Positions 1 through 64,000 of a stretch of DNA of 64,000 bases are shown here, one piece after another. The translations under genes and the position numbers were made by a program. Under the pieces are notes generated by a model. That model was not told the origin of the DNA. It was given only the letters and a program-made list of their open reading frames with translations, and made no database searches. Every line of letters starts with the position of its first letter. The stretch's first letter is position 1. This DNA comes from Myxococcales bacterium (GTDB taxonomy: Bacteria; Myxococcota; Myxococcia; Myxococcales; Anaeromyxobacteraceae), in contig JAJZQX010000007.1 of the NCBI GenBank assembly GCA_021806645.1, positions 62,001 to 126,000 of the forward strand, read 5' to 3'.

Positions 1-1266
1 GGAGAACTTCGCCGCCCGCTCCGGGTAGGTGTAGTTGAAGTGGGTCCCGACGAAGAAGAGGAAGAGGAAGACCGGCTTGTCGCTCGCCTGCCCCACGAAG
101 CGACGCGCCTCCTTCAGCATCGCCGCGTCGGTCTGCTCGGGATTGAGGTCATGGGGCCAGTCGGTCTCCAGCGACTGCTTCACGTCGCCGAAGACCTGGT
201 CGCGCAGCCCCATCCAGTCCACCGACGAGGCGGCCAGGAACTTCGACTGGTAGCCGTTTGCGGAGAAGGCGCGGAACAGCAGCGGCTTGCGCCCGGCCCC
301 GACCACCGCGTCGAGCTTGTGGGCCTCCAGCCCGAAGATCAGGCCGAAGACGGTGAAGTAGGTGGTGGGGGCGAGCGCGTAGTGGCGCTCGAAGATGGTC
401 CCGCCGTGGGTGACGCGATCCCAGAGGTGCGGCATCACCTGCGGGTCGAGGTAATCGGCCCGCGCGCTCTCCAGCAGGATGAAGACCACGTCGGGCTTGC
501 GGGTGAACTTCACCTCCTCGGGGTCGATTCCGGGCGGCAGCTTCAGCGCGCTCTCGCCCGACAGCCCCTTGAGCGGGCTCCCCAGCACCGGCCGGCCTGT
601 CAGCTTCTCCCAGAACTTCCCCATCCGGACCGGCACCTGCAGCGGCAGCGCCTGCCCGGCCGCGAAGACGCCCGGCCCGCCGAAGAAGGCGACGCCGGCC
701 GAGTAGATCCGCTCGCCACCGGCGAGCAGCAGCAGCAGCAGCGCCACCTTCCAGACCGGCCGCGCCGAGGTGAACCGGCGCAGGAACCAGGAGCCGATCA
801 CCACCTCGCCCAGCAGGAAGCCGAACCCCTCGGCGAGGAACCAGGCCACGTCGGACACCGGGATGCCGGTCTCGCGCAGCGCGCTCGGCTGGACAGCCAC
901 GCGCAGGAAGAAGCCGTTGATGTGGAAGCCGACCGCCGCGTAGGTGCGCGAGTCGATGGCCAGCACGAGGGTGGCGAGGGCGGTCAGGACGGGGAAGGTC
1001 CAGCGGTAGAGCCGGCGCGAGACGGAGAGCGGCAGCGCCACCACCCAGAGCGCCACCGCCAGCGTCAGGGCCTGGATCGCGAAGGCCGGGTAGAGCGCCG
1101 CCTGGAACCCCTGGGGGACGCCGCGCAGCGCCTGGCCGATGGGCCCGGAGAAGAGCCAGAGGAAGATCGGGACGTGCAAGATCGCCCAGATCAGCCCCGG
1201 CCAGCGGGGAGATTGACCACCACTCGGTGCCGCTACGCCAGCGTCCGCCGGTTCACGAAAGTCCAT
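1..1266 (-). CDS. Membrane-anchored sulfatase/alkaline-phosphatase-superfamily protein (YejM/LTA-synthase-like), C-terminus cut by window edge
   Basis: I translated the complement from the ATG at 1266 and read 422 codons without a stop to base 1. The first ~230 residues hold about five hydrophobic segments (around residues 24-40, 55-80, 85-105, 140-160 and 175-190). A soluble domain follows that contains KPDVVFILLESARADYLD, the metal-binding and nucleophile start of the sulfatase/phosphoethanolamine-transferase fold. Such proteins act on phospholipid, LPS or polymer head groups at the outer face of the inner membrane. The stretch YAAVGFHINGFFL resembles the membrane part of YejM/PbgA. The missing C-terminus would carry the remaining metal ligands, so the substrate cannot be judged. 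It is divergent from the methyltransferase at 1365. Confidence 0.75.
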   Translation of the reverse strand, partial: MDFREPADAGVAAPSGGQSPRWPGLIWAILHVPIFLWLFSGPIGQALRGVPQGFQAALYPAFAIQALTLAVALWVVALPLSVSRRLYRWTFPVLTALATLVLAIDSRTYAAVGFHINGFFLRVAVQPSALRETGIPVSDVAWFLAEGFGFLLGEVVIGSWFLRRFTSARPVWKVALLLLLLAGGERIYSAGVAFFGGPGVFAAGQALPLQVPVRMGKFWEKLTGRPVLGSPLKGLSGESALKLPPGIDPEEVKFTRKPDVVFILLESARADYLDPQVMPHLWDRVTHGGTIFERHYALAPTTYFTVFGLIFGLEAHKLDAVVGAGRKPLLFRAFSANGYQSKFLAASSVDWMGLRDQVFGDVKQSLETDWPHDLNPEQTDAAMLKEARRFVGQASDKPVFLFLFFVGTHFNYTYPERAAKFS

Positions 1267-1364
1267 TCGCCGGGCACCCTAACCAAAGTCGGCGCGGCGC
1301 GCCAACCTCGGTTGAGCGACAGGCCGCGCGGGCCGGGCCGTGGTAATCAGGGGGCGGCTTCCTC

Positions 1365-2117
1365 GTGAGCGAACCTCGAATGACATCGCGCCCGTTCCTC
1401 TCCCGCCTCGGCTGGCCGGGACCCGCCACCCCGGTCCACGGCCACGAGGTGGTGAGCCTGGAGCTCCCGGAGTTCGGCCCGGTGCAGTTGGCCCGCTGGC
1501 TCCATCCCGACGCCAGGCGAGCGCCCGCCACCGTGGAGCCGGCTCGCGTCGCGGCCATGCGGGCGCACCTCCACCCCGGCGACGTGGCGCTGGTGATCGG
1601 CGCGGCCGAGGGGGCGGAGGCGCTCGAGCTCGGGCTGGCGGTCGGGCCGACCGGGGCGGTGGTGGCGCTGGAAGCCGACCGGGCCGTCTTCCCGGTGCTG
1701 GCCGCCAACGGCGCCCTCAACCGCGATCGGATCCGCCTCTTCCCGCACCTCGTCGCCGTGGCCCGGACCGGCGGGCCGCCACCCTTCGGCGTCGAGGCGC
1801 AGCCGCTGGAGCCGTTCCTCCAGGCCCGCCACGCCGACCTGGTCGAGCGGCTCCGCTGGATCTCCTTCCGCTTCGGAGTTCACGGTCCGGCCCTGCTGGA
1901 GACGTTGAAGCCGCTCCTGGCCGCGCGCCGCCCCCACCTGCGGATCGCCGTGGGCCGCACCGCCCGCCGGGCGCAGCGGCAGGCGCTGCTCTCCTCCCTC
2001 GGCGAGCTGGGCTACCGCGTCGAGCGGTTCGCCGGCGACGGCGCCGGGCACGCCGCGCCCATCACCGCGGCCAACGCGATGGGCTGGAGGCGGCTCGACC
2101 TCCTCGCGGTGCCTTGA
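1365..2117 (+). CDS. FkbM-like SAM-dependent methyltransferase
   Basis: A 250-residue protein with a Rossmann-type SAM site around residues 72-100: GDVALVIGAAEGAEALEL, then GPTGAVVALEADR, where the acidic E-A-D would bind the ribose. The C-terminal half (RWISFRFGVHGPALLETL) follows the FkbM pattern, in which the acidic residue after the fourth strand precedes a helix of E-hydrophobic repeats. FkbM enzymes O-methylate sugars or small molecules. The GTG at 1365 is the first start; an ATG at 1380 is equally possible. It stands alone between divergent and co-oriented genes, so its substrate is unknown. The canonical D-x-G-A-N motif is altered to I-G-A-A-E, which lowers certainty about catalysis. 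Confidence 0.6.
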   Translation: MSEPRMTSRPFLSRLGWPGPATPVHGHEVVSLELPEFGPVQLARWLHPDARRAPATVEPARVAAMRAHLHPGDVALVIGAAEGAEALELGLAVGPTGAVVALEADRAVFPVLAANGALNRDRIRLFPHLVAVARTGGPPPFGVEAQPLEPFLQARHADLVERLRWISFRFGVHGPALLETLKPLLAARRPHLRIAVGRTARRAQRQALLSSLGELGYRVERFAGDGAGHAAPITAANAMGWRRLDLLAVP

Positions 2118-2352
2118 CGGTTCCCTCGGCGTGGCCACCGGCCCTGCCCCCAGTTCACGGTACGGCGATCAGCCCCTCCCCAAACGGCCTGGATCGGGTG
2201 TGGCGATCCGGCCCGCTTCGGCGCAGATTCGTCGCGGATCCGACGCACGGTACCTTTGCCGGAGGGTCGATCAGCATGGCCGCCCAACCCGCCCGAAGCC
2301 GCGGTAGCGCCCCTCCCGGAATACAGGCGCCGGGCTTCCGGTAGGATGGCGC

Positions 2353-3306
2353 GTGGCCCACGACCAGCCCCTCTTCGCGGCTTGCGCCCCCGGACTCGAG
2401 CCGGTGCTGGCGGAGGAGCTGCGCGAGCTGGGGTTCGCGGCCACCGAGACCCCGGGCGGCGTCGAGGCCCGCGGCGAGGGTGGCGCGGCGCTCATCTGCC
2501 TCGCCTCGCGCATCGCCGAGACGGTCCGGCTCCGGGTCTACGACGGGCACGGCGACGGCTTCGAGGCCGCCCGCGCCGAGGCGTTGCGGCGCTTCGGGGC
2601 GGACGCCGACCTGCACGTCCGGCGGAGCAGCGGCCGTGTGTCACTGTCCGTGGACGCGGCCGGCGAGCCGCTCCACCGCCGCGGCTGGCGCGCCCGCATT
2701 GGCGCGGCGCCCCTGCGCGAGACCATCGCCGCCGCGCTGCTGCGCCTGGCCGGCTGGAACGGCGACCGTCCCTTCCTCGACCCGATGTGCGGCTCGGGCA
2801 CGCTGGCCATCGAGGCGGCGCTCATCGCGGCGCGGCGCGCCCCCGGCCTCGACCGGACCTTCGCCTTCGAGCGCTTCCCGGGCCACGACGCCGGTCGCAC
2901 CGCCCGGCTGCGCGAGCGGCTCCGCGCCGAGGCACGGCCGGTCACCGTCCCCATCCACGCCTCCGACCGGAACATGGGGGTCTTGCGGCTGGCCCAGAAG
3001 AACGCCGCCGCGGCCGGCGTCGAGGCGGTGGTGCGCTTCGAGCGGGCCGACGCCGCCACCGTCCTCCCGCCGCCCGGCGGCCCGGGGCTCTGTGCCGTCA
3101 ACCCACCGTTCGGCGTCCGGCTCGATGAGGACGCGGCCGGCGCCTGGCGCTCGCTGGGCGAGCTGACCTCGCGCCTCCCCGGGTGGGCCATGGCGGTCCT
3201 CGGCCCCGACCGTGGCCTGGAGCGGCTGCTGCCGCTTTCCCCCCGGCAAGCCATCCCGATCCGCAACGGCGGGCTCGCCTGCCAGCTCCTCTCCTACCAG
3301 CTATGA
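2353..3306 (+). CDS. Short RlmL/YpsC-type RNA (guanine-N2) methyltransferase with reduced THUMP region
   Basis: A 317-residue class I RNA methyltransferase of the COG0116 type. It has the SAM motif DPMCGSGTLAIEA at residues 143-155 and the catalytic motif NPPFG at 250-254 (NPPYG is usual in the family). The N-terminal 100 residues start with the LFAACAPGLEPVLAEEL ferredoxin-like segment. They are about 45-50 residues shorter than in the paralogue at 14098, losing part of the THUMP RNA-binding domain. Both share AGEPLHRRGWR just before the catalytic domain. Family members make m2G in 23S rRNA. The start is GTG at 2353; the upstream ATG at 2346 is out of frame. The 235-base gap before it (2118-2352) shows no gene. 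Confidence 0.8.
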   Translation: MAHDQPLFAACAPGLEPVLAEELRELGFAATETPGGVEARGEGGAALICLASRIAETVRLRVYDGHGDGFEAARAEALRRFGADADLHVRRSSGRVSLSVDAAGEPLHRRGWRARIGAAPLRETIAAALLRLAGWNGDRPFLDPMCGSGTLAIEAALIAARRAPGLDRTFAFERFPGHDAGRTARLRERLRAEARPVTVPIHASDRNMGVLRLAQKNAAAAGVEAVVRFERADAATVLPPPGGPGLCAVNPPFGVRLDEDAAGAWRSLGELTSRLPGWAMAVLGPDRGLERLLPLSPRQAIPIRNGGLACQLLSYQL

Positions 3307-3388
3307 GGGCCTGCCACCGGCGCCGTCACACGGAAGTTGCACTGGAGTCTTGGGTCCGACACCTCGGCACCGTATCCAGGGTCCAGCG

Positions 3389-3991
3389 ATGGAAGCCAAC
3401 CGAGAGCAGCAGGGCGTTCAGCAGCTGGCGATGGCCACCCAGGCCGCCGCCGGTGGTGCCGGCACGGTCGCGACCGGGGCCTTCTCCCGGCTGCTCGCCT
3501 GGGATCAGGCGACCCTCCTGGCGGCGCGCCGGTGGCGCACCCCGCGGAGGACCGTGGTGGCGCGGGCCCTAACCCGGCTCGGGGATGCGAGCGGCTGGAC
3601 GCTCGTCGGGCTGGCCTTCTTCGCGACGTTCCGGCCGGCGGGCCTGCAGCTGGGGCTGCGGCTCGGCGCGGCCGCCCTCTCCGCCACCCTGCTCTCGCAG
3701 GCGCTGAAGCGGATCCTGCACCGCGCCCGCCCAGACCTGGCCATCGCCGGCTTCGTCCCGGAAGCGGCCAACCCGGATCGCTTCAGCTTCCCGTCCGGCC
3801 ACACCTGCGCGGCCTTCGCGGTGGCGCTGGCCTTCGCCGGCGCCCCGTTCGGCCTCGGCTACCTCTTCCTGGCGCTGGCCGTGGCCATCGGCGCCTCGCG
3901 CGTCTACCTCGGCGCGCACTTCCCGCTCGACGTGGCCGCCGGCGCGCTGCTCGGCGGCGTCACCGGGCTGGCGACGCAGCTGCTCTTCTAG
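3389..3991 (+). CDS. PAP2-family membrane phosphatase
   Basis: A 200-residue membrane protein with the three-part acid phosphatase signature of lipid phosphatases: K107 with RARP at 112-115, PSGH at 135-138, and SR-Y-LGAH-FPLD ending near 181. The catalytic His lies in the last block. About four transmembrane segments cover residues 68-200. Family members dephosphorylate phosphatidic acid, undecaprenyl pyrophosphate or similar lipids on the periplasmic face. I chose the ATG at 3389 because the longer reading would overlap the preceding gene by almost 100 bases and adds no conserved sequence. It faces phoU, but nothing in the promoter ties it to phosphate control. Confidence 0.85.
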   Translation: MEANREQQGVQQLAMATQAAAGGAGTVATGAFSRLLAWDQATLLAARRWRTPRRTVVARALTRLGDASGWTLVGLAFFATFRPAGLQLGLRLGAAALSATLLSQALKRILHRARPDLAIAGFVPEAANPDRFSFPSGHTCAAFAVALAFAGAPFGLGYLFLALAVAIGASRVYLGAHFPLDVAAGALLGGVTGLATQLLF

Positions 3992-4078
3992 GCGGTCCGC
4001 GCCGGGCCATGGTCGTCCTCACGTCTGTCCACGGAGGTCCGCGCCTCTGCGCCGGACCACGGTCCTCCTCAGCGCTCG

Positions 4079-4103
4079 TCGCGCCTGCGGCGTCCAGGCG
4101 CGA
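4079..4103. terminator. Bidirectional hairpin between PAP2 and phoU
   Basis: A perfect 9-bp inverted repeat, TCGCGCCTG / CAGGCGCGA, with a 7-base loop lies in the 145-base convergent gap. There is no clear U-tract, so its role as terminator rests on position and stem strength. The rest of the gap contains an imperfect direct repeat (GGTCCGCGCC at 3994 and 4036, each followed by a CCAYGGTC-TCCTCA-like string). Confidence 0.55.
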
Positions 4104-4136
4104 GGGGCGCCACGGTCGGCAGCGTTCCGCCGCGGC

Positions 4137-4814
4137 TCAGGCCTTGTTCTTGGAGTGACGCACGTCGGTGCCGCGCACCATGAAGATGACCATCTCGGCC
4201 AGGTTGGTGGCGTGGTCGCCGAACCGCTCTAGGTGCTTGGCGGAGAACATGAGCGAGGTGGCGCGCCGGATGGTGCGCGGGTCCTCCATCATGGTGGTGA
4301 GCAGGTGGTTGAAGATCTTCAGGTAGAGGGCGTCGAGGTGGTCGTCGGCCTCGAGCACCTCCTCGGCCTTCACCGGGTCGGCGGTGACGAAGGCGTCGAG
4401 CGCCTTGGCGAGCGCCGCCTCGCTGAGCGCGGCGAGCCGTCCCAGGTCGTGCAGCGGCTGCAGCGCCGGGGCCTGGGCCAGGTCGACCGCCCGCCTGGCG
4501 ATGTTGACCGCGAGGTCGCCCATCCGCTCGAGGTCGGTGACGATCTTGAGGGCGGTGGTGATGAAGCGCAGGTCGCTGGCGGCGGGCTGGCGGAGCGCGA
4601 GGATGCGCCGGCAGGCGCCGTCGATGTCCACCTCCATCCGGTTGACCGTCTTGTCCTTCCGGATCACCAGGTCGGCGAGCACGGCGTCGCGCTCGACGAC
4701 GGCGCGCACGCTGCCGGCGATGGCCGCCTCGACGAGGCCGCCCATCTCCAGCAGTTGCTCGCGCAGCGCGCCGAGCTCGGCTTCGTACGACTTGTCGATA
4801 TGGGTCTTGGCCAT
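4137..4814 (-). CDS. phoU: Phosphate signalling protein PhoU
   Basis: A 225-residue all-helical protein with two PhoU domain repeats. Each carries the E/D-R-x-x-D metal-binding pattern: TDLERMGDLAVNIA in the first half and KHLERFGDHATNLAEM in the second. PhoU links the Pst transporter to the PhoR kinase and prevents Pho activation when phosphate is abundant. It is the last gene of pstCAB-phoU, 29 bases after pstB. The ATG at 4814 begins MAKTHIDKSYEAEL, the usual N-terminus; longer readings run through pstB in another frame. Confidence 0.95.
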   Translation of the reverse strand: MAKTHIDKSYEAELGALREQLLEMGGLVEAAIAGSVRAVVERDAVLADLVIRKDKTVNRMEVDIDGACRRILALRQPAASDLRFITTALKIVTDLERMGDLAVNIARRAVDLAQAPALQPLHDLGRLAALSEAALAKALDAFVTADPVKAEEVLEADDHLDALYLKIFNHLLTTMMEDPRTIRRATSLMFSAKHLERFGDHATNLAEMVIFMVRGTDVRHSKNKA

Positions 4815-4843
4815 GTCATACCCCGTTCCCCGCGGTCGCGAGC

Positions 4844-5605
4844 TTAGCCGAACTTGCCCGTGACGTAGTCCTCGGTCCGGGGCTCGCGCGGGTTGGTGAA
4901 GATCTGCTCGGTGGCGCCCACCTCGACCAGCTCGCCCATGTACAGGAAGGCGGTCTGGTCGGAGACCCGGGCCGCCTGCTGCATGTTGTGGGTGACGATC
5001 ACGATGGTGTACCTCGCCTTGAGCTCGTGGATCAGGTCCTCGACCTTGGCGGTGGCGATGGGATCGAGGGCGCTGGTCGGTTCGTCCATGAGCAACACCT
5101 CCGGCGCGACCGCCAGGGCGCGGGCGATGCAGAGCCGCTGCTGCTGGCCGCCCGAGAGCGAGATGGCCGGGGCCCTGAGCCGGTCCTTGACCTCGTCCCA
5201 GAGCGCCGCCTGGCGCAGGCACTGCTCCACCGTGGCCTGGTGATCCCCCTTGATCCCGTTGAGGCGCAGCCCCGACGAGACGTTGTCGAGGACCGACATG
5301 GTCGGGAAGGGGTTGGGGCGCTGGAAGACCATCCCCACCCGGCGCCGCAGGTGCACCGGATCGACGTCCCGTCCCTGGACGTCCTGGCCGTCCAGGAGGA
5401 TGGAGCCCTCCACCCGGGCCCCGGGGGTCAGCTCGTGCATGCGGTTGAGGCACCGCAGGAAGGTGGACTTGCCGCAGCCGGACGGGCCGATGATCGCGGT
5501 CACCGACATGGCGGGGATGCTGGTGGTGACCGAGCGCAGCACCTCGGTCTTGCCGAAGATCGCCGTCAGGCGCTCGACGGCGATCTTGTCGGCCGGCGCC
5601 GTCAT
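4844..5605 (-). CDS. pstB: Phosphate ABC transporter ATP-binding protein PstB
   Basis: A 253-residue ATPase with Walker [10 protein letters not shown], the Q-loop in [12 protein letters not shown], signature [15 protein letters not shown], Walker [13 protein letters not shown] and H-loop VTHNM. The [11 protein letters not shown] stretch is typical of PstB rather than of other ABC ATPases. It drives phosphate import through PstAC at the inner membrane. Its ATG overlaps the pstA stop in an ATGA, so the two are translationally coupled. Confidence 0.96.
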
Positions 5606-6450
5606 CGCTGCTCCCGGGGAAGTCCGCTGCGGGTGAGGAACCGCGCCGTGAGGTTCAGGGCGCCGACGAGGAGGAGGAGGACGAGCGCGGCGGTCCAGGC
5701 CTTCTGGTGCCAGTCCGCGTATGGGCTGATGGCGTAGTTGTAGATTTGCACGGTGAGGGAGGCGGTGGGCTGGTCGGGGGCGAAGTTCCAGTACTGGTTG
5801 TTGAGCGCCGTGAAGAGCAGCGGTGCAGTCTCGCCGGCGGCGCGGGCGATGGCGAGCAGCACGGCGGTGACGATCCCGCCGAGCGCGGTGCGCAGCACGA
5901 TGCGCAGGCTGGTCTTCCACTGGGGGACGCCCAGCGCCAGCGACGCCTCCCGCAGCGATCCGGGGACGAGGCGGACCAGCTCCTCGGTGGTGCGCGCCAG
6001 CGTGGGCACCATGAGCAGCCCGAGGGCGACCCCGCCGGCGAGCGCGGAGAACCGCCGCATGGGCACCACCACCAGGCCGTAGGCCACGATGCCGACGACG
6101 ATGGAGGGGACGCCGGAGAGGACCTCGGCGGTGAAGCGGATGGCGCTCCCGAAGCGCCCGTCACCCCGCTCGGCGAGGAAGACCCCCGCCCCGACCCCGA
6201 GCGGGAGCCCGACCAGGCAGGCCAGCCCGACCAGGTAGAGGGTCCCGAGAAGGGCGTTCCCGACCCCGCCGCCGGGTTCGCCCACCGGCGTGGGCAGGTG
6301 CGTGAAGAAGGTCCAGGAGAGCCCGGCCGCGCCCTTCGAGACCACCAGCCAGAGCAGCAAGGCGAGTGGAACGAGCGCCACGACCACGGCGAGCCCGGTC
6401 ACGACCGTCATGGCCGCGTTGACGGCGCGCCTCCGCGCGAGCAGCTTCAC
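5602..6450 (-). CDS. pstA: Phosphate ABC transporter permease PstA
   Basis: A 282-residue permease with six predicted membrane segments and the EAA loop ([15 protein letters not shown]) that docks on PstB. The late [17 protein letters not shown] stretch is diagnostic for PstA. I chose the GTG at 6450 because it overlaps the pstC stop (GTGA) and gives a short basic N-terminus before the first membrane helix. Longer readings lie inside pstC. It forms the phosphate channel with PstC. Confidence 0.94.
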
Positions 6451-7436
6451 CCGACGCTCCCGGTGGCCGCCTTGACCGCCTGGACCAGGAGCCGGGCCAC
6501 CGCGTTCAAGAGGATGCTGAGCCCGAACAGCACCAGGGCGAGGCCGGCCAGGGCGGCCACGTGCTCCCCCGAGGTGGCCTCGGCGAACTCGTTGGCGATG
6601 ACCGCCGGCAGGGTGTAGCCGGTGGCGAAGAGGGAGGTGCGGATCTCCGGGGTGTTGCCGATCACCATGGTCACGGCCATGGTCTCGCCGAGGGCCCGCC
6701 CCAGGCCGAGGAGCGTGGCGCCCAGCATCCCGGCCCGCGCGTGCGGCAGGACCGCCAGGCGGATGGCCTCCCAGCGCGTGGCGCCGAGCACCAGGGCGGC
6801 CTCCCGGAGAGTGACCGGCACGGTCTTCAGCACCTCGATGGTGACCGAGGCGATGGTCGGCAGGATCATCACGGCCAGGATCAGGCCGGCGGCCAGGAAG
6901 CCGAGGCCGATCTGCGGCCCCTGGAAGAGCGGGAGGAAGCCGAAGGCGCCAGCCAGCGCCGGCTCGACCGACTCGCGCAGCCAGGGCACCAGGACGAAGA
7001 GGCCCCACAGGCCGTAGACCACGCTGGGGATGGCCGCCAGCGTCTCGATGAGGAAGGAGACCACCGGCCGCAGCCTCCCCGGCGCGATCTCGACCATGAA
7101 GATGGCCAGGCCGACGGAGATCGGGAGGGCCACCGCGATGGCCAGCAGGCTCGTCACCAGCGTGCCGTAGATGAACGGGAGCGCCCCGAACGACGAAGCG
7201 ACGGGGTCCCAGTCTTGCCCCTTGATGAACTCGAGGAGGTGGACACGCCCGACCAGCGGCGTGGTCAGGCGGCCGAGCGCCAGCACGATCACGCCCGCGA
7301 CGACCGCCACCGCGCCGCCCAGCGCCACCAGCCCCGCGCCCCAGAGTCGGTCGCCCAGGTTGCGAGGCCGGTGCGGCGAGGCGCTCAGGGCGTCCATGGG
7401 CCGCGTGGCCTGGGAGCTTTGGGTGTCTGGACTCAC
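6447..7436 (-). CDS. pstC: Phosphate ABC transporter permease PstC
   Basis: A 329-residue permease with six membrane helices, the EAA loop (LREAALVLGATRWEA) and the PstC-typical GLGRALGETMAVTMVIGN. The GTG at 7436 is the first start; an ATG at 7397 would remove 13 polar residues and is also acceptable. It begins the pstCAB-phoU transcript. A Pho box array and a TATAAG -10 lie just upstream, so it can be expressed separately from pstS, which sits 155 bases further upstream. Confidence 0.95.
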   Translation of the reverse strand: MSPDTQSSQATRPMDALSASPHRPRNLGDRLWGAGLVALGGAVAVVAGVIVLALGRLTTPLVGRVHLLEFIKGQDWDPVASSFGALPFIYGTLVTSLLAIAVALPISVGLAIFMVEIAPGRLRPVVSFLIETLAAIPSVVYGLWGLFVLVPWLRESVEPALAGAFGFLPLFQGPQIGLGFLAAGLILAVMILPTIASVTIEVLKTVPVTLREAALVLGATRWEAIRLAVLPHARAGMLGATLLGLGRALGETMAVTMVIGNTPEIRTSLFATGYTLPAVIANEFAEATSGEHVAALAGLALVLFGLSILLNAVARLLVQAVKAATGSVG

Positions 7437-7465
7437 GCGCGGTAGGCCTTCCCTCGGTTCCGGGC

Positions 7466-7509
7466 CTTATAGGCCGGCTCCGTGACGAACAGGTGACGAG
7501 ACCGTGTCG
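7466..7509 (-). promoter_or_regulatory. Pho box (three 11-bp repeats) plus -10 in front of pstC
   Basis: On the plus strand GTGACG occurs at 7482 and 7493, and GTGTCG at 7504, each exactly 11 bases apart. Read towards pstC these are (C)GACAC, CGTCAC and CGTCAC. Exactly 10 bases after the last repeat comes TATAAG (7471-7466). PhoB binds direct GTCA-containing repeats with 11-bp period that replace the -35 element about 10 bases from the -10, so geometry and core both fit. PhoB binding is inferred. Confidence 0.75.
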
Positions 7510-7529
7510 AATTGGTCCGACCGCGACGT

Positions 7530-7567
7530 CCCGCCAGGCCGACCGGCTGACCGACCGACCCGGCGGG
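7530..7567. terminator. Possible hairpin between pstS and pstC
   Basis: CCCGCC (7530-7535) and GGCGGG (7562-7567) form a 6-bp inverted repeat with a 26-base internal region, just after the pstS stop and before the pstC Pho box. It could end or attenuate pstS transcripts. The loop is long and no U-tract is present, so support is weak. Confidence 0.3.
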
Positions 7568-7591
7568 AGTCTCGCCCTGTCCGACCCTGGA

Positions 7592-8629
7592 CTACTTCCG
7601 GTTCGCCGAGCCGACCAGGATGTGCTGGCCCTTCGCCGTCAAGGTCTTCAGCTTCGCCTCCACCTGCCGGACCACGGCCTTGGGGAGCGGGGCGTAGTCG
7701 AGCGGCGCGGCGTACTTCTGCCCGTCGTGCACCGCCCACCAGATGAACTCCACCAGCGCCCTGGCCCGCACCGGGTCCTGCTGGTCCTGCGGGACGAGGA
7801 GGTAGGTGAAGGAGGCCATGGGGTAGGCGTCCTTGCCGGCGGCGTCGGTGATGGAGACCCGGAAGTCGTCCGGCATGACGATGCCCGCGGCGGCCACCGA
7901 GGTGCCCTCCATGGTGGGCTTCACCCAGAGACCGTCCTTGTTCCGCAGCTCCGCCATGGGGAGCTGGTTCTGCTTGGCGTAGGCCAGCTCCACGTAGCCG
8001 ATGGCGCCGGGCGTCTGCTTCACCAGCCCGGTGACCCCCTCGTTGCCCTTGCCGCCCAGGCCGACCGGCCACTTGACGCTCGTCGACGCGCCCACCCGGG
8101 TCTTCCACTCCGCGGAGACCTTGGAGAGGTAGTCGGTGAAGATGTTGGTCGTGCCCGAGCCGTCGGAGCGGTGGACCACGTTGATGGAGGCGTCGGGCAG
8201 CTTCACGCCCGGGTTGAGCTTGGCGAGCGCGGCGTCGTTCCACTTCGTGATCTTCCCGAGGTAGATCGCGGCGAGCGCGTCGGGCGAGAGGCGCAGGGTG
8301 TCGATGGCCGCGTGGTAGGTGACCACCACCGCGCCCAGCACCGTCGGGATGTGGACGGTCCCAGGGGCCGCGGCCAGCTGCGCGTCCTTCATGGGCGCGT
8401 CCGACGCGCCGAAGTCGACGGTCCTGTTGGTGACCTGCTGGATGCCGCCGCCCGAGCCGATCGACTGGTAGTTGAACTGGTACTCAGGGTGGAGCTTGTT
8501 GTACTCGGAGAACCACTTCGAGTAGAGCGGGAAGGGGAAGGTCGCGCCCGCGCCGTTGAGGAGGAGCTTGTCGGCGGCGGACGCGGTCCCGGCGAGGGCG
8601 AGAGCCGCGGCGAGGATCAGTCTTTTCAT
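7592..8629 (-). CDS. pstS: Periplasmic phosphate-binding protein PstS
   Basis: A 345-residue protein with an 18-residue signal peptide (MKRLILAAALALAGTASA). The mature chain carries the PstS phosphate-binding elements: GAGATFPFPLYSKW at the start, IGSGGGIQQV, DFGASDAPM, HRSDGSGTTNIFTDYLS and GAIGYVELAYA. It captures phosphate and hands it to PstCA. The start is preceded by AAGGA about 10 bases upstream and, further up, by its own Pho box array, so it is probably the most strongly induced gene of the set. Confidence 0.96.
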   Translation of the reverse strand: MKRLILAAALALAGTASAADKLLLNGAGATFPFPLYSKWFSEYNKLHPEYQFNYQSIGSGGGIQQVTNRTVDFGASDAPMKDAQLAAAPGTVHIPTVLGAVVVTYHAAIDTLRLSPDALAAIYLGKITKWNDAALAKLNPGVKLPDASINVVHRSDGSGTTNIFTDYLSKVSAEWKTRVGASTSVKWPVGLGGKGNEGVTGLVKQTPGAIGYVELAYAKQNQLPMAELRNKDGLWVKPTMEGTSVAAAGIVMPDDFRVSITDAAGKDAYPMASFTYLLVPQDQQDPVRARALVEFIWWAVHDGQKYAAPLDYAPLPKAVVRQVEAKLKTLTAKGQHILVGSANRK

Positions 8630-8665
8630 GACGGGAAAGTCCTTGGTTGGAGTTTCGACTGGCGC

Positions 8666-8709
8666 TTCTTAACGGGCCCCCGTGACGGATGCGTGACGCC
8701 GCGGCGACG
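8666..8709 (-). promoter_or_regulatory. Pho box (three 11-bp repeats) in front of pstS
   Basis: On the plus strand GTGACG starts at 8682 and 8693 and GCGACG at 8704, an exact 11-base period. Read towards pstS these are CGTCGC, CGTCAC and CGTCAC. Ten bases beyond the last repeat is TAAGAA (8671-8666), a weak -10 at the same spacing seen for pstC. Confidence 0.75.
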
Positions 8710-8777
8710 ATTCCCGCTGACCCGGGAGGCTCGCCCCTTCCAGGGCCCCGGCACCACCCTGGCTCGCGCCGGGGGAA

Positions 8778-8805
8778 GTCACCGAACGGTCACCCTCTCC
8801 TCACC
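8778..8805 (+). promoter_or_regulatory. Pho box (three 11-bp repeats) in front of the porin gene
   Basis: GTCACC starts at 8778 and 8789 and CTCACC at 8800, again with an exact 11-base period and in the same orientation relative to the gene as the pstS and pstC arrays. No good -10 is visible at the 10-base spacing, and the porin start lies 115 bases downstream. The array sits in the pstS-porin intergenic region, separate from the pstS box. Confidence 0.65.
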
Positions 8806-8920
8806 CGATCGCCGCGGGCGTCCGCCACATTGCGCGACCCAAGCGGCTGTTCGAGCCGAATCCAGGCGCTGGGCGCCCGGAACAACCAGGCGGCACCCGC
8901 CGCCTCTGGAGAAACAGACC

Positions 8921-9988
8921 ATGAGAAGCTTCCAAGCAGCCACCGCCATCCTCCTGATCGGGATCGCGTCCGTAGCAAGGGCCGAGCCGTCCACGATCAT
9001 CTCCGGTAAGGCGTTCGTCGACTACACCTACCGGAACAACGTGGACGACGGGACCGGCCTGGCGGCCGACAAGTACGCCGGGACCGCGCTCGACCTTAAG
9101 CGCTTCTACTTCGCGGTGGACCACACCTTCGACTCCGTCTGGGCCGCTCGCGTCCGCACCGACGTCGGCAACCTGGTCAACGGCAAGTACGACGTGTTCG
9201 TCAAGCACGCCTTCGTCCAGGCCACCATCGCTCCCGAGTTGACGCTCCGCGCCGGCTCCGCTGACCTGCCCTGGGTGCCGTTCCAGGAGGACCTCTACGG
9301 GTACCGCTACGTCGAGAACGTCCTCATCGACCGCGTCAAGGTCGGCACCTCGGCCGACTGGGGCCTCCACGCCGGCGGCAAGCTCGCGAGCGGCCTGGTG
9401 AGCTACGCGGTCTCGGTCGTCAACGGGCGCGGCTACGGCGACCCGACCCGCACCCAGTCGCCGCTCGTCGAGGCCCGCCTCGCCCTCGCGCCGGTCAAGG
9501 GGCTCACGCTGGCGGTGGGTGGCCAGGTCGGCAAGCTCGGCCAGAACGTGATCGGCACCGCGACGCCCCGCAACGCGCAGCGCTTCGACGCGCTCGTGGC
9601 CTGGGTCGACGGCCCGGTGCGGGTGGGTGCGAACGGCTTCTACGCCACGAACTACGACAAGGCGATCGTCACCGGCGCCAAGCCGGAGGACAAGGCCATG
9701 GGCGTCTCCGGCTGGGCCTCCTACGCCTTCAACCCCGAGCTGGCCCTCTTCGGCCGGGGCGACTACGTCCAGCCCAGGAAGGACACCAACCCCGGCCTCA
9801 AGGACGTGTACTTCAACGCCGGCCTGCAGTACACGCCGGCCAAGGCCGTGAACCTGGCCCTGGTGTACAAGCACGAGACCGTCGCCTCCGGCACCGTGAG
9901 CACGTCGAACGGCACCATCGGCTCCACGGTCGCCGGCTCGAAGGGCACCTACAGCGAGGTCGGCGTGTTCGGGCAGTACTCGTTCTAG
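8921..9988 (+). CDS. Outer-membrane beta-barrel porin, probably phosphate-starvation induced (OprP/OprO-like role)
   Basis: A 355-residue protein with a 21-residue signal peptide (cleavage after SVARA) and alternating hydrophobic/polar strands throughout. It ends in ...GVFGQYSF, the aromatic C-terminus recognised by the BAM complex. Basic and aromatic strands are frequent, but no conserved phosphate-binding Arg ladder can be proved by eye. It sits beside pstS, divergently, with its own Pho box array, so I infer a diffusion channel for phosphate or phosphate esters. The ATG at 8921 directly begins the signal peptide; longer readings cross pstS. Confidence 0.8.
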   Translation: MRSFQAATAILLIGIASVARAEPSTIISGKAFVDYTYRNNVDDGTGLAADKYAGTALDLKRFYFAVDHTFDSVWAARVRTDVGNLVNGKYDVFVKHAFVQATIAPELTLRAGSADLPWVPFQEDLYGYRYVENVLIDRVKVGTSADWGLHAGGKLASGLVSYAVSVVNGRGYGDPTRTQSPLVEARLALAPVKGLTLAVGGQVGKLGQNVIGTATPRNAQRFDALVAWVDGPVRVGANGFYATNYDKAIVTGAKPEDKAMGVSGWASYAFNPELALFGRGDYVQPRKDTNPGLKDVYFNAGLQYTPAKAVNLALVYKHETVASGTVSTSNGTIGSTVAGSKGTYSEVGVFGQYSF

Positions 9989-9999
9989 CGGGTGCGGGC

Positions 10000-10039
10000 G
10001 CGGGACGGGCGCGCGCCTCCGGGCTCGCTCCCGTCCCGC
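10000..10039. terminator. Strong hairpin between porin and phoR
   Basis: GCGGGACGGG (10000-10009) pairs perfectly with CCCGTCCCGC (10030-10039), a 10-bp GC-rich stem with a 20-base loop, followed on the plus strand by TTCTTCCC. It lies 12 bases after the porin stop and 43 before the end of the convergent phoR, so it can serve both. Confidence 0.75.
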
Positions 10040-10081
10040 TTCTTCCCGGAGGCGCGGCTGGCGGAGCGCCCTCCCCTCGCC

Positions 10082-11215
10082 TCACGCGGCCGGGAGCCTG
10101 ACGCGGAAGCGCGTGCCCTCGGCACCACTCTCCACGTCGATCTGGCCGTGCATCCCCTGGACGAGGTGCTTGGCGATGGCCAGCCCGAGACCGGTGCCGC
10201 CCGCCTCGCGCGCCCGCCCGGAATCGACGCGGTAGAAGCGCTCGAAGAGGCGCGCCAGGTGGTGCGGCTCGATGCCAGGGCCGGTGTCGGTGACGGTGAG
10301 CACCGCCTCCCCGCCGCTCGACACCGCGCGCAGCTCGACCGAACCGCTCGGCGTGTACTTGATGGCGTTGTCCACCAGGTTGACCACCACCTGCTCGAGG
10401 GCCCGCCCGTCGGCCATGACCGTGATCCCCTCGGGCACGGCCACCCGCAGCTCCAGCCCTTTCTTGCGGGCCGAGGGACCGTGCAGCTCGTCCACCTGCC
10501 GGCCCAGCGGGGTGAGGTCCACCGGCGCGACCTCGAAACGCCACTGGCGCGACTCCAGCCGGGAGAGATCGAGCAGGTCCTGGGTGAGCCGCGAGAGCCG
10601 CTCCGCCTGCCGATGGACGATCTCCACGAACCCGCGCGCCGTCTCGGGCTGGTCCAGCGCGCCCGCCAGCAGCGTCTCGGCGGCTCCGCGGATGGCGGCC
10701 ACCGGCGTGCGCAGCTCGTGGGAGGCGTTGGCCACGAAGTCGCGCCGGGTGGCGGCGGCGCGCCGCTCCTCGGTCACGTCGCGCACCAGGCAGAGCACCT
10801 CGCCGCGCAGGAGCGGCGTCAGGTGCACCGAGAGGGCACGGTGCGGGAGCTCCAGCTCCAGCCGCCGCGCCGACCCTTCCAGCGCCCGGCGCATCGCCTC
10901 GGACAGCTCCCCGCTCCTCGTCACCTCCAGCGAGGTGAGGCCGGCGGCGCGGCCGCTGGCCGAGAGCGCGTCGAAGGCGGCGTTGCAGACCCGCACCCGC
11001 CCGTCCACCGCCACCACCGCCGCGGCGTCGGGCAGCGAGGCCAGCAGCTCCTGCTCGGCAGGATCGCGCACGGTGGCGAAGCGGCGCAGCTCGCGCTGCA
11101 GGAGCAAGCTGCCCAGCTCCGAGACCTCCTGCCCGAGGTCGGCGTGCGGTCCGCCCGCCAGCTCGGCCCGGAGCGCCTTGATGGCCGCCGCCAGCGGCGT
11201 GCGACCCAGGGCCAT
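10082..11215 (-). CDS. phoR: Phosphate regulon sensor kinase PhoR, without membrane segments
   Basis: A 377-residue histidine kinase. A PAS-like domain covers roughly 50-150, followed by the H-box FVANASHELRTP with the phospho-acceptor at H166. The ATPase domain has the N-box VVNLVDNAIKYT, G1 DTGPGI, the F-box LFERFYR and G2 GGTGLGLAI. This order and the VANASHELRTP sequence are PhoR-like. Unlike E. coli PhoR there is no hydrophobic stretch long enough to cross a membrane, so it appears cytosolic. It probably senses Pst/PhoU state through protein contact. Its ATG follows the phoB stop directly (TGA-ATG). Confidence 0.88.
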   Translation of the reverse strand: MALGRTPLAAAIKALRAELAGGPHADLGQEVSELGSLLLQRELRRFATVRDPAEQELLASLPDAAAVVAVDGRVRVCNAAFDALSASGRAAGLTSLEVTRSGELSEAMRRALEGSARRLELELPHRALSVHLTPLLRGEVLCLVRDVTEERRAAATRRDFVANASHELRTPVAAIRGAAETLLAGALDQPETARGFVEIVHRQAERLSRLTQDLLDLSRLESRQWRFEVAPVDLTPLGRQVDELHGPSARKKGLELRVAVPEGITVMADGRALEQVVVNLVDNAIKYTPSGSVELRAVSSGGEAVLTVTDTGPGIEPHHLARLFERFYRVDSGRAREAGGTGLGLAIAKHLVQGMHGQIDVESGAEGTRFRVRLPAA

Positions 11216-11920
11216 TCAGTGCCCCTCTTCCTTGTCCGCCGGATCCACCATCCGGTACCCGATCCCGCGGACCGTCTCCAGCAGGTCGCGCCCGGCGCCC
11301 AGCTTCTCGCGCAGCCGCTTGACGTGGGTGTCCACCGTCCGCGTCTCCACGTCGGGCGACATCTCCCACACGTCCTCGAGCAGCTGCTCCCGCGACTGCA
11401 CGCGCCCGAGCCTCGACATGAAGGTGGTGAGGAGCCGGAACTCGAGCGGTGTCAGGTCCATCTCGCCGCTTTCGACGAAGGCGCGGTGGGCCTCGACATC
11501 CACGCGGATGGGCCCGACCCGCTCGCGCGGCCGCTCCACGCTCCGCCCGCCGCCGGCCCGCCGCAGCACCGCCTTGAGCCGCAGCACCAGCTCGCGAACG
11601 CTGAAGGGCTTGGTGACGTAGTCGTCCGCCCCCAGCTCGAAGCCGACCACGCGGTCGACCTCCTCGCCCTTGGCGGTGAGCATCACGACCGGCACGTGGC
11701 GGGTGCGAGGGTCGGCCTTGATGCGCCGGCAGACCTCGGTGCCCGCGAGGTCGGGCAGCATCAGGTCGAGCAGCACGAGGTCGGGGACCCGGCGCTTCAG
11801 CGCCAGCAGCGCCTCCTCGCCCCGCGTCGCCAGGATGGTCTCGAACCCGGCCGCGCGCAGGTTGAAGTCGAGGACCGAGAGGAGGTCGCGCTCGTCGTCA
11901 CAGAGGAGAACCGTGGTCAC
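11216..11920 (-). CDS. phoB: Phosphate regulon response regulator PhoB
   Basis: A 234-residue OmpR-family regulator. The receiver domain has the acidic pair D8/D9, phospho-acceptor D52 (LVLLDLMLPD), the conserved T in VVMLTAKG and K in DDYVTKPFS. The C-terminal winged helix ends in the recognition region TVDTHVKRLREKLG and GIGYRM. I chose the GTG at 11920 because it begins right at TTVLLCDDE; earlier starts add 26 residues not seen in this family. It would bind the 11-bp repeats upstream of pstS, pstC and the porin. It is divergent from the OmpA-type lipoprotein. Confidence 0.92.
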   Translation of the reverse strand: MTTVLLCDDERDLLSVLDFNLRAAGFETILATRGEEALLALKRRVPDLVLLDLMLPDLAGTEVCRRIKADPRTRHVPVVMLTAKGEEVDRVVGFELGADDYVTKPFSVRELVLRLKAVLRRAGGGRSVERPRERVGPIRVDVEAHRAFVESGEMDLTPLEFRLLTTFMSRLGRVQSREQLLEDVWEMSPDVETRTVDTHVKRLREKLGAGRDLLETVRGIGYRMVDPADKEEGH

Positions 11921-11942
11921 GTTCGGATCACCGCATGGCAGC

Positions 11943-11990
11943 GTGACAGGACGGCGGCCCGCACGCAACGGATCGGTGACGCCGTCACCG
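11943..11990. promoter_or_regulatory. Possible autoregulatory Pho sites and 17-bp palindrome upstream of phoB
   Basis: CGGTGACGCCGTCACCG at 11974-11990 is a perfect palindrome (8-bp arms, one central base) built from the same GTGACG/CGTCAC core as the Pho boxes. A second core, GTGACA, lies at 11943, exactly 33 bases (three 11-bp turns) from the GTGACG at 11976, with only degenerate repeats between. It is 54-70 bases upstream of phoB and 57-73 upstream of the divergent gene at 12047. Confidence 0.45.
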
Positions 11991-12046
11991 CGGCGCACCC
12001 CGCCGGGGATCCCTCCGTTCGCGCTCCGAGGTACGATGTGAGCCCA

Positions 12047-13114
12047 ATGTGCCGCCCCGCGCCCGTCCTCGCGTCATGCCTCGCCCTGCTCACCGCGTGC
12101 GCCGGAGCCCGCTCCGCGCCCAGCGAACCGGTGCCGGTGCCGGAGCCGGCCCTCCTCAAGCCGGCCGAGCTGGCGCGGGTCCGCTGCCTGCTGCTCGCAC
12201 CGGTCGAGAGCGCCGCCGACGCGCCGCTGGCCGCCGGCGCCGCCACGCGCGCGCTGGAGGCGAGCGTGGACCCGACCCGGACGCAGTCCCTCCCGGTGGA
12301 CGAGCTGCGCGCCATGCTGGACGAGACGCCGCTGGAGCTCCCGGCCGGCGTTTCCGGCGGCATGGCGCTGGAGCTGGCCGAGCTGCTCGGTGCCGACGGC
12401 GCGCTCTATGGCGCCGTGGAAGGGCGAGGCCGCGGCCGGGAGCCGGGCTTGCTGGTGACGCTCCGGCTCATCCTGGCCGGAAGCCGGGAGCTGGTCTTCG
12501 CGGCCAGCGCCCCCGTCGTGCCGTGGCCGGGCGAGCCGCTCGAGGCGGCGGTGCGCCGGAGCATCGTCGACCTGGCGCGGCCGGCGCTGGACCGGCTCGG
12601 CGCCCGAGGGCCGCGCAGCTGCTTCGCCCGTAGCCGCCGCGACGCGCTCCATGCCGCGGCCGTCTCCCTCCGCGCCACGACGGACCCGCCGCCCTCCGCC
12701 GAGCTGGCCTCCGGCGCGACCGGACCCACCGGGCTTCGCACCGCGCGCCAGCGGGAATGGGCTCGCCGGCTGGGAGGGAACGGCCGGGTGACGCTCGACG
12801 AGGTGGCGTTCGCCGCGCGCACCGCCGACCTGGCCCGCGAAGCCGGCCTGGCCGACCTCGCGCTGGTGCTCGGCACGGTGCCGGCGCTCACCATCCGGCT
12901 GGAGGGGTATGTAGACGCCTCGGACGATCCGGCCGGTGACTTGCGCCTGTCGCTGGCCATGGCGCAGACGGCGGCCAGGCGGCTCGTCGAGCTGGGCGTG
13001 AGGGCCGGGCGGATCGCCGTGTCCGGCCGTGGCAGCGAGAACCCGCTGGTCCCGAATTTCACGGCGCGTGGACGAGCCGCCAACCGACGCATCGAGGCGA
13101 GCGTCCCCTGGTGA
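12047..13114 (+). CDS. OmpA-family lipoprotein
   Basis: A 355-residue lipoprotein. The signal peptide ends in the lipobox LTAC with acylated C18. The middle (about 45-250) has no fold I recognise. The last ~85 residues, from LTIRLEGYVDASDD to RANRRIEASV, match an OmpA-like peptidoglycan-binding domain, including the GRGSENPLVPN segment and the terminal R-x-x-NRRIE motif. It probably ties the outer membrane to the cell wall. The next gene begins in a GTGA overlap with its stop. The ATG at 12047 is the first one giving a signal peptide. Confidence 0.8.
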   Translation: MCRPAPVLASCLALLTACAGARSAPSEPVPVPEPALLKPAELARVRCLLLAPVESAADAPLAAGAATRALEASVDPTRTQSLPVDELRAMLDETPLELPAGVSGGMALELAELLGADGALYGAVEGRGRGREPGLLVTLRLILAGSRELVFAASAPVVPWPGEPLEAAVRRSIVDLARPALDRLGARGPRSCFARSRRDALHAAAVSLRATTDPPPSAELASGATGPTGLRTARQREWARRLGGNGRVTLDEVAFAARTADLAREAGLADLALVLGTVPALTIRLEGYVDASDDPAGDLRLSLAMAQTAARRLVELGVRAGRIAVSGRGSENPLVPNFTARGRAANRRIEASVPW

Positions 13115-14088
13115 CTCCCCCCACCGTCGATCCGGGCGGCGTGTCCGAGACGCACTCGTTCGACGGCGAGGACGCCGGCCGGCCGCCGACCGACGACCTC
13201 GGCGCCCTCTCCCGTGCCGGGGTGGTTCTCATCTCGACCGGGCTCATCCTCTGCATCGGCGTGGGCGACGTCCTCACCGGCCCCGACGTCAACTTCACCC
13301 TCCTCTACCTTGGCCCCATCGCCTTCGGCGCGTGGCTCGGCTCGACGCGGTGGGGCTTCGGGCTCTCGGCGCTGGCCTCGATCGTCTCGAGCTCCTCGGA
13401 CCTCTACGCCCGGCAGGGCACGCAACTCCCCGGCGGCGTGCTGGCCTGGAACCTGATGGTCCAGTTCGGCGTCTTCCTGGCGCTGGTGCTGCTGATCACC
13501 GGCCTGCGAGATCGGCTGGAGGTGGAGCAGCAGATGGCCCGCACCGATCCCCTCACCGGCCTGCCCAACCGGCGGGCCTTCGGCGAGGCGGCCACGCTGG
13601 AGCTCGAGCGGGCGCGGCGCAGCGGCCGGCCGCTCTCCTTCGCCTACCTCGACTGCGACGACTTCAAGTTCGTCAACGACGCGCGGGGACACCACGAGGG
13701 GGACGCGCTGCTGGTGGTGGTGGCCCAGACCATGCGCGCCTCGACCCGCTCCGTGGACACGCTGGCGCGGCTGGGCGGCGACGAGTTCGGCCTGCTCATG
13801 CACGAGACCGACGCGGCCGCGGCGCTGGCGCTGGTGACGCGGGTTCGGACCAACCTGCTGGCGGCGGTGGCGCGCCACGGGTGGAACGTGGGCTTCTCCA
13901 TCGGCGTGGCCACCTTCGTCGAGGCGCCGAACCAGCTCGACGACCTGCTGGCCCGTGGCGACGAGCTGATGTACGAGGCCAAGCGGATCGCCCGCGGCTC
14001 GATCCGCTCCGGCGCCTTCGGCGCCGCGCCGGTGGCGCCGCCGGGGCCGCTGCCGGACCACACCCGCGAGCCGGGCCGGGAGCCCTGA
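13111..14088 (+). CDS. Membrane-bound diguanylate cyclase (GGDEF domain) with inhibitory site
   Basis: A 325-residue protein. Residues 1-30 are polar, and three to four hydrophobic segments follow between 33 and 132. A complete GGDEF domain runs from ARTDPLTGLPNRRAF (143) to about 300. The active site is GGDEF at 222-226, and RSVD at 213-216 lies exactly five residues before it, which is the RxxD product-inhibition site. It should make c-di-GMP and be feedback controlled. A Pro-rich tail follows. It overlaps the lipoprotein by 4 bases, so a cell-envelope signal is plausible but unproven. Confidence 0.92.
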   Translation: MTPPTVDPGGVSETHSFDGEDAGRPPTDDLGALSRAGVVLISTGLILCIGVGDVLTGPDVNFTLLYLGPIAFGAWLGSTRWGFGLSALASIVSSSSDLYARQGTQLPGGVLAWNLMVQFGVFLALVLLITGLRDRLEVEQQMARTDPLTGLPNRRAFGEAATLELERARRSGRPLSFAYLDCDDFKFVNDARGHHEGDALLVVVAQTMRASTRSVDTLARLGGDEFGLLMHETDAAAALALVTRVRTNLLAAVARHGWNVGFSIGVATFVEAPNQLDDLLARGDELMYEAKRIARGSIRSGAFGAAPVAPPGPLPDHTREPGREP

Positions 14089-14097
14089 GGCGCCGAC

Positions 14098-15261
14098 ATG
14101 CACTTCTTCGCCACGTGCAGCAAGGGGACCGAGGGGGCGCTGCGCCAGGAGCTGGCGGCGCTCAAGCTGCCGGCGGTGCGGGGCGGGCGCGGCGGCGTCC
14201 ACTTCGAGGGGCGGCTGGAGCACGGCGCCAAGGCCTGCCTCCACTCGCGCACCGCCATGCGCGTGCTGCTCGAGCTGGCGGCCTTCCCCGTGGACGGCGC
14301 CGACGCGCTCTACGAGGGCGCGCGCGCGGTCGACTGGACGCCGTGGCTCACCGAGCGGACCACCCTGGCCGTGGAAGCCACCGGCCTGGCGCCCGGGGTC
14401 ACCCACACCGGCTTCGCCGCGCTCAAGGTGAAGGACGGGGTGGTGGACATGCTCCGCGACAAGCTGGGCGCCCGGCCCGACGTGGACACCAGGAACCCCG
14501 ACGTCCCCATCGTGCTCCACCTGGACGGCGGGCGGGCCACCCTCTCGCTCGACCTGGCCGGCGAGCCGCTCCACCGGCGCGGCTGGCGCACCACCACCTC
14601 GGTGGCGCCGCTCAAGGAGACGCTGGCGGCCGCGGTGCTGCTGGCCGGCCGCGTCGAGGTTGAGGCGCCGTTCGTCGATCCGCTCTGCGGCTCCGGCACG
14701 CTGGCCATCGAGCAGGCGCTGCGCGCCCGCCGCATCCCGCCCGGCCTGGAGCGGTCCTTCGCCTTCCAGCGCTGGCCCTGCTACCGCGAGGAGCTGCAGT
14801 CGCGCTGGGACCGGCTCCGGTCCCAGGCCCGCGCCGCGGTGCTGCCGGCGGCGCCGGCGCCCATCTTCGCCTCCGACTTCCACCCCAAGGCCATCGACGC
14901 CTGCCGCCGCAACGCCCACCTCGCCGGCGTCTCGGGCGACGTGGTGATCGAGCAGGCCAACGTGCGCGATCTCCAGCCGCGCGGCGAGCCGGGAACGCTC
15001 TGCATGAACCCGCCCTACGGCGAGCGGCTCATCGCCGAGGAGGAGGGGCCCGAGGCCCGCTCGGCGGCGCGGACGCAGGAGCGCAAGCTGGCCGGCTTCT
15101 ACCGGCTCCTCGCCGAGCTGCTGGACCGCCACCCGGGCTGGAGCGCCGTCCTCCTCTCCGGCAACCCGCTCCTGCAGAAGACGCTGGCCCGCAAGGCCGA
15201 GATCGACCACCGGCTCTGGAACGGGCCGCTGGAGATCCACCTGCTGCGCTACCGGCTCTGA
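14098..15261 (+). CDS. RlmL-type THUMP-domain RNA (guanine-N2) methyltransferase
   Basis: A 387-residue member of the RlmL/YpsC family. It starts with the ferredoxin-like segment FFATCSKGTEGALRQEL, followed by a THUMP domain (about 50-150, with FAALKVKDGVVDMLRDKLG) and a class I SAM fold with DPLCGSGTLAIEQAL and catalytic NPPYGERL. It modifies a guanosine in rRNA. It is longer than the paralogue at 2353 because its THUMP domain is complete. It follows the cyclase by 9 bases and is probably co-transcribed, though no functional link is evident. Confidence 0.9.
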   Translation: MHFFATCSKGTEGALRQELAALKLPAVRGGRGGVHFEGRLEHGAKACLHSRTAMRVLLELAAFPVDGADALYEGARAVDWTPWLTERTTLAVEATGLAPGVTHTGFAALKVKDGVVDMLRDKLGARPDVDTRNPDVPIVLHLDGGRATLSLDLAGEPLHRRGWRTTTSVAPLKETLAAAVLLAGRVEVEAPFVDPLCGSGTLAIEQALRARRIPPGLERSFAFQRWPCYREELQSRWDRLRSQARAAVLPAAPAPIFASDFHPKAIDACRRNAHLAGVSGDVVIEQANVRDLQPRGEPGTLCMNPPYGERLIAEEEGPEARSAARTQERKLAGFYRLLAELLDRHPGWSAVLLSGNPLLQKTLARKAEIDHRLWNGPLEIHLLRYRL

Positions 15262-15362
15262 GTGCTGGTCGTGCCGGGGCCCCCAGGTCCCTTGCGCGGC
15301 CCGCCGGCTTTGCTAGTGTCCGCGCCCCGGATCGCCCGGAGTCGCCGTTCCGAGGAGTCATC

Positions 15363-17402
15363 ATGGGCCAGGATGCACCTTCGCCGAGCGGCGACCACCC
15401 GCCGCACCACGCCCCCCCACCCCCGGGGACCGCGTACCAGCGCCTGAAGCGGCTCGTCTTCGGCGCCCCTCGCGACGTCGAGGACCCGCACACCTACCAC
15501 TCGATGTCGCTCATCGCGCTGCTGGCCTGGGTCGGGCTCGGCGCCGACGGCCTCTCCTCCTCCTCCTACGGCCCCGACGAGGCCTTCCGCGCCCTGGGCG
15601 ACCACCGGTCGCTGGCCATCTTCCTGGCGCTGGCGACCGGCGTGACCGTGCTGGTCATCTCGGTCGCCTACTCCCAGATCATCAAGCACTTCCCCTTCGG
15701 CGGCGGCGGCTACGTGGTGGCCACCCAGCTGCTCGGTCCCCGGGCCGGCGTGGTCTCCGGCTCGGCGCTGCTGGTCGACTACATCCTCACCATCTCGGTC
15801 TCCGTCGCCTCCGGCGCCGACGCCATCTTCAGCTTCCTGCCGCCGGCGTGGCACGCCGGGAAGCTGTCCGCCGCGGTGCTGGCCATCTTCCTGCTGGTGG
15901 TGCTCAACCTGCGCGGCGTGAAGGAGTCGGTCTCGATCCTGGCCCCCATCTTCGGCCTCTTCCTCCTCACTCACGTCGTGCTCATCCTTGGCGGAATCGG
16001 CTCGCACCTGGGCGAGATCCCCAAGGTGGCCGGCGAGGTGGGCCAAAGCCTGCGCGCCTCGCACGGCAAGCTCGGCCTGATCGGGCTCATGGCCGTCTTC
16101 GTCAAGGCCTACTCGATGGGCGGCGGCACCTACACCGGCATCGAGGCGGTCTCCAACGGCCTCCAGATCATGCGCGAGCCGAAGGTGAGGACGGCGCAGC
16201 GGACCATGGTCTACATGGCCATCTCGCTGGCGCTCACCGCCGGCGGCATCCTGGTCCTCTACCTGCTCTTCCACGTTGTGCCGGCGGAAGGGAAGACCCT
16301 CAACGCGGTGCTGCTGGAGCGGTTCACGCAGTCCTGGAGGATCGGCGGCGTGAACGTCGGCCACGGCTTCCTGGTGGTGACGCTGGTGGCCGAGGCGGCG
16401 CTCCTCTTCGTCGCCGCCCAGGCCGGCTTCATCGACGGCCCGCGGGTCATGTCCAACATGGCCACCGACTCCTGGCTGCCGCACCGCTTCGCCCAGCTCT
16501 CCGACCGGCTCACCATGCGCGACGGCGTCTGGCTGATGGGCGGCGCCTCGCTGGTGACACTCCTCTACACGCGCGGGGACATCACCACGCTGGTCACGAT
16601 GTACTCGATCAACGTCTTCCTGACCTTCTCGCTCTCGCAGCTGGCCATGGTGAAGTACTGGGCGCGGCGCAAGGAGGCCGGGCGGAAGCGCGGGCTCGCC
16701 ATCCACGGAGTGGCCTTGGTCCTCTGCCTCTCGATCCTCTCCGGCACCATCTACGAGAAGGGCGCGGAGGGCGGCTGGATGACCATCCTGGTCACCAGCC
16801 TGCTGGTGGTCCTCTGCCTGGTCATCAAGCGCCACTACGGCAAGGTCCAGCGGAACCTGCGGCGGCTGGACGCCATCATGGCGGCCCTCCCGACCCACTC
16901 CGGCAAGCCCAACCCGGTCGTCGACCCCACGGCCCAGACCGCGGTGCTGCTGGTGGGCAGCTATGGCGGCCTCGGCATCCACCAGCTGCTCACGGTGAAG
17001 CGGATCTTCGGCGAGCACTTCCGGAACTTCATCTTCGTCTCGGTGGGCGTGGTCGACTCGGCCACCATGAAGGGGGTCGAGGAGGTGGACCGGGTCCGGC
17101 TGCGGACGGAGACCGGGCTGCAGCAGTACGTCGAGGCGGCTCATCGGCTCGGGCTGGCCGCCGACTACCGGATGGAGATCGGGACCGAGGCGGTGGCCGT
17201 GGCGGAGCAGCTCTGCCTGCAGATCGCCCAGGAGTTCCCGCGGGCCGTCTTCTTCGCCGGCAAGCTGATCTTCGAGCGCGAGCAGGTCTTCCAGCGGCTC
17301 CTGCACAACGAGACCGCCTACCAGCTCCAGCGGCGGCTCCAGTTCGGCGGCCTCAACGCCATGGTGCTGCCGGTGCGGGTGATGGACGAGCAGCCGGCGT
17401 AG
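15363..17402 (+). CDS. APC-superfamily permease (KimA/amino-acid-permease-like) with cytoplasmic C-terminal domain
   Basis: A 679-residue transporter with about twelve membrane helices between residues 50 and 490 and a soluble ~180-residue C-terminus. The opening WVGLGADGLSSSSYGPDEAF corresponds to the substrate/cation-binding first helix (G-L-S-S-x-x-Y-G-P) found in KimA-type potassium importers and related APC permeases. Two short glycine-rich signatures, FPFGGGGYVVA and YSMGGGTYTGIEAVSNG, support the APC fold. The C-terminal part (TAVLLVGSYGGLGIHQLL...) looks USP/regulatory. AGGAG lies 7 bases before the ATG. The substrate, potassium or an amino acid, cannot be settled. Confidence 0.72.
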   Translation: MGQDAPSPSGDHPPHHAPPPPGTAYQRLKRLVFGAPRDVEDPHTYHSMSLIALLAWVGLGADGLSSSSYGPDEAFRALGDHRSLAIFLALATGVTVLVISVAYSQIIKHFPFGGGGYVVATQLLGPRAGVVSGSALLVDYILTISVSVASGADAIFSFLPPAWHAGKLSAAVLAIFLLVVLNLRGVKESVSILAPIFGLFLLTHVVLILGGIGSHLGEIPKVAGEVGQSLRASHGKLGLIGLMAVFVKAYSMGGGTYTGIEAVSNGLQIMREPKVRTAQRTMVYMAISLALTAGGILVLYLLFHVVPAEGKTLNAVLLERFTQSWRIGGVNVGHGFLVVTLVAEAALLFVAAQAGFIDGPRVMSNMATDSWLPHRFAQLSDRLTMRDGVWLMGGASLVTLLYTRGDITTLVTMYSINVFLTFSLSQLAMVKYWARRKEAGRKRGLAIHGVALVLCLSILSGTIYEKGAEGGWMTILVTSLLVVLCLVIKRHYGKVQRNLRRLDAIMAALPTHSGKPNPVVDPTAQTAVLLVGSYGGLGIHQLLTVKRIFGEHFRNFIFVSVGVVDSATMKGVEEVDRVRLRTETGLQQYVEAAHRLGLAADYRMEIGTEAVAVAEQLCLQIAQEFPRAVFFAGKLIFEREQVFQRLLHNETAYQLQRRLQFGGLNAMVLPVRVMDEQPA

Positions 17403-17449
17403 GACTCCCGAGCAGGCACTGCCCGCGACTCACGACGCCGAAGCGCGGC

Positions 17450-18778
17450 TCACCGGGCGGGCGCTGGCCTGGTCGGAGCGCCTCGCGCCAGCTCCTCGCG
17501 AAGCGCGCGGGCGGCCGAGAGCGCGCCCCTGGGGCGCACCGACTCCGGCAGCGCCTCGCCGTGGCTGATGGCCTCGTGGACCGCGGCCGTCGCCCCGGGC
17601 AGGTCACCCGCGGCGCGCAGCGCCCGGGCCTCGACCACCAGGACGCTCACCTTGCGCGGCCCCTCGGCCAGCGCGGCGGCGGCCTTCGCCGTGGCGGCGG
17701 CCTCCCGGGGCCGGCCCGCCTCGAGGTAACCCCGCGCCAGGTAGGCGAGCGCGAAGTACTCCCCGGGCAGCGCACGAGCCGACGCCTCCAGCGCCGGGAG
17801 CACCCGGGCCACCTCGCCCAGGGTCATGGCCGCGGAGAGGCGGGCCCCGTCGAAGGCGGAGCGGGAGAGCGGCGTGGCGGCCCTGGCCGATCCGGCCTCG
17901 ATCCAGTCGAGCCACTGGCGGGCCACCACCCTGGCGCCAGCCGCGTCCTGGCTGGCCTTCCGCGCGCCCAGCAGGGCCTCGTAGAGGCCGGAGCGGTCGT
18001 CGGCCGGCACGCCCGGGAAGAGGAGCGCGCCGCGGGCCGCCGGCTCCAGCGCCGCGATGGCAGCGGCGCGTGGGGCCGGCGCCTCCAGCGAGGTGCCGCA
18101 GTTGAGCCCGGCCGCCGCCACCCGGGCCGCGGCCGGCCCGGGCGGTAGCGTGGGCAGGAGCCGGCGCGCGGCGTCGGCGCACGGCTCCGGGTCCCCGCTC
18201 ACGTAGAGCGCCTGCAGCAGCGCGTCGGCCGCGCCCGGCCGGCCGGCCCAGCTCGCGCCGCCGGCGCCGAGCGCCTCGGCGAACGCGGCGGCCGCCTCGG
18301 CGTGTCTCCGGTCCGCGGCCAGCGCCGCGCCGCGCGCCATGGCCGCCCCGGCGGCACCGGACGTCTCGCGCCGCGGCGCCTTCCCGGCGCCGGCCAGCAG
18401 CTTCTCTAGCTCCCCGGCGGTGGCCGTTCCCATCCAGCGCAGCACCACCTTCTCGCCGGCCGGCTCGATGACCAGGATGGTGGGCCAGGCCTCGATGGGA
18501 AACCGCTCCACGAAGGCGAAGTTGCGCGGCTTCTCGGTGTCGATGTCGAGCCAGGCAAACTGCCCGGCCAGCTTCAGCAGGCGCGCGTCGGTGAGGACGT
18601 TGGCCCGCATGAAGCGGCAGGTGGGTCACCAGGGGGCCCAGACGTCCACCACCAGCGGAACGTTCCGGGCCCGGGCGTCGGCCAGGGCCCTGGCGTAGTC
18701 GTCGGCGATGAACGGGAGCGAGCCGGCGGCGGCCGGCCAGGCCACCACAAGGGCCAGGGCCGCGAGGAGGGAACGCAT
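17450..18778 (-). CDS. Secreted thioredoxin-like/TPR protein, candidate selenoprotein with in-frame TGA in a U-x-x-C motif
   Basis: From the ATG at 18778 the frame gives a 20-residue signal peptide, then a thioredoxin fold reading VVDVWAPW-TGA-PTCRFM. The TGA (18628-18626, codon 51) sits exactly where the first redox Cys of W-x-P-W-C-x-x-C belongs. The frame stays open after it for 391 codons. Downstream come VL, LDIDTE and the cis-proline segment EAWPTILVIEP, so the thioredoxin domain is intact across the TGA. Residues ~120-442 are Ala-rich helices resembling TPR repeats. Sec use is supported by the Sec-encoding fdnG in the window. No canonical SECIS is obvious; the short hairpin just after the TGA (CCTGC-N8-GCGGG) sits too close. 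The alternative is a C-to-TGA nonsense mutation. Confidence 0.75.
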
Positions 18779-18973
18779 GCGCCCTATCCTAGCCGGGCCC
18801 GACCAGCGCGTCAGTCCTTCCGGACCAGGCGGCGGGCCCGCCCGGTGCGCTCCCCGGGGGCCGGCCTGGACGCACTGCGCAATGCCGCGGGAGCCCCGGT
18901 GATCATAACGTTTCGGCTCACCCTCCCTCCCCCGGGGAGGCAATGGCGTCGCACCTTTCGGCTGGAGGTCACC

Positions 18974-20167
18974 ATGGCGCTCCGATTCTTCTCGGCAGGA
19001 CTGCTCTCCATCTCCCTCTCCCTCCTCGGCGGCCAGGCCCTCGCGGCCCCGGCTCCGGGCGTCACCGACACCGAGATCACCATCGGCATCACCGGTCCGC
19101 TCTCCGGCCCGGCGGCCGCCTGGGGCACCATCGCGCTGGCCTCCGAGGCCTACGCCACCTACGTGAACCAGCAAGGGGGCGTCCACGGCCGCAAGCTCAA
19201 GATCGTCCTCAAGGACGACGGCTACAACCCGGGGCGCGCGGTCGCCAACTTCAACGAGATGAAGGACTCGGTGTTCGCGGTGATCGGCACGGTGGGCACC
19301 GCCGTGCTGAACGCCAACAAGGACCTGGTGGCCGAGGCCGGGCTGCCGCTGGTGTCCCCGCTCGGGAACGTGCGGGTCTTCGCCAACCAGCCCAGGGCGA
19401 AGGTCCGCGCCGTGTTCCAGGCCTACCCCGACTACACCGACGAGACCGAGTTCCTCTCCCGGCAGGCGGTGAAGCTCGAGGGCGTGAAGAAGCTCGGCTT
19501 CTTCGGCCAGAACGACGACTACGGCAAGGGCGGCCTGGAGGGTGTGAAGCTGGGGCTGGCCAAGACCGACGCCAAGCTGGTGGCCGAGGTCTTCTACGAG
19601 GTCACCGACCGCGAGCTGGGCACCCAGGCCCTGAAGATGAAGGAGTCGGGGGCCGAGGCGGTGATCCTCTACTCCACCGCCACGCACGCCGCCGGCCTGG
19701 TGAAGGAGATGGCCAAGGTCGGCTACCGGCCCAAGCTCTTCGCCTCCTTCACCCTCTACGACCGCGACACCATGTTCCGCCTGCTCGGCGACCTCTGGGA
19801 GGGCGCCTACTTCGACACCGGCGTCGCGCTGCGCGGCGAGCCGGCGGCCAACAAGGCGATCGAGATCGTCACCAGGATCGACCCCAAGCTGAAGGGGCGC
19901 GAGGGCTTCTGCGTCCAGGGCGTGTCCGACGTGATGATGCTGGTGGAGGGGCTGAAGCGGGCCGGCCGCGACCTCACCCGCGAGAAGTTCATCACGGCCA
20001 TGGAGACCATCAAGGACTACGACGGCGGCGGCCTCTACCCTCCCTTCTACTTCTCTCCCACCCGCCACCACGGCCTCAACGCCGTCCGGCTCATGCGGGC
20101 CGGCAAGGCCGGCGACGCCAGCGTGAAGCAGATCACGCCCTGGCAGATCTTCCCGGGGCGCTTCTAG
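18974..20167 (+). CDS. Branched-chain-type ABC transporter substrate-binding protein (LivJ-like)
   Basis: A 397-residue periplasmic binding protein with a 24-residue signal peptide (cleavage after GGQALA). The receptor-family opening ITIGITGPLSGPAA is followed by VNQQGGVHGRKLKIVLKDDGYNPGRAV, the usual ligand-binding first lobe. GGAGG lies 6 bases before the ATG at 18974. It heads an operon of transporter and acyl-CoA synthetase genes, so the ligand is more likely a carboxylic or aromatic acid than a branched-chain amino acid. The 195-base gap upstream contains a CGTTTCG at 18909-18915, the half-site of the IclR-type repeats further along. Confidence 0.88.
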   Translation: MALRFFSAGLLSISLSLLGGQALAAPAPGVTDTEITIGITGPLSGPAAAWGTIALASEAYATYVNQQGGVHGRKLKIVLKDDGYNPGRAVANFNEMKDSVFAVIGTVGTAVLNANKDLVAEAGLPLVSPLGNVRVFANQPRAKVRAVFQAYPDYTDETEFLSRQAVKLEGVKKLGFFGQNDDYGKGGLEGVKLGLAKTDAKLVAEVFYEVTDRELGTQALKMKESGAEAVILYSTATHAAGLVKEMAKVGYRPKLFASFTLYDRDTMFRLLGDLWEGAYFDTGVALRGEPAANKAIEIVTRIDPKLKGREGFCVQGVSDVMMLVEGLKRAGRDLTREKFITAMETIKDYDGGGLYPPFYFSPTRHHGLNAVRLMRAGKAGDASVKQITPWQIFPGRF

Positions 20168-20203
20168 TGGCTCGTTCCCCCTGAGGTGGGGCGCCAGCTC
20201 CCG

Positions 20204-20965
20204 ATGGTGGGCGAGGCGTTGCTCGAGGTCCGCGGCCTGACGCTGCGGTTCGGGGGCATCACGGCGCTGGGCGGGGTCGACCTGACCATCGCCGAGGGGG
20301 AGACCCTCGCGGTCATCGGGCCCAACGGGTCGGGGAAGACCTCGCTCTTCAACTGCGTCACCGGCCTCTACAAGCCCACCTCGGGCGCGATCACGCTCCA
20401 GGGGGAGAGCCTGCTCGGGCTCTCCCCCGACCGCGTCACCGCGCGCGGCGTGGCGCGCACCTTCCAGAACCTCCGCCTCTTCCTGCACATGACGGTGCTC
20501 GACAACCTGATGCTGGGGCGCCACCTCCACTTCCGCAAGAACCTGCTGGCCGCGGCGCTGCGCCTGCGCGGCGAGGAGATCCGGCACCGGGCCAAGGTGG
20601 AGGAGCTCATCGAGTTCCTCGACCTGGAGGCCTGGCGCGACTCGCGGGTGGCCGGCTGCTCCTACGGCGTGCAGAAGCGGGTCGAGCTGGGGCGGGCGCT
20701 GGCCACCGAGCCCCGCCTGCTGCTGCTCGACGAGCCGGTCTCCGGGCTCACCGCCGAGGAGAAGGAGGAGGTCTCCTACTGGATCAACGAGGTGCGCGGC
20801 CGCTTCGGCGTGACCGTGCTGCTGGTGGAGCACGACCTGCGGGTGGCCTCCCGGCTCTCGCAGCGCATGGTGGTGCTCGACCGCGGGCTCAAGCTCACCG
20901 AGGGGACGCCGGAGGAGGTGCAGCGGCACCCCGGCGTGATCCGCGCCTACCTGGGGGACCAGTGA
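20204..20965 (+). CDS. Branched-chain-type ABC transporter ATP-binding protein (LivG-like)
   Basis: A 253-residue ATPase with Walker A GPNGSGKTS, RTFQNLRLF (the Q-loop typical of LivG), Walker B LLLLDEPVSGL and H-loop VEHD. The signature is CSYGVQKRVELGRAL, a YG-type variant of LSGG seen in this family. I prefer the ATG at 20204; a GTG at 20186 would add six residues. The following gene starts in a GTGA overlap with its stop. Confidence 0.88.
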   Translation: MVGEALLEVRGLTLRFGGITALGGVDLTIAEGETLAVIGPNGSGKTSLFNCVTGLYKPTSGAITLQGESLLGLSPDRVTARGVARTFQNLRLFLHMTVLDNLMLGRHLHFRKNLLAAALRLRGEEIRHRAKVEELIEFLDLEAWRDSRVAGCSYGVQKRVELGRALATEPRLLLLDEPVSGLTAEEKEEVSYWINEVRGRFGVTVLLVEHDLRVASRLSQRMVVLDRGLKLTEGTPEEVQRHPGVIRAYLGDQ

Positions 20966-21753
20966 CCGGGCCCGCCGCGCCCCCCGTCCTGGCGGTGTCG
21001 AGCATCGAGACGCTCTACCTCGACCGCATCTACGCGCTCTCAGGCGTCTCCCTGGAGCTGCGGGAGCGGGAGATCTTCGCGGTGCTGGGGCCCAACGGCG
21101 CCGGGAAGACCACGCTCCTCAAGACCATCGCCGGCCTGCTCCGCGACCAGCCCAAGAAGGGCACCATCCGGCTCGACGGCCGGCACATCGAGCGGCACCA
21201 TCCCGAGGACATCGCGAACTCCGGCGTGGTCTTCGTGGCCGAGGACCGCGGCCTCTTCCGCGAGATGACGGTGGCCGAGAACCTCGAGCTGGGGATGTGG
21301 GGCAAGCCGCGACAGCAGGCACGCGAGGACCTGGAGCGGGTCCACGCCCTGTTCCCGCGGCTGCGCGAGCGCGTCGACCAGCAGGCCGACACGCTCTCCG
21401 GCGGCGAGCAGCAGATGCTAGCCATCGGCCGCTCGCTGCTGCGACGCCCCCGCCTCCTGCTCCTCGACGAGCCCTCGCTGGGGCTCACCCCGGAGATGTC
21501 GAAGCTGGTCTTCGACGCGCTGGTCCAGATCAGCCAGGCCGGCACCACCGTCCTGCTGGTCGAGCAGAACGCCCGCCTGGCGCTCCGGGTGGCCGACCGC
21601 GCCGCCATCCTGGAGACCGGCCGCGTGGTGCTCACCGGGACGCCTCGGGAGCTGGCCGAGCACCCCGACGTCCGGGACGTCTACCTGGGCATCGGGGGGG
21701 CCGCCACCGAGGGGAAGAGCTTCCGGCTCTACCGGAAGAGGAGGCGCTGGTGA
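20962..21753 (+). CDS. Branched-chain-type ABC transporter ATP-binding protein (LivF-like)
   Basis: A 263-residue ATPase with Walker A GPNGAGKTT, signature LSGGEQQMLAIGRSL, Walker B LLLLDEPSLGL and the LivF-type VFVAEDRGLFREMTVAENL. The C-terminus is extended by a short basic tail (RLYRKRRRW) next to the overlapping start of the synthetase gene. It pairs with the LivG-like ATPase to energise the two permeases downstream. Confidence 0.9.
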   Translation: MTGPAAPPVLAVSSIETLYLDRIYALSGVSLELREREIFAVLGPNGAGKTTLLKTIAGLLRDQPKKGTIRLDGRHIERHHPEDIANSGVVFVAEDRGLFREMTVAENLELGMWGKPRQQAREDLERVHALFPRLRERVDQQADTLSGGEQQMLAIGRSLLRRPRLLLLDEPSLGLTPEMSKLVFDALVQISQAGTTVLLVEQNARLALRVADRAAILETGRVVLTGTPRELAEHPDVRDVYLGIGGAATEGKSFRLYRKRRRW

Positions 21754-23549
21754 CCGCCTTCCGCACCCTCCCGGAGATGCTCTTCGACCAGGCTCGCCGC
21801 CGCGGCGAGGCGGTGGCGCTCCGCCACAAGGCGCTGGGGATCTGGAGCCGGGTCACCTGGAGCCAGTACGCCGGGCACGTCCAGAAGGTGGCCGCCAGCC
21901 TGCTGGCCTTCGGCCTCCGCCGGCAGGAGAACGTGGCGGTCCTCGGCGAGAACCGGCCCGAGTGGCTCTACACCTCGCTGGGCATCATGGCCGCCGGCGG
22001 CGCCACCTGCGGCATCTACCCGACCTCGTCGCCCGAGCAGATCCTCTACCTCCTCGAGCACTCCGAGGCGCGGGTGATCTTCGTCGAGAACGAGGAGCAG
22101 CTCGAGAAGGTGCTGCCCATCCTGGCCCAGACCCGGGTGGAGCGGATGGTGGTCTGGGATCCCAAGGGGCTGTGGGGCTTCCACGATCCCCGCGTGGTGC
22201 TCCACCAGGACTTCGAGAAGGAGGGCGACGCGCTGCGGGCCGCCGAGCCGCGGCGGCTGGAGGAGCGGCTGGCCCAGGTCGTGCCGGGGGACACGGCGAT
22301 GGTCATCTACACCTCCGGCACCACCGGGAACCCCAAGGGCGCCATGCTCTCGCACGGCAGCGCGCTCTTCATGTCGGAGGCGCTCGTCGACGCCTACGGG
22401 GCGCGCGAGGGGGACGACCTGGTCTCCTACCTGCCGCTGGCCCACGTCTACGAGAACCTGGGCTCGGTGCTGCTGCACCTCCGGGTCGGCTACATCGTCA
22501 ACTTCGTGGAGAGCCTCGACACGCTCTTCCAGAACCTGCGCGAGGTCTCGCCCACCAACTTCGCCAGCGTGCCGCGAATCTGGGAGAAGCTGGCCTCCAC
22601 CATCGAGCTGCGCATGGCCGACTCCACCTGGCTGAAGCGAAGCCTCTACCGGCTGGCGGTGGCGGTGGGCCGGCGCTGGGTGGTGGCCCGCGACGCCGGC
22701 CCGGTGCCCGCCTCGCTGCGGGTGGCCCGCTTCGTCACCTACTGGCTGGTCTTCGAACCGCTCAAGCGGCGCATCGGCTTCGACCGGGCCCGGCTCGCCT
22801 TCAGCGGCGCCGCCCCGGCCTCGCCGGAGCTCTTCGGCTACTTCCAGGCGCTGGGCATCCCGCTGGTGGAGGGCTACGGGATGACCGAGTCTACCGGGGT
22901 GATCGCGGTGAACCGCCCCGACCGCGCCCTGGTGGGGACGGTGGGCGAACCGCTCCCCGGCATCGAGGTGAGGCTGGCCGAGGACGGCGAGATCCTCACC
23001 CGTGGCCCCCACGTCTTCAAGGGCTACTTCAAGGACCCGGAGCAGACCGCCCTGGCCATCGACCCAGAGGGCTGGCTCCACACCGGCGACGTGGGGAAGT
23101 TCGTGGACGGGCGGCTCCAGATCGTCGATCGCAAGAAGGACCTGATCATCACCGCCGGAGGGAAGAACATCGCTCCGGCCTACCTGGAGAACAAGCTCAA
23201 GTTCAGCCCCTACATCCAGGACGCGGTGGTCGTCGGGGACCGGCGCAAGTTCGTGGTGGCGCTGGTGCTCATCGACGAGGACAACGTCACCAAGTACGCC
23301 CAGGACAACCGGCTCCCCTTCGCCACCTTCGCCGAGCTCACCCAGGCGCCGGAGATCCAGAAGCTCATCGCCGCGGAGGTGGACAAGGTGAACCGCACGC
23401 TCTCCCAGGTCGAAGGCATCAAGAGGTTCGCGCTCCTGCCCCGCCGCTTCTACGAGGAGGAGGGGGACGTGACGCCGACCAAGAAGGTCAAGCGACGGAA
23501 CCTGGAGGCGCGCTACAGCGAGCTCATCGAGTCGCTGTACCGGGGCTGA
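21750..23549 (+). CDS. Long-chain acyl-CoA synthetase (AMP-binding)
   Basis: A 599-residue adenylate-forming enzyme with the P-loop-like YTSGTTGNPKGAMLSH, the GYGMTESTG motif, the HTGDVGKF hinge-side motif and the C-terminal catalytic Lys region (TPTKKVKRRN). It activates a free acid to its CoA thioester using ATP. Its length and FadD15-like layout suggest long-chain fatty acids, but related acids are possible. The GTG at 21750 overlaps the LivF-like stop. The gene lies between ATPase and permease genes of one transporter, implying coupled uptake and activation. Confidence 0.9.
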   Translation: MTAFRTLPEMLFDQARRRGEAVALRHKALGIWSRVTWSQYAGHVQKVAASLLAFGLRRQENVAVLGENRPEWLYTSLGIMAAGGATCGIYPTSSPEQILYLLEHSEARVIFVENEEQLEKVLPILAQTRVERMVVWDPKGLWGFHDPRVVLHQDFEKEGDALRAAEPRRLEERLAQVVPGDTAMVIYTSGTTGNPKGAMLSHGSALFMSEALVDAYGAREGDDLVSYLPLAHVYENLGSVLLHLRVGYIVNFVESLDTLFQNLREVSPTNFASVPRIWEKLASTIELRMADSTWLKRSLYRLAVAVGRRWVVARDAGPVPASLRVARFVTYWLVFEPLKRRIGFDRARLAFSGAAPASPELFGYFQALGIPLVEGYGMTESTGVIAVNRPDRALVGTVGEPLPGIEVRLAEDGEILTRGPHVFKGYFKDPEQTALAIDPEGWLHTGDVGKFVDGRLQIVDRKKDLIITAGGKNIAPAYLENKLKFSPYIQDAVVVGDRRKFVVALVLIDEDNVTKYAQDNRLPFATFAELTQAPEIQKLIAAEVDKVNRTLSQVEGIKRFALLPRRFYEEEGDVTPTKKVKRRNLEARYSELIESLYRG

Positions 23550-23551
23550 CG

Positions 23552-24532
23552 ATGGATCTCGTCGAGACCTACGGCGAGGAGCTGCGCTTCGCCCGCAAGC
23601 CGCTGGCCCGGACGCTGCTCATCCTGCTGCTGGTGGCGCTGGCGCTGCTGCCCTGGTGGGGGCCGCGGGGCTGGCTGACCCGCGCCAGCCTGGTCTGGCT
23701 CTTCGCGGTGGGGGTGATCGGCCAGAACCTGCTGATCGGCTACGCCGGCCAGATCTCCTTCGGCCAGGCCGGCTTCCTCGCCGTCGGGGCCTACACCTTC
23801 GGTCACCTGCGCATCGCCGGGATCCCCTTTCCGCTGGCGCTGGCCGGCGCCGGCGCCGCCGCCGGGCTGGCCGGCTGGCTGGTCGGCTTCCCCTCCCTGC
23901 GGCTCAAGGGGCCCTACCTGGCCATCGCCACGCTCGGCTTCGGGACCGCGACCTACCAGATCTTCGCCAACGTGGAGTGGCTCTCGGGCGGCCGGGCCGG
24001 CCTGGCCATCCCGGCGCTGCAGCCACCCTTCGGGCTGGTCCGGGACACCTGGGTCTACCTGCTCTACTACGCCATCTTCCTGCTCTTCACCGGGACCGCC
24101 TACAACCTGGTCTCCTCCTACCTGGGCCGCGCCCTGGTGGCGGTGCGCGACAGCGACATCGCCGCCGAGTCGATGGGCGTGAGCCTGTCCCGCACCAAGC
24201 TGCTGGCCTTCGCCATCTCCTCCTTCTACACCGGCGTGAGCGGCGCGCTCATGGCCCAGTACCTAGGCCACCTCGAGCCGCAGGCCTTCAACATCTCCGA
24301 GTCGATGAACTTCTTCGTGGCCGTGATCGTGGGCGGGCTGGCCTCGGTGGAGGGGTCGATCTTCGGTGCCGCCTTCGTGGTGCTGGTGCCGGCCCTGCTC
24401 GGCGGCTTCCGCTGGGCGGTGCCGGTGCTGTTCGGCTCGGCCATCCTCTCGGTGCTGATCCTCGAGCCGCTCGGGCTGGCCGGCCTCTGGCTCAAGACCC
24501 GTCTCTACTTCCGCCTCTGGCCGTTCCGCTAG
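23552..24532 (+). CDS. Branched-chain-type ABC transporter permease (LivM-like)
   Basis: A 326-residue permease with about eight to nine membrane helices. LivM hallmarks are GYAGQISFGQAGFLAVGAY near the start, RLKGPYLAIATLGFG in the middle, and the EAA-type loop VRDSDIAAESMGVSLSRTKLLAFAISSFY. It begins two bases after the synthetase stop. It forms the channel with the LivH-like protein that follows. Confidence 0.92.
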   Translation: MDLVETYGEELRFARKPLARTLLILLLVALALLPWWGPRGWLTRASLVWLFAVGVIGQNLLIGYAGQISFGQAGFLAVGAYTFGHLRIAGIPFPLALAGAGAAAGLAGWLVGFPSLRLKGPYLAIATLGFGTATYQIFANVEWLSGGRAGLAIPALQPPFGLVRDTWVYLLYYAIFLLFTGTAYNLVSSYLGRALVAVRDSDIAAESMGVSLSRTKLLAFAISSFYTGVSGALMAQYLGHLEPQAFNISESMNFFVAVIVGGLASVEGSIFGAAFVVLVPALLGGFRWAVPVLFGSAILSVLILEPLGLAGLWLKTRLYFRLWPFR

Positions 24533-24538
24533 GTGCCC

Positions 24539-25420
24539 ATGTCGCAGCTCCTCCAGTACACGCTGTCGGGCCTCTCGGCGGGGAGCCTCTACGCCATGGT
24601 GGCGCTCGGCCTGGTGCTCATCTACCGGTCCACCCGGGTGCTCAACTTCGCCCACGCCGACCTGGCCACGGTGGGGACCTTCATCGCCTTCTCGATGATC
24701 AAGGCCGGGATGCCCTTCTGGCTGGCACTCGGCACGGCCATCGTGGCCGGGGCCGCCGTGGCGGTGGTCTTCTACTTCGCGGCGCTGGTGCCGGCGCAGC
24801 GCAAGGGGGCCGGCCACCTGGGGCAGGTGATCCTGACCCTGGGGCTGGCCCTCATCCTCCAGGGGCTCACGGTGTACCAGTGGGGCGCCGAGCCGGACCG
24901 GTTCCCCTTCCCGCTCTCCGACACCAAGGTCTGGCAGGTGGGGCCGGTCTTCGTGAGCGAGCTATCGCTGGGCACGCTGGCCGCCGCGGCCGCCGCCAGC
25001 CTGGTCCTCTTCCTCGTCACCCAGAAGACGCGGCTCGGCCTGGCCATGCGAGCCACCTCCGAGAACCTGCAGGCCGCCCAGACCCTCGGCATCCCCACCC
25101 GCGGCGTGCTGGCCTTCGCCTGGGGCGCGGCCGCGGCCCTGGCGGTGGTGGCCGGCGTCTTCCTCGCCCCGGTACTGCTGCTCGACCCGTTCTTCATGCT
25201 CGACGCCCTCTACAAGGGGCTGGCGGCGGCGGTGCTGGGCGGGCTCAACAGCTTGCCCGGCGCGGTCCTGGGCGGGCTCCTGCTCGGCGTGGCGGAGAGC
25301 GTCGGCGGCGCCTACGTGTCGCTGGAGTTCAAGACCTCGCTGGCCTTCATCCTCATCGTGGCGGTGTTGCTGGTCCGCCCCGAGGGGCTGCTCGGCAAGG
25401 AGTTCCAGGAGCGGGTCTAG
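24539..25420 (+). CDS. Branched-chain-type ABC transporter permease (LivH-like)
   Basis: A 293-residue permease with about eight membrane helices. It has GLSAGSLYAMVALGLVLIYRSTRVLNFAHADLA-type N-terminal features and the EAA-like MRATSENLQAAQTLGIP. The ATG at 24539 is preferred over a GTG two codons upstream. It is the last gene of the transporter operon. Its TAG shares the four bases CTAG with the stop codon of the convergent enoyl-CoA isomerase gene, so no space is left for a terminator between the operons. Confidence 0.92.
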   Translation: MSQLLQYTLSGLSAGSLYAMVALGLVLIYRSTRVLNFAHADLATVGTFIAFSMIKAGMPFWLALGTAIVAGAAVAVVFYFAALVPAQRKGAGHLGQVILTLGLALILQGLTVYQWGAEPDRFPFPLSDTKVWQVGPVFVSELSLGTLAAAAAASLVLFLVTQKTRLGLAMRATSENLQAAQTLGIPTRGVLAFAWGAAAALAVVAGVFLAPVLLLDPFFMLDALYKGLAAAVLGGLNSLPGAVLGGLLLGVAESVGGAYVSLEFKTSLAFILIVAVLLVRPEGLLGKEFQERV

Positions 25421-26172
25421 CCCTTCTTCCGCTGGAAGAAGGCGCCCAGGGCCGCCTTGGCCTCCGGCGAACCGAGCCGCTCGCCGAAGATGCGGATCTC
25501 CTCCGCCATCCGCTCCTCCAGCGCCCGGGCGTGGGGGCGCTTGAGGAGCTCCTTGGTGATGCGCACCGACTCGGGCGGCAGGGCCGCCACGGCGAGGGCC
25601 GCCTCCCGCGCGTGGGCGAGGAGCCGGGCCTCCGGGACCACCTCGTTCACCAGCCCGGCGGCGACGGCGGCCTCGGCGCCGAAGGGGCGCCCCAGCAGCA
25701 GCAGCTCCGCGGCCCGCTGGTGGCCGGCCAGCATGGGCAGCAGCAGGCTGGAGCCCCCCTCCGGCGCCAGCCCCAGCGGCACGAAGGGCAGCTGGAAGCG
25801 GGCCCCCGGGCTGGCGTAGACCAGCTCGCAGTGGAGCAGCATGGTGGTCCCGATGCCCACCGCCACGCCGCCCACGGCCGCCACGATGGGCTTGCGGGCG
25901 GTGCGGATGGCCGAGAGGAAGCCGATGGCCGGGGTCGCCACCCCCGCCCCGGCGCCCGCGGCCAGGAAGTCGGCGAGATCGTTCCCGGCGGTGAAGCAGT
26001 CGGGCTGGCCGTGCAGCAGGATCACGTGGACGCTCGCGTCGGCCTCGGCCCGGGTGATCGCCTCCGACATGGCCAGGTACATCTCGCCGGTGAGCGCGTT
26101 CTTCTTCTCCGGCCGGTGGAGCTCGACGCTGGCGATCCGCTCCGCCGTGGACGTCCTCACATGGGTAGACAT
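25417..26172 (-). CDS. Enoyl-CoA hydratase/isomerase family protein, isomerase-like (delta3-delta2-enoyl-CoA isomerase)
   Basis: A 251-residue crotonase-fold protein with the oxyanion-hole segments FTAGNDLADF and AAVGGVAVGIGTTM. The region that carries the first catalytic Glu in hydratases (usually P-E) reads LPFVPLGLAPEGGSS. The F-V-x-L-G-L-x-P-E-G-G-S-S form is typical of enoyl-CoA isomerases and PaaG-type enzymes rather than true hydratases. It would let the pathway handle unsaturated acids. It is the last gene of the beta-oxidation operon; its ATG overlaps the thiolase stop by one base. Confidence 0.85.
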   Translation of the reverse strand: MSTHVRTSTAERIASVELHRPEKKNALTGEMYLAMSEAITRAEADASVHVILLHGQPDCFTAGNDLADFLAAGAGAGVATPAIGFLSAIRTARKPIVAAVGGVAVGIGTTMLLHCELVYASPGARFQLPFVPLGLAPEGGSSLLLPMLAGHQRAAELLLLGRPFGAEAAVAAGLVNEVVPEARLLAHAREAALAVAALPPESVRITKELLKRPHARALEERMAEEIRIFGERLGSPEAKAALGAFFQRKKG

Positions 26173-27374
26173 CACGCTGCCTCCAGGACCATCGCCAGTC
26201 CCTGCCCCACTCCGATGCACAGGCTCACCACCGCGTAGCGTCCTCCGCCGCGGCGCAGCTCCCGCGCCGCGGTGAGGGCCAGCCTGGCCCCCGAGGCCCC
26301 GAGCGGGTGGCCCAGCGCGATGGCCCCGCCGTTGGGGTTGACGCGCGGATCGTCGGGGGAGACTCCGAGGAGCTTCAGGCAGCCCAGCGCCTGGCTGGCG
26401 AAGGCCTCGTTCAGCTCGATCAGATCCAGCTGCGCCAGGGAGAGCCCGGCGCGCTCCAGCGCCTTGGGGATGGCGAAGACCGGGCCCAGTCCCATCAGGC
26501 GCGGCTCGACGCCGGCGGCGCCGGCCGCCAGGATGCGGGCCAGCGGCCGGATCCCGGCCCGCTCCCCGGCGGCGCGCGAGCCGAGCAGCAGGACCGCGGC
26601 GCCGTCGTTGATGCCCGAGGCGTTGCCGGCGGTGACCACCCCACCCTCGAAGAGCGGCCTGAGCCGCGCCAGCCCCTCCAGGCTGGTCCCGGGGCGCGGG
26701 TGCTCGTCGGCCCGGACCACGGTGGGCGGCCCCTTCCCGGCCGCAGGCACCTCGACCGGGTGGAGCTCGGCCTCGAAGAAGCCGGCGGCGCGGGCCCGCT
26801 CGCAGCGCTCCTGCGAGCGGACGGCGAAGCGGTCCGCCTCCTCCCGGGAGATGCCGTGGGCCCGGGCCACGTTGTCGCCGGTCTCCGGCATGGTGTCGGC
26901 GCCGTGGGCGGCCACCAGGCGCGGGTTGGGGAAGCGGGCCCCCAGGGTGGTGTCGAAGGCGCAGAGCTCGCGCGACCAGGGCGTCGTGGCCTTGGCCACC
27001 GCGAAGGGGGCGCGGCTCATGCTCTCGACGCCGCCGGCCAGGTAGAGGTCGCCGTCCCCCACCGTCAGCGCCCGGGCCGCGTCCACCACCGCGGCCAGGC
27101 CGCTGCCGCAGAGCCGGTTCACCGTCTGTGCTGGCACGGTGACCGGGAACCCGGCCAGCAGCGCGGCGTGGCGCGCCACGTTGCGCGAGTCCTCCCCGGC
27201 CTGGTTGGTGCACCCGAGGTAGACGTCCTCGAGCTCCGCCGCCTTCCAGGGGGAGCGGGCCACCAGCGCGCGCATCACCCCGGCGGCGAGGTCGTCGGGG
27301 CGAACCGGGGCCAGCGCGCCGGCGTGGCGGCCGAAGGGGGTGCGCAGCCCGTCGTAGATCCAGGCATCGAGCAT
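26172..27374 (-). CDS. Acetyl-CoA C-acyltransferase (thiolase)
   Basis: A 400-residue thiolase with all catalytic elements: the nucleophile in VNRLCGSGLAAV, NEAFASQ, NPNGGAIALGHPLGASG carrying the catalytic His, and the second Cys in SLCIGVGQGLAM. It cleaves 3-ketoacyl-CoA with CoA, the last beta-oxidation step. The ATG at 27374 starts MLDAWIYDGLRTPFG, the normal N-terminus; earlier starts overlap the FadB-type gene. It lies 13 bases after that gene. Confidence 0.94.
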   Translation of the reverse strand: MLDAWIYDGLRTPFGRHAGALAPVRPDDLAAGVMRALVARSPWKAAELEDVYLGCTNQAGEDSRNVARHAALLAGFPVTVPAQTVNRLCGSGLAAVVDAARALTVGDGDLYLAGGVESMSRAPFAVAKATTPWSRELCAFDTTLGARFPNPRLVAAHGADTMPETGDNVARAHGISREEADRFAVRSQERCERARAAGFFEAELHPVEVPAAGKGPPTVVRADEHPRPGTSLEGLARLRPLFEGGVVTAGNASGINDGAAVLLLGSRAAGERAGIRPLARILAAGAAGVEPRLMGLGPVFAIPKALERAGLSLAQLDLIELNEAFASQALGCLKLLGVSPDDPRVNPNGGAIALGHPLGASGARLALTAARELRRGGGRYAVVSLCIGVGQGLAMVLEAA

Positions 27375-27387
27375 GGGGCCTCCGGGA

Positions 27388-29471
<2,084 letters not shown>

Positions 29472-29475
<4 letters not shown>

Positions 29476-30608
29476 CGGCTCTCCGTGATGAAGCGCTCCA
29501 GGTGGTGCTCGGTGTCGCCGAGCGAGGCCTCGATGGCCATGAGCCGCTTGAAGCCGTGGCTCACCGCCAGCTCGTCGGTGACCCCCATGCCGCCGTGGAG
29601 CTGCACCGCCTGCTGCCCCACGAAGCGGCAGGCCTGCCCCACCACGACCTTGGCCGCCGAGAGCTTGCGCCGCCGCTCCCGGAGGTCGTCCGAGGTGGCC
29701 ACCATGGCCGCCAGGTAGCTCATGGAGCGGGCCTGCTCCACGGACATGAGCATGTCGGCCATGCGGTGCTGGAGCGCCTGGAAGCGGGCGATGGGCCCGC
29801 CGAACTGCTTGCGGGTCCGGGTGTACTCTGTGGTGGCGTCGAGGGTGGCCTGGAGCACGCCCACCGCCTCGGCGCAGAGCGCCGCCACGCCCAGGTCCCA
29901 GGCCGCCTCGAGCGCGGTGAGGGCCGCCCCCTCGGCGCCGAGCAGGGCGTCGGCCGGGAGCGACACCTCGGTCAGGACCACGTCGGCGCCACGCTGGCCG
30001 TCGATGAGCGGATAGGGGATCAGCCTCACCCCGGGTGATCCAGGTGGGACGGCGAAGACCGAGATCCCCTGCTGGTCGTCGACCGCGCCGGAGGTGCGGG
30101 CACTGACGAGGAGCAGGTCGGCGGCGGGGGCGTGGACCACCACCGCCTTGCGGCCGGAGAGCACCCATCCCGCCCCGCCCCGCCGGGCGACGGTCGCCAC
30201 CCGCGAGAGGTCATGGCGGGCTCCCGCCTCGCCATGGGCCGGGACCACGATGCGCCGGCCCTCGGCCATGGCCGGGAGCAGCGCCTCCCGCTGGGCCGGG
30301 GACCCGAGCGCACCCACCAGCGCGCTGCCCAGCACGGCCGAGGCGAGGTAGGGCTCGACCAGCAGCGCCCGCCCCATGGCCTCGAGCGTGAGCATGGTCT
30401 CGATGGCGGCCGGGGCCATCCCGCCGTGCTCGGGCGGGACCTGGAGGCCCAGCAGCCCCAGCTCGGCCAGCTTCCCCCAGATCTCCCGGCTCCAGCCCTC
30501 CGGCGAGCGCAGGATCTTGCGGCGAGCCTCGAAGCCGTACTGCTGCGCCAGGAAGCGCTGCACCGTGTCGGCCAGCGCGCGCTGCTCCTCGGTGAGGTTG
30601 AAGTGCAT
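29472..30608 (-). CDS. Acyl-CoA dehydrogenase, subunit-like (atypical C-terminus)
   Basis: A 378-residue FAD-dependent dehydrogenase fold with N-terminal helices (NLTEEQRALADTVQRFL) and LHGGMGVTDELAVSHGFKR near the end. The C-terminal stretch that normally reads Y-x-G-T/S-x-x-I-Q instead reads LGDTEHHLE, a pattern known from the partner chain of alpha2beta2 acyl-CoA dehydrogenases. The gene directly follows a canonical homologue, separated by 7 bases. I infer that the two products form one heteromeric enzyme. Confidence 0.87.
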
Positions 30609-30615
30609 GGCGGCC

Positions 30616-31812
30616 TCAGAGCCCCAGGATCAGCTGGGCAATGATGTTCTTCTGGATCTCGTTCGAGCCGCCGTAGATGGTGGTCTTGCGCAGGTTGCAG
30701 TAGGTGGCGGCCAGCGGCGCGGCGTGGGCCGGCCCCACCGGCTCGCCCTGGAACCCGCCGTCGAGCGCCTCGACCCGGAACGGCAGGGCGTAGGGGCCGA
30801 CCGCCTGCATCATCAGCTCGGCCAGCGCCTGCTGGATCTCCGACCCCTTGATCTTGAGGAGCGAGGCCTCGGGGCCGGGGGTGCGCTGCTCGGCCTCGGC
30901 CGACAGCACGCGCAGGTTGGTGATCTCCAGCGCCATCAGGTCGATCTCCACCTGGGCCAGCCGCGCCGCGAAGAAGGGGTCCTCGGCCAGGGAGCGCCCG
31001 TGCTTCAGCTCGGCGGCGGCGATGCGCTTGAGCCGCTCCAGCTCCCGCTTCGACGAGCCGATTCCGGCGATGTTGGCGCGCTCGTGGCCGAGCAGGAACT
31101 TGGCGTAGGTCCAGCCCTTGTTCTCCTCGCCGACCAGGTTCTCCACCGGCACCGCCACGTCCTCGAACCAGACCTCGTTGATCTCGTGGCCGCCGTCGAG
31201 CATGACGATGGGGCGCACCGTCACGCCGGGCGTCTTCATGTCGATGAGCAGGAAGGAGATGCCGGCCTGGGGCCTGGCGGCGTGGTCGGTCCGGACCAGG
31301 CAGAAGATCCAGTCGGCGTGCTGGGCCAGCGTGATCCAGGTCTTCTGGCCGTTCACCAGGTAGTGGTCGCCCTGCCGGTCGGCGCGGGTCCGCAGCGAGG
31401 CCAGGTCCGACCCCGCCTCCGGCTCCGAGTACCCCTGGCACCACCAGTCCTCGCCGGAGAGGATGCGCGGCAGGAAGCGCCGCCGCTGCGCCTCGTTGCC
31501 GAAGCGCATGATCACCGGGCCCACCATCTTCAGGCCGAAGGGGAGCAGGCGCGGCGCCCCGGCGGCGGCGCACTCCTCCTCGAAGATGTACTGGCGGACC
31601 GGGTCCCAGCCGGTGCCGCCGTGCTCGGTGGGCCAGCTGGGACCGCCCCAGCCCTGCCGGTGGAGGAGGCGCTGCCACTCCACGGTGTCGGCGGCGGGCG
31701 CGTGCAGCCCTTCCAGCACGTGGCGGCGCAGCGAGGCGGGGAGGCGCTGCTCCAGGAAGCGGCGCACCTCCTCGCGGAAGGCCTGCTCCTCGGGGGTGAA
31801 CGAGAGGTCCAT
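30616..31812 (-). CDS. Acyl-CoA dehydrogenase
   Basis: A 398-residue acyl-CoA dehydrogenase with WCQGYSEPEAGSDLASL (FAD/substrate loop), GQKTWITLAQHADW and the C-terminal YGGSNEIQKNIIA, the FAD-proximal motif of the family. It introduces the trans-2 double bond into acyl-CoA. It is the first gene of the minus-strand beta-oxidation operon. Its ATG at 31812 faces a 200-base divergent intergenic region. An IclR-type repeat lies 36 bases upstream. Confidence 0.92.
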   Translation of the reverse strand: MDLSFTPEEQAFREEVRRFLEQRLPASLRRHVLEGLHAPAADTVEWQRLLHRQGWGGPSWPTEHGGTGWDPVRQYIFEEECAAAGAPRLLPFGLKMVGPVIMRFGNEAQRRRFLPRILSGEDWWCQGYSEPEAGSDLASLRTRADRQGDHYLVNGQKTWITLAQHADWIFCLVRTDHAARPQAGISFLLIDMKTPGVTVRPIVMLDGGHEINEVWFEDVAVPVENLVGEENKGWTYAKFLLGHERANIAGIGSSKRELERLKRIAAAELKHGRSLAEDPFFAARLAQVEIDLMALEITNLRVLSAEAEQRTPGPEASLLKIKGSEIQQALAELMMQAVGPYALPFRVEALDGGFQGEPVGPAHAAPLAATYCNLRKTTIYGGSNEIQKNIIAQLILGL

Positions 31813-31847
31813 GCCCGCCTCCACCCGGCGGCTCGCGGCCGCCGGGC

Positions 31848-31866
31848 CGTTTCGCAGTGCGGAATG
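31848..31866. promoter_or_regulatory. Imperfect inverted repeat matching the IclR-gene operator
   Basis: CGTTTCG-CAGTG-CGGAATG has the left arm identical to, and the right arm 5 of 7 identical with, the perfect repeat in front of the IclR-family gene (CGTTTCG-CGGTA-CGAAACG), with the same 5-base spacer. It lies between two divergent acyl-CoA operons, where a common regulator would bind. The match is by eye only. Confidence 0.45.
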
Positions 31867-32012
31867 CTGGTCCGACTTGCGTACCTTTGGTCCACGCCGT
31901 AGCACGGGCCTGTTGACGGTGGCAAGCCGGGAGTGCCAGCATCGCGGCTCGCGCCCCGAGGGACAGGATAGACCCTTTCTCAAACGCCCGGCGCCTGGAG
32001 GGCCACACCCCG

Positions 32013-32786
32013 ATGAGCCTGCGACGACTGCTCGACCTCTCCGGCAAGGTGGCGCTGGTCACCGGCGGCTCCCGCGGCCTCGGCCTCCAGATGGCCGAGG
32101 CCCTCGGCGAGATGGGGGCCCGGGTGGCGCTCACCGCCCGCAAGGCGGCCGAGCTCGACGCCGCGGTGAAGCACCTGGCCGCGCAGGGCGTGGAGGCGCT
32201 GGCGGTGCCGGTAGACCTGTCGCGGCGGGAGGCCCTCCCGGCCGCGCTCGACGCGGTGCTGGCCCGCTTCGGCACCGTGGACGTGCTGGTGAACAACGCC
32301 GGCACCACCTGGGGCGCGCCGGCCGAGGACTACCCGGCCGAGGCCTGGGACAAGGTGATGCGCCTCAACATCGACGCCATGTTCTTCCTCTCCCAGCTGG
32401 TGGCGCGCCGCTGCATGATCCCGCGCCGCTCGGGGAAGATCGTCAACGTGGCCTCGGTGGCAGGCCTCTCGGGGAACCCGCCCGGCATGCAGACCATCGC
32501 CTACAACACCAGCAAGGGCGCGGCGGTGAACCTGACCCGGGCGCTGGCCGCGGAGTGGGGCCGGCACGACCTCAACGTCAACGCCATCTGCCCGGGCTTC
32601 TTCCCCTCCAGGATGACCACCGGCCTGCTCGGCCAGATCGGCGAGGCGGTGGTGGCCGCCACGCCGCTGGGCCGGCTCGGCGGCGAGGAGGACCTGAAGG
32701 GCGCGGTGGTCTTCCTGGCCTCGGAGGCCTCCCGCCACGTCACCGGTCAGTGCCTGGTGGTGGACGGCGGCGCCTCCCTCTGGTGA
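32013..32786 (+). CDS. Short-chain dehydrogenase/reductase (FabG-like)
   Basis: A 257-residue classical SDR with cofactor motif TGGSRGLG, NNAG at ~90, the catalytic Ser in VASVAG, YNTSK (Tyr and Lys separated by three) and the C-terminal CLVVDGGASLW. The Arg pair after the second strand (TARK) suggests NADP(H). GGAGGG lies about 11 bases before the ATG. It starts the plus-strand half of the acyl-CoA island and probably acts on a hydroxyacyl- or ketoacyl-CoA or alcohol. Confidence 0.9.
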   Translation: MSLRRLLDLSGKVALVTGGSRGLGLQMAEALGEMGARVALTARKAAELDAAVKHLAAQGVEALAVPVDLSRREALPAALDAVLARFGTVDVLVNNAGTTWGAPAEDYPAEAWDKVMRLNIDAMFFLSQLVARRCMIPRRSGKIVNVASVAGLSGNPPGMQTIAYNTSKGAAVNLTRALAAEWGRHDLNVNAICPGFFPSRMTTGLLGQIGEAVVAATPLGRLGGEEDLKGAVVFLASEASRHVTGQCLVVDGGASLW

Positions 32787-32828
32787 TCTCCCCCGCTTCC
32801 CCGCCAAACCCCGCCGCTGGAGGCGTCG

Positions 32829-34046
32829 ATGGACTTCTCGGTATCCGATCGCGTGCTGGGCTTCCGGGGGCTGGTGCGCGAGTTCATGCGCAAGGAGGTC
32901 CACCCGCTCGAGCCCCAGCTCCGGCGCGAGGGCTTCGCGGCGCTCCTGCCCAAGCTCCACGGGGTGCGGGAGAAGGCCCGGGAGACCGGCCTCTTCGCCG
33001 CCCACCTGCCGCCCGAGTACGGGGGGGCCCACCTGCCGCTCACCGAGTTCGCCCACCTCTCGGAGGAGCTGGGGAAGAGCCCCCTCGGCCACTACGCCTT
33101 CAACGTCCAGGCCCCGGACATCGGGAACATGGAGCTGATCCTGGAGCACGGCACCGCCGAGCAGAAGGAGCGCTGGCTCCGGCCGCTGGCCCGCGGGGAG
33201 CTCCGCAGCTGCTTCTCCATGACCGAGCCCGAGTTCGCCGGCTCCAACCCGGTCTGGCTGGGGACCACCGCCACCAAGGACGGCGGCGAGTGGGTGATCC
33301 GCGGCCACAAGTGGTTCGCCTCCGCCGCCGACGGGGCAGCCTTCGCGGTCTGCATGGCCGTGACCAACCCGGAGGCCAAGGACGCTCACCGGCGCGCCAG
33401 CATGATCATCGTCCCCACCGGCACGCCGGGCTTCGAGCTGGTCGGCAACCTCTCCATCATGGGCCACCGCGGCGCCGACTGGATGAGCCACGGCGAGCTC
33501 ATGTACCACGGGGCGCGCGTCCCGCTCTCCAACCTGCTCGGCCCCGAGGGCGGCGGCTTCGTGCTGGCCCAGCACCGGCTCGGCCCGGGGCGCATCCACC
33601 ACTGCATGCGCTGGATCGGCATCTGCGAGCGGGCCCTCGACATCCTCTGCCAGCACGCCTCGACGCGGCAGCTGGCGCCCGGCGACCTGCTCGGCTCGCG
33701 CCAGATGGTCCAGCAGTGGATCGCCGAGAGCCGCGCCGAGATCGACTCCGCCCGGCTCCTGGTGCTCCACGCCGCCTGGAAGATCGAGCGGGAGGGCGCC
33801 CCGGCCGCCCGCCAGGAGATCTCGATCATCAAGTTCACGGTGGCCCGCACCCTGCAGCGGGTGGTCGACCGGGCCATCCAGGCGCTGGGTGGGCTGGGCA
33901 TGACCGACGACACGCCGCTGGCGTTCTGGTACGCCCACGAGCGCGCCGGCCGCATCTACGACGGCGCCGACGAGGTCCACATCACCAGCGTGGCCAGGCG
34001 CATCCTCGCCGGGTACGCCGCGCGGCGCGACGGGGAGGACCGATGA
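32829..34046 (+). CDS. Acyl-CoA dehydrogenase (third copy)
   Basis: A 405-residue acyl-CoA dehydrogenase with SCFSMTEPEFAGSNPVW (FAD/substrate loop), GHKWFASAADGA and LGGLGMTDDTPLAFWYAHERAGRIYDGADEVH at the C-terminus. The final Y-D-G-A-D-E-V-H resembles the ACAD11/FadE-type enzymes that occur with APH-like partners. The next gene encodes such a partner and begins in an ATGA overlap. Confidence 0.92.
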   Translation: MDFSVSDRVLGFRGLVREFMRKEVHPLEPQLRREGFAALLPKLHGVREKARETGLFAAHLPPEYGGAHLPLTEFAHLSEELGKSPLGHYAFNVQAPDIGNMELILEHGTAEQKERWLRPLARGELRSCFSMTEPEFAGSNPVWLGTTATKDGGEWVIRGHKWFASAADGAAFAVCMAVTNPEAKDAHRRASMIIVPTGTPGFELVGNLSIMGHRGADWMSHGELMYHGARVPLSNLLGPEGGGFVLAQHRLGPGRIHHCMRWIGICERALDILCQHASTRQLAPGDLLGSRQMVQQWIAESRAEIDSARLLVLHAAWKIEREGAPAARQEISIIKFTVARTLQRVVDRAIQALGGLGMTDDTPLAFWYAHERAGRIYDGADEVHITSVARRILAGYAARRDGEDR

Positions 34047-35137
34047 GCGAGCCGTCCCGCCCGCGCCTCGACGAGGCCGGCGAGGTCCGGGAGGAGGAGC
34101 GGCTCGACGTGGAGCGGCTCCGCCCCTTCCTCGCCACCGCCCTCCCCGGCGCGGAGGGGCCCATCACCGTCCGTCAGTTCCGCGCGGGCCACTCCAACCT
34201 CACCTACCTGGTCGCCATCGGGGGGCGCGAGGCGGTGCTGCGCCGGGGCCCGTTCGGCGCCCGGGTGAAGACCGCGCACGACATGGGCCGGGAGTGGAAG
34301 CTCCTCGGCGCGCTGCAGGGGGTCTACCCTCGCGCCCCGCGCCCGCTCGCCTTCTGCGAGGACGAGGGGGTGCTGGGGGCGCCCTTCTACCTGATGGAGC
34401 GGGTGCGGGGGGTGATCCTCCGGGGCGACGGCTCGGGGTCGGGGCTGGCGCTCGGGCCGGAGACCCTGCGCGCCACCTCGACGGCGCTGATCGACAGCCT
34501 CGCCGAGCTCCACGCCGTGGACCTGGCGCGCAGCGGCCTCGGCGCCCTGGGCAGGCCGGACGGCTACGTGGAACGCCAGGTGAGGGGCTGGACCGAGCGC
34601 TACCAGGCCGCCCGCACCGACGAGGTCCCGGAGATCGAGGCGGCCGCGGCCTGGGCCGCCGCGCACCTGCCCGCCGCCGGCGGCGTGGCGCTGATCCACA
34701 ACGACTACAAGTACGACAACGTGGTGCTGGACCCGGCCGACCTCACCCGGGTGGTGGCGGTGCTCGACTGGGAGATGGCCACCATCGGCGATCCGCTCAT
34801 GGACCTGGGGACCACGCTCGGGTACTGGACCGACCCCGGCGACTCGCCGCTCCTCAAGGCCCACGCCTTCGGCCCCACCCACCTGCCGGGCAGCCTCTCC
34901 CGGCGCGAGGTGGTGGCCCGCTACGCCGAGCGGACCGGGCGGCCGGTGGACGACCTGCTCTTCCACTACGTCTTCGCGCTCTTCAAGCTCGCGGTGATCA
35001 TCCAGCAGATCTACCGGCGCTACGCCGACGGCCACACCCATGACCCGCGCTTCGCCTCGATGGGCCAGCTGGTGCGCGTCCTCGGCAACCAGGCCGCCCG
35101 GGCGCTGGAGCGCGGGCGCATCCACGAGCTGGGATGA
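34043..35137 (+). CDS. APH-family phosphotransferase (ACAD10/11-type kinase domain)
   Basis: A 364-residue aminoglycoside-phosphotransferase-fold protein with a nucleotide-binding N-lobe (AGHSNLTYLVAIGGREAVLRR), the catalytic loop LIHNDYKYDNVVLD and metal-binding VLDWEMATIGDPLMDLG. In eukaryotic ACAD10/11 this domain is fused to an acyl-CoA dehydrogenase and phosphorylates 4-hydroxyacyl-CoAs for their breakdown. Here the two are separate but overlapping genes. A role in hydroxyacyl-CoA catabolism is therefore likely. Confidence 0.88.
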   Translation: MSEPSRPRLDEAGEVREEERLDVERLRPFLATALPGAEGPITVRQFRAGHSNLTYLVAIGGREAVLRRGPFGARVKTAHDMGREWKLLGALQGVYPRAPRPLAFCEDEGVLGAPFYLMERVRGVILRGDGSGSGLALGPETLRATSTALIDSLAELHAVDLARSGLGALGRPDGYVERQVRGWTERYQAARTDEVPEIEAAAAWAAAHLPAAGGVALIHNDYKYDNVVLDPADLTRVVAVLDWEMATIGDPLMDLGTTLGYWTDPGDSPLLKAHAFGPTHLPGSLSRREVVARYAERTGRPVDDLLFHYVFALFKLAVIIQQIYRRYADGHTHDPRFASMGQLVRVLGNQAARALERGRIHELG

Positions 35138-35856
35138 AGCTCCACGTCCTCTCCAGGAAGGAGGAGCTCGACGGGTACCGCCTGCCCGACAAGGTGGTGG
35201 TGGTCCTCGACGTGCTCTTCGCCACCACCAGCATCGCCGCGGTGCTGGCCCACGGCGCCTCGGAGGTGATCCCGACGCTGGACGGGGAGGCGGCCCTGGC
35301 CGTGGCGGCGGGTCGTGCGCCCGGCTCCTTCGTCCTGGCCGGGGAGCTCGACGCGGAGACCCTGACGGGCTTCGCCCACCCCACGCCGCTGGCGCTGCTC
35401 GACCTGCCGCTGCGGGGCCGGGCCCTGGTCTACTCCACCACCAACGGCACGGTGGCCCTGGCCAGGGCGGCCGGGGCCTCGCGGGTCTACGCCGCCGCGC
35501 TCGTCAACGGTGCGGCGGTGGTGGACCACCTGGTCCGCCACAGCCAGGGCGAGACGATCCTGCTGGTCTGCTCCGGCTCGGCCGCCGCCTTCAACCTGGA
35601 GGACTTCTACGGCGCCGGCCACCTGGTCTCCCACTTCACCCGCCGCGCCCCGGGCTGGGAGCTGTCCGACGCGGCCCTGGCGGCGCGCCTCCTCCACGAC
35701 GGCTGCGACGCGCTGTCGTGCCTGTCGCGGGGCCGGGTGGGCCGGATGATGCTGGAGCGGGGGCTGGACCGCGAGGTCGAGTACGCGGCGCAGCAGGACC
35801 GGCTCGAGGTGGTCCCGGAGCTCCGCGGCGGACGGCTGGTCGCCGCGGCGCCCTGA
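35134..35856 (+). CDS. ComB-like 2-phosphosulfolactate phosphatase family protein
   Basis: A 240-residue protein matching the ComB fold: VVVVLDVLFATTSIAAVLAHGASEV (normally D-V-L-R-A-T-T), GELDAETLTGF, VYSTTNGTVALA and LVCSGSAAAFNLEDFYGAGHL. The R-to-F change in the DVLxATT motif and HPTPLAL in place of the usual N-S-P motif suggest that the substrate is not phosphosulfolactate. It overlaps the phosphotransferase stop by 4 bases, so it could remove a phosphate added by that kinase. That link is inference only. Confidence 0.72.
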   Translation: MKLHVLSRKEELDGYRLPDKVVVVLDVLFATTSIAAVLAHGASEVIPTLDGEAALAVAAGRAPGSFVLAGELDAETLTGFAHPTPLALLDLPLRGRALVYSTTNGTVALARAAGASRVYAAALVNGAAVVDHLVRHSQGETILLVCSGSAAAFNLEDFYGAGHLVSHFTRRAPGWELSDAALAARLLHDGCDALSCLSRGRVGRMMLERGLDREVEYAAQQDRLEVVPELRGGRLVAAAP

Positions 35857-35910
35857 CGGCTCGCAGGTCCCGGGATGGTGGGCGGCGGGCGGTGGGTCCC
35901 TTGCGGACTG

Positions 35911-35938
35911 CGTTTCGCGGTACGAAACGAGGTACCGC
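35911..35938. promoter_or_regulatory. Overlapping inverted repeats upstream of the IclR-family gene
   Basis: CGTTTCG (35911-35917) and CGAAACG (35923-35929) form a perfect 7-bp inverted repeat with a 5-base spacer. A second repeat, GCGGTAC (35917-35923) with GTACCGC (35932-35938), overlaps it. They lie 62-89 bases before the GTG of the IclR-type gene, where such regulators commonly control themselves. Confidence 0.6.
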
Positions 35939-35999
35939 ACCGTGACACCCGGCACCCGCGCCTCACGACGCCCCCCGCCGATCTGCTAGGCTCCTGGCC

Positions 36000-36782
36000 G
36001 TGCCGACGGAAGGGCCCAAGTCGCCGGAGGACCGGAAGTTCGTGACCGCCCTCTCCCGCGGGCTCGAGGTGCTGCGCTGCTTCGGCCCCCGCGATCGCTG
36101 GCTCGCCAACCAGGAGCTGGCCCGGCGCACCGGGCTGGCCAAGCCCACCATCTCCAGGCTGGCCTACACGCTGACCCGGCTCGGTCATCTGCGCTACTCC
36201 GAGACGCTGAACAAGTACGCGCTGGGCAGCGCCGCCATCAGCATGGGCTTCGCGGCGCTGGGCCAGATGGACGTGCGCCGCGCCGCCCGCCCGTTCATGC
36301 AGGAGCTCTCCGACTACACCAAGGCCTCGGTGCACCTGGCCGTGAACGACCGGCTCTCCATGCAGGTGGTCGACACCTACTGGAACAGCGCCTCCTTCGT
36401 CATAGACATCGGCTCGCGGGTCCCGGTCGCCACCACCTCGCTGGGCCGGGCCTGGGTGGCGGCGCTGCCCCCGGCGGAGCGCCGGCGGGTCCTGGCGGCG
36501 ATGCGGGCGGCGCGGCCGGCCGACTGGCCCACCACCCGCAGGCGCTTCCTGCAGGCGTTCCGGGACTACCAGGCGCACGGGTTCTGCTTCGGCCTTGGAG
36601 ACTGGCGCCGCGAGATCAACGCGGTGGCGGCGCCGCTGTTCCTGCCCAACGGCGGCGGCCCCATCGTCATCGGCTGCAGCGGGGCGGCCTTCCAGCTCGA
36701 GCCGGAGCGGCTGAAGCGGGACGTCGGGCCGCGGCTGCTGGCGCTGCTCGGGAACGTCCGCTCGGCGCTGGCCCGGGACTGA
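36000..36782 (+). CDS. IclR-family transcriptional regulator
   Basis: A 260-residue regulator. The N-terminal winged helix spans residues 14-75 (ALSRGLEVLRCFGPRDR, LARRTGLAKPTISRLAYTL), followed by the IclR effector domain from about 85 with ATTSLGRAWVAALPP and INAVAAPLFLP. IclR proteins bind small acids and often control degradation operons nearby. Next to two acyl-CoA operons it is the best candidate for their control, and the inverted repeat in front of it recurs between those operons. The start is GTG at 36000. Confidence 0.9.
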   Translation: MPTEGPKSPEDRKFVTALSRGLEVLRCFGPRDRWLANQELARRTGLAKPTISRLAYTLTRLGHLRYSETLNKYALGSAAISMGFAALGQMDVRRAARPFMQELSDYTKASVHLAVNDRLSMQVVDTYWNSASFVIDIGSRVPVATTSLGRAWVAALPPAERRRVLAAMRAARPADWPTTRRRFLQAFRDYQAHGFCFGLGDWRREINAVAAPLFLPNGGGPIVIGCSGAAFQLEPERLKRDVGPRLLALLGNVRSALARD

Positions 36783-36789
36783 CCGCGAA

Positions 36790-38163
36790 CTAGCGCGCGG
36801 TCGGGTAGCGCCTCGCCATGGTGCGGAAGCCGAAGGCCGCCGCCAGCATGAGCAGCGCGAAGAAGCCGAAGTAGGCGGCGCCGGAGAGCCGGACGAACTG
36901 GACCAGGAAGGTGAGCAGGTTCCCCAGGAAGACGGTGAGGAACCAGATCGACATGATGGTCGAGCGCATCGAGCGCGGCGCCTGCGTGTAGCTGAACTCC
37001 AGCCCGGTCACCGAGACCAGCACCTCGGCGGTGGTGAGGAGCAGGTACTGCGGGAACTGCCAGAGCAGGCCGGGCGGGTGGCCCCCGTCGACGCGGAGCT
37101 GCACCACCGCGGCGGCCACGAAGGAGAGGACGGTGAGGAACATGCCGGCCGTCATCTTCGAGAGCGGGGCCAGCGAGACGCCGCGCCTGGCCAGCGCCGG
37201 GAAGACCACCCAGCTGAAGAGCGGGATCAGCGCCATGACCAGGAAGGGATTGAGCGCCTGCAGCTGCGCGGCGTCGAGGTCGAAGGGGCCGATGGTTGTC
37301 CCGCCGAGGGTGAACGGCCCGACGGTGCTCACCATCTGCTTCCCCTGCAGCACCCAGCTCGAGCCGGTCTGGTCGAAGAGCGCCCAGAAGACGGTGACGG
37401 CGCCGAACACCCCCATGATCCGCAAGACCGCCCGGGCTCCGTCCACCGCCTCGGCGGGGTGGCGCTCCAGCGCGGTGTCGAGCCAGCTCTGGCCGTGGCG
37501 GTGGGTGCCGAACCGGCGCACCGCGTGCCAGAGCACGTGCAGGAAGCCGTGCGGGTTGGGGCCCGACGGCGGCGCGCGGACGTAGTGGCGGGTGCCGGCC
37601 CAGAAGACCAAGGTGGCGATGGCCATGAAGAGGCCGGGGACGGCGAAGGCCACCATGGGACCGTGGCGGCGCAGCAGCCACGGGATCAGCAGCTTGGCCG
37701 TGGCCGAACCGAGGTTGATGAGCCAGTAGAACCAGCCGTAGACCTTCTGCATCAGCAGCTTCTGCTCGGGCTGGAACTGGTCGCCGACGAAGGCCGAGAC
37801 GCACGGCTTGATGCCACCCGCGCCGAGGGTGATGAGGGTGAGGCCGGCGACGAAGCCGGTGCGCGTCTCCCAGAAGGCCAGGGTCAGGTGGCCGAGCACG
37901 TAGAAGAGCGAGATCCAGAGGATGGTCCTGTAGCGCCCCCAGAAGCGATCGGCGATCCACCCGCCCAGCAGCGGGGTCAGGTAGTTCATCATCATGAAGA
38001 GGTGGTACCCCTCCTTGGCCTCCTGGTCCGGGTAGAGCAGGTACCCGGTCATGTAGACCACCAGGACCGAGCGCATCCCGTAGAACGAGAAGCGCTCGCA
38101 GGCCTCGTTGCCGACGATGTACTTCACCTGCGGCGGGTAGCGATCGGCGGCGGCTTCTGACAT
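36790..38163 (-). CDS. POT/PTR-family peptide transporter (MFS), copy 1
   Basis: A 457-residue MFS transporter with the proton-coupled oligopeptide transporter hallmark NEACERFSFYG (the E-x-x-E-R-F-x-Y-Y-G motif) in the first helix and TLGAGGIKPCVSAFVGDQF in the fifth. About 12-14 membrane segments are present. It imports di/tripeptides, or in some members other solutes, with protons. The ATG at 38163 starts MSEAAADRYPPQVKYIVG. It follows a second copy 29 bases away in the same direction and ends 8 bases from the convergent IclR-type gene. Confidence 0.9.
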   Translation of the reverse strand: MSEAAADRYPPQVKYIVGNEACERFSFYGMRSVLVVYMTGYLLYPDQEAKEGYHLFMMMNYLTPLLGGWIADRFWGRYRTILWISLFYVLGHLTLAFWETRTGFVAGLTLITLGAGGIKPCVSAFVGDQFQPEQKLLMQKVYGWFYWLINLGSATAKLLIPWLLRRHGPMVAFAVPGLFMAIATLVFWAGTRHYVRAPPSGPNPHGFLHVLWHAVRRFGTHRHGQSWLDTALERHPAEAVDGARAVLRIMGVFGAVTVFWALFDQTGSSWVLQGKQMVSTVGPFTLGGTTIGPFDLDAAQLQALNPFLVMALIPLFSWVVFPALARRGVSLAPLSKMTAGMFLTVLSFVAAAVVQLRVDGGHPPGLLWQFPQYLLLTTAEVLVSVTGLEFSYTQAPRSMRSTIMSIWFLTVFLGNLLTFLVQFVRLSGAAYFGFFALLMLAAAFGFRTMARRYPTAR

Positions 38164-38192
38164 GCGCTCAGGCTCCGGCGGGTCGGCGGGGG

Positions 38193-39512
38193 TCAGGCGG
38201 TGGCGGCCCGCCGGGTGGCGCGGTAGGCGAGCGTGACGAGGAGGAAGGCCACCGCCGCGCCCAGCATGAGCCAGGCGTAGAAGTGGTAGTAGCCCACCCC
38301 TCGCCACCGGTTGAGCCCGGCCACCACCGCCGCCAGCAGGCTGCCGCCGGAGATGGTGAGGAACCAGAGCCCCATCACCAGGCTCTTCAGCTGCGCCGGC
38401 GCCTGCGTGTAGGCGAACTCGAGCGCGGTGACGCTCACCAGCACCTCGCCCACCCCCATCAGCGCGTACTGCGGAAGCTGCCAGGCGACGTGCGGGTGGC
38501 CGCCCGCCAGCACCTGCCCCTCCACCCAGGCCGCCGCCACGAAGGAGAGCCCCGCCACGAACATGCCCACCGACATCTTCCTCAGCGGCGTCACCGCCAC
38601 GCCGGCGCGGACCACCGCCGGGTAGACCACCAGCGTGAAGAGCGGGATGAGGGCCAGCACCAGCACCGCGTTGAGCGTCTGCACCTGCCCGGTGGAGATC
38701 TCGAACCCGGCCACCACCCGGTTCATCTTGTCGGCCTGGAGCGTCCAGGCCGAGCCGTACTGGAAGTAGAGCGCCCAGAAGATCGCCACCGGGGCGAAGA
38801 TGAGTGAGATCCAGCCCACGGCCTTCACCGTCCCCGCCACCCCGAGCCGCGCCGGCGGGGCCGTCCCGCTCGCCGCCGCCGCCCTTCGTGCCGTCAGCGA
38901 GGCCGGCTTGCGGACGTACCTCCCGCGCCCCACCCAGAAGACCAGCAGCGCCAGCGCCATGGCCAGCCCGGGCACGCCGAAGGCGACCCGCGGGCCGTAG
39001 GCGTCGAAGAGCCACGGGATGACCAGCGTCGAGGCGAACGAACCGAGGTTGATCATCCAGTAGTAGAGGTTGTAGACGCGCTCGACGGCCCGGTCGTCGC
39101 CGGCCGGCACCTGATCGGCGGCGAAGGCCGAGGCGCACGGCTTGATGCCGCCGGCGCCGATGGCGATGAGCGCCAGCCCGATGACCAGCCCGACCTGCCC
39201 CTCCCACAGGGCGATGGTGGCGTGGCCCGCCACGTAACCGAAGGAGAGCCAGAGGATGGTCCTGTAGCGTCCCCAGAGGACGTCGGAGAGGAGCGCGCCG
39301 AGGATGGGGGTCAGGTAGACCGCGAAGACGAAGTACTGGTAGCCGCTGATGGCCTGGTGCTCGCCCAGTCCCAGGTTCTTCACCAGGTGCAGGGTGAGGA
39401 TCGAGGTCATCCCGTAGTACGAGAAGCGCTCGGCCGCCTCGTTCCAGGCCAGGTACCAGATCTGGGAGGGGAGGCGCGCGGCGGGGGAGGGCGGGCTCAT
39501 TTGGGGCGGCAT
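38193..39512 (-). CDS. POT/PTR-family peptide transporter (MFS), copy 2
   Basis: A 439-residue paralogue of the downstream transporter. It shares NEAAERFSYYGM in the first helix, GRYRTILWLSFGYVAGH after the second, and AIGAGGIKPCASAFAADQ in the fifth. Their co-linear similarity and adjacency point to a tandem duplication that has since diverged. The ATG at 39512 has AGGTG about 8 bases upstream; the ATG at 39500 is the alternative. It is divergent from the antiporter at 39595. Confidence 0.9.
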   Translation of the reverse strand: MPPQMSPPSPAARLPSQIWYLAWNEAAERFSYYGMTSILTLHLVKNLGLGEHQAISGYQYFVFAVYLTPILGALLSDVLWGRYRTILWLSFGYVAGHATIALWEGQVGLVIGLALIAIGAGGIKPCASAFAADQVPAGDDRAVERVYNLYYWMINLGSFASTLVIPWLFDAYGPRVAFGVPGLAMALALLVFWVGRGRYVRKPASLTARRAAAASGTAPPARLGVAGTVKAVGWISLIFAPVAIFWALYFQYGSAWTLQADKMNRVVAGFEISTGQVQTLNAVLVLALIPLFTLVVYPAVVRAGVAVTPLRKMSVGMFVAGLSFVAAAWVEGQVLAGGHPHVAWQLPQYALMGVGEVLVSVTALEFAYTQAPAQLKSLVMGLWFLTISGGSLLAAVVAGLNRWRGVGYYHFYAWLMLGAAVAFLLVTLAYRATRRAATA

Positions 39513-39594
39513 CCTGCCACACCTGGCCGCCCGGGGTGGCCGCCGCGGCGCCGCGCCACGACGAACTCGGGGTGGCTGGTACACTCGTCCCCGC

Positions 39595-41067
39595 GTGCAC
39601 GAACCGCTCGCCACCGCCCTGCTGCTCGCCGCCGCCGGGGTGCTGCTCGCCGCCGGCGTCCTGGTGAGCCGGACCTCCGGCCGCCTGGGCGTGCCGGCCG
39701 CGCTGCTCTTCCTCGCCGTCGGCATGCTGGCCGGGGCAGACGGCCTCGGCGGCATCCACTTCGGCGACTACGCGCTCACCTTCCGGCTCGGGACCGTGGC
39801 GCTGGTCCTGATCCTCTTCGACGGCGGCCTCAACACGCCGCTCAGCAGCCTGCGGGGGGCGCTGGCGCCGGCCGCGGTGCTGGCCACCCTGGGCGTGCTC
39901 GGCACCGCCGCGCTCTCGGCGCTGGCCGCGTTCCTGGTGGGCCTGCCGTTGCCGCTGGCCATGATCTTCGGCGCGGTGGTCTCCTCCACCGACGCCGCGG
40001 CGGTCTTCTCGGTGCTGCGCGGCGGCGGTGTCTCGCTGCGCGGGCGGGTGGGCCGGGTGCTGGAGCTGGAGTCGGGGCTCAACGATCCGATGGCGGTCAT
40101 CCTCACCCTCTCGCTCACCGCCGCCGCGGCCCATGGCGAGCCGCCCGGTTGGGGGCTGGCGCTGGAGGTGCTGGGCCAGCTGACGGTCGGCGCGCTCGGC
40201 GGCGCGGCCATCGGCTGGGCCGGCCGGCTGGTGATGACCCGGGCCCGCCTCTCCGCCGCCGGCCTCTACCCGGTCCTCTCGCTGGCCCTGGCGATGCTGG
40301 CCTTCGGCGTCCCCTCCCTGCTCGCGGGCTCGGGCTTCCTGGCCGTCTACGTCGCCGCCATGGTGATCGGCGCCGGCAAGATCCCCTACCTGCCCGGCTT
40401 GCGCCGGGTCCACGACGCCATCGCCTGGTTCAGCCAGGTGGGCATGTTCCTGCTGCTCGGGCTGCTGGCCTTCCCGACCCGGGTCATGGGGCAGGCCTGG
40501 ACCGGGCTCCTGGTCGGCCTGCTGCTGGCGGTGGTGGGACGGCCGGCGGTGGTGGCGGCCTGCCTGCTCCCCTTCGGGTTCACGTGGCGTGAGGTCCTCT
40601 TCATCGCCTGGGTGGGGCTGCGCGGCGCCGTCCCCATCATCCTGGCCTGCTTCCCGGTGCTGCGGGGGGTGGCCGGGGCCACCGGCGTCTTCGACCTGGT
40701 CTTCTTCGTGGTGCTGGTGAGCACGGCGCTGCAGGGCGGATCCGCCCGCTGGCTGGCGCGCCGGCTCGGCCTGGAGGAGCCGGCCGCTCCGGCGCCGCGC
40801 GCCGTGCTGGAGCTGGTGAGCACGCAGCCGCTCTCCGGCGAGATGATGGTCTTCCGGATCGCCCCGGCCAGCGCCGTGGCCGGGGCGCGCATCTCCGACC
40901 TCCCGCTGCCGCCCGACGCCGCGGTGATGCTGGTGCTGCGCGGCCGGCAGCTGGTGCCGGCGCGCGGTCGCACCGAGCTGACGCCGGGCGATCACGTCTA
41001 CGTCTCGGCGTCGCCAGCCGACGCGGCGCTGGTCCGCCTGCTCTTCGGCCAGGCCGAGGAAGCGTGA
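39595..41067 (+). CDS. Potassium/sodium-proton antiporter (CPA1, NhaP2/CvrA-like) with TrkA-C-like domain
   Basis: A 490-residue antiporter with about twelve membrane helices covering residues 5-395. The transport site is LESGLNDPMAVI, the N-D pair of CPA antiporters; SSTDAAAVFSVL and GLRGAVPIILA match NhaP-type helices. The last ~90 residues (RAVLELVSTQPLSG..., AVMLVLRGRQLVPARGRTELTPGDHVYVSA) form a TrkA-C/RCK-type ligand domain, as in NhaP2. It exports K+ or Na+ in exchange for protons. The start is GTG at 39595. Confidence 0.9.
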   Translation: MHEPLATALLLAAAGVLLAAGVLVSRTSGRLGVPAALLFLAVGMLAGADGLGGIHFGDYALTFRLGTVALVLILFDGGLNTPLSSLRGALAPAAVLATLGVLGTAALSALAAFLVGLPLPLAMIFGAVVSSTDAAAVFSVLRGGGVSLRGRVGRVLELESGLNDPMAVILTLSLTAAAAHGEPPGWGLALEVLGQLTVGALGGAAIGWAGRLVMTRARLSAAGLYPVLSLALAMLAFGVPSLLAGSGFLAVYVAAMVIGAGKIPYLPGLRRVHDAIAWFSQVGMFLLLGLLAFPTRVMGQAWTGLLVGLLLAVVGRPAVVAACLLPFGFTWREVLFIAWVGLRGAVPIILACFPVLRGVAGATGVFDLVFFVVLVSTALQGGSARWLARRLGLEEPAAPAPRAVLELVSTQPLSGEMMVFRIAPASAVAGARISDLPLPPDAAVMLVLRGRQLVPARGRTELTPGDHVYVSASPADAALVRLLFGQAEEA

Positions 41068-41154
41068 CGAGGAGCTGGTCCGGTTCCTGGAGCGCGGCAT
41101 GTGCTCACGCCGCCGGCCCGAGCTCCGGGAGCGGTTCGTGGCCCAGCCGCCGCG

Positions 41155-41535
41155 CTAGGGTTGCGGCGCCGCCCGCAGCGCCGCCACCGCCAGCAGCACC
41201 CAGCCGGCCATGAAGGCCACGCCGCCGAAGGGAGTGACGGCGCCGAGCCAGCGGAGGCCGGTCACCGAGAGCGCATAGAGGCTGCCGGAGAAGAGGACGG
41301 TCCCGGCGATGAGCAGCCAGCCGCCCCAGGTGACGGCGGCGCCGCCCCAGCGAGCGGCGGCCCAGGCGGAGGCCAGCAGGCCGAGCGCGGCGTACATCTG
41401 GTAGCGGGCGCCGGTCTCGAAGACGGCCAGCGCCTCGGGGGCCAGGCGGGCCTTGAGGCCGTGGGCGGCGAAGGCGCCGGTGCCGACGGCGATGGCGGCG
41501 GAGAGGGCGCCGGCGGCGAAGAGGAGTCGTTCCAT
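41155..41535 (-). CDS. DUF423 family membrane protein (YgdD-like)
   Basis: A 126-residue protein with four membrane helices and the DUF423 signatures GAFAAHGLKARL near the start and VTGLRWLGAVTPFGGVAFMAGW near the end. Its function is unknown. The ATG at 41535 starts MERLLFAAGAL. It converges with the antiporter. The 87 bases between them contain an open stretch ending in EELVRFLERGMCSRRR-like sequence that may be a gene remnant, not supported enough to annotate. Confidence 0.88.
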   Translation of the reverse strand: MERLLFAAGALSAAIAVGTGAFAAHGLKARLAPEALAVFETGARYQMYAALGLLASAWAAARWGGAAVTWGGWLLIAGTVLFSGSLYALSVTGLRWLGAVTPFGGVAFMAGWVLLAVAALRAAPQP

Positions 41536-41636
41536 GCCGCCTAGCCTAGTGCCGGACAGGGCCGGGCGCACCGGAACCGTCCGGGCACTCCAGGGTGGGC
41601 TGGCTTCCGGACCCGGTCGGCGCTAGAGAGATCGCC

Positions 41637-42839
41637 GTGCCTCGACTCGCCACGCTGGTCATCTTCCTCGCCGTCGCCATCGCCATCCTCGGCGGCATGC
41701 ACGGCTACATCTGGCTCCGGCTGGTCCGCGACCCCTCGCTCCCCGAGCCGTGGCGGCGAGTCCTCACCTGGGTCCTGCTCGGCGCCGGACTCCTCATCCC
41801 GGTCGGCCTCTTCGCCGCGCGGCTGGTCGGCCGCAGCTGGATACGGGTCATCCCCACCGCCGCCTTCATCTGGCTGGGGCTGGCCTTCCTGCTCTTCGCC
41901 ACCCTGCTCAGCATCGACCTGGTCCGCGCCGGCGCCTGGCTCTCCACCTGGGTCTCCGACTGGTTCCGCCGGATCCCCGAGCAGCCGCCCGATCCGGCCC
42001 GGCGCCTGTTCGTCGCCCGCGCCGTGGCGAGCAGCGCGGTGCTGGTCGCCGGCGGGGCCGGCTTGGTCGCGTTCCGGAGCGCCTCCGGTCCGGCCGAGAT
42101 CGAAGAGGTCCCGATCCGGCTTCCCTCCCTCCCGCGCACCCTCTCCGGCTTCTCCATCGCGCAGATCTCCGACCTGCACGTCGGCCCCACCATCCGCGAG
42201 CGCGAGGTGCGGCGGGTGGTGGAGCAGACCAACGCGCTCTCGCCCGACCTCGTCGCCATCACCGGCGACCTGGTGGACGGCACGCCGCGCGAGCTGTGGC
42301 ACATCGTGGCCGAGCTGGCGAAGCTGAAGTCCCGCCACGGGGTCTTCTTCGTCACCGGCAACCACGAGTACTACTCGGGCGTGGACGCTTGGCTGGAGCT
42401 GCTGCCGAAGCTGGGCATCCGGACCCTGCGGAACGAGCAGCTGGCCATCGGAGACCAGGGCGGCCGCTTCACCCTGGCGGGCGTCGACGACTGGAGCGCC
42501 GGGCCGTTCGGCAATGGCCACGGCATGGACCTGCCGCGGGCGGTGGCCGGGCACGACCCGCAGCAGCCGCTGGTCCTGCTGGCCCACCAGCCGCGCGACT
42601 TCCTGACGTCGGTGCGCGCCGGTGTCGATCTCCAGCTCTCCGGCCACACCCACGGCGGGCAGCTCTTCCCGTTCAACTGGGCGGTGCGCGCCGCCTTCCC
42701 GTGGATGAAGGGGCTCTACCGGGAGACCGTGGACGGCCGCACCGGCCACATCTACGTCTCCCGCGGGACGGGATACTGGGGCCCCCCCATGCGGCTCGGA
42801 TCCCCCCCGGAAATATCCAGGCTGATCCTGACGTCGTAG
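41637..42839 (+). CDS. Membrane-anchored calcineurin-like metallophosphoesterase
   Basis: A 400-residue protein with about four N-terminal membrane segments (1-125), a further hydrophobic stretch near 142-155, and a soluble phosphoesterase domain from ~165. Metal ligands are visible in order: ISDLHVGP, TGDLVDGT, TGNHEYYSG, LLAHQP and SGHTHGGQLFP. YaeI/YkuE-type enzymes of this layout act on lipid or nucleotide phosphoesters at the membrane. The GTG at 41637 is the last start before the first membrane helix; one at 41595 would add 14 residues. Confidence 0.87.
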   Translation: MPRLATLVIFLAVAIAILGGMHGYIWLRLVRDPSLPEPWRRVLTWVLLGAGLLIPVGLFAARLVGRSWIRVIPTAAFIWLGLAFLLFATLLSIDLVRAGAWLSTWVSDWFRRIPEQPPDPARRLFVARAVASSAVLVAGGAGLVAFRSASGPAEIEEVPIRLPSLPRTLSGFSIAQISDLHVGPTIREREVRRVVEQTNALSPDLVAITGDLVDGTPRELWHIVAELAKLKSRHGVFFVTGNHEYYSGVDAWLELLPKLGIRTLRNEQLAIGDQGGRFTLAGVDDWSAGPFGNGHGMDLPRAVAGHDPQQPLVLLAHQPRDFLTSVRAGVDLQLSGHTHGGQLFPFNWAVRAAFPWMKGLYRETVDGRTGHIYVSRGTGYWGPPMRLGSPPEISRLILTS

Positions 42840-42843
42840 ACTC

Positions 42844-43698
42844 GTGCTCATGTCCGGTCCGACGCTGGCCGTCGCACTAGCCGTGGCCCTCGGTGCGCCG
42901 CCGCCGGCCACGCTCGCGCCCGCCGGTCCGGCCTCCGGCGCCTCCGCCGCGCCGGGGCACCTGGCCTCGCGGCCCACCGCGGACGCCGCGGCGCCCAGGC
43001 CGGCCGCCGTGCCGTGGCTCCCCGACGAGCGGATGGACCTGGAGATCGACTACCTCGGCATCACCATGGGCCGGGCCCGCATCGCCGTCGCCCGGGCCGA
43101 GGGCGGCGCCACGCCCATCCGCCTCTCCTCGCGCAGCGCCGGGCTGATGTCGATCGTCACCTTTCGCCAGACGCTGGTGAGCGAGCTCGACGTCGTCACG
43201 CTCCTGCCCCGCTCGTCGGTGCTCGACGCCGTGGAGCCGGGCGGCTACAAGCACACCGACACGGCCCACTTCTACCGCACCGCCAACAAGGCGACCGTGC
43301 GCGAGAAGGGGCGCTTCGACAAGACCTACGTGGTGGACGTGCCGGAGGGGACCCTCGACTTCGTGGCCCTGGTCTTCCACCTGCGGATGCTGCCGCTCCC
43401 GGACGGCGCCACCCACACCTTCCAGGTGCTGTCGGGGCGCAAGGTCTCCAGGGTGGTGGCCACCGTGGTGAAGCGCGAACAGGTCAAGACCCGGGCCGGG
43501 AAGTTCGCGGCGGTGAAGGTGCGCGTCCCCACCGGCTTCGACGGCAAGTTCAGCGAGAAGAACCCGACCTACGTCTGGTTCAGCGACGACGCGCGGCGCG
43601 TGGTGGTCAAGATCAGCACCGACTTCGCCATCGGCCGGGCCGAGGCCGAGCTGACCAGCTACCAGCCCGGGCAGGCGTTGGTCGAGCCGGCCAAGTGA
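42844..43698 (+). CDS. DUF3108 periplasmic protein
   Basis: A 284-residue exported protein. Hydrophobic residues 4-16 and a long Ala/Pro-rich segment precede a domain beginning PDERMDLEIDYLGITMGRARI, followed by LDAVEPGGYKHTDT and GRKVSRVVATVVKREQVKTRAGKFAAVKV, which fits DUF3108. This family is found in the periplasm of proteobacteria, and its role is unknown. It starts at GTG 42844 or, giving a slightly shorter signal, ATG 42850. It lies 4 bases after the phosphoesterase and is probably in one operon. Confidence 0.78.
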   Translation: MLMSGPTLAVALAVALGAPPPATLAPAGPASGASAAPGHLASRPTADAAAPRPAAVPWLPDERMDLEIDYLGITMGRARIAVARAEGGATPIRLSSRSAGLMSIVTFRQTLVSELDVVTLLPRSSVLDAVEPGGYKHTDTAHFYRTANKATVREKGRFDKTYVVDVPEGTLDFVALVFHLRMLPLPDGATHTFQVLSGRKVSRVVATVVKREQVKTRAGKFAAVKVRVPTGFDGKFSEKNPTYVWFSDDARRVVVKISTDFAIGRAEAELTSYQPGQALVEPAK

Positions 43699-43720
43699 AG
43701 CGGCACCGGCGAGCAGTCCA

Positions 43721-43855
43721 GTGAACCGACGCGCCATCCTGGTCCTGGTCGCCGTCCTGGCCGCCGCGCTGGCGGTCACGCTCTGGCTGGTGGCCGAGCT
43801 GAAGACCGCCGCCGACTCCTCCGGCCCGCCCGTCGAGTCGTCCGGGGGCCGCTGA
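43721..43855 (+). CDS. Small single-pass membrane protein, 44 residues
   Basis: GTG at 43721 opens a 44-codon frame. It encodes basic residues NRR, then a long hydrophobic helix (about residues 5-24, AILVLVAVLAAALAVTLWLV), then AELKTAADSSG and a polar tail. It lies 22 bases after the DUF3108 gene in the same direction and ends 6 bases before the convergent sirtuin stop. The clear positive-inside/hydrophobic/polar layout supports a real gene, but no family is recognised. Confidence 0.5.
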   Translation: MNRRAILVLVAVLAAALAVTLWLVAELKTAADSSGPPVESSGGR

Positions 43856-43861
43856 CCGGCC

Positions 43862-44674
<813 letters not shown>

Positions 44675-44760
44675 CCCGGCAGGATAACGTCTGCCGGGGC
44701 GATCGGGTGAATCCGCCGGGCGGGGTGGCGGCGTCCAGGCGGCGCGGTTACATGCACCCC

Positions 44761-45144
44761 ATGTCCAGCGTCCTCACCGACGGCATTCGCGTCGAGGTCC
44801 GCGGCGACTACCGGCCCGACCGTTCCGAGCCGCGGCAGCGACGCTGGTTCTTCACCTACACAGTGACCATCCGCAACGAAGGGGCCACCCCGGCGCAGCT
44901 GGTGGGCCGCCGCTGGCTCATCACCGACGGCGCCGGCCGGGTCGAGGAGGTCGAGGGCGAGGGGGTGGTGGGGCGCCAGCCCAGGCTCGAGCCGGGGCAG
45001 TCGTTCGAGTACACCAGCTTCTGCGTGCTCCCCACCAGCCACGGCTCGATGCGCGGCAGCTACCGGATGGTGCGCGACGACGGCGACGCGTTCGAGGCCG
45101 CCATCGCCCCCTTCTCGCTGGTGGTCCCGGGCACGCTCAATTGA
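44761..45144 (+). CDS. apaG: ApaG/Co2+-binding-fold protein
   Basis: A 127-residue fibronectin-III-like protein with the ApaG signature: RWFFTYTVTIRNEG, RRWLITDGAGRVEEVEGEGVVG, QPRLEPGQSFEYTS and the GSMRGSY loop. Its length is that of the family. The ATG at 44761 is preferred over 44752. ApaG is widespread and linked genetically to diadenosine tetraphosphate and metal stress, but its activity is unclear. Its stop lies inside an 18-bp palindrome. Confidence 0.92.
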   Translation: MSSVLTDGIRVEVRGDYRPDRSEPRQRRWFFTYTVTIRNEGATPAQLVGRRWLITDGAGRVEEVEGEGVVGRQPRLEPGQSFEYTSFCVLPTSHGSMRGSYRMVRDDGDAFEAAIAPFSLVVPGTLN

Positions 45145-45149
45145 GCGTG
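45132..45149. terminator. 18-bp perfect palindrome over the apaG stop
   Basis: CACGCTCAATTGAGCGTG reads the same on both strands. As RNA it can fold into a 7-bp stem with an AAUU loop. It lies between convergent apaG and fpr, so a bidirectional terminator is the simplest reading. No U-tract follows. Confidence 0.45.
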
Positions 45150-45175
45150 AACTGCGACGGCCTCGCCGGCCGCCG

Positions 45176-45991
45176 CTACCAGTACTTCTCGACGTGCACC
45201 TGGCCGGGCCGGCCCTTCTCGTGGACGGTGAAACCCTCGGCGAGGAGCAGCCTGGTCATGTCCTCGGTCATCTGCGGGCTGCCGCAGAGGAAGACGTGGG
45301 TGTCCCGCGCCGTCGGCTTCCGGCCGAAGCCTTGCTCGAGCGCCCCGCCCTGCCAGAGCGACTGGACGTGGCCAGCGGCGCCGCCCCACGGCGTCGGCTC
45401 GTCCTTGGGCCGGCTCACGATGGGCAGGTAGCTGAAGTTGGGGCAGACGCGGGCCAGCGTGGTCAGCTCGGCGGTGTAGCCGAGGTCCCATGAGTGGCGC
45501 GCGCCGGAGAGCACGGCGAAGCGGCGGTCCGGGTTGGCGGTGATCCCGGTCCGCAGCATGCTCATGTAGGGGGCCAGGCCAGTGCCGGTGGCCACCATGA
45601 CCACGTCCTGGCCGTCCGGGACCTCGGCCAGCGTGAAGAGGCCGGTGATCTTCGGCCCGAGCCAGAGGCGCGAGCCCGGCCGGAGCGCGAAGAGGCGCGG
45701 CGTCAGCTCGCCGGAGCGGACCAGCGTGAGGAAGAGCTCGAGGTGCTCGCCGGGGAGCGAGGGCGAGGCGAGCGAGTAGGCGCGGCGGATGAAGCGTTCG
45801 GGATCGGCGCCCGGCTCCTCCGGGTCGGCCAGCGGCGTGCGTGGCGCGCTGGCCGGGAGCCCCACCACCGCGAACTGGCCGGACTGGAAGGTCGGCACCG
45901 GGCCCGACTCGGGGGCGATGCGGAGCACCATCAGCCCCGGGGCGAGGTCGATCCGCTGCGTGACCACCGCGTTGAGCTCGAACTTCTTCAC
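45176..45991 (-). CDS. fpr: Ferredoxin/flavodoxin-NADP+ reductase
   Basis: A 271-residue reductase with FAD-binding RRAYSLASPS, the NADP loop ATGTGLAPYMSML, CGSPQMTEDM and the C-terminal HVEKYW, whose aromatic end stacks on FAD as in E. coli Fpr. It passes electrons between NADPH and ferredoxin or flavodoxin. The GTG at 45991 starts KKFELNAVVTQ; longer readings add non-conserved residues. It is the last gene of a long minus-strand series, 108 bases after the MshEN gene. Confidence 0.93.
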   Translation of the reverse strand: MKKFELNAVVTQRIDLAPGLMVLRIAPESGPVPTFQSGQFAVVGLPASAPRTPLADPEEPGADPERFIRRAYSLASPSLPGEHLELFLTLVRSGELTPRLFALRPGSRLWLGPKITGLFTLAEVPDGQDVVMVATGTGLAPYMSMLRTGITANPDRRFAVLSGARHSWDLGYTAELTTLARVCPNFSYLPIVSRPKDEPTPWGGAAGHVQSLWQGGALEQGFGRKPTARDTHVFLCGSPQMTEDMTRLLLAEGFTVHEKGRPGQVHVEKYW

Positions 45992-46099
45992 GCCGCCGCT
46001 CCCATCTCGATCCCAATCTCGGCCGGCAGGCGCCCCGCCCCCGGCCACGCCGGAGGGACACCGGGGCAGGCACCGGTCATCGCCCGGACCGCGGACCCC

Positions 46100-47182
46100 T
46101 CACCTGCGCAGCAGCTCGTCGAGAAGCTCTTGCTGCGTGACGATCTTCCGGCGCAGCATGATGCGGAGCAGGGCCGCGGCCACCTGGGACGGCTTGACCG
46201 GCAACGGCACCTCGTCCTGGCCGGCGGCCAGCCGCTCCAGCGCGTCGAGGACCACGATCTCCTTGGGCGTGAGCGGTCGAAGCTGGATGCGCCCCTCGAC
46301 CGCCTCCTCCTCGAGCACCACGTCAGGGACCGGCACCGGATGTGAAGGGGGCCGGGCGGGACCGGACGGGACCGGCGCCGCCTGGGCAAGCGGCGGCGCG
46401 GGGGCCGGTCCGGGCGGCGGTCTTGGCGAGGCAGGAACCGGTGCCGAGACGGGCGCCGGACGCGCCGCCGGCGCGGCGGCGATCGGGAGCGGCGTGAGCT
46501 GCAGCTCCTCGACCTCATCGCGACGGGAGAATCCGCCGTGCGGCACCGCGCCGAACAGCTCGGCGCGCGCCTCCTTGACCGCCTCGGAGGGCGCTGCGTG
46601 AAGGGCGGCCGAGGCGTGCGGGGGGTGCCGCATCTGCTTCTCGAGGGCCTCGGTGGATCCGCCGCCGAACGGGTCGGCCAATGGAGGCAGGAACTCGCCG
46701 CTCACCTCGGCGTCGAGGGAGATGGCCTCCAGCGCCTGCGGTTCGCCCGATTGGTAATGGGCGCGGATGGCCTCGGCGATCTCCCGGTCACCGCCGATGC
46801 AGACCTTCACCCGCCGGTTGGTGCGGAAGCGCAGCTCGTCGGAGAGCGCGAGGTTGGTCGGGTCGGCCATCGCCACCGTGAGCGTGGAGTGGTCTGCCGC
46901 CATCGGGAAGACGGTGTGGCGAACCGCGAAGTCCTTTCCCACCAGCTTGAGCGCCGACTCCAGCGCGATCGGCTCGAGCGAACCCAGCCGAGCCACCTCG
47001 AAGCCGAGCTTGCGGGCCAGGGCGTCTACGATGGCCGCCTCGCTGGTGAGCTTCAGGTCGAGGATGGCCTGGCCGATGCGGCCACCCCAGCGGCGCTGGT
47101 GTCCCAGCGCCGACTGGAGCATGGCCTCGTCGATCACGCCGGCCTCGATGAGCAGCTCCCCCAGTCGCTTCTTGGTGGACAT
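46100..47182 (-). CDS. Stand-alone MshEN-domain protein, probable c-di-GMP effector
   Basis: A 360-residue protein that begins with the c-di-GMP-binding MshEN signature. The first 24-residue motif (R6-L7-G8 ... A25-L26-x-x-Q29) and the second (R35-I36-G37 ... L55-x-x-K58) are separated by exactly five residues. The rest of a GspE N-terminal-like fold runs to ~130. A Pro/Ala-rich linker (~225-300) leads to a ~55-residue helical C-terminus (LTPKEIVVLDALERLAAG to ELLDELLRR). There is no ATPase domain, unlike GspE/PilB. It lies 97 bases after exbD. Confidence 0.8.
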   Translation of the reverse strand: MSTKKRLGELLIEAGVIDEAMLQSALGHQRRWGGRIGQAILDLKLTSEAAIVDALARKLGFEVARLGSLEPIALESALKLVGKDFAVRHTVFPMAADHSTLTVAMADPTNLALSDELRFRTNRRVKVCIGGDREIAEAIRAHYQSGEPQALEAISLDAEVSGEFLPPLADPFGGGSTEALEKQMRHPPHASAALHAAPSEAVKEARAELFGAVPHGGFSRRDEVEELQLTPLPIAAAPAARPAPVSAPVPASPRPPPGPAPAPPLAQAAPVPSGPARPPSHPVPVPDVVLEEEAVEGRIQLRPLTPKEIVVLDALERLAAGQDEVPLPVKPSQVAAALLRIMLRRKIVTQQELLDELLRR

Positions 47183-47279
47183 CACCGTCAATGTAGCGCC
47201 ACGCCCGGGCCGGGTCGAGCCGCCGCGGCCCCGCCCCGGCCAGGGGGGCGCCGGCGATATCGGCGTGGCCGGCAGGTCG

Positions 47280-47738
47280 TCAATTTCCGGTATCGGCGCG
47301 GGTGGCAATGGCCAGCCGCTGCAGTCCTAGCCGCCGAGCCAGCTCCATGACCGCCACCACCCGGCCGTGCGCCACCCCTTCGTCGGCCTGGATCAGCACC
47401 AGCGTGTCCGGGTTCCTCTCGGCCGAGGCGGTGAGCATGGAGCGGAGCTCGGGCTCCTCGACCACCTTGCCGCCGATCACCACGCGGCCGTCGATGAGGA
47501 TGGCGATGGAGAGGTCGCGCGCCGCCACCGTGTCCCCCTTGCCGCCTTTCGGCAAGGTCACCTTGAAGCCGCCCTTGTCCGCCCCGGCCTCGGCGATGGC
47601 GGTGGTGGTCACCATGAAGATGATGAGCAGCACCAGGAAGATGTCGGTGAGCGGGGTGATGTTGATGTCGGCGAAGATGGCCCCTTCGTTCTCCCCTTCG
47701 CCCTCGTGGTGGCCGCCGCTCGGACCTCCCATCGCCAT
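47280..47738 (-). CDS. exbD: ExbD/TolR-family energy transducer
   Basis: A 152-residue protein with a polar Gly/His/Glu-rich N-terminus, one membrane helix in NITPLTDIFLVLLIIFMVT with the proton-relay Asp, and a periplasmic domain of the ExbD/TolR type (GRVVIGGKVVEEPEL, IQADEGVAHGRVVAVMELARR). It uses the proton gradient with ExbB to drive outer-membrane processes. It starts two bases after the exbB stop. Confidence 0.92.
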   Translation of the reverse strand: MAMGGPSGGHHEGEGENEGAIFADINITPLTDIFLVLLIIFMVTTTAIAEAGADKGGFKVTLPKGGKGDTVAARDLSIAILIDGRVVIGGKVVEEPELRSMLTASAERNPDTLVLIQADEGVAHGRVVAVMELARRLGLQRLAIATRADTGN

Positions 47739-47740
47739 GG

Positions 47741-48442
47741 TCAGCCCTCCCCGCCGGCGGCCCGTGCCGGCGCCCCGGGCCGCAGGGTCGGCAGCAGCTC
47801 CGTGACCAGCTCCAGGTACTCCTCGGTGAGGAGCCGGAGCTGCAGCGTGAGCTTCTGCACGTGGGTGTTGAGCACGTTGAAGAGGACCACCGCCAGCACG
47901 GCGACCGCGATGCCGGCCGCGGTGGTGATGAGGGCCTCCGAGATGCCGGCGGCGACCACCGCGAAGCCGCCCTGCCCGGTGTGAGCCATGTCGTGGAAGG
48001 CGTTCATGATGCCGACCACGGTGCCGAAGAGGCCGATGAAGGGCGCCGTGGCGCCGACCGTGCCGAGGATCCAGAGTCCGCGCCGCATGCGCAGGTTGAC
48101 CCGCTGCCGCTCCCGCTCCACCGCCGCCACCAGCCTCTCGGCGTCCGGCGCCTGGGCCGGCCGTCCAGCCAGTGAGCCGCCCTTGGGCGAGAGGGCCACC
48201 AGCGCCGCCAGGAAGACCTCGGCGGCCATCGAGGTGGAGCGCTCGCACTGAGCCCGGCCGTCGTCGAGGTCGGCGCGGAAGAGCGCGCGTCCAACCGCGT
48301 CGGCGAGCGACCGCGCCTCGTCGCCGAAGCCCCACAGGGCGATGGCACGCTCGACCGCCGCCGCCACGGCCAGGACCGAGCAGAGGAGGATGACCCACAG
48401 GGAGAAGCTCGTCTTGACGAGCTGGAGGAGGTTCTGGTCCAC
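47741..48442 (-). CDS. exbB: ExbB/TolQ-family proton channel protein
   Basis: A 233-residue protein with three membrane helices (about 10-32, 125-150 and 165-195). It has the MotA/TolQ/ExbB signature GTVGATAPFIGLFGTVVGIMNAF and EALITTAAGIAVAVLAVVLFN. It makes a proton-driven motor with ExbD. GTG at 48442 is the start. No TonB or TolA gene is in view, and the neighbours are lipoproteins. Confidence 0.92.
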   Translation of the reverse strand: MDQNLLQLVKTSFSLWVILLCSVLAVAAAVERAIALWGFGDEARSLADAVGRALFRADLDDGRAQCERSTSMAAEVFLAALVALSPKGGSLAGRPAQAPDAERLVAAVERERQRVNLRMRRGLWILGTVGATAPFIGLFGTVVGIMNAFHDMAHTGQGGFAVVAAGISEALITTAAGIAVAVLAVVLFNVLNTHVQKLTLQLRLLTEEYLELVTELLPTLRPGAPARAAGGEG

Positions 48443-48475
48443 GATGACTCCGATGCGTAGCGGTGAGGGGGGATC

Positions 48476-49279
48476 CTATGGGGCGGGCGCGTCGAGATCC
48501 ACGACACGGGCGCCGGCCGGGGGGCTCAGCCGGAAGAGGGAGGGATCGACCGGCCGGTTGACCTCCAGCTCGCGCCAGTGGAGCGAGAGGGCCACGTGGG
48601 CCTCGGGCGAGCGCGCGGCCACCTCGGTCGGGACCCGCTGGCCGGCCAGGGTCCGGTGGACCGAGAACTGGGCGTCGAGCCCGGCCGGCACCTCGCCGCC
48701 GGCGGTGAGGCGCCGGACCCGGGAGGAGAGGAGAGCCGCGCCTGGACCGACCTCCAGCCGCTGCACCAGGCTGCCTTCACGCATCGTGAGGAGAACGCGC
48801 CCGTCGCCCGGCTCGGCCGACACCGGCTCGCCGTCGAGGAGCGGCGCCGAGCCGCAGAGCAGCGTCACCAGGGTCTCGGGCGCCAGCGGCACCGGGAGCA
48901 GCCGCGCCAGGTTGGCGGGCGTGGCCGCGCCGCGCAGGAAGGTCCGCTCGCGGGCGTCGTAGAGGGCGAGCCGACCGTCCTCCACCGCCAGCACCGCCGC
49001 CACGTTGCCGAAGAAGTCATGTGACTCGATGCGCAGCCGCCCCGGCCGCTCAGCCACCAGGTACTGCTCCACGCCCCCGGACCCGCCGGGCGCGTCGACC
49101 CCCAGGCGCGCCCGTCCCTGCACGCTCACCACGCGGGCCTGCGCCGCCTTGACCTCGGCGAGCAGCTCGACCGGGTCGAGCGACAGGTCGGGGGGCGGCA
49201 CCCGCGGAAGGCATCCCGCCAGCGCCAGGAGCGCCCCGGGGATCACCAGCCGGGCGGCGGCGCCCGCGCCACGCCTCAC
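48476..49279 (-). CDS. Outer-membrane lipoprotein of LolA/LolB-like fold (DUF4292-like)
   Basis: A 267-residue lipoprotein with lipobox LAGC (C23). The mature part reads like a LolA/LolB/DUF4292 domain: long amphipathic helix ELLAEVKAAQARVVSVQGRARLGV, then strands YLVAERPGRLRIES, AVLAVEDGRLALYDARERTFLRG and ARLLPVPL. Such proteins bind lipids or lipoproteins in the periplasm. It overlaps the PLP-enzyme gene by 4 bases and precedes exbBD by 33 bases, hinting at envelope transport. Confidence 0.7.
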   Translation of the reverse strand: MRRGAGAAARLVIPGALLALAGCLPRVPPPDLSLDPVELLAEVKAAQARVVSVQGRARLGVDAPGGSGGVEQYLVAERPGRLRIESHDFFGNVAAVLAVEDGRLALYDARERTFLRGAATPANLARLLPVPLAPETLVTLLCGSAPLLDGEPVSAEPGDGRVLLTMREGSLVQRLEVGPGAALLSSRVRRLTAGGEVPAGLDAQFSVHRTLAGQRVPTEVAARSPEAHVALSLHWRELEVNRPVDPSLFRLSPPAGARVVDLDAPAP

Positions 49280-50451
49280 GCGCGCCCCAGTGCCTGCGTG
49301 AGGTCCGCGAGCAGGTCCCCGGGGTCTTCCAGCCCCACCGAAACGCGCAGCAGGCCCCGATCGATCCCCTGCGCCGCCAGCTCGGCGTCGGTGGCGTTCC
49401 GGTGCGAGGAGATGACGGGGATGGAGGCCAGGCTCTCCACGCCGCCCAGCGACGAGGCCCGCGCCACGATGCGGAGCGCGTCGTGGACCCGGCAGCAGGG
49501 CTCGAAGCCACCCTTCACCGAGAGCGATAGGACGCCTCCGCCGCCGCCCAGCTGGCGGCGCGCCAGGTCGTGGTCGGGGTGGGAGCGGAGGAACGGGTAG
49601 TGGACGCGGGCCACCATGGGGTGGTGCTCGAGCGCCTCGGCGAGGCGGAGGGCGGTGGCGTTCTGGCGTTCGATCCGGACCTCCAGGGTCTTCATGCCGC
49701 GGATGAGGTCGTAGGCCACCGCCGGGTCCATGGTCCCACCGGCGGTACGGCGCACCTCCAGAACCGGCGCCAGCAGCGGCTTGTTCCCGGCCACGGCGCC
49801 GGCCAGGTGGTCGCAGTGGCCGTTCAGGTACTTGGTGGCGCTGTGGATGACCAGGTCCACGCCCAGCGTCGCCGGCCGCAGGTTGACGGGTGTGGCGAAG
49901 GTGGCGTCCACCATGGAGAGGATGCCGCGCGCCCGGCAGGCGGCCGCCACCGCGGCCACGTCCACCACGCGCATGGTCGGGTTGGTCGGGGTCTCGAAGA
50001 GCAGCGCCCGCGTGCCGGCCGGCGCCGCCGCGGCCGCCTCGGCCAGCCGCTGCAGCGGCACCTCCACCACCTTGACACCGAAGCGGGTCAGGATGGTCCG
50101 GACCAGGCGCGTGGTCTGGCCGTAGATGGTGTCCGCCACCAGCAGCGTGTCGCCGGCGGCGAGGTGGGCCACCAGCGCCGCGTGGATGGCGGCCATGCCG
50201 GAGGCGAAGAGGGCGGCTTGCTCCGTCCCCTCCAGCAGCGCCACCTTCCGCTCAGCGGCGATGACGGTGGGGTTCTCCAGCCGCGAGTAGAGCCACTTGC
50301 CGTCGGGCGCGTCGAGGTAGGCGGCCGCGTCGGCCGCCGAGTCGAAGCGGTAGGTGGTGGTCTGGTAGATCGGCGTGTTCACCGCCGGTACGGACCAGAC
50401 CTGGTCCTCGCCGCCGTGAACCGCCAGGGTGCCGAGCTTCTGGTTGGCCAT
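49276..50451 (-). CDS. Cys/Met-metabolism PLP enzyme (cystathionine gamma-synthase/lyase or methionine gamma-lyase type)
   Basis: A 391-residue fold-I PLP enzyme with YSRLENPTV, the GMAAIHAAL phosphate-binding loop, ETPTNPTMRVVDV, VDATFATPVNLRP, and the PLP Lys in HSATKYLNGHCDHLAG. The C-terminal SLGGVESLASIPVISSHR fixes it in the trans-sulfuration family. The exact reaction cannot be told from the motifs. The ATG at 50451 starts MANQKLGTLAVHGGE. It sits within the long minus-strand series without other sulfur genes. Confidence 0.92.
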   Translation of the reverse strand: MANQKLGTLAVHGGEDQVWSVPAVNTPIYQTTTYRFDSAADAAAYLDAPDGKWLYSRLENPTVIAAERKVALLEGTEQAALFASGMAAIHAALVAHLAAGDTLLVADTIYGQTTRLVRTILTRFGVKVVEVPLQRLAEAAAAAPAGTRALLFETPTNPTMRVVDVAAVAAACRARGILSMVDATFATPVNLRPATLGVDLVIHSATKYLNGHCDHLAGAVAGNKPLLAPVLEVRRTAGGTMDPAVAYDLIRGMKTLEVRIERQNATALRLAEALEHHPMVARVHYPFLRSHPDHDLARRQLGGGGGVLSLSVKGGFEPCCRVHDALRIVARASSLGGVESLASIPVISSHRNATDAELAAQGIDRGLLRVSVGLEDPGDLLADLTQALGRA

Positions 50452-50497
50452 GTGGAGCTCTCCGAGACGCCGGCGGGTCGCCACCGGAGGGCGACGC

Positions 50498-51346
50498 TTA
50501 GAACAGGCGCGCCCGCTTGTCGAGCAGCTCCCGGGCTCGCCGCCGCGCGACCGCCTGCTCGGGCCCCCGCTCGGCGGCCTCCGGCGCGGCCAGCACCTCG
50601 CCGAGCAGCCGCTCGAAGCCGGCCCGATCCTGCAGGAGCACCGAGAGCGTCCGCGCCTCCTCGACCCGCCGCCACGGCTCGTCGGGAAAGAGCTCGGCGG
50701 CCCGCGCGAAGCGGGCCCTCGCCGCCTCGACGCCGCCGCCCGCCGCGACCGGCAGCATGCCCGACCAGGCGCCGAGCGCCCGCAACGGGCCGCCCGCCTC
50801 CAGCCGCTCGTCGAGGGCCGCGGCGCGGGCCATCAGCGCCAGGGCGTGGTCCTTCACGGCCAGCACCGCGGCCGGACCGGTGGCCTGGGCCACCCCCATG
50901 CGTCCCAGCGCCAGCCAGTAGAGCGGCTCGGCGCCAGGGGTCTGCACCAGCGCCGCCGCCTCGGCCAGCGGCCGCCCCTCCTCCACCGCCGCGGCGAAGC
51001 TCGGGGAGAGGCTCCGGAGGGCTCGCTCGGCGGCCCTCGAAGAGGCGTCGTGCGCGGCCAGCGCCTCGGCCGGCAGCACGGCGGCGCATGCCCGGAACCC
51101 CTCTCCGCGCGCCAGCCGCAGCTCGATGGCCGGCTCCCCCGGGCGCGCCCGGGCGGCCCGACGCCACGCCGAGAGCGCGGCCCGCAACCCGTCCAGCTCG
51201 GCGCGGCGGGACCAGGCGGCGTCCCCCTCGGCGAGTGCGGCCTGGACGGCCTCCCTGGTGACCGTGGCCGCCGGCGGCTGGGCCGGGCCGCGAGGGCAAC
51301 CGGCGGTTGCGAGCACGAGGCCAAGCGCGAGGGCGCGGCGCGCCAC
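50498..51346 (-). CDS. TatT-like (TRAP-transporter T-component) TPR lipoprotein
   Basis: A 282-residue lipoprotein with lipobox TAGC (C17) and an all-helical mature chain. The C-terminal third is the recognisable part: LGAWSGMLPVAAGGGVEAARARFARAAELFP, then VEEARTLSVLLQDRAGFERLLGEVLAAP. These match the TatT family, which in Treponema binds a TRAP solute receptor. No TRAP permease is in this window, so the partner is unknown. It begins two bases after the preceding gene. Confidence 0.7.
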   Translation of the reverse strand: MARRALALGLVLATAGCPRGPAQPPAATVTREAVQAALAEGDAAWSRRAELDGLRAALSAWRRAARARPGEPAIELRLARGEGFRACAAVLPAEALAAHDASSRAAERALRSLSPSFAAAVEEGRPLAEAAALVQTPGAEPLYWLALGRMGVAQATGPAAVLAVKDHALALMARAAALDERLEAGGPLRALGAWSGMLPVAAGGGVEAARARFARAAELFPDEPWRRVEEARTLSVLLQDRAGFERLLGEVLAAPEAAERGPEQAVARRRARELLDKRARLF

Positions 51347-51348
51347 GC

Positions 51349-52206
51349 CTACTTCCGCTTCTTGCCGGACTTCTTCGCCGGCTTCTTCGGAGCGGCCTTC
51401 CGGGCCGGGGTCCTGGACGGCTGCTTCTTCGGTGCCTTCTCCTTCACGGCCTTCCTGGCCGGCTTCATGGGCGTGGCCTTCCTGGCGACCTTCTTCTTCG
51501 AGGCCTTCTTCGGGGCCGGCTTCCTGGCCACGGGCCTGGACTGGACGGTCGCCTTGGCCTGGGGCCTGGGCGGAACGAGCGCCTTGGCGGCCGGGGCGAC
51601 CGATGGCGGCGCCGGTGGGGCGAGCGGCCGGGCCGGCTGGAGCGCGCGCGGCTGCTGCGGAGGCCGCTGCGGCATGGCGCGGCTCAGGCGGGCCAGGCGC
51701 GCCTCCTCCTCGGCCTGCGTCACGTGGAGCGGCGGCTGGCCGGCGCGCTGCCGGGACTCGTCCTCGGCCGAGTAGAAGAGCTGGTAGGTGGCCAGGCCAC
51801 GGGTCACCAGCTCGCCGCGCTGGTTCTCCGCCCAGAGCTCCAGGTCCATGGCGTAGGTGTCGCCCGGCTCGAAGCGGCGCTCCACCACCCGCCCGCGCGC
51901 CGTGAGGACGTCGCCCGGCCAGATGAACTTCACCAGCCGGGACTGGAGCTTCTTGAGCCGCGCGCCGCGGGTCCAGTCGGTGGCCAGCTCGGCCAGGAAG
52001 CCCATGCCGATGGTGCCTGGCGCGAAGGCGCTGGGGAAGCCGGAGGCGCGGGCGTGCGGCTCGTCGATGTAGAGCGGGTTCCAGTCGCCGGCGGCGCCGA
52101 CGTAGCGGGCGATCTGCAGCCGATCGACCGGCGGCTTGACCAGCGGCGGGAGCTCGTCGCCCACCTTGACACCCTCGAAGTAGAGCTGGCGCACGTTGAT
52201 GGTCAT
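51349..52206 (-). CDS. MaoC-like hotdog protein with a histone-H1-like Lys/Ala/Pro tail
   Basis: A 285-residue protein. Residues 1-~150 are a MaoC/HadB-type hotdog domain (GDWNPLYIDEPHARASGF, FAPGTIGMGFLAELATDW). The catalytic Asp is present (D41), but the His five residues on is Tyr (Y46). From ~180 the chain is Pro-rich, then from ~208 a low-complexity tail of KK, ARK and PAKK repeats runs to the end (SGKKRK), with at least 30 basic residues and very few acidic ones. The tail looks like H1/AlgP-type nucleic-acid-binding tails. It pairs with the hotdog gene 8 bases upstream. Confidence 0.8.
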   Translation of the reverse strand: MTINVRQLYFEGVKVGDELPPLVKPPVDRLQIARYVGAAGDWNPLYIDEPHARASGFPSAFAPGTIGMGFLAELATDWTRGARLKKLQSRLVKFIWPGDVLTARGRVVERRFEPGDTYAMDLELWAENQRGELVTRGLATYQLFYSAEDESRQRAGQPPLHVTQAEEEARLARLSRAMPQRPPQQPRALQPARPLAPPAPPSVAPAAKALVPPRPQAKATVQSRPVARKPAPKKASKKKVARKATPMKPARKAVKEKAPKKQPSRTPARKAAPKKPAKKSGKKRK

Positions 52207-52213
52207 CGTCCAG

Positions 52214-52651
52214 TTACCCCCGCCGAAGGATGAAGGTGCCTCGCGACCTGAAGACCAGCACCCCGTGCTCGTCGCGCCCCTCGTCCTCGATGATGATCAC
52301 GTCCATGGGGCCGCTGGCCCCGGAGCGCTCCTGCACGTCGGCCACCTTGCTGCGGACCGTGAGCCGGTCGCCCGCCACGATGGGGCGGCCGAACTCGAAG
52401 ACCTGCTCGCCGTGGAGCATGGAGCGGGTGCCTAGATCGAGGGAGTGGCGGAAGCGCTCGCCCCAGCCGAGCGTGAGCGCGAAGGTGGCCGGCGCCACCA
52501 GCCCCGGGAAGCCGGCGGCGCGGGCCGCCGCCTCGTCGAGCGCAAGCGGGTTGGGATCGCCGAGTGCCTCGGCGAAGCGCCGGATGGCCCCCTTCTCCAC
52601 CTCGTGGAGGATGGGCTCGCTCTGGCGGCCGATGAGGGACTTGTCGAGCAT
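52214..52651 (-). CDS. MaoC/FAS1-type dehydratase N-domain protein (HadA-like)
   Basis: A 145-residue single-hotdog protein with MaoC_dehydrat_N features: ILHEVEKGAIRRFAEALGDPNPLALDEAAA, GLVAPATFALTLGW, HGEQVFEFGRPIVAGDRLTVRS. In mycobacterial HadAB this subunit partners a catalytic hotdog to dehydrate 3-hydroxyacyl thioesters. Its own site has Asp (D32) but Ala where His would be (position 37), as expected for the structural subunit. It lies 13 bases after the dehydrogenase gene. Confidence 0.85.
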   Translation of the reverse strand: MLDKSLIGRQSEPILHEVEKGAIRRFAEALGDPNPLALDEAAARAAGFPGLVAPATFALTLGWGERFRHSLDLGTRSMLHGEQVFEFGRPIVAGDRLTVRSKVADVQERSGASGPMDVIIIEDEGRDEHGVLVFRSRGTFILRRG

Positions 52652-52664
52652 GATGGCTCCGGGC

Positions 52665-53642
52665 CTATCGCCCTGCCGGCAGGTCGAGGACCGTGAGCAG
52701 TCCCCGCCGTTCGGTGATGGCCAGCGCCGCGTGCACCACGGCGTTGGCGGTGGCCGCCTCGCCCGGGATCCCCCCGGGCACCACCGCGCGCAGCGGCGGA
52801 TCGGCGTCGATCTCCACCTCGTCGCGCGGATGGTCCGCGCCGAGGGCTAGCTGCAGCTCCAGCCGGACCACTTCCCGGCCTTCCGCGAAGGCACGCGCCA
52901 CCTGCTGGACGCCCGCCACCTGTCCCACCTTGACGCCGTGGCCGTCCTCGTCGGCGAGCAACGGCGTCAGCTCCTCGTCCACCTCGTCGAACTCCAGCCC
53001 GCAGCCGGCCGCGGCCAGCGCCGCCGACTGGGAAAGCCCGACGTGGCCCAGCTCGCCACGCTCGTCGGCCGCCTCGAAGGCCTCCGGGTCGAGCCCGATC
53101 CCGAGCTTGCGCCGCAGCGACTCCCCGTGGCCGACCAGGTCCACCACCCGCACGCCGCGGACGTGGCGCACCTCCCCCACCACCTGCGCCAGCACCGCCG
53201 GCAGCCGGTCGAGCGAGAAGCCGGGGTTTGCGCCGGTGCCGACCACCGCGACGTCGTGGGCCTCGCAGAAGAGATCGAGGGCGTCGGCCTCCGACTCGTG
53301 GTGGAGCCAGGGCCAGGCCAGCTCCTCGCAGGTGGAGACCACCGAGCAGCCCGCCTTCACCGCGCGTCGAATGACCGGGAGCACCTCCACGAAGGAGGAG
53401 GTGGTGGCCATGATGACCACGCCGCCTCGAGCCTCGATGAAGGCGGGGGCGGAGTCGGCGCCGACGACGAGTCCCCCGGCCGGCCGGCCGAGCAGCAGCT
53501 CCAGCTTCTTGCCGATCAGGTCCGGCGCCGGGTCGATGGCAGCCACCAGCCGGAACTCGGGACGCGCGAGGAGCGCCCGGGCGATCCCCCGCCCGACCAC
53601 GCCAAGCCCCATGAGCACGACCGGAATGGTTGCCTCGGCCAC
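52665..53642 (-). CDS. NAD(P)-binding dehydrogenase, 2,4-diaminopentanoate dehydrogenase/DapB-like
   Basis: A 325-residue protein with an N-terminal Rossmann fold (PVVLMGLGVVGRGIARALL, VAAIDPAPDLIGKKL) and a dihydrodipicolinate-reductase-like C-terminal domain (VGTGANPGFSLDRLPAVL, GHGESLRRKLGIG). This combination is seen in 2,4-diaminopentanoate dehydrogenases and uncharacterised relatives. I chose GTG at 53642 because GGAGGG lies 6 bases upstream; an earlier in-frame start at 53705 has no such site. It is the first gene of the series running to 45176. Confidence 0.75.
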   Translation of the reverse strand: MAEATIPVVLMGLGVVGRGIARALLARPEFRLVAAIDPAPDLIGKKLELLLGRPAGGLVVGADSAPAFIEARGGVVIMATTSSFVEVLPVIRRAVKAGCSVVSTCEELAWPWLHHESEADALDLFCEAHDVAVVGTGANPGFSLDRLPAVLAQVVGEVRHVRGVRVVDLVGHGESLRRKLGIGLDPEAFEAADERGELGHVGLSQSAALAAAGCGLEFDEVDEELTPLLADEDGHGVKVGQVAGVQQVARAFAEGREVVRLELQLALGADHPRDEVEIDADPPLRAVVPGGIPGEAATANAVVHAALAITERRGLLTVLDLPAGR

Positions 53643-53706
53643 GATGACCCTCCGCGCCTCGAATCCAGAGTCCGGAAATGGCCGGATCTCCGAAGGTTGA
53701 CGCACC

Positions 53707-53736
53707 TTTATAGGGCATCGCCCGAACCCCTATCAA
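53707..53736 (-). promoter_or_regulatory. Sigma-70-like promoter for the long minus-strand operon
   Basis: Read on the minus strand, TTGATA (53736-53731) is followed after 18 bases by TATAAA (53712-53707), 65 bases before the GTG at 53642. Such an AT-rich pair is unusual in this sequence, and no other pair as good was noticed upstream of the genes in the series. Confidence 0.6.
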
Positions 53737-53863
53737 GAAAAGGGGGGCATTCGAGCCGATCGCGACCCGCCCGGGGCGTCAATCGGCCACACGGGCTCGC
53801 GGCCTGGGCGCGGCGCGTCAACCGCTTGACCTGCCTGGTGAATCCGGTCAGCTGGGCTCGCCG

Positions 53864-54598
53864 TCAGCCGTTGATGAGCCGCTCCAGCAGTTCCCTGGCC
53901 GCCGGCTCGGACCAGTCCATGTCGCCGATTACGTAGGCCGCGATCCGGCCAGATTTGTCCACGATGTAGCTCTCCGGGAACTTCACGTCGTCCGCGGCGC
54001 ATGCACCCCGGCCCTTGCAGTACCAGGGCCGGACCACCTGGCGGGCCTCCCGGTCGATCGCCACGGTCACGCCGGCGGGAAGCCGGCCGCCCTGCTCCGG
54101 GCTCTTGAAGAACTGCTTCACCAGGTCGGCCGACTCGTCCACCGAGACGGCCACCATCTTGAACTTTCCGGGGTGGCGGACCGTGAGCTCCTGCCCGAGC
54201 TTCACCATGCTCGGCATCTCCTTGCCGCACGGCGGGCACCAGGTGGCCCAGAAGTTCACGAAGACCACCTGCCCCTTCAGCCTGGCGAGGTCGAAGCGGC
54301 CGCCGTCCACGGTCGGCAGGCTGAGCGGTGGCGCGATGGGCTGCGCCCTGGCGAGGAGGAGCTGGCCGAAGACCAGCGGCTCTCCGGCGGAGGGCTCGAC
54401 GGCGGCCTGCGCGGGCGCGGACGGCGCGGCGGGCGGCACCACCGGGGCCGCCACCAGCGGCGCGGCCGCCTGGGTCAGCCGTTCCACCTGCTGGGTCGCG
54501 TCCCACGCCTTCCAGCCGGCGCCGGCGAGGACCACGGCGAAGATCGCCGCGGCCACGACGGCCTGCCGGTTGGGCTTGCTAGATTCGGTCTGGGCCAT
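53864..54598 (-). CDS. TlpA/ResA-type membrane-anchored thioredoxin
   Basis: A 244-residue protein with one N-terminal membrane anchor (14-30), a Pro/Ala linker and a thioredoxin domain from ~90 with FWATWCPPCGKEMPSM (C121, C124). The domain contains an insert near its end with two further Cys (WYCKGRGACAADDVKFPESYIVD), placed by the cis-proline, which could form a second disulfide. It likely reduces periplasmic cysteines, for example in cytochrome c maturation. It is divergent from the DUF4388 gene and followed by a 158-base gap holding the promoter of the next operon. Confidence 0.9.
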   Translation of the reverse strand: MAQTESSKPNRQAVVAAAIFAVVLAGAGWKAWDATQQVERLTQAAAPLVAAPVVPPAAPSAPAQAAVEPSAGEPLVFGQLLLARAQPIAPPLSLPTVDGGRFDLARLKGQVVFVNFWATWCPPCGKEMPSMVKLGQELTVRHPGKFKMVAVSVDESADLVKQFFKSPEQGGRLPAGVTVAIDREARQVVRPWYCKGRGACAADDVKFPESYIVDKSGRIAAYVIGDMDWSEPAARELLERLING

Positions 54599-54664
54599 GA
54601 ATGTGGCTTATGCCACGGACGCCTGGCTTGCCGCCATCCGGCCGGTGGGTGAGACTCCCGTCCG

Positions 54665-55783
54665 ATGCGCGGCCTGATGGGCAGCTTCGCGATCCTCCCG
54701 CTCGGCGACCTGCTCGAGCTGTTGGCCCGGCGCGGGCTGGCGGGGACGCTCACCTGCGAGCGCGGCACGGTGAAGAAGACCATTCAGCTCGCCGGCGGCA
54801 ACGCGGTGGGCGCCTCCTCCACCGACTCGCGCGACCAGCTCGGCCAGCTGCTCGTCAACTTCAACCACCTGGACGAGGCCACCATGCAGCGCGCCATCCA
54901 GGTGCAGCAGGAGACCCACGTCCGCATCGGCCGGGTCCTGGTCATGATCGGGCTGGTCAAGCCCGAGGTGGTGCGCGAGGTGCTGGCCATCAAGATCCGC
55001 GAGACGCTGCTCGACGTCCTCCTCTGGGAGTCGGGGCTCTTCCACTTCGACGACACGCCGCCGGCGCCGGTGGACGAGCTCGACACCTCGGTGCCGCTCT
55101 CGGAGGTGCTGCGCGAGGCGGAGTTCCGCACCACGGCCTGGAGCGCCTTCCGCGGCGAGTTCCCCTCCGGCGTCGGCACGCTGGAGGTGGACGACGCGCG
55201 CGTCCCGGCCACGATGACGGCCGACACCATGGACGGGCGGCTGCTGCAGCTGGCGCGCGAGGGGCGGACCATCGACGAGCTGGGACTGGCCCTGCGGGCC
55301 ACCGACTTCCACCTCTACCAGCGGCTCTACGCGCTGGCGCGGCAGGGGATCGTCCGCGCCGCGCCGGCCCGTCACGCCGGCGGTGTGCCCGGCCAGCCCG
55401 GCGCCGGGGCCGCCGAGCTGGTCGAGCGGGCCCGGGGGCTGATCGCCGACGGCCGGGCCGACGACGCCGAGCTGGTGGCCACCAGGGCGCTGGCGCTGGC
55501 GCCCCACTCGGCGGAGGCCCACGACGTGCTGGTGGAGGCGGAGCGGCTCCTCTCCCGGCGGCTCCGCACCGACCTGCTGGAGCCGGGGCGCGTGGCGCGG
55601 CGGCTGGTGGAGGCCGGCGCGATCGCCAGCCTGAAGCTCTCCAACGCCGACAAGTACCTGCTCTCGCGCTGCGACGGGGAGCGCACGGTGAAGCAGCTGG
55701 CCCAGCTGGCGCCGCTGCGCGAGCTGGACGTGCTGAAGGCGCTGCGGCGGCTCGCCGACGGGGGCGTGGTGGAGCTGGGGTAG
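54665..55783 (+). CDS. DUF4388 protein with an internal tandem MshEN-like motif
   Basis: A 372-residue soluble protein. Residues 1-~55 match DUF4388 (MGSFAILPLGDLLELLARRGLAGTL). Residues 58-81 (Q-L-G ... A-I-x-V-Q) and 87-110 (R-I-G-R-V-L-V-M-I-G ... V-L-A-I-K) are two 24-residue motifs five residues apart, the layout of MshEN c-di-GMP sites. Two further helical parts follow, a TPR-like region (~245-290) and a winged-helix-like C-terminus with LSRCDGERTVKQLAQLA. DUF4388 proteins abound in myxobacteria; their roles are mostly unknown. Confidence 0.8.
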   Translation: MRGLMGSFAILPLGDLLELLARRGLAGTLTCERGTVKKTIQLAGGNAVGASSTDSRDQLGQLLVNFNHLDEATMQRAIQVQQETHVRIGRVLVMIGLVKPEVVREVLAIKIRETLLDVLLWESGLFHFDDTPPAPVDELDTSVPLSEVLREAEFRTTAWSAFRGEFPSGVGTLEVDDARVPATMTADTMDGRLLQLAREGRTIDELGLALRATDFHLYQRLYALARQGIVRAAPARHAGGVPGQPGAGAAELVERARGLIADGRADDAELVATRALALAPHSAEAHDVLVEAERLLSRRLRTDLLEPGRVARRLVEAGAIASLKLSNADKYLLSRCDGERTVKQLAQLAPLRELDVLKALRRLADGGVVELG

Positions 55784-55791
55784 GGACACCA

Positions 55792-56679
55792 TCAAGCTTC
55801 AGCGACGCCCTCGCCCGCCACCAGGTACGGGTTCACGCCCAGCCGCTGGTAGCCCCGCTCGCCCACCAGCAGGTCGAGCGCCACGGTGGCCACGTCGTCG
55901 GCGAGCGGCTCGAGCTGCGGCCCCTGCTCCACGTAGAGCAGCTTCAGGTAGGCCTGGCAGCCGTCGCAGGCCTCGGCCCGCGCCGGACCGGCCTCGCCCT
56001 CGACGGCCAGGTAGGAGACCGCCGCGGCCGAGCCGCAGAGCACGCACTGGACGCGGGTGTGGTGCCACCAGGTCGCGCAGAGGCCGCAGACCAGGTAGCG
56101 CAGCTTGTGGTCGCCAAGCACCACGCCGGCGGTCGGCGAGGCGCCGCAGACCGGGCAGCCCTCCTCGACGCGGGCGACGGAGGCGGGGGCGAGTCCGGCG
56201 GCCAGGCCGGTGAAGGCCACCTGGAGCGCCGCCCCGGCGAAGAGCCCCACCGGGACGTCGAGCTGGGTCGAGCGCCCGGCCAGCAGCCGCTCCGCCAGCC
56301 CGTCGAGGTCGAGGTCCGGGAGCCTTCCGAGCCGCTCGAGCGCGGCCTGGGCCGGGGCCGGCACCGCGAGGCCGTCGAGCTCGCCGAGCAGGAGGCGCAG
56401 CGCCTCGCGCCAGGCGGGCGGCGGCGGCCCGGCCGCGTCGAGAGGGAGCGCACCGGCCAACGTGGGCGCGAGGGCCGGGAGGCGGAGCCGCTCGGCCACC
56501 ACCCGCTGCGCCGCCGCCACCCGGCCCAGCAGCGCCAGGTACTCGCCGGTGGCGTGGCCCGGCGCCAGGGCTTCGAAGCGCGCGGCGCGGCGGGCGAAGA
56601 CCGACGCGGCGCCCGGATGCGGTCGCAGGTAGGGAACTTCGCCCAGCTCGCCGCCACCGGACAACCCGGCGAGACTCAT
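55792..56679 (-). CDS. fdhE: Formate dehydrogenase accessory protein FdhE
   Basis: A 295-residue protein with the four CxxC pairs that define FdhE: CPVC, CGLC, CVLC and CDGC, in a C-terminal rubredoxin-like metal domain (about 170-250). The C-terminal DVATVALDLLVGERGYQRLGVNPYL is also typical. FdhE is needed for maturation of respiratory formate dehydrogenases. The ATG overlaps the stop of the cytochrome subunit (ATGA). It ends 8 bases from the convergent DUF4388 gene. Confidence 0.93.
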   Translation of the reverse strand: MSLAGLSGGGELGEVPYLRPHPGAASVFARRAARFEALAPGHATGEYLALLGRVAAAQRVVAERLRLPALAPTLAGALPLDAAGPPPPAWREALRLLLGELDGLAVPAPAQAALERLGRLPDLDLDGLAERLLAGRSTQLDVPVGLFAGAALQVAFTGLAAGLAPASVARVEEGCPVCGASPTAGVVLGDHKLRYLVCGLCATWWHHTRVQCVLCGSAAAVSYLAVEGEAGPARAEACDGCQAYLKLLYVEQGPQLEPLADDVATVALDLLVGERGYQRLGVNPYLVAGEGVAEA

Positions 56680-57317
56680 CGTCGGTCCTTGCCGGCGGTC
56701 GTCTCTCGCTCCCAGGCCGGGTGGTGGAACCGGGCCCAGGCCCGGGTCACGGTGCCGCGGATCATCGCGTCGATGGACCCCTTGGTCCAGATGGCCGCGT
56801 AGACGTGGATGCCGATCCCCACGAACATGATGAAGGCGCTGACGGCGTGGACCAGCCCGGCGGCGCGGCGCGCCCCGGCCGAGAAGTGAGGTGCGAACCA
56901 GGGCTGCCAGAGCAGCACACCGGTGGCCGCCAGCAGGCCGATGAGCACGACCATCGACCAGAACATCATCTTCTCCCCGGCGTTGTACTTGCCGGTCTCG
57001 CCGACGTCGGGGTGCTCCTTGCGCATGTAGGCGCCCATGTGCTCGACCCACCTCGAGTCGTTGGGAAGCCACCGGTTGTCGCCCACCAGCGTCGCCGCGT
57101 ACGGGTAGAAGAGGATCACCAGCGCCGCGCCCGCCAGCGGGTGGAGGAAGCGCATCAGCGACCCGCCGCCGAGGACCGAGGAGAGCCAGAAGAAGAGCGG
57201 CGAGAAGAGGGCCAGGCCGGAGAGGAAGAGGAAGGTGAAGACGATGGCCACCGACCAGTGGGCGATGCGGGTGCCGTTGCTGTGGCGCAGGATGAGTTCC
57301 TTGCCGGTCCCGTTCAT
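56676..57317 (-). CDS. fdnI: Formate dehydrogenase cytochrome b556 (gamma) subunit
   Basis: A 213-residue protein with four membrane helices and the FdnI/FdoI features ILRHSNGTRIAHWSVAIVF (haem His in the first helix), FLHPLAGAALVILF, YNAGEKMMFW and GLVHAVSAFIMFVGIGIHVYAAIW. It takes electrons from the Fe-S subunit and reduces quinone. It overlaps fdnH by 4 bases. Confidence 0.93.
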   Translation of the reverse strand: MNGTGKELILRHSNGTRIAHWSVAIVFTFLFLSGLALFSPLFFWLSSVLGGGSLMRFLHPLAGAALVILFYPYAATLVGDNRWLPNDSRWVEHMGAYMRKEHPDVGETGKYNAGEKMMFWSMVVLIGLLAATGVLLWQPWFAPHFSAGARRAAGLVHAVSAFIMFVGIGIHVYAAIWTKGSIDAMIRGTVTRAWARFHHPAWERETTAGKDRR

Positions 57318-58189
57318 GGCTTCACCCCCTGGTCACCTTCGGGCGGCACTTCGAGCGGCCCGCGTCGCATGTAGTGGAGGATCCCGGCGGCCAGCACCGC
57401 GACCATGGTGACCACGCCGGCGGCGCGGGCCAGGCCGCTGCGCCAGACCGTCAGCAGCGGGCCCACGCGCGGGTTGGCCGGCAGGCCGTAGGCCTCGGGC
57501 CGGTCCCCGTGCGGCAGCACCAGCACCACGTGCGTGCCGCCGACCCCCTTGGGATCGTAGACCGCCGCCTTGGCGAAGCCCCGCTCGCGCAGGTCGTCGA
57601 GCCGGTGCTCGGCCTGGAAGAGCATGTCATCCTTGGAGCCGAAGCCGAGCGCCTGCGTCGGGCAGGCCTTCACGCAGGCCGGCTCGAGGCCCACACCGAC
57701 CCGGTCGGAGCAGAGGGTGCACTTGTAGACCTTCGAGTCCTTGCCGGAGAGGCGGGGGATGTGGAACGGGCAGCCGGCGATGCAGTACCCGCAGCCGATG
57801 CAGTTCGTCTCCTGGAAATCGACGATGCCGTTGGAGTGCTGGATGACGGCGCCGGGCGCCGGGCAGGCCTTGAGGCAGCCCGGGTCCTGGCAGTGCAGGC
57901 AGCCGTCCTTGAGGATCAGCCACTGCAGGCGGCCGTCGATGACCTGCTCGTTGAAGCGCATCAGCGTCCAGGACTGGTCGGAGAGGTCCGGCGGGCTGGT
58001 GTAGAAGCCCTCCTGGACCCCCACCACGTCGCGCAGGTCGTTCCACTCCATGCAGGCCGACTGGCAGGCCTTGCAGCCGATGCAGCGCGAGATGTCGATG
58101 AGCTTGGCCACCTCCAGGGTCCGGCGTGCCTGCGGGGTAGTGGATGTGCTGGCCGACTGGTTGACGACGTCGAGTGACATGAGTGCCAT
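57314..58189 (-). CDS. fdnH: Formate dehydrogenase iron-sulfur (beta) subunit
   Basis: A 291-residue protein with four 4Fe-4S Cys clusters: CIGCKACQSAC, CLHCQDPGCLKAC, CIGCGYCIAGC and CTLCSDR..PACVKAC. A C-terminal membrane helix (RAAGVVTMVAVLAAGILHYM) anchors it in the membrane as in FdnH. It passes electrons from the catalytic subunit to the cytochrome. It starts 10 bases after fdnG. Confidence 0.95.
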   Translation of the reverse strand: MALMSLDVVNQSASTSTTPQARRTLEVAKLIDISRCIGCKACQSACMEWNDLRDVVGVQEGFYTSPPDLSDQSWTLMRFNEQVIDGRLQWLILKDGCLHCQDPGCLKACPAPGAVIQHSNGIVDFQETNCIGCGYCIAGCPFHIPRLSGKDSKVYKCTLCSDRVGVGLEPACVKACPTQALGFGSKDDMLFQAEHRLDDLRERGFAKAAVYDPKGVGGTHVVLVLPHGDRPEAYGLPANPRVGPLLTVWRSGLARAAGVVTMVAVLAAGILHYMRRGPLEVPPEGDQGVKP

Positions 58190-58199
58190 GGCGCGCTCC

Positions 58200-61100
58200 T
58201 CAAGCCTTCTGGACGTCGACCAGGAACGCCTTGAACTCGGGCGTCTGGATGTTGGCGTCGCCCACGAACGGCGTGAGCGTGTTGACCAGGTAGCCGGGCT
58301 TGGTCAGCCCCTCGAAGCCCCAGTGCAGCGGCAGGCCGACGGTGTGGACCTCCTGTCCCTCGATGGTGAGCGCGTGGATGCGCTTGGTCACCAGCGCCTT
58401 CACCTTGATCTGGCCGCGCTTGGAGCGGACCACGATGAACTCCCCGTTGCGGATGCCCCGCAGCTTGGCCAGCTCCTCGCCGATCTCCACGAAGGCCTCC
58501 GGCTGCAGCACCGCGGCGATGCGCGTGTGCTTGGTCCAGAAGTGGAAGTGCTCGGTGAGCCGGTAGGTGGTGGCGACGAAGGGGAAGTCCTTGGGGGAGC
58601 CGAACTTCTCCCGGTCGCCCTTGAAGACGCGGACCGCCGGGTTGGAGAGTGTCTTGCCCGCCGACTTCGGGGAGAATGGGTTGACGGAGAGTGGCGTCTC
58701 CATCGGCTCGTAGTGCTCCGGGAACGGCCCCTCGGCCATGCCGCCCAGGGCGAAGAGCTTGCCCACCCCCTCGGCGTTCATGATGAAGGGGGACATGCCC
58801 TGGTCGGGCGCGGCGTCGGGCTTGATGTCGGGGACGTCGGGGCCCGCCCACTTCTTGCCGGTCCAGAAGAGGTACTTCCGCGAGGCGTCCCACGGCTTGC
58901 CGGCCGGGTCGGCCGAGGCGCGGTTGTAGAGGATGCGGCGGTTGGCCGGCCAAGACCAGGCCCACCCCGGCGTGGTGCCGAGGCCGGACGGATCGGCGGT
59001 GTCGCGCCGCGCCATCTGGTTCCCGTTCTGCGTCCAGCTCCCGCAGAAGATCCAGCAGCCGCAGGCGGTGCTGCCGTCGGCCTGGAGGTGGACGAAGGTG
59101 GCGAGCTGCTCACCCTCCTTGACCAGGGTCTTGGTCTTGTCCTTGGGTTCCGGGATGTCGGCCAGCGCCCGGCCGTTGAACTCGCGGGCCAGCTCGTCCG
59201 GCGCGGGAGCGCGCGGGGACCGGTAGGGCCACGGCAGCTTGACGATGGGATCCGGGAAGGTGCCGCCTTCCTTCTGGTAGAGGGCCCGCAGCGCCAGGAA
59301 GATCTCGGCCATGATCTCCGGGTCGCCCTTGGCCTCGCCGGGGGGATCGGCCGCCTTCCAGTGCCACTGCAGCACGCGGCTGCTGCTGACCAGCGAGCCG
59401 TCCTCCTCGGCGAAGCAGGAAGACGGGAGCCGGAAGACCTCGGTCTGGATGGCGCGGCTGTCCACGTCGTTGAACTCGCCGTGCTTCTTCCAGAAGGTGG
59501 AGGTCTCGGTGCTGAGCGGGTCGATGACCACCAGGTACTTGAGCTTGGAGAGGGCGGCGGTCAGCTTGCCCTTGTCGGGGACCGAGGCCAGCGGGTTGAA
59601 GCCCTGGCAGAAGTACCCGTTGATCTTCCCCTGGTACATCAGCTCGAAGGCCGCCAGGATGTCGTAGGTCTTGTCGTTCTTGGGCAGCCAGTCGAAGCGG
59701 AAGTCGTTCTCCTTGGTCGCCTCGGCGCCGAACCAGGCCTTGAGCAGCGACACGAAGAACTTCGGGTAGTTCTGCCAGTAATTCATCTGCCCGGGCCGCA
59801 GGGGCTTGGGCGTCCGCTTCTGCAGGTAGGTCTTGAGGTCGGGGTCCTGGTCGGTGGGGAGGGTGAGGTAGCCGGGGAGCAGGTGGCTCATGACGCCGAG
59901 GTCGGTGAGCCCCTGGATGTTGGAGTGGCCGCGCAGCGCGTTCACGCCGCCGCCGGGCAGGCCCATGTTGCCGAGCAGCAGCTGGATGCAGGCCATGGTC
60001 CGGATGTTCTGCGAGCCGACGGTGTGCTGGGTCCAGCCGAGCGCGTAGAGGCTGGTCATCACCCGGTTCGGCGCCGCCGTGGAGGCGATGGTCTTGCAGA
60101 TGGCCAGGAAGTCCGCCGCCGGCACGCCGGACACGCGCGAGACCAGCTCCGGCGTGTACCGGGCGTAGTGGCGCTTCATGGCCTGGTAGACGCAGTGCGG
60201 ATCCTGCAGCGTCGGGTCGACCTTGGCGTACCCGTCCTTGTCGAGCTGGTAGGCCCAGGTGGTCTTGTCGTAGCTGCGCTTGGCCTCGTCGTAGCCGGTG
60301 AAGAGCCCGTCGTGGAAGCCGTAGTCCTCGCGCAGCAGGAAGGAGGCGTTGGTGTAGGCCTTGACGTACTCCTTCTGGATGGCGTCGTTCTCCAGCAGGT
60401 AGCGGATGACGCCACCGAGGAAGGCGATGTCGGTGCCGGGCCGGAGCTGCGCGAACTGGTCGGCCACCGCGGCGGTCCGCGTGAAGCGCGGATCGACCAC
60501 GATGAGCCGGGCCTTGTTCTTGACCTTGGCCTCGATGACCCACTTGAAGCCGCAGGGGTGGGCCTCGGCGGGGTTGCCGCCCATCACCAGCACCACGTCG
60601 GCGTTCTTGATGTCCGCCCAGTGGTTCGTCATCGCGCCACGGCCGAATGTCGGGGCCAGACCGGCCACCGTGGGGCCGTGTCAAACGCGCGCTTGGTTGT
60701 CCAGGGCGGTCATCCCCATGGCGCGGATGACCTTGTTGGTGATGTAGCCCGACTCGTTGGACGAGGCCGACGCCGCCAGGAAGGCGACGCTGGTCCAGCG
60801 GTTGACGGTGACGTCGCCGCTCTTCTGCAGGAAGTTCTTGTCGCGGTCGTCCTTCATGAGCCGGGCGATCCGGTTGACGGCGAAGTCCCAGGAGACCCGC
60901 TTCCACTCGGTCTCGCCGGGCCCGCGGTACTCCGGGTACTTGAGCCGGTTCGGGCTGTGGATGAAGTCGAGCAGCCCGGCGCCCTTGGGGCAGAGCGTGC
61001 CGCGGTTCACCGGGTGGTCGGGGTCGCCCTCGACGTGGATGATCTCGGTCCGCGCGTTCTTGGACTTGTCGCCGAGGCCGTAGAGGATGACGCCGCAGCC

Positions 61101-61265
61101 GACCGAGCAGTACGGGCAGGTGTTGCGCGTCTCCGAGGTGCGCGCCAGCTTGAACTGGCGAACCTCGGCCAGCGCGCGGGTGGGGGAGAAGCCGAGGGCG
61201 GCGATGCTGCTGCTGGCCAGCCCTCCGGCGGCGACCTTCACGAACTGTCTGCGGGTGACGGCCAT
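58200..61265 (-). CDS. fdnG: Formate dehydrogenase major subunit, selenocysteine-containing (Fdh-N/O type)
   Basis: A 1021-residue molybdopterin enzyme starting at ATG 61265, with GGAGGT eight bases upstream. Residues 5-10 (RRQFVK) are a Tat signal. A 4Fe-4S site uses C50, C53, C57 and C92. TGA at 60683-60681 is codon 195 in DNQARV-U-HGPTVAGLAPTFGRGA, exactly the Sec position of E. coli FdnG, and a SECIS hairpin follows. The frame continues through VVLVMGGNPAEAHP and the C-terminal molybdopterin domain to 58200. It oxidises formate in the periplasm. A program that stops at TGA would split this gene in two. Confidence 0.97.
60651..60670 (-). promoter_or_regulatory. SECIS element of fdnG
   Basis: Ten bases after the TGA the mRNA reads CGG-U-GGCC-GGUCU-GGCC-CCG: a 3-bp lower stem, a single bulged U, a 4-bp upper stem and a GGUCU loop. 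Bulged U and GGUCU loop are the features contacted by SelB in the E. coli formate dehydrogenase SECIS. Confidence 0.9.
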
Positions 61266-61320
61266 GCGCAGGACCTCCGGGGGAAGAGGATGGCGCATGC
61301 TAGGCAAACGCGAGCCGGAA

Positions 61321-61366
61321 CCGAAAGCAGTTTCGGAAGAAAAGTGGGGTACCGCGACGACGCGGT
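61321..61366. promoter_or_regulatory. Two inverted repeats in the fdnG/ABC-importer divergent region
   Basis: CCGAAA-GCAG-TTTCGG (61321-61336) and ACCGCG-ACGA-CGCGGT (61351-61366) each have 6-bp arms and a 4-base spacer, with centres 30 bases apart (about three helical turns). They lie 56-101 bases upstream of fdnG and over 150 bases from the divergent importer gene. No regulator gene is near. The remainder of the 257-base gap shows nothing recognisable. Confidence 0.4.
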
Positions 61367-61522
61367 GCGTTGGCCCGGGGTTGATTGCCCGTGAACTCCG
61401 GAGGTGGGTTGCCGCGGGATGACTGGCGAATCCCCGGACAGTTCTCCCTTCACCGGCTAAGCTTCCAGCCAGCCCGCGGCCCACGTGTCCGGCCGCACGC
61501 CCCTCCACCCCGGGAGCCCCTC

Positions 61523-62491
61523 ATGCGCAGCACCCTCACCGCCGTCGCCCTCGCCGCGTTCACCGCCATGCCCACCGCCCATGCGCAGGAGGTGGTCCGG
61601 CTCGGCAACCTCAAGTTCGCCCACTACGGCGCCATCTCCAACATGAAGGAGGCCTGCAAGAAGTACGGCCTCGACGTGCAGGAGACCGTCTTCCCGAAGG
61701 GCATCGACATCTTCCCGGCCCTGGTGAAGGGCGAGGTGGATCTCGCCGCGTCGGCCGCCGACGCCGCCATCGCCAACCGCGCGGCCGGCGGAAAGGTCTA
61801 CGTGGTGGCGGGCTTCGCCAAGGGCGGCGCCCGGATGGTCTCGCGCGCCGATCTGGCCTTGAAGACCGTGGCCCAGCTCAAGGGGCGCAAGGTGGGCGTG
61901 GCCCGCGGCGGCGCCCAGGAACTCCTGCTGCTGGCCGAGCTGGCCAAGGCCGGCCTGACCTGGTCGGACCGGGGGGGCAAGGACGTGCAGATCGTCTACC
62001 TCCCCTTCGCCGACCTGAACCAGGCGCTGCTGCAGAAGCAGATCGACGCCATGTGCCAGTCGGAGCCGCAGTCGTCGCAGGCCATCAACAAGGGGTTCGG
62101 CGCCGAGATGTTCAAGCCCTACGACACGCCGCTGGGCGAGCCGGTGCGCGTGCTGGTGATGACCGAGAAGCTCTACCGCGAGAAGCCGGCCGTGGCGCAG
62201 AAGGTGCTCGACTGCTTCGTGGACGCCACCCGCCACTTCATCCAGAACCCCGCGGTGGCCGAGAAGTACGTGGTGGAGCAGATGTTCAAGGGGCAGATCA
62301 CGCCCCAGGACTTCCAGGACGCCATCTCCAACTCCCCGTTCTCCTACGACGTGACCGTCGACCACATCCAGGTGACCACCGATCTCATGGTGAAGTACGG
62401 CGTGGGCAAGATGACCGCGCCGCCCAGGGCGGCCGACTGGGTGAAGCTCGACCTGCTCCAGCGAGCCAAGGCCACGCTGGGCGTGAAGTAG
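61523..62491 (+). CDS. NitT/TauT-type ABC transporter substrate-binding protein
   Basis: A 322-residue periplasmic protein with a 21-residue signal peptide (cleavage after PTAHA). It has an SsuA/TauA/ThiY-type fold: LGNLKFAHYGAISNMKEACKKYGLDVQ, FPALVKGEVDLAASAADAAIANRAAGG and LKGRKVGVARGGAQELLL. The ligand cannot be read from the sequence; nitrate, sulfonates, pyrimidines and aromatic acids are all used by relatives. It is followed by its permease after five bases. Confidence 0.87.
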   Translation: MRSTLTAVALAAFTAMPTAHAQEVVRLGNLKFAHYGAISNMKEACKKYGLDVQETVFPKGIDIFPALVKGEVDLAASAADAAIANRAAGGKVYVVAGFAKGGARMVSRADLALKTVAQLKGRKVGVARGGAQELLLLAELAKAGLTWSDRGGKDVQIVYLPFADLNQALLQKQIDAMCQSEPQSSQAINKGFGAEMFKPYDTPLGEPVRVLVMTEKLYREKPAVAQKVLDCFVDATRHFIQNPAVAEKYVVEQMFKGQITPQDFQDAISNSPFSYDVTVDHIQVTTDLMVKYGVGKMTAPPRAADWVKLDLLQRAKATLGVK

Positions 62492-62496
62492 CGACC

Positions 62497-63315
62497 ATGG
62501 CGGGGAGCGCGGCCCGGCTGTTCCGATCGCTGGTGGTGCCGGTCGCGCTCCTGCTGGTGTGGGAGGGGATCTCGCTGGCCGGCTGGGTCACGCCGCTCAT
62601 CCTGCCCTCGCCGACGGCGGTGGCGGCGCGCTGGTGGGCCTATCTCACGCCCATGGAGCCCTTCGAGGCCACGGCCGGACCGTGGTGGCGCTGGGCCCTC
62701 TCCGGCGAGCTTCCCAGCGACGTCTTCACGTCGCTCATGCGCATCGCGGTCGGCTTCGCCATCGGGGCCGGCCTGGCGCTTCCGCTCGGCCTGCTCATGG
62801 GGGCCCGCCCGCTGGTCCACGAGCTCTTCAACCCGTTGCTGCAGGTGCTGCGCCCCATCCCGCCCATCGCCTACATCCCGCTCGCCATCCTCTGGTTCGG
62901 GCTGGGCAATCCCCCCGCCTTCTTCCTCATCTCGCTGGGCGCCTTCTTCCCGGTGCTCATGAACACCATCGCCGGCGTCCGGGCCGTCGACGCCATCTAC
63001 CTGCGCGCCGCGCGCAACCTCGGCGCCGGGGAGTGGACGCTCTTCTGGCGGGTGATGATCCCGGCGGCCATGCCCTACATCCTCACCGGCATCCGGGTGG
63101 GCGTCGGCGTGGCCTTCATCGTGGTGATCGTGGCCGAGATGATCGCGGTGAACACCGGCCTCGGCTACCGCATCCTCGAGGCCCGCGAGTACTTCTGGTC
63201 GGACAAGGTGATCGCCGGGATGATCACCATCGGGCTGTGCGGCCTGGGCATCGACCTGGGGATGAGCCGGCTCACCGGCCGGCTGCTGCGCTGGCACCGC
63301 GGGGTGGAGGGGTGA
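62497..63315 (+). CDS. NitT/TauT-type ABC transporter permease
   Basis: A 272-residue permease with about six membrane helices and the EAA loop of this family (YLRAARNLGAGEWTLFWRVMIPAAMPYILTG-type, with G at the usual position). PILQVLRPIPPIAYIPLAILWFG-like sequence before it is typical of SsuC/TauC. The ATG at 62497 is the first that gives a normal N-terminus. The ATPase gene starts in a GTGA overlap with its stop. Confidence 0.92.
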   Translation: MAGSAARLFRSLVVPVALLLVWEGISLAGWVTPLILPSPTAVAARWWAYLTPMEPFEATAGPWWRWALSGELPSDVFTSLMRIAVGFAIGAGLALPLGLLMGARPLVHELFNPLLQVLRPIPPIAYIPLAILWFGLGNPPAFFLISLGAFFPVLMNTIAGVRAVDAIYLRAARNLGAGEWTLFWRVMIPAAMPYILTGIRVGVGVAFIVVIVAEMIAVNTGLGYRILEAREYFWSDKVIAGMITIGLCGLGIDLGMSRLTGRLLRWHRGVEG

Positions 63316-64000
63316 GCGCCGCGACCGAGCCCGCCATCCGCGCCCGCGGCGTCCGCAAGGTCTTCGCCTCGGGCGGCCGGGAGGTGGTGGCCCTCGACGG
63401 CATCGACCTCGACGTGGCGCCGGGGGAGTTCGTCTGCCTGCTCGGCCCCTCCGGCTGCGGGAAGTCTACCCTGCTCAACGCCATCGCCGGCTTCTCGCTG
63501 CCCAGCTCCGGCCAGCTGACGGCGCTGGGGCGTCCGGTCACCGGCCCCGGCCCGGAGCGGGCCATGGTCTTCCAGGAGTACGCCCTCTTCCCATGGATGA
63601 CGGTGGAGCGGAACGTCGCCTTCGGGCTGGAGATCGCCGGCGCGGCGCCCGAGCGGCGGCGCCAGGTGGTCGAGGCGCTGCTCTTGAAGCTCGGCCTGGC
63701 CGACTTCCGCGATCGCTTCCCGAAGGATCTCTCCGGCGGCATGCGCCAGCGGGTGGCCATCGCCCGGGTGCTGGCCATCGACTCGCCCATGCTGCTCATG
63801 GACGAGCCGTTCGGCGCGCTCGACGCCCTCACCCGCCGCTCGCTGCAGGACGAGCTGCTGCGCATCTGGGCCGAGCTGGAGAAGACCGTCGTCTTCGTCA
63901 CCCATGGCATCGAGGAGTCGATCTACCTGGCCGACCGGGTGGTGGTGATGACCTACCGGCCCGGCACGGTGAAGCGGATCGTGCCGGTGAACCTGCCGCG
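63312..64000 (+). CDS. NitT/TauT-type ABC transporter ATP-binding protein, cut by window edge
   Basis: I translated 229 codons from GTG 63312 to the window end. Walker A is GPSGCGKST, the Q-loop VFQEYALFPWMTVERNVAFG, the signature LSGGMRQRVAIARVL, Walker B MLLMDEPFGALD and H-loop VTHGIEE. FPWMTV and the ALDALTR segment are typical of SsuB/TauB/NrtD proteins. The last ~30 residues lie outside the window. Confidence 0.93.
   Translation, partial: MSAATEPAIRARGVRKVFASGGREVVALDGIDLDVAPGEFVCLLGPSGCGKSTLLNAIAGFSLPSSGQLTALGRPVTGPGPERAMVFQEYALFPWMTVERNVAFGLEIAGAAPERRRQVVEALLLKLGLADFRDRFPKDLSGGMRQRVAIARVLAIDSPMLLMDEPFGALDALTRRSLQDELLRIWAELEKTVVFVTHGIEESIYLADRVVVMTYRPGTVKRIVPVNLP

Follow-up and report, generated by a model that had tools for sequence, protein, structure and literature searches.

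A thioredoxin-TPR gene with an in-frame TGA at the active site

The window, that is, the whole 64,000-nucleotide stretch of the Myxococcales contig analyzed here, carries on its minus strand a reading frame (18778-17450) that starts with ATG, is interrupted by a single in-frame TGA at codon 51, stays open for 391 further codons and ends with a terminal TGA (Table 1). The internal TGA stands in the context WAPW-TGA-PTC, at the first Cys position of a WAPW-C-x-x-C thioredoxin site. A first-pass annotation made from the sequence alone had proposed this replacement and the long open frame behind it, without giving the strand, and re-reading of the frame, which places the codon at 18628-18626, bore out both points; the upstream fragment that it had put at 56 residues actually measures 50 from ATG to TGA. 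AlphaFold2 predicts a thioredoxin domain joined to a TPR-type superhelix (mean pLDDT 94.6, pTM 0.91), and structure comparison returned TPR superhelices as PDB matches to the helical domain (Z up to 17.5). In an alignment of 20 sequences the cis-proline column shows no variation, and neither do two further Cys residues of the helical domain, C180 and C207 in the numbering of the aligned sequence, which may constitute a structural or redox pair. Among the features that had been called intact, fold and cis-proline thus hold, whereas the signal peptide is only probable and export, which is inferred from it, is no more than probable either.

Table 1. Coordinates of the proposed selenoprotein gene, its protein features and the RNA elements downstream of the TGA
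Feature	Position	Strand	Basis
Proposed selenoprotein gene, encoding 442 residues with Sec51: a probable signal peptide followed by a U-x-x-C thioredoxin domain and a TPR-like domain	17450..18778	minus	
Probable signal peptide, residues 1-19, MRSLLAALALVVAWPAAAG	18722..18778	minus	Judged by eye from sequence, no predictor
Thioredoxin domain, residues about 21-132	18383..18718	minus	Pfam Thioredoxin_7 (40 bits); AlphaFold2; PDB comparison
In-frame TGA, proposed Sec51 of WAPWUPTC	18626..18628	minus	Every homologue examined has TGA or TGC/TGT
Predicted spacer helix between UGA and SECIS-like hairpin	18571..18615	minus	Closing helix predicted in every Sec sequence (24/24 and 25/25)
SECIS-like hairpin GCCGGGC-AGUUU-GCCUGGC, loop 64 nt after UGA	18550..18568	minus	RGUUY loop and stem intact in every distinct Sec sequence (49/49)
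TPR-type alpha-helical superhelix, residues about 141-432	17483..18358	minus	AlphaFold2 (pLDDT mostly >94); PDB TPR superhelices

Codon 51 is TGA or a Cys codon in all homologues examined

The first-pass annotation had named an alignment of homologues as the way to check codon 51. Within the window's own family, TGA is found in all 19 homologues that cover the site. Across the class, where 124 of 147 genomes have relatives, the codon in 80 homologues is either TGA (27) or TGC/TGT (53) and nothing else, and 80 further loci from named genomes likewise carry only TGA, TGC or TGT. The two sets overlap in part and amount to about 150 loci, in which codon 51 is never TAA, TAG or a codon for another residue. 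Through the named-genome search the family came to include Acidobacteriota, Thermoanaerobaculia among them, and Candidatus Eisenbacteria; TGA forms occur in both groups as well as in Myxococcota. An isolated in-frame stop often betrays a pseudogene or a sequencing error, but here the same TGA recurs in independent genomes of several phyla, followed by an intact frame with constrained codons; the comparison of homologues has refuted this explanation, to which we assign practically no weight. The same counts exclude chance, in agreement with the initial argument that a random nonsense mutation would hardly have struck the catalytic Cys.

Could the TGA be a real stop, either closing a short leader peptide ahead of a separate protein or programming a truncation? 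The separate protein would start at ATG 18610, six codons past the TGA, and the 386-amino-acid ORF that the first-pass annotation expected to be called there does exist, but only as a mechanical ORF; the ATG is replaced by a Leu codon in three homologues (L021, L060 and L139). Moreover, the Cys homologues run uninterrupted across the site, and the first half of the thioredoxin domain, upstream of the TGA, is conserved as protein, the closest pair of sequences differing mostly at third positions. Together with the absence of TAA and TAG from codon 51, these observations leave a genuine stop very improbable.

The genome itself has the means to decode UGA as selenocysteine. This had been deduced from the need of fdnG for Sec, with selA, selB, selC and selD suggested as genes to look for, and all four were found (SelA 489 bits, SelB 285 bits, tRNA-Sec 74 bits, SelD 385 bits). 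The FdnG-type formate dehydrogenase gene has its in-frame TGA at 60683-60681 on the minus strand (DNQARV-U-HGPTVAG), followed by a canonical hairpin, GGCC-GGTCT-GGCC, with its loop 18 nt after the UGA. The selD gene (L176, C7:16671-17597) also contains one in-frame TGA (HGAG-U-ACK), with a candidate SECIS loop, CGTGC, at +32, and SelD of this genome is likely a selenoprotein as well. In the class, SelB occurs in 119 and tRNA-Sec in 118 of the 147 genomes; among 24 genomes with TGA forms to which the named-genome loci led, most of them MAGs from other phyla, 19 have selB and 18 have selC. Three Sec-form genomes, each only about 80% complete, lack selB above cut-off (G020 and G021) or both selB and selC (G013), and one genome of the window's family (G011) lacks both tRNA-Sec and the selenoprotein gene and gave no SelB score above cut-off. 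None of the outcomes that the first-pass annotation had listed as refuting its proposal (a conserved stop or an unrelated start in homologues, a Cys codon on resequencing, absence of selB or selC) has occurred. We conclude that the selenoprotein reading is strongly supported, although Sec in the protein is not shown, there being no 75Se or mass spectrometry data.

A separate observation concerns G004, a nearly complete genome of the same family with SelB and tRNA-Sec, in which no copy of the selenoprotein gene was found.

A conserved SECIS-like hairpin lies 64 nt downstream of the UGA

When 25 Sec and 34 Cys sequences were scanned over the 120 nt that follow the TGA, a sole hairpin proved common to all Sec forms. 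It has a 7-bp stem and an RGUUY loop located 64 nt past the UGA, and is intact in 25/25 Sec versus 3/34 Cys sequences. With more sequences the stem was present in all 49 distinct Sec sequences compared to about 6% of 81 Cys sequences, and when synonymous codons were redrawn from the gene's own usage, stem and loop came up together in 3.7% of cases. The loop reads GGUUC in 31 of the Sec sequences, AGUUU in 9 and AGUUC in 9. Synonymous codon choice within the hairpin is strongly biased in the Sec sequences: the Gly codons are GGA/GGG in 48/48 (background 0.37), the Ala codon is GCC in 49/49 (background 0.42) and the Arg codon is CGG in 31/31 (background 0.29). Three stem positions vary yet stay paired, including two-sided changes (GC to AT, AT to GC). 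As the Sec sequences share descent, these counts are not independent trials, and the contrast with the Cys relatives serves as the main control. A comparison with Rfam gave chance-level matches only.

The hairpin directly after the TGA, with its loop at +9, was also considered as a SECIS and rejected, being absent from some Sec forms and sharing many of its pairs with Cys forms. The first-pass annotation had already noted its poor fit; the conserved SECIS-like hairpin is found further on, at 18568-18550.

A predicted spacer helix would bring the hairpin to a near-conventional effective distance

According to the published bSECIS model, 16-37 nt separate the UGA from the apical loop (PMC13188914). 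The +64 hairpin satisfies the remaining criteria of the model, namely a loop of 3-9 nt on a stem of 4-16 bp (5 nt and 7 bp in 49/49), a G in the first two loop positions and an MFE of at most -7.5 kcal/mol (-9.5 to -13.9 here), and fails that of spacing, the distance being 64 nt in all 49 sequences, or effectively 12-20 nt if the intervening RNA, predicted to form a helix, folds. Since the same review reports some elements outside the model (PMC13188914), deviation from it has precedent in itself; for the 64-nt geometry with a folded spacer we found no published description.

A rival reading is a selenoprotein whose true SECIS sits within the usual 16-37 nt, or has no fixed register, with the +64 hairpin acting in mRNA stability, pausing or the like. 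The published spacing rule (PMC13188914) argues for this, and candidates are at hand in a short 5-bp helix right after the UGA in 20/25 Sec sequences, although its 8-nt loop begins at +9, and in the spacer helix itself, where many sequences have a small loop near +30. Among the 49 Sec sequences, however, a column-fixed 4-bp hairpin within the 16-37 nt window is never present in more than 73%, and for the best candidate just 22% show a G in the first two loop positions, whereas the +64 hairpin follows the TGA codon almost perfectly. We therefore regard a SECIS at the usual distance or without fixed register as unlikely, though not negligible, and recognition of the RGUUY hairpin by SelB, inferred without binding data, as most likely.

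Minimum free energy folds of the 24 distinct 84-nt Sec sequences all contain the hairpin and a separate helix that fills the gap, against 5.8% of redraws. In a prospective test with criteria fixed beforehand, all 25 new Sec sequences, taken from named genomes, passed, compared to 7.4% of redraws and 2/27 new Cys sequences. The predicted closing helix by itself arises in synonymous redraws at about 0.31-0.33 per sequence and in 12/61 Cys forms. Counting unpaired nucleotides plus the hairpin stem as the effective path from UGA to loop, we obtained 12-20 nt over the 49 Sec sequences, most commonly 12-14 and 19 nt, against 18 nt for fdnG of the same genome, a result that points to the intervening helix as a folded spacer. 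This role is inferred from predicted folds, in which the helix shifts register and shows little column-wise covariation. On balance we think it probable, with some reserve, that this family from Myxococcota, Acidobacteriota and Eisenbacteria represents a new class of bacterial SECIS, in which SelB recognizes a hairpin some 64 nt past the UGA that an independently folded spacer helix brings to working distance, and of which some Cys forms retain a fossil hairpin. Gene finders built on the published distance rule would reject a signal at +64, and other selenoproteins with a distant SECIS may therefore be hidden.

Relation to known proteins and proposed function

Among known selenoproteins, the thioredoxin (PF00085, UxxC) and thiol:disulfide interchange (PF13098, UxxC) families (PMC13188914, Table 1) have in common with the window protein a thioredoxin fold, Sec in place of the first active-site Cys and frequent Cys homologues. 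The window protein differs from them by its probable signal peptide, its Thioredoxin_7-type domain and its TPR superhelix, and its gene by a SECIS hairpin much further from the UGA. A 2026 review lists 119 prokaryotic selenoprotein families (PMC13188914), none of which has such a domain make-up by listed name and domain, in line with the initial view that the TPR-like fusion sets this protein apart from common thioredoxin selenoproteins. No NCBIfam model scored above cut-off, the best selenoprotein model being TsoB (NF045694, 30.2 bits versus a cut-off of 805), and the open-access literature, supplements excluded, yielded no report of such a protein for Anaeromyxobacter, myxobacteria, Myxococcota or Acidobacteria; the peroxiredoxin-like selenoprotein of Anaeromyxobacter dehalogenans mentioned in a 2007 paper belongs to a different family.

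The nearest known architecture is that of the chaperedoxin CnoX/YbbN (PDB 3QOU), which likewise combines an N-terminal thioredoxin domain with a C-terminal TPR domain and in Caulobacter has an active CXXC (PMC8129009), but the window protein has a longer TPR array, a probable signal peptide and a Sec or Cys active site. We do not claim membership. Overall, the structure matches 3QOU poorly (TMq 0.23), no CnoX model was among the NCBIfam matches (whether the library holds one was unchecked), and in a search of the PDB for a CnoX-like fold TPR superhelices and thioredoxins came up only as separate matches, none of them close to the whole architecture. CnoX/YbbN has been described as a folding factor of the cytoplasmic type that cooperates with GroEL (PMC8129009), and the probable export signal argues against a cytoplasmic role. 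In our judgement the window gene represents a selenoprotein family that is new and whose SECIS is unusual and probably bipartite; translation, SelB binding and function are inferred.

In the mechanism that we propose, SelB and tRNA-Sec would decode UGA51 as selenocysteine and so create a UxxC redox motif, with SelB bound to the RGUUY hairpin and the RNA in between folded as a separate helix that would return the hairpin to about the usual path length. The probable export signal, the UxxC motif and a superhelix of protein-binding type suggest an oxidoreductase of the cell envelope that acts on docked proteins: the product would probably be a thiol-disulfide oxidoreductase, broadly parallel to redox-active CnoX but exported, whose TPR superhelix docks clients, a docking for which there is no direct evidence. 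We put the probability of this joint reading (exported thioredoxin-TPR selenoprotein, Sec at UGA51, SelB-recognized +64 hairpin, folded spacer and envelope oxidoreductase) at roughly 0.8.

Repeated exchange of Sec and Cys

A quick tree of the family requires 7 Sec/Cys changes, and at least 4 are forced by well-supported branches, which points to repeated switching between the two forms. One pair of sisters, a Sec form (L059, genome G042) and a Cys form (L082, genome G043), shares 91% DNA identity, and the Cys member, whose named counterpart is L112 of Archangium lansinium, has kept the hairpin intact. This is most simply explained by a recent reversal from Sec to Cys that left a fossil SECIS behind, but a Sec gain in G042 is not ruled out. 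An intact SECIS-like hairpin is also retained in another Cys form, L132, and both cases are apparently recent Sec-to-Cys changes. Since reports of such reversals mostly concern formate dehydrogenase and SelD (PMC1794560), the thioredoxin-TPR family offers a clear case for their study, and its natural set of Sec and Cys relatives, in which only the Sec forms have fixed synonymous codons, allows the geometry of SelB recruitment to be tested directly.

Some loci deserve separate mention. No operon was seen in the gene neighborhood; a divergent GTPase-like gene recurs in 40 loci and is absent at the window. The Sec form L021 (G013) has a broken frame 109 codons past the TGA, reflecting an assembly error or a decaying copy. 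Finally, in L044 and L051, tandem Cys paralogues that adjoin the regular Cys copy, the motif is altered (GWCISC, GWCTAC).
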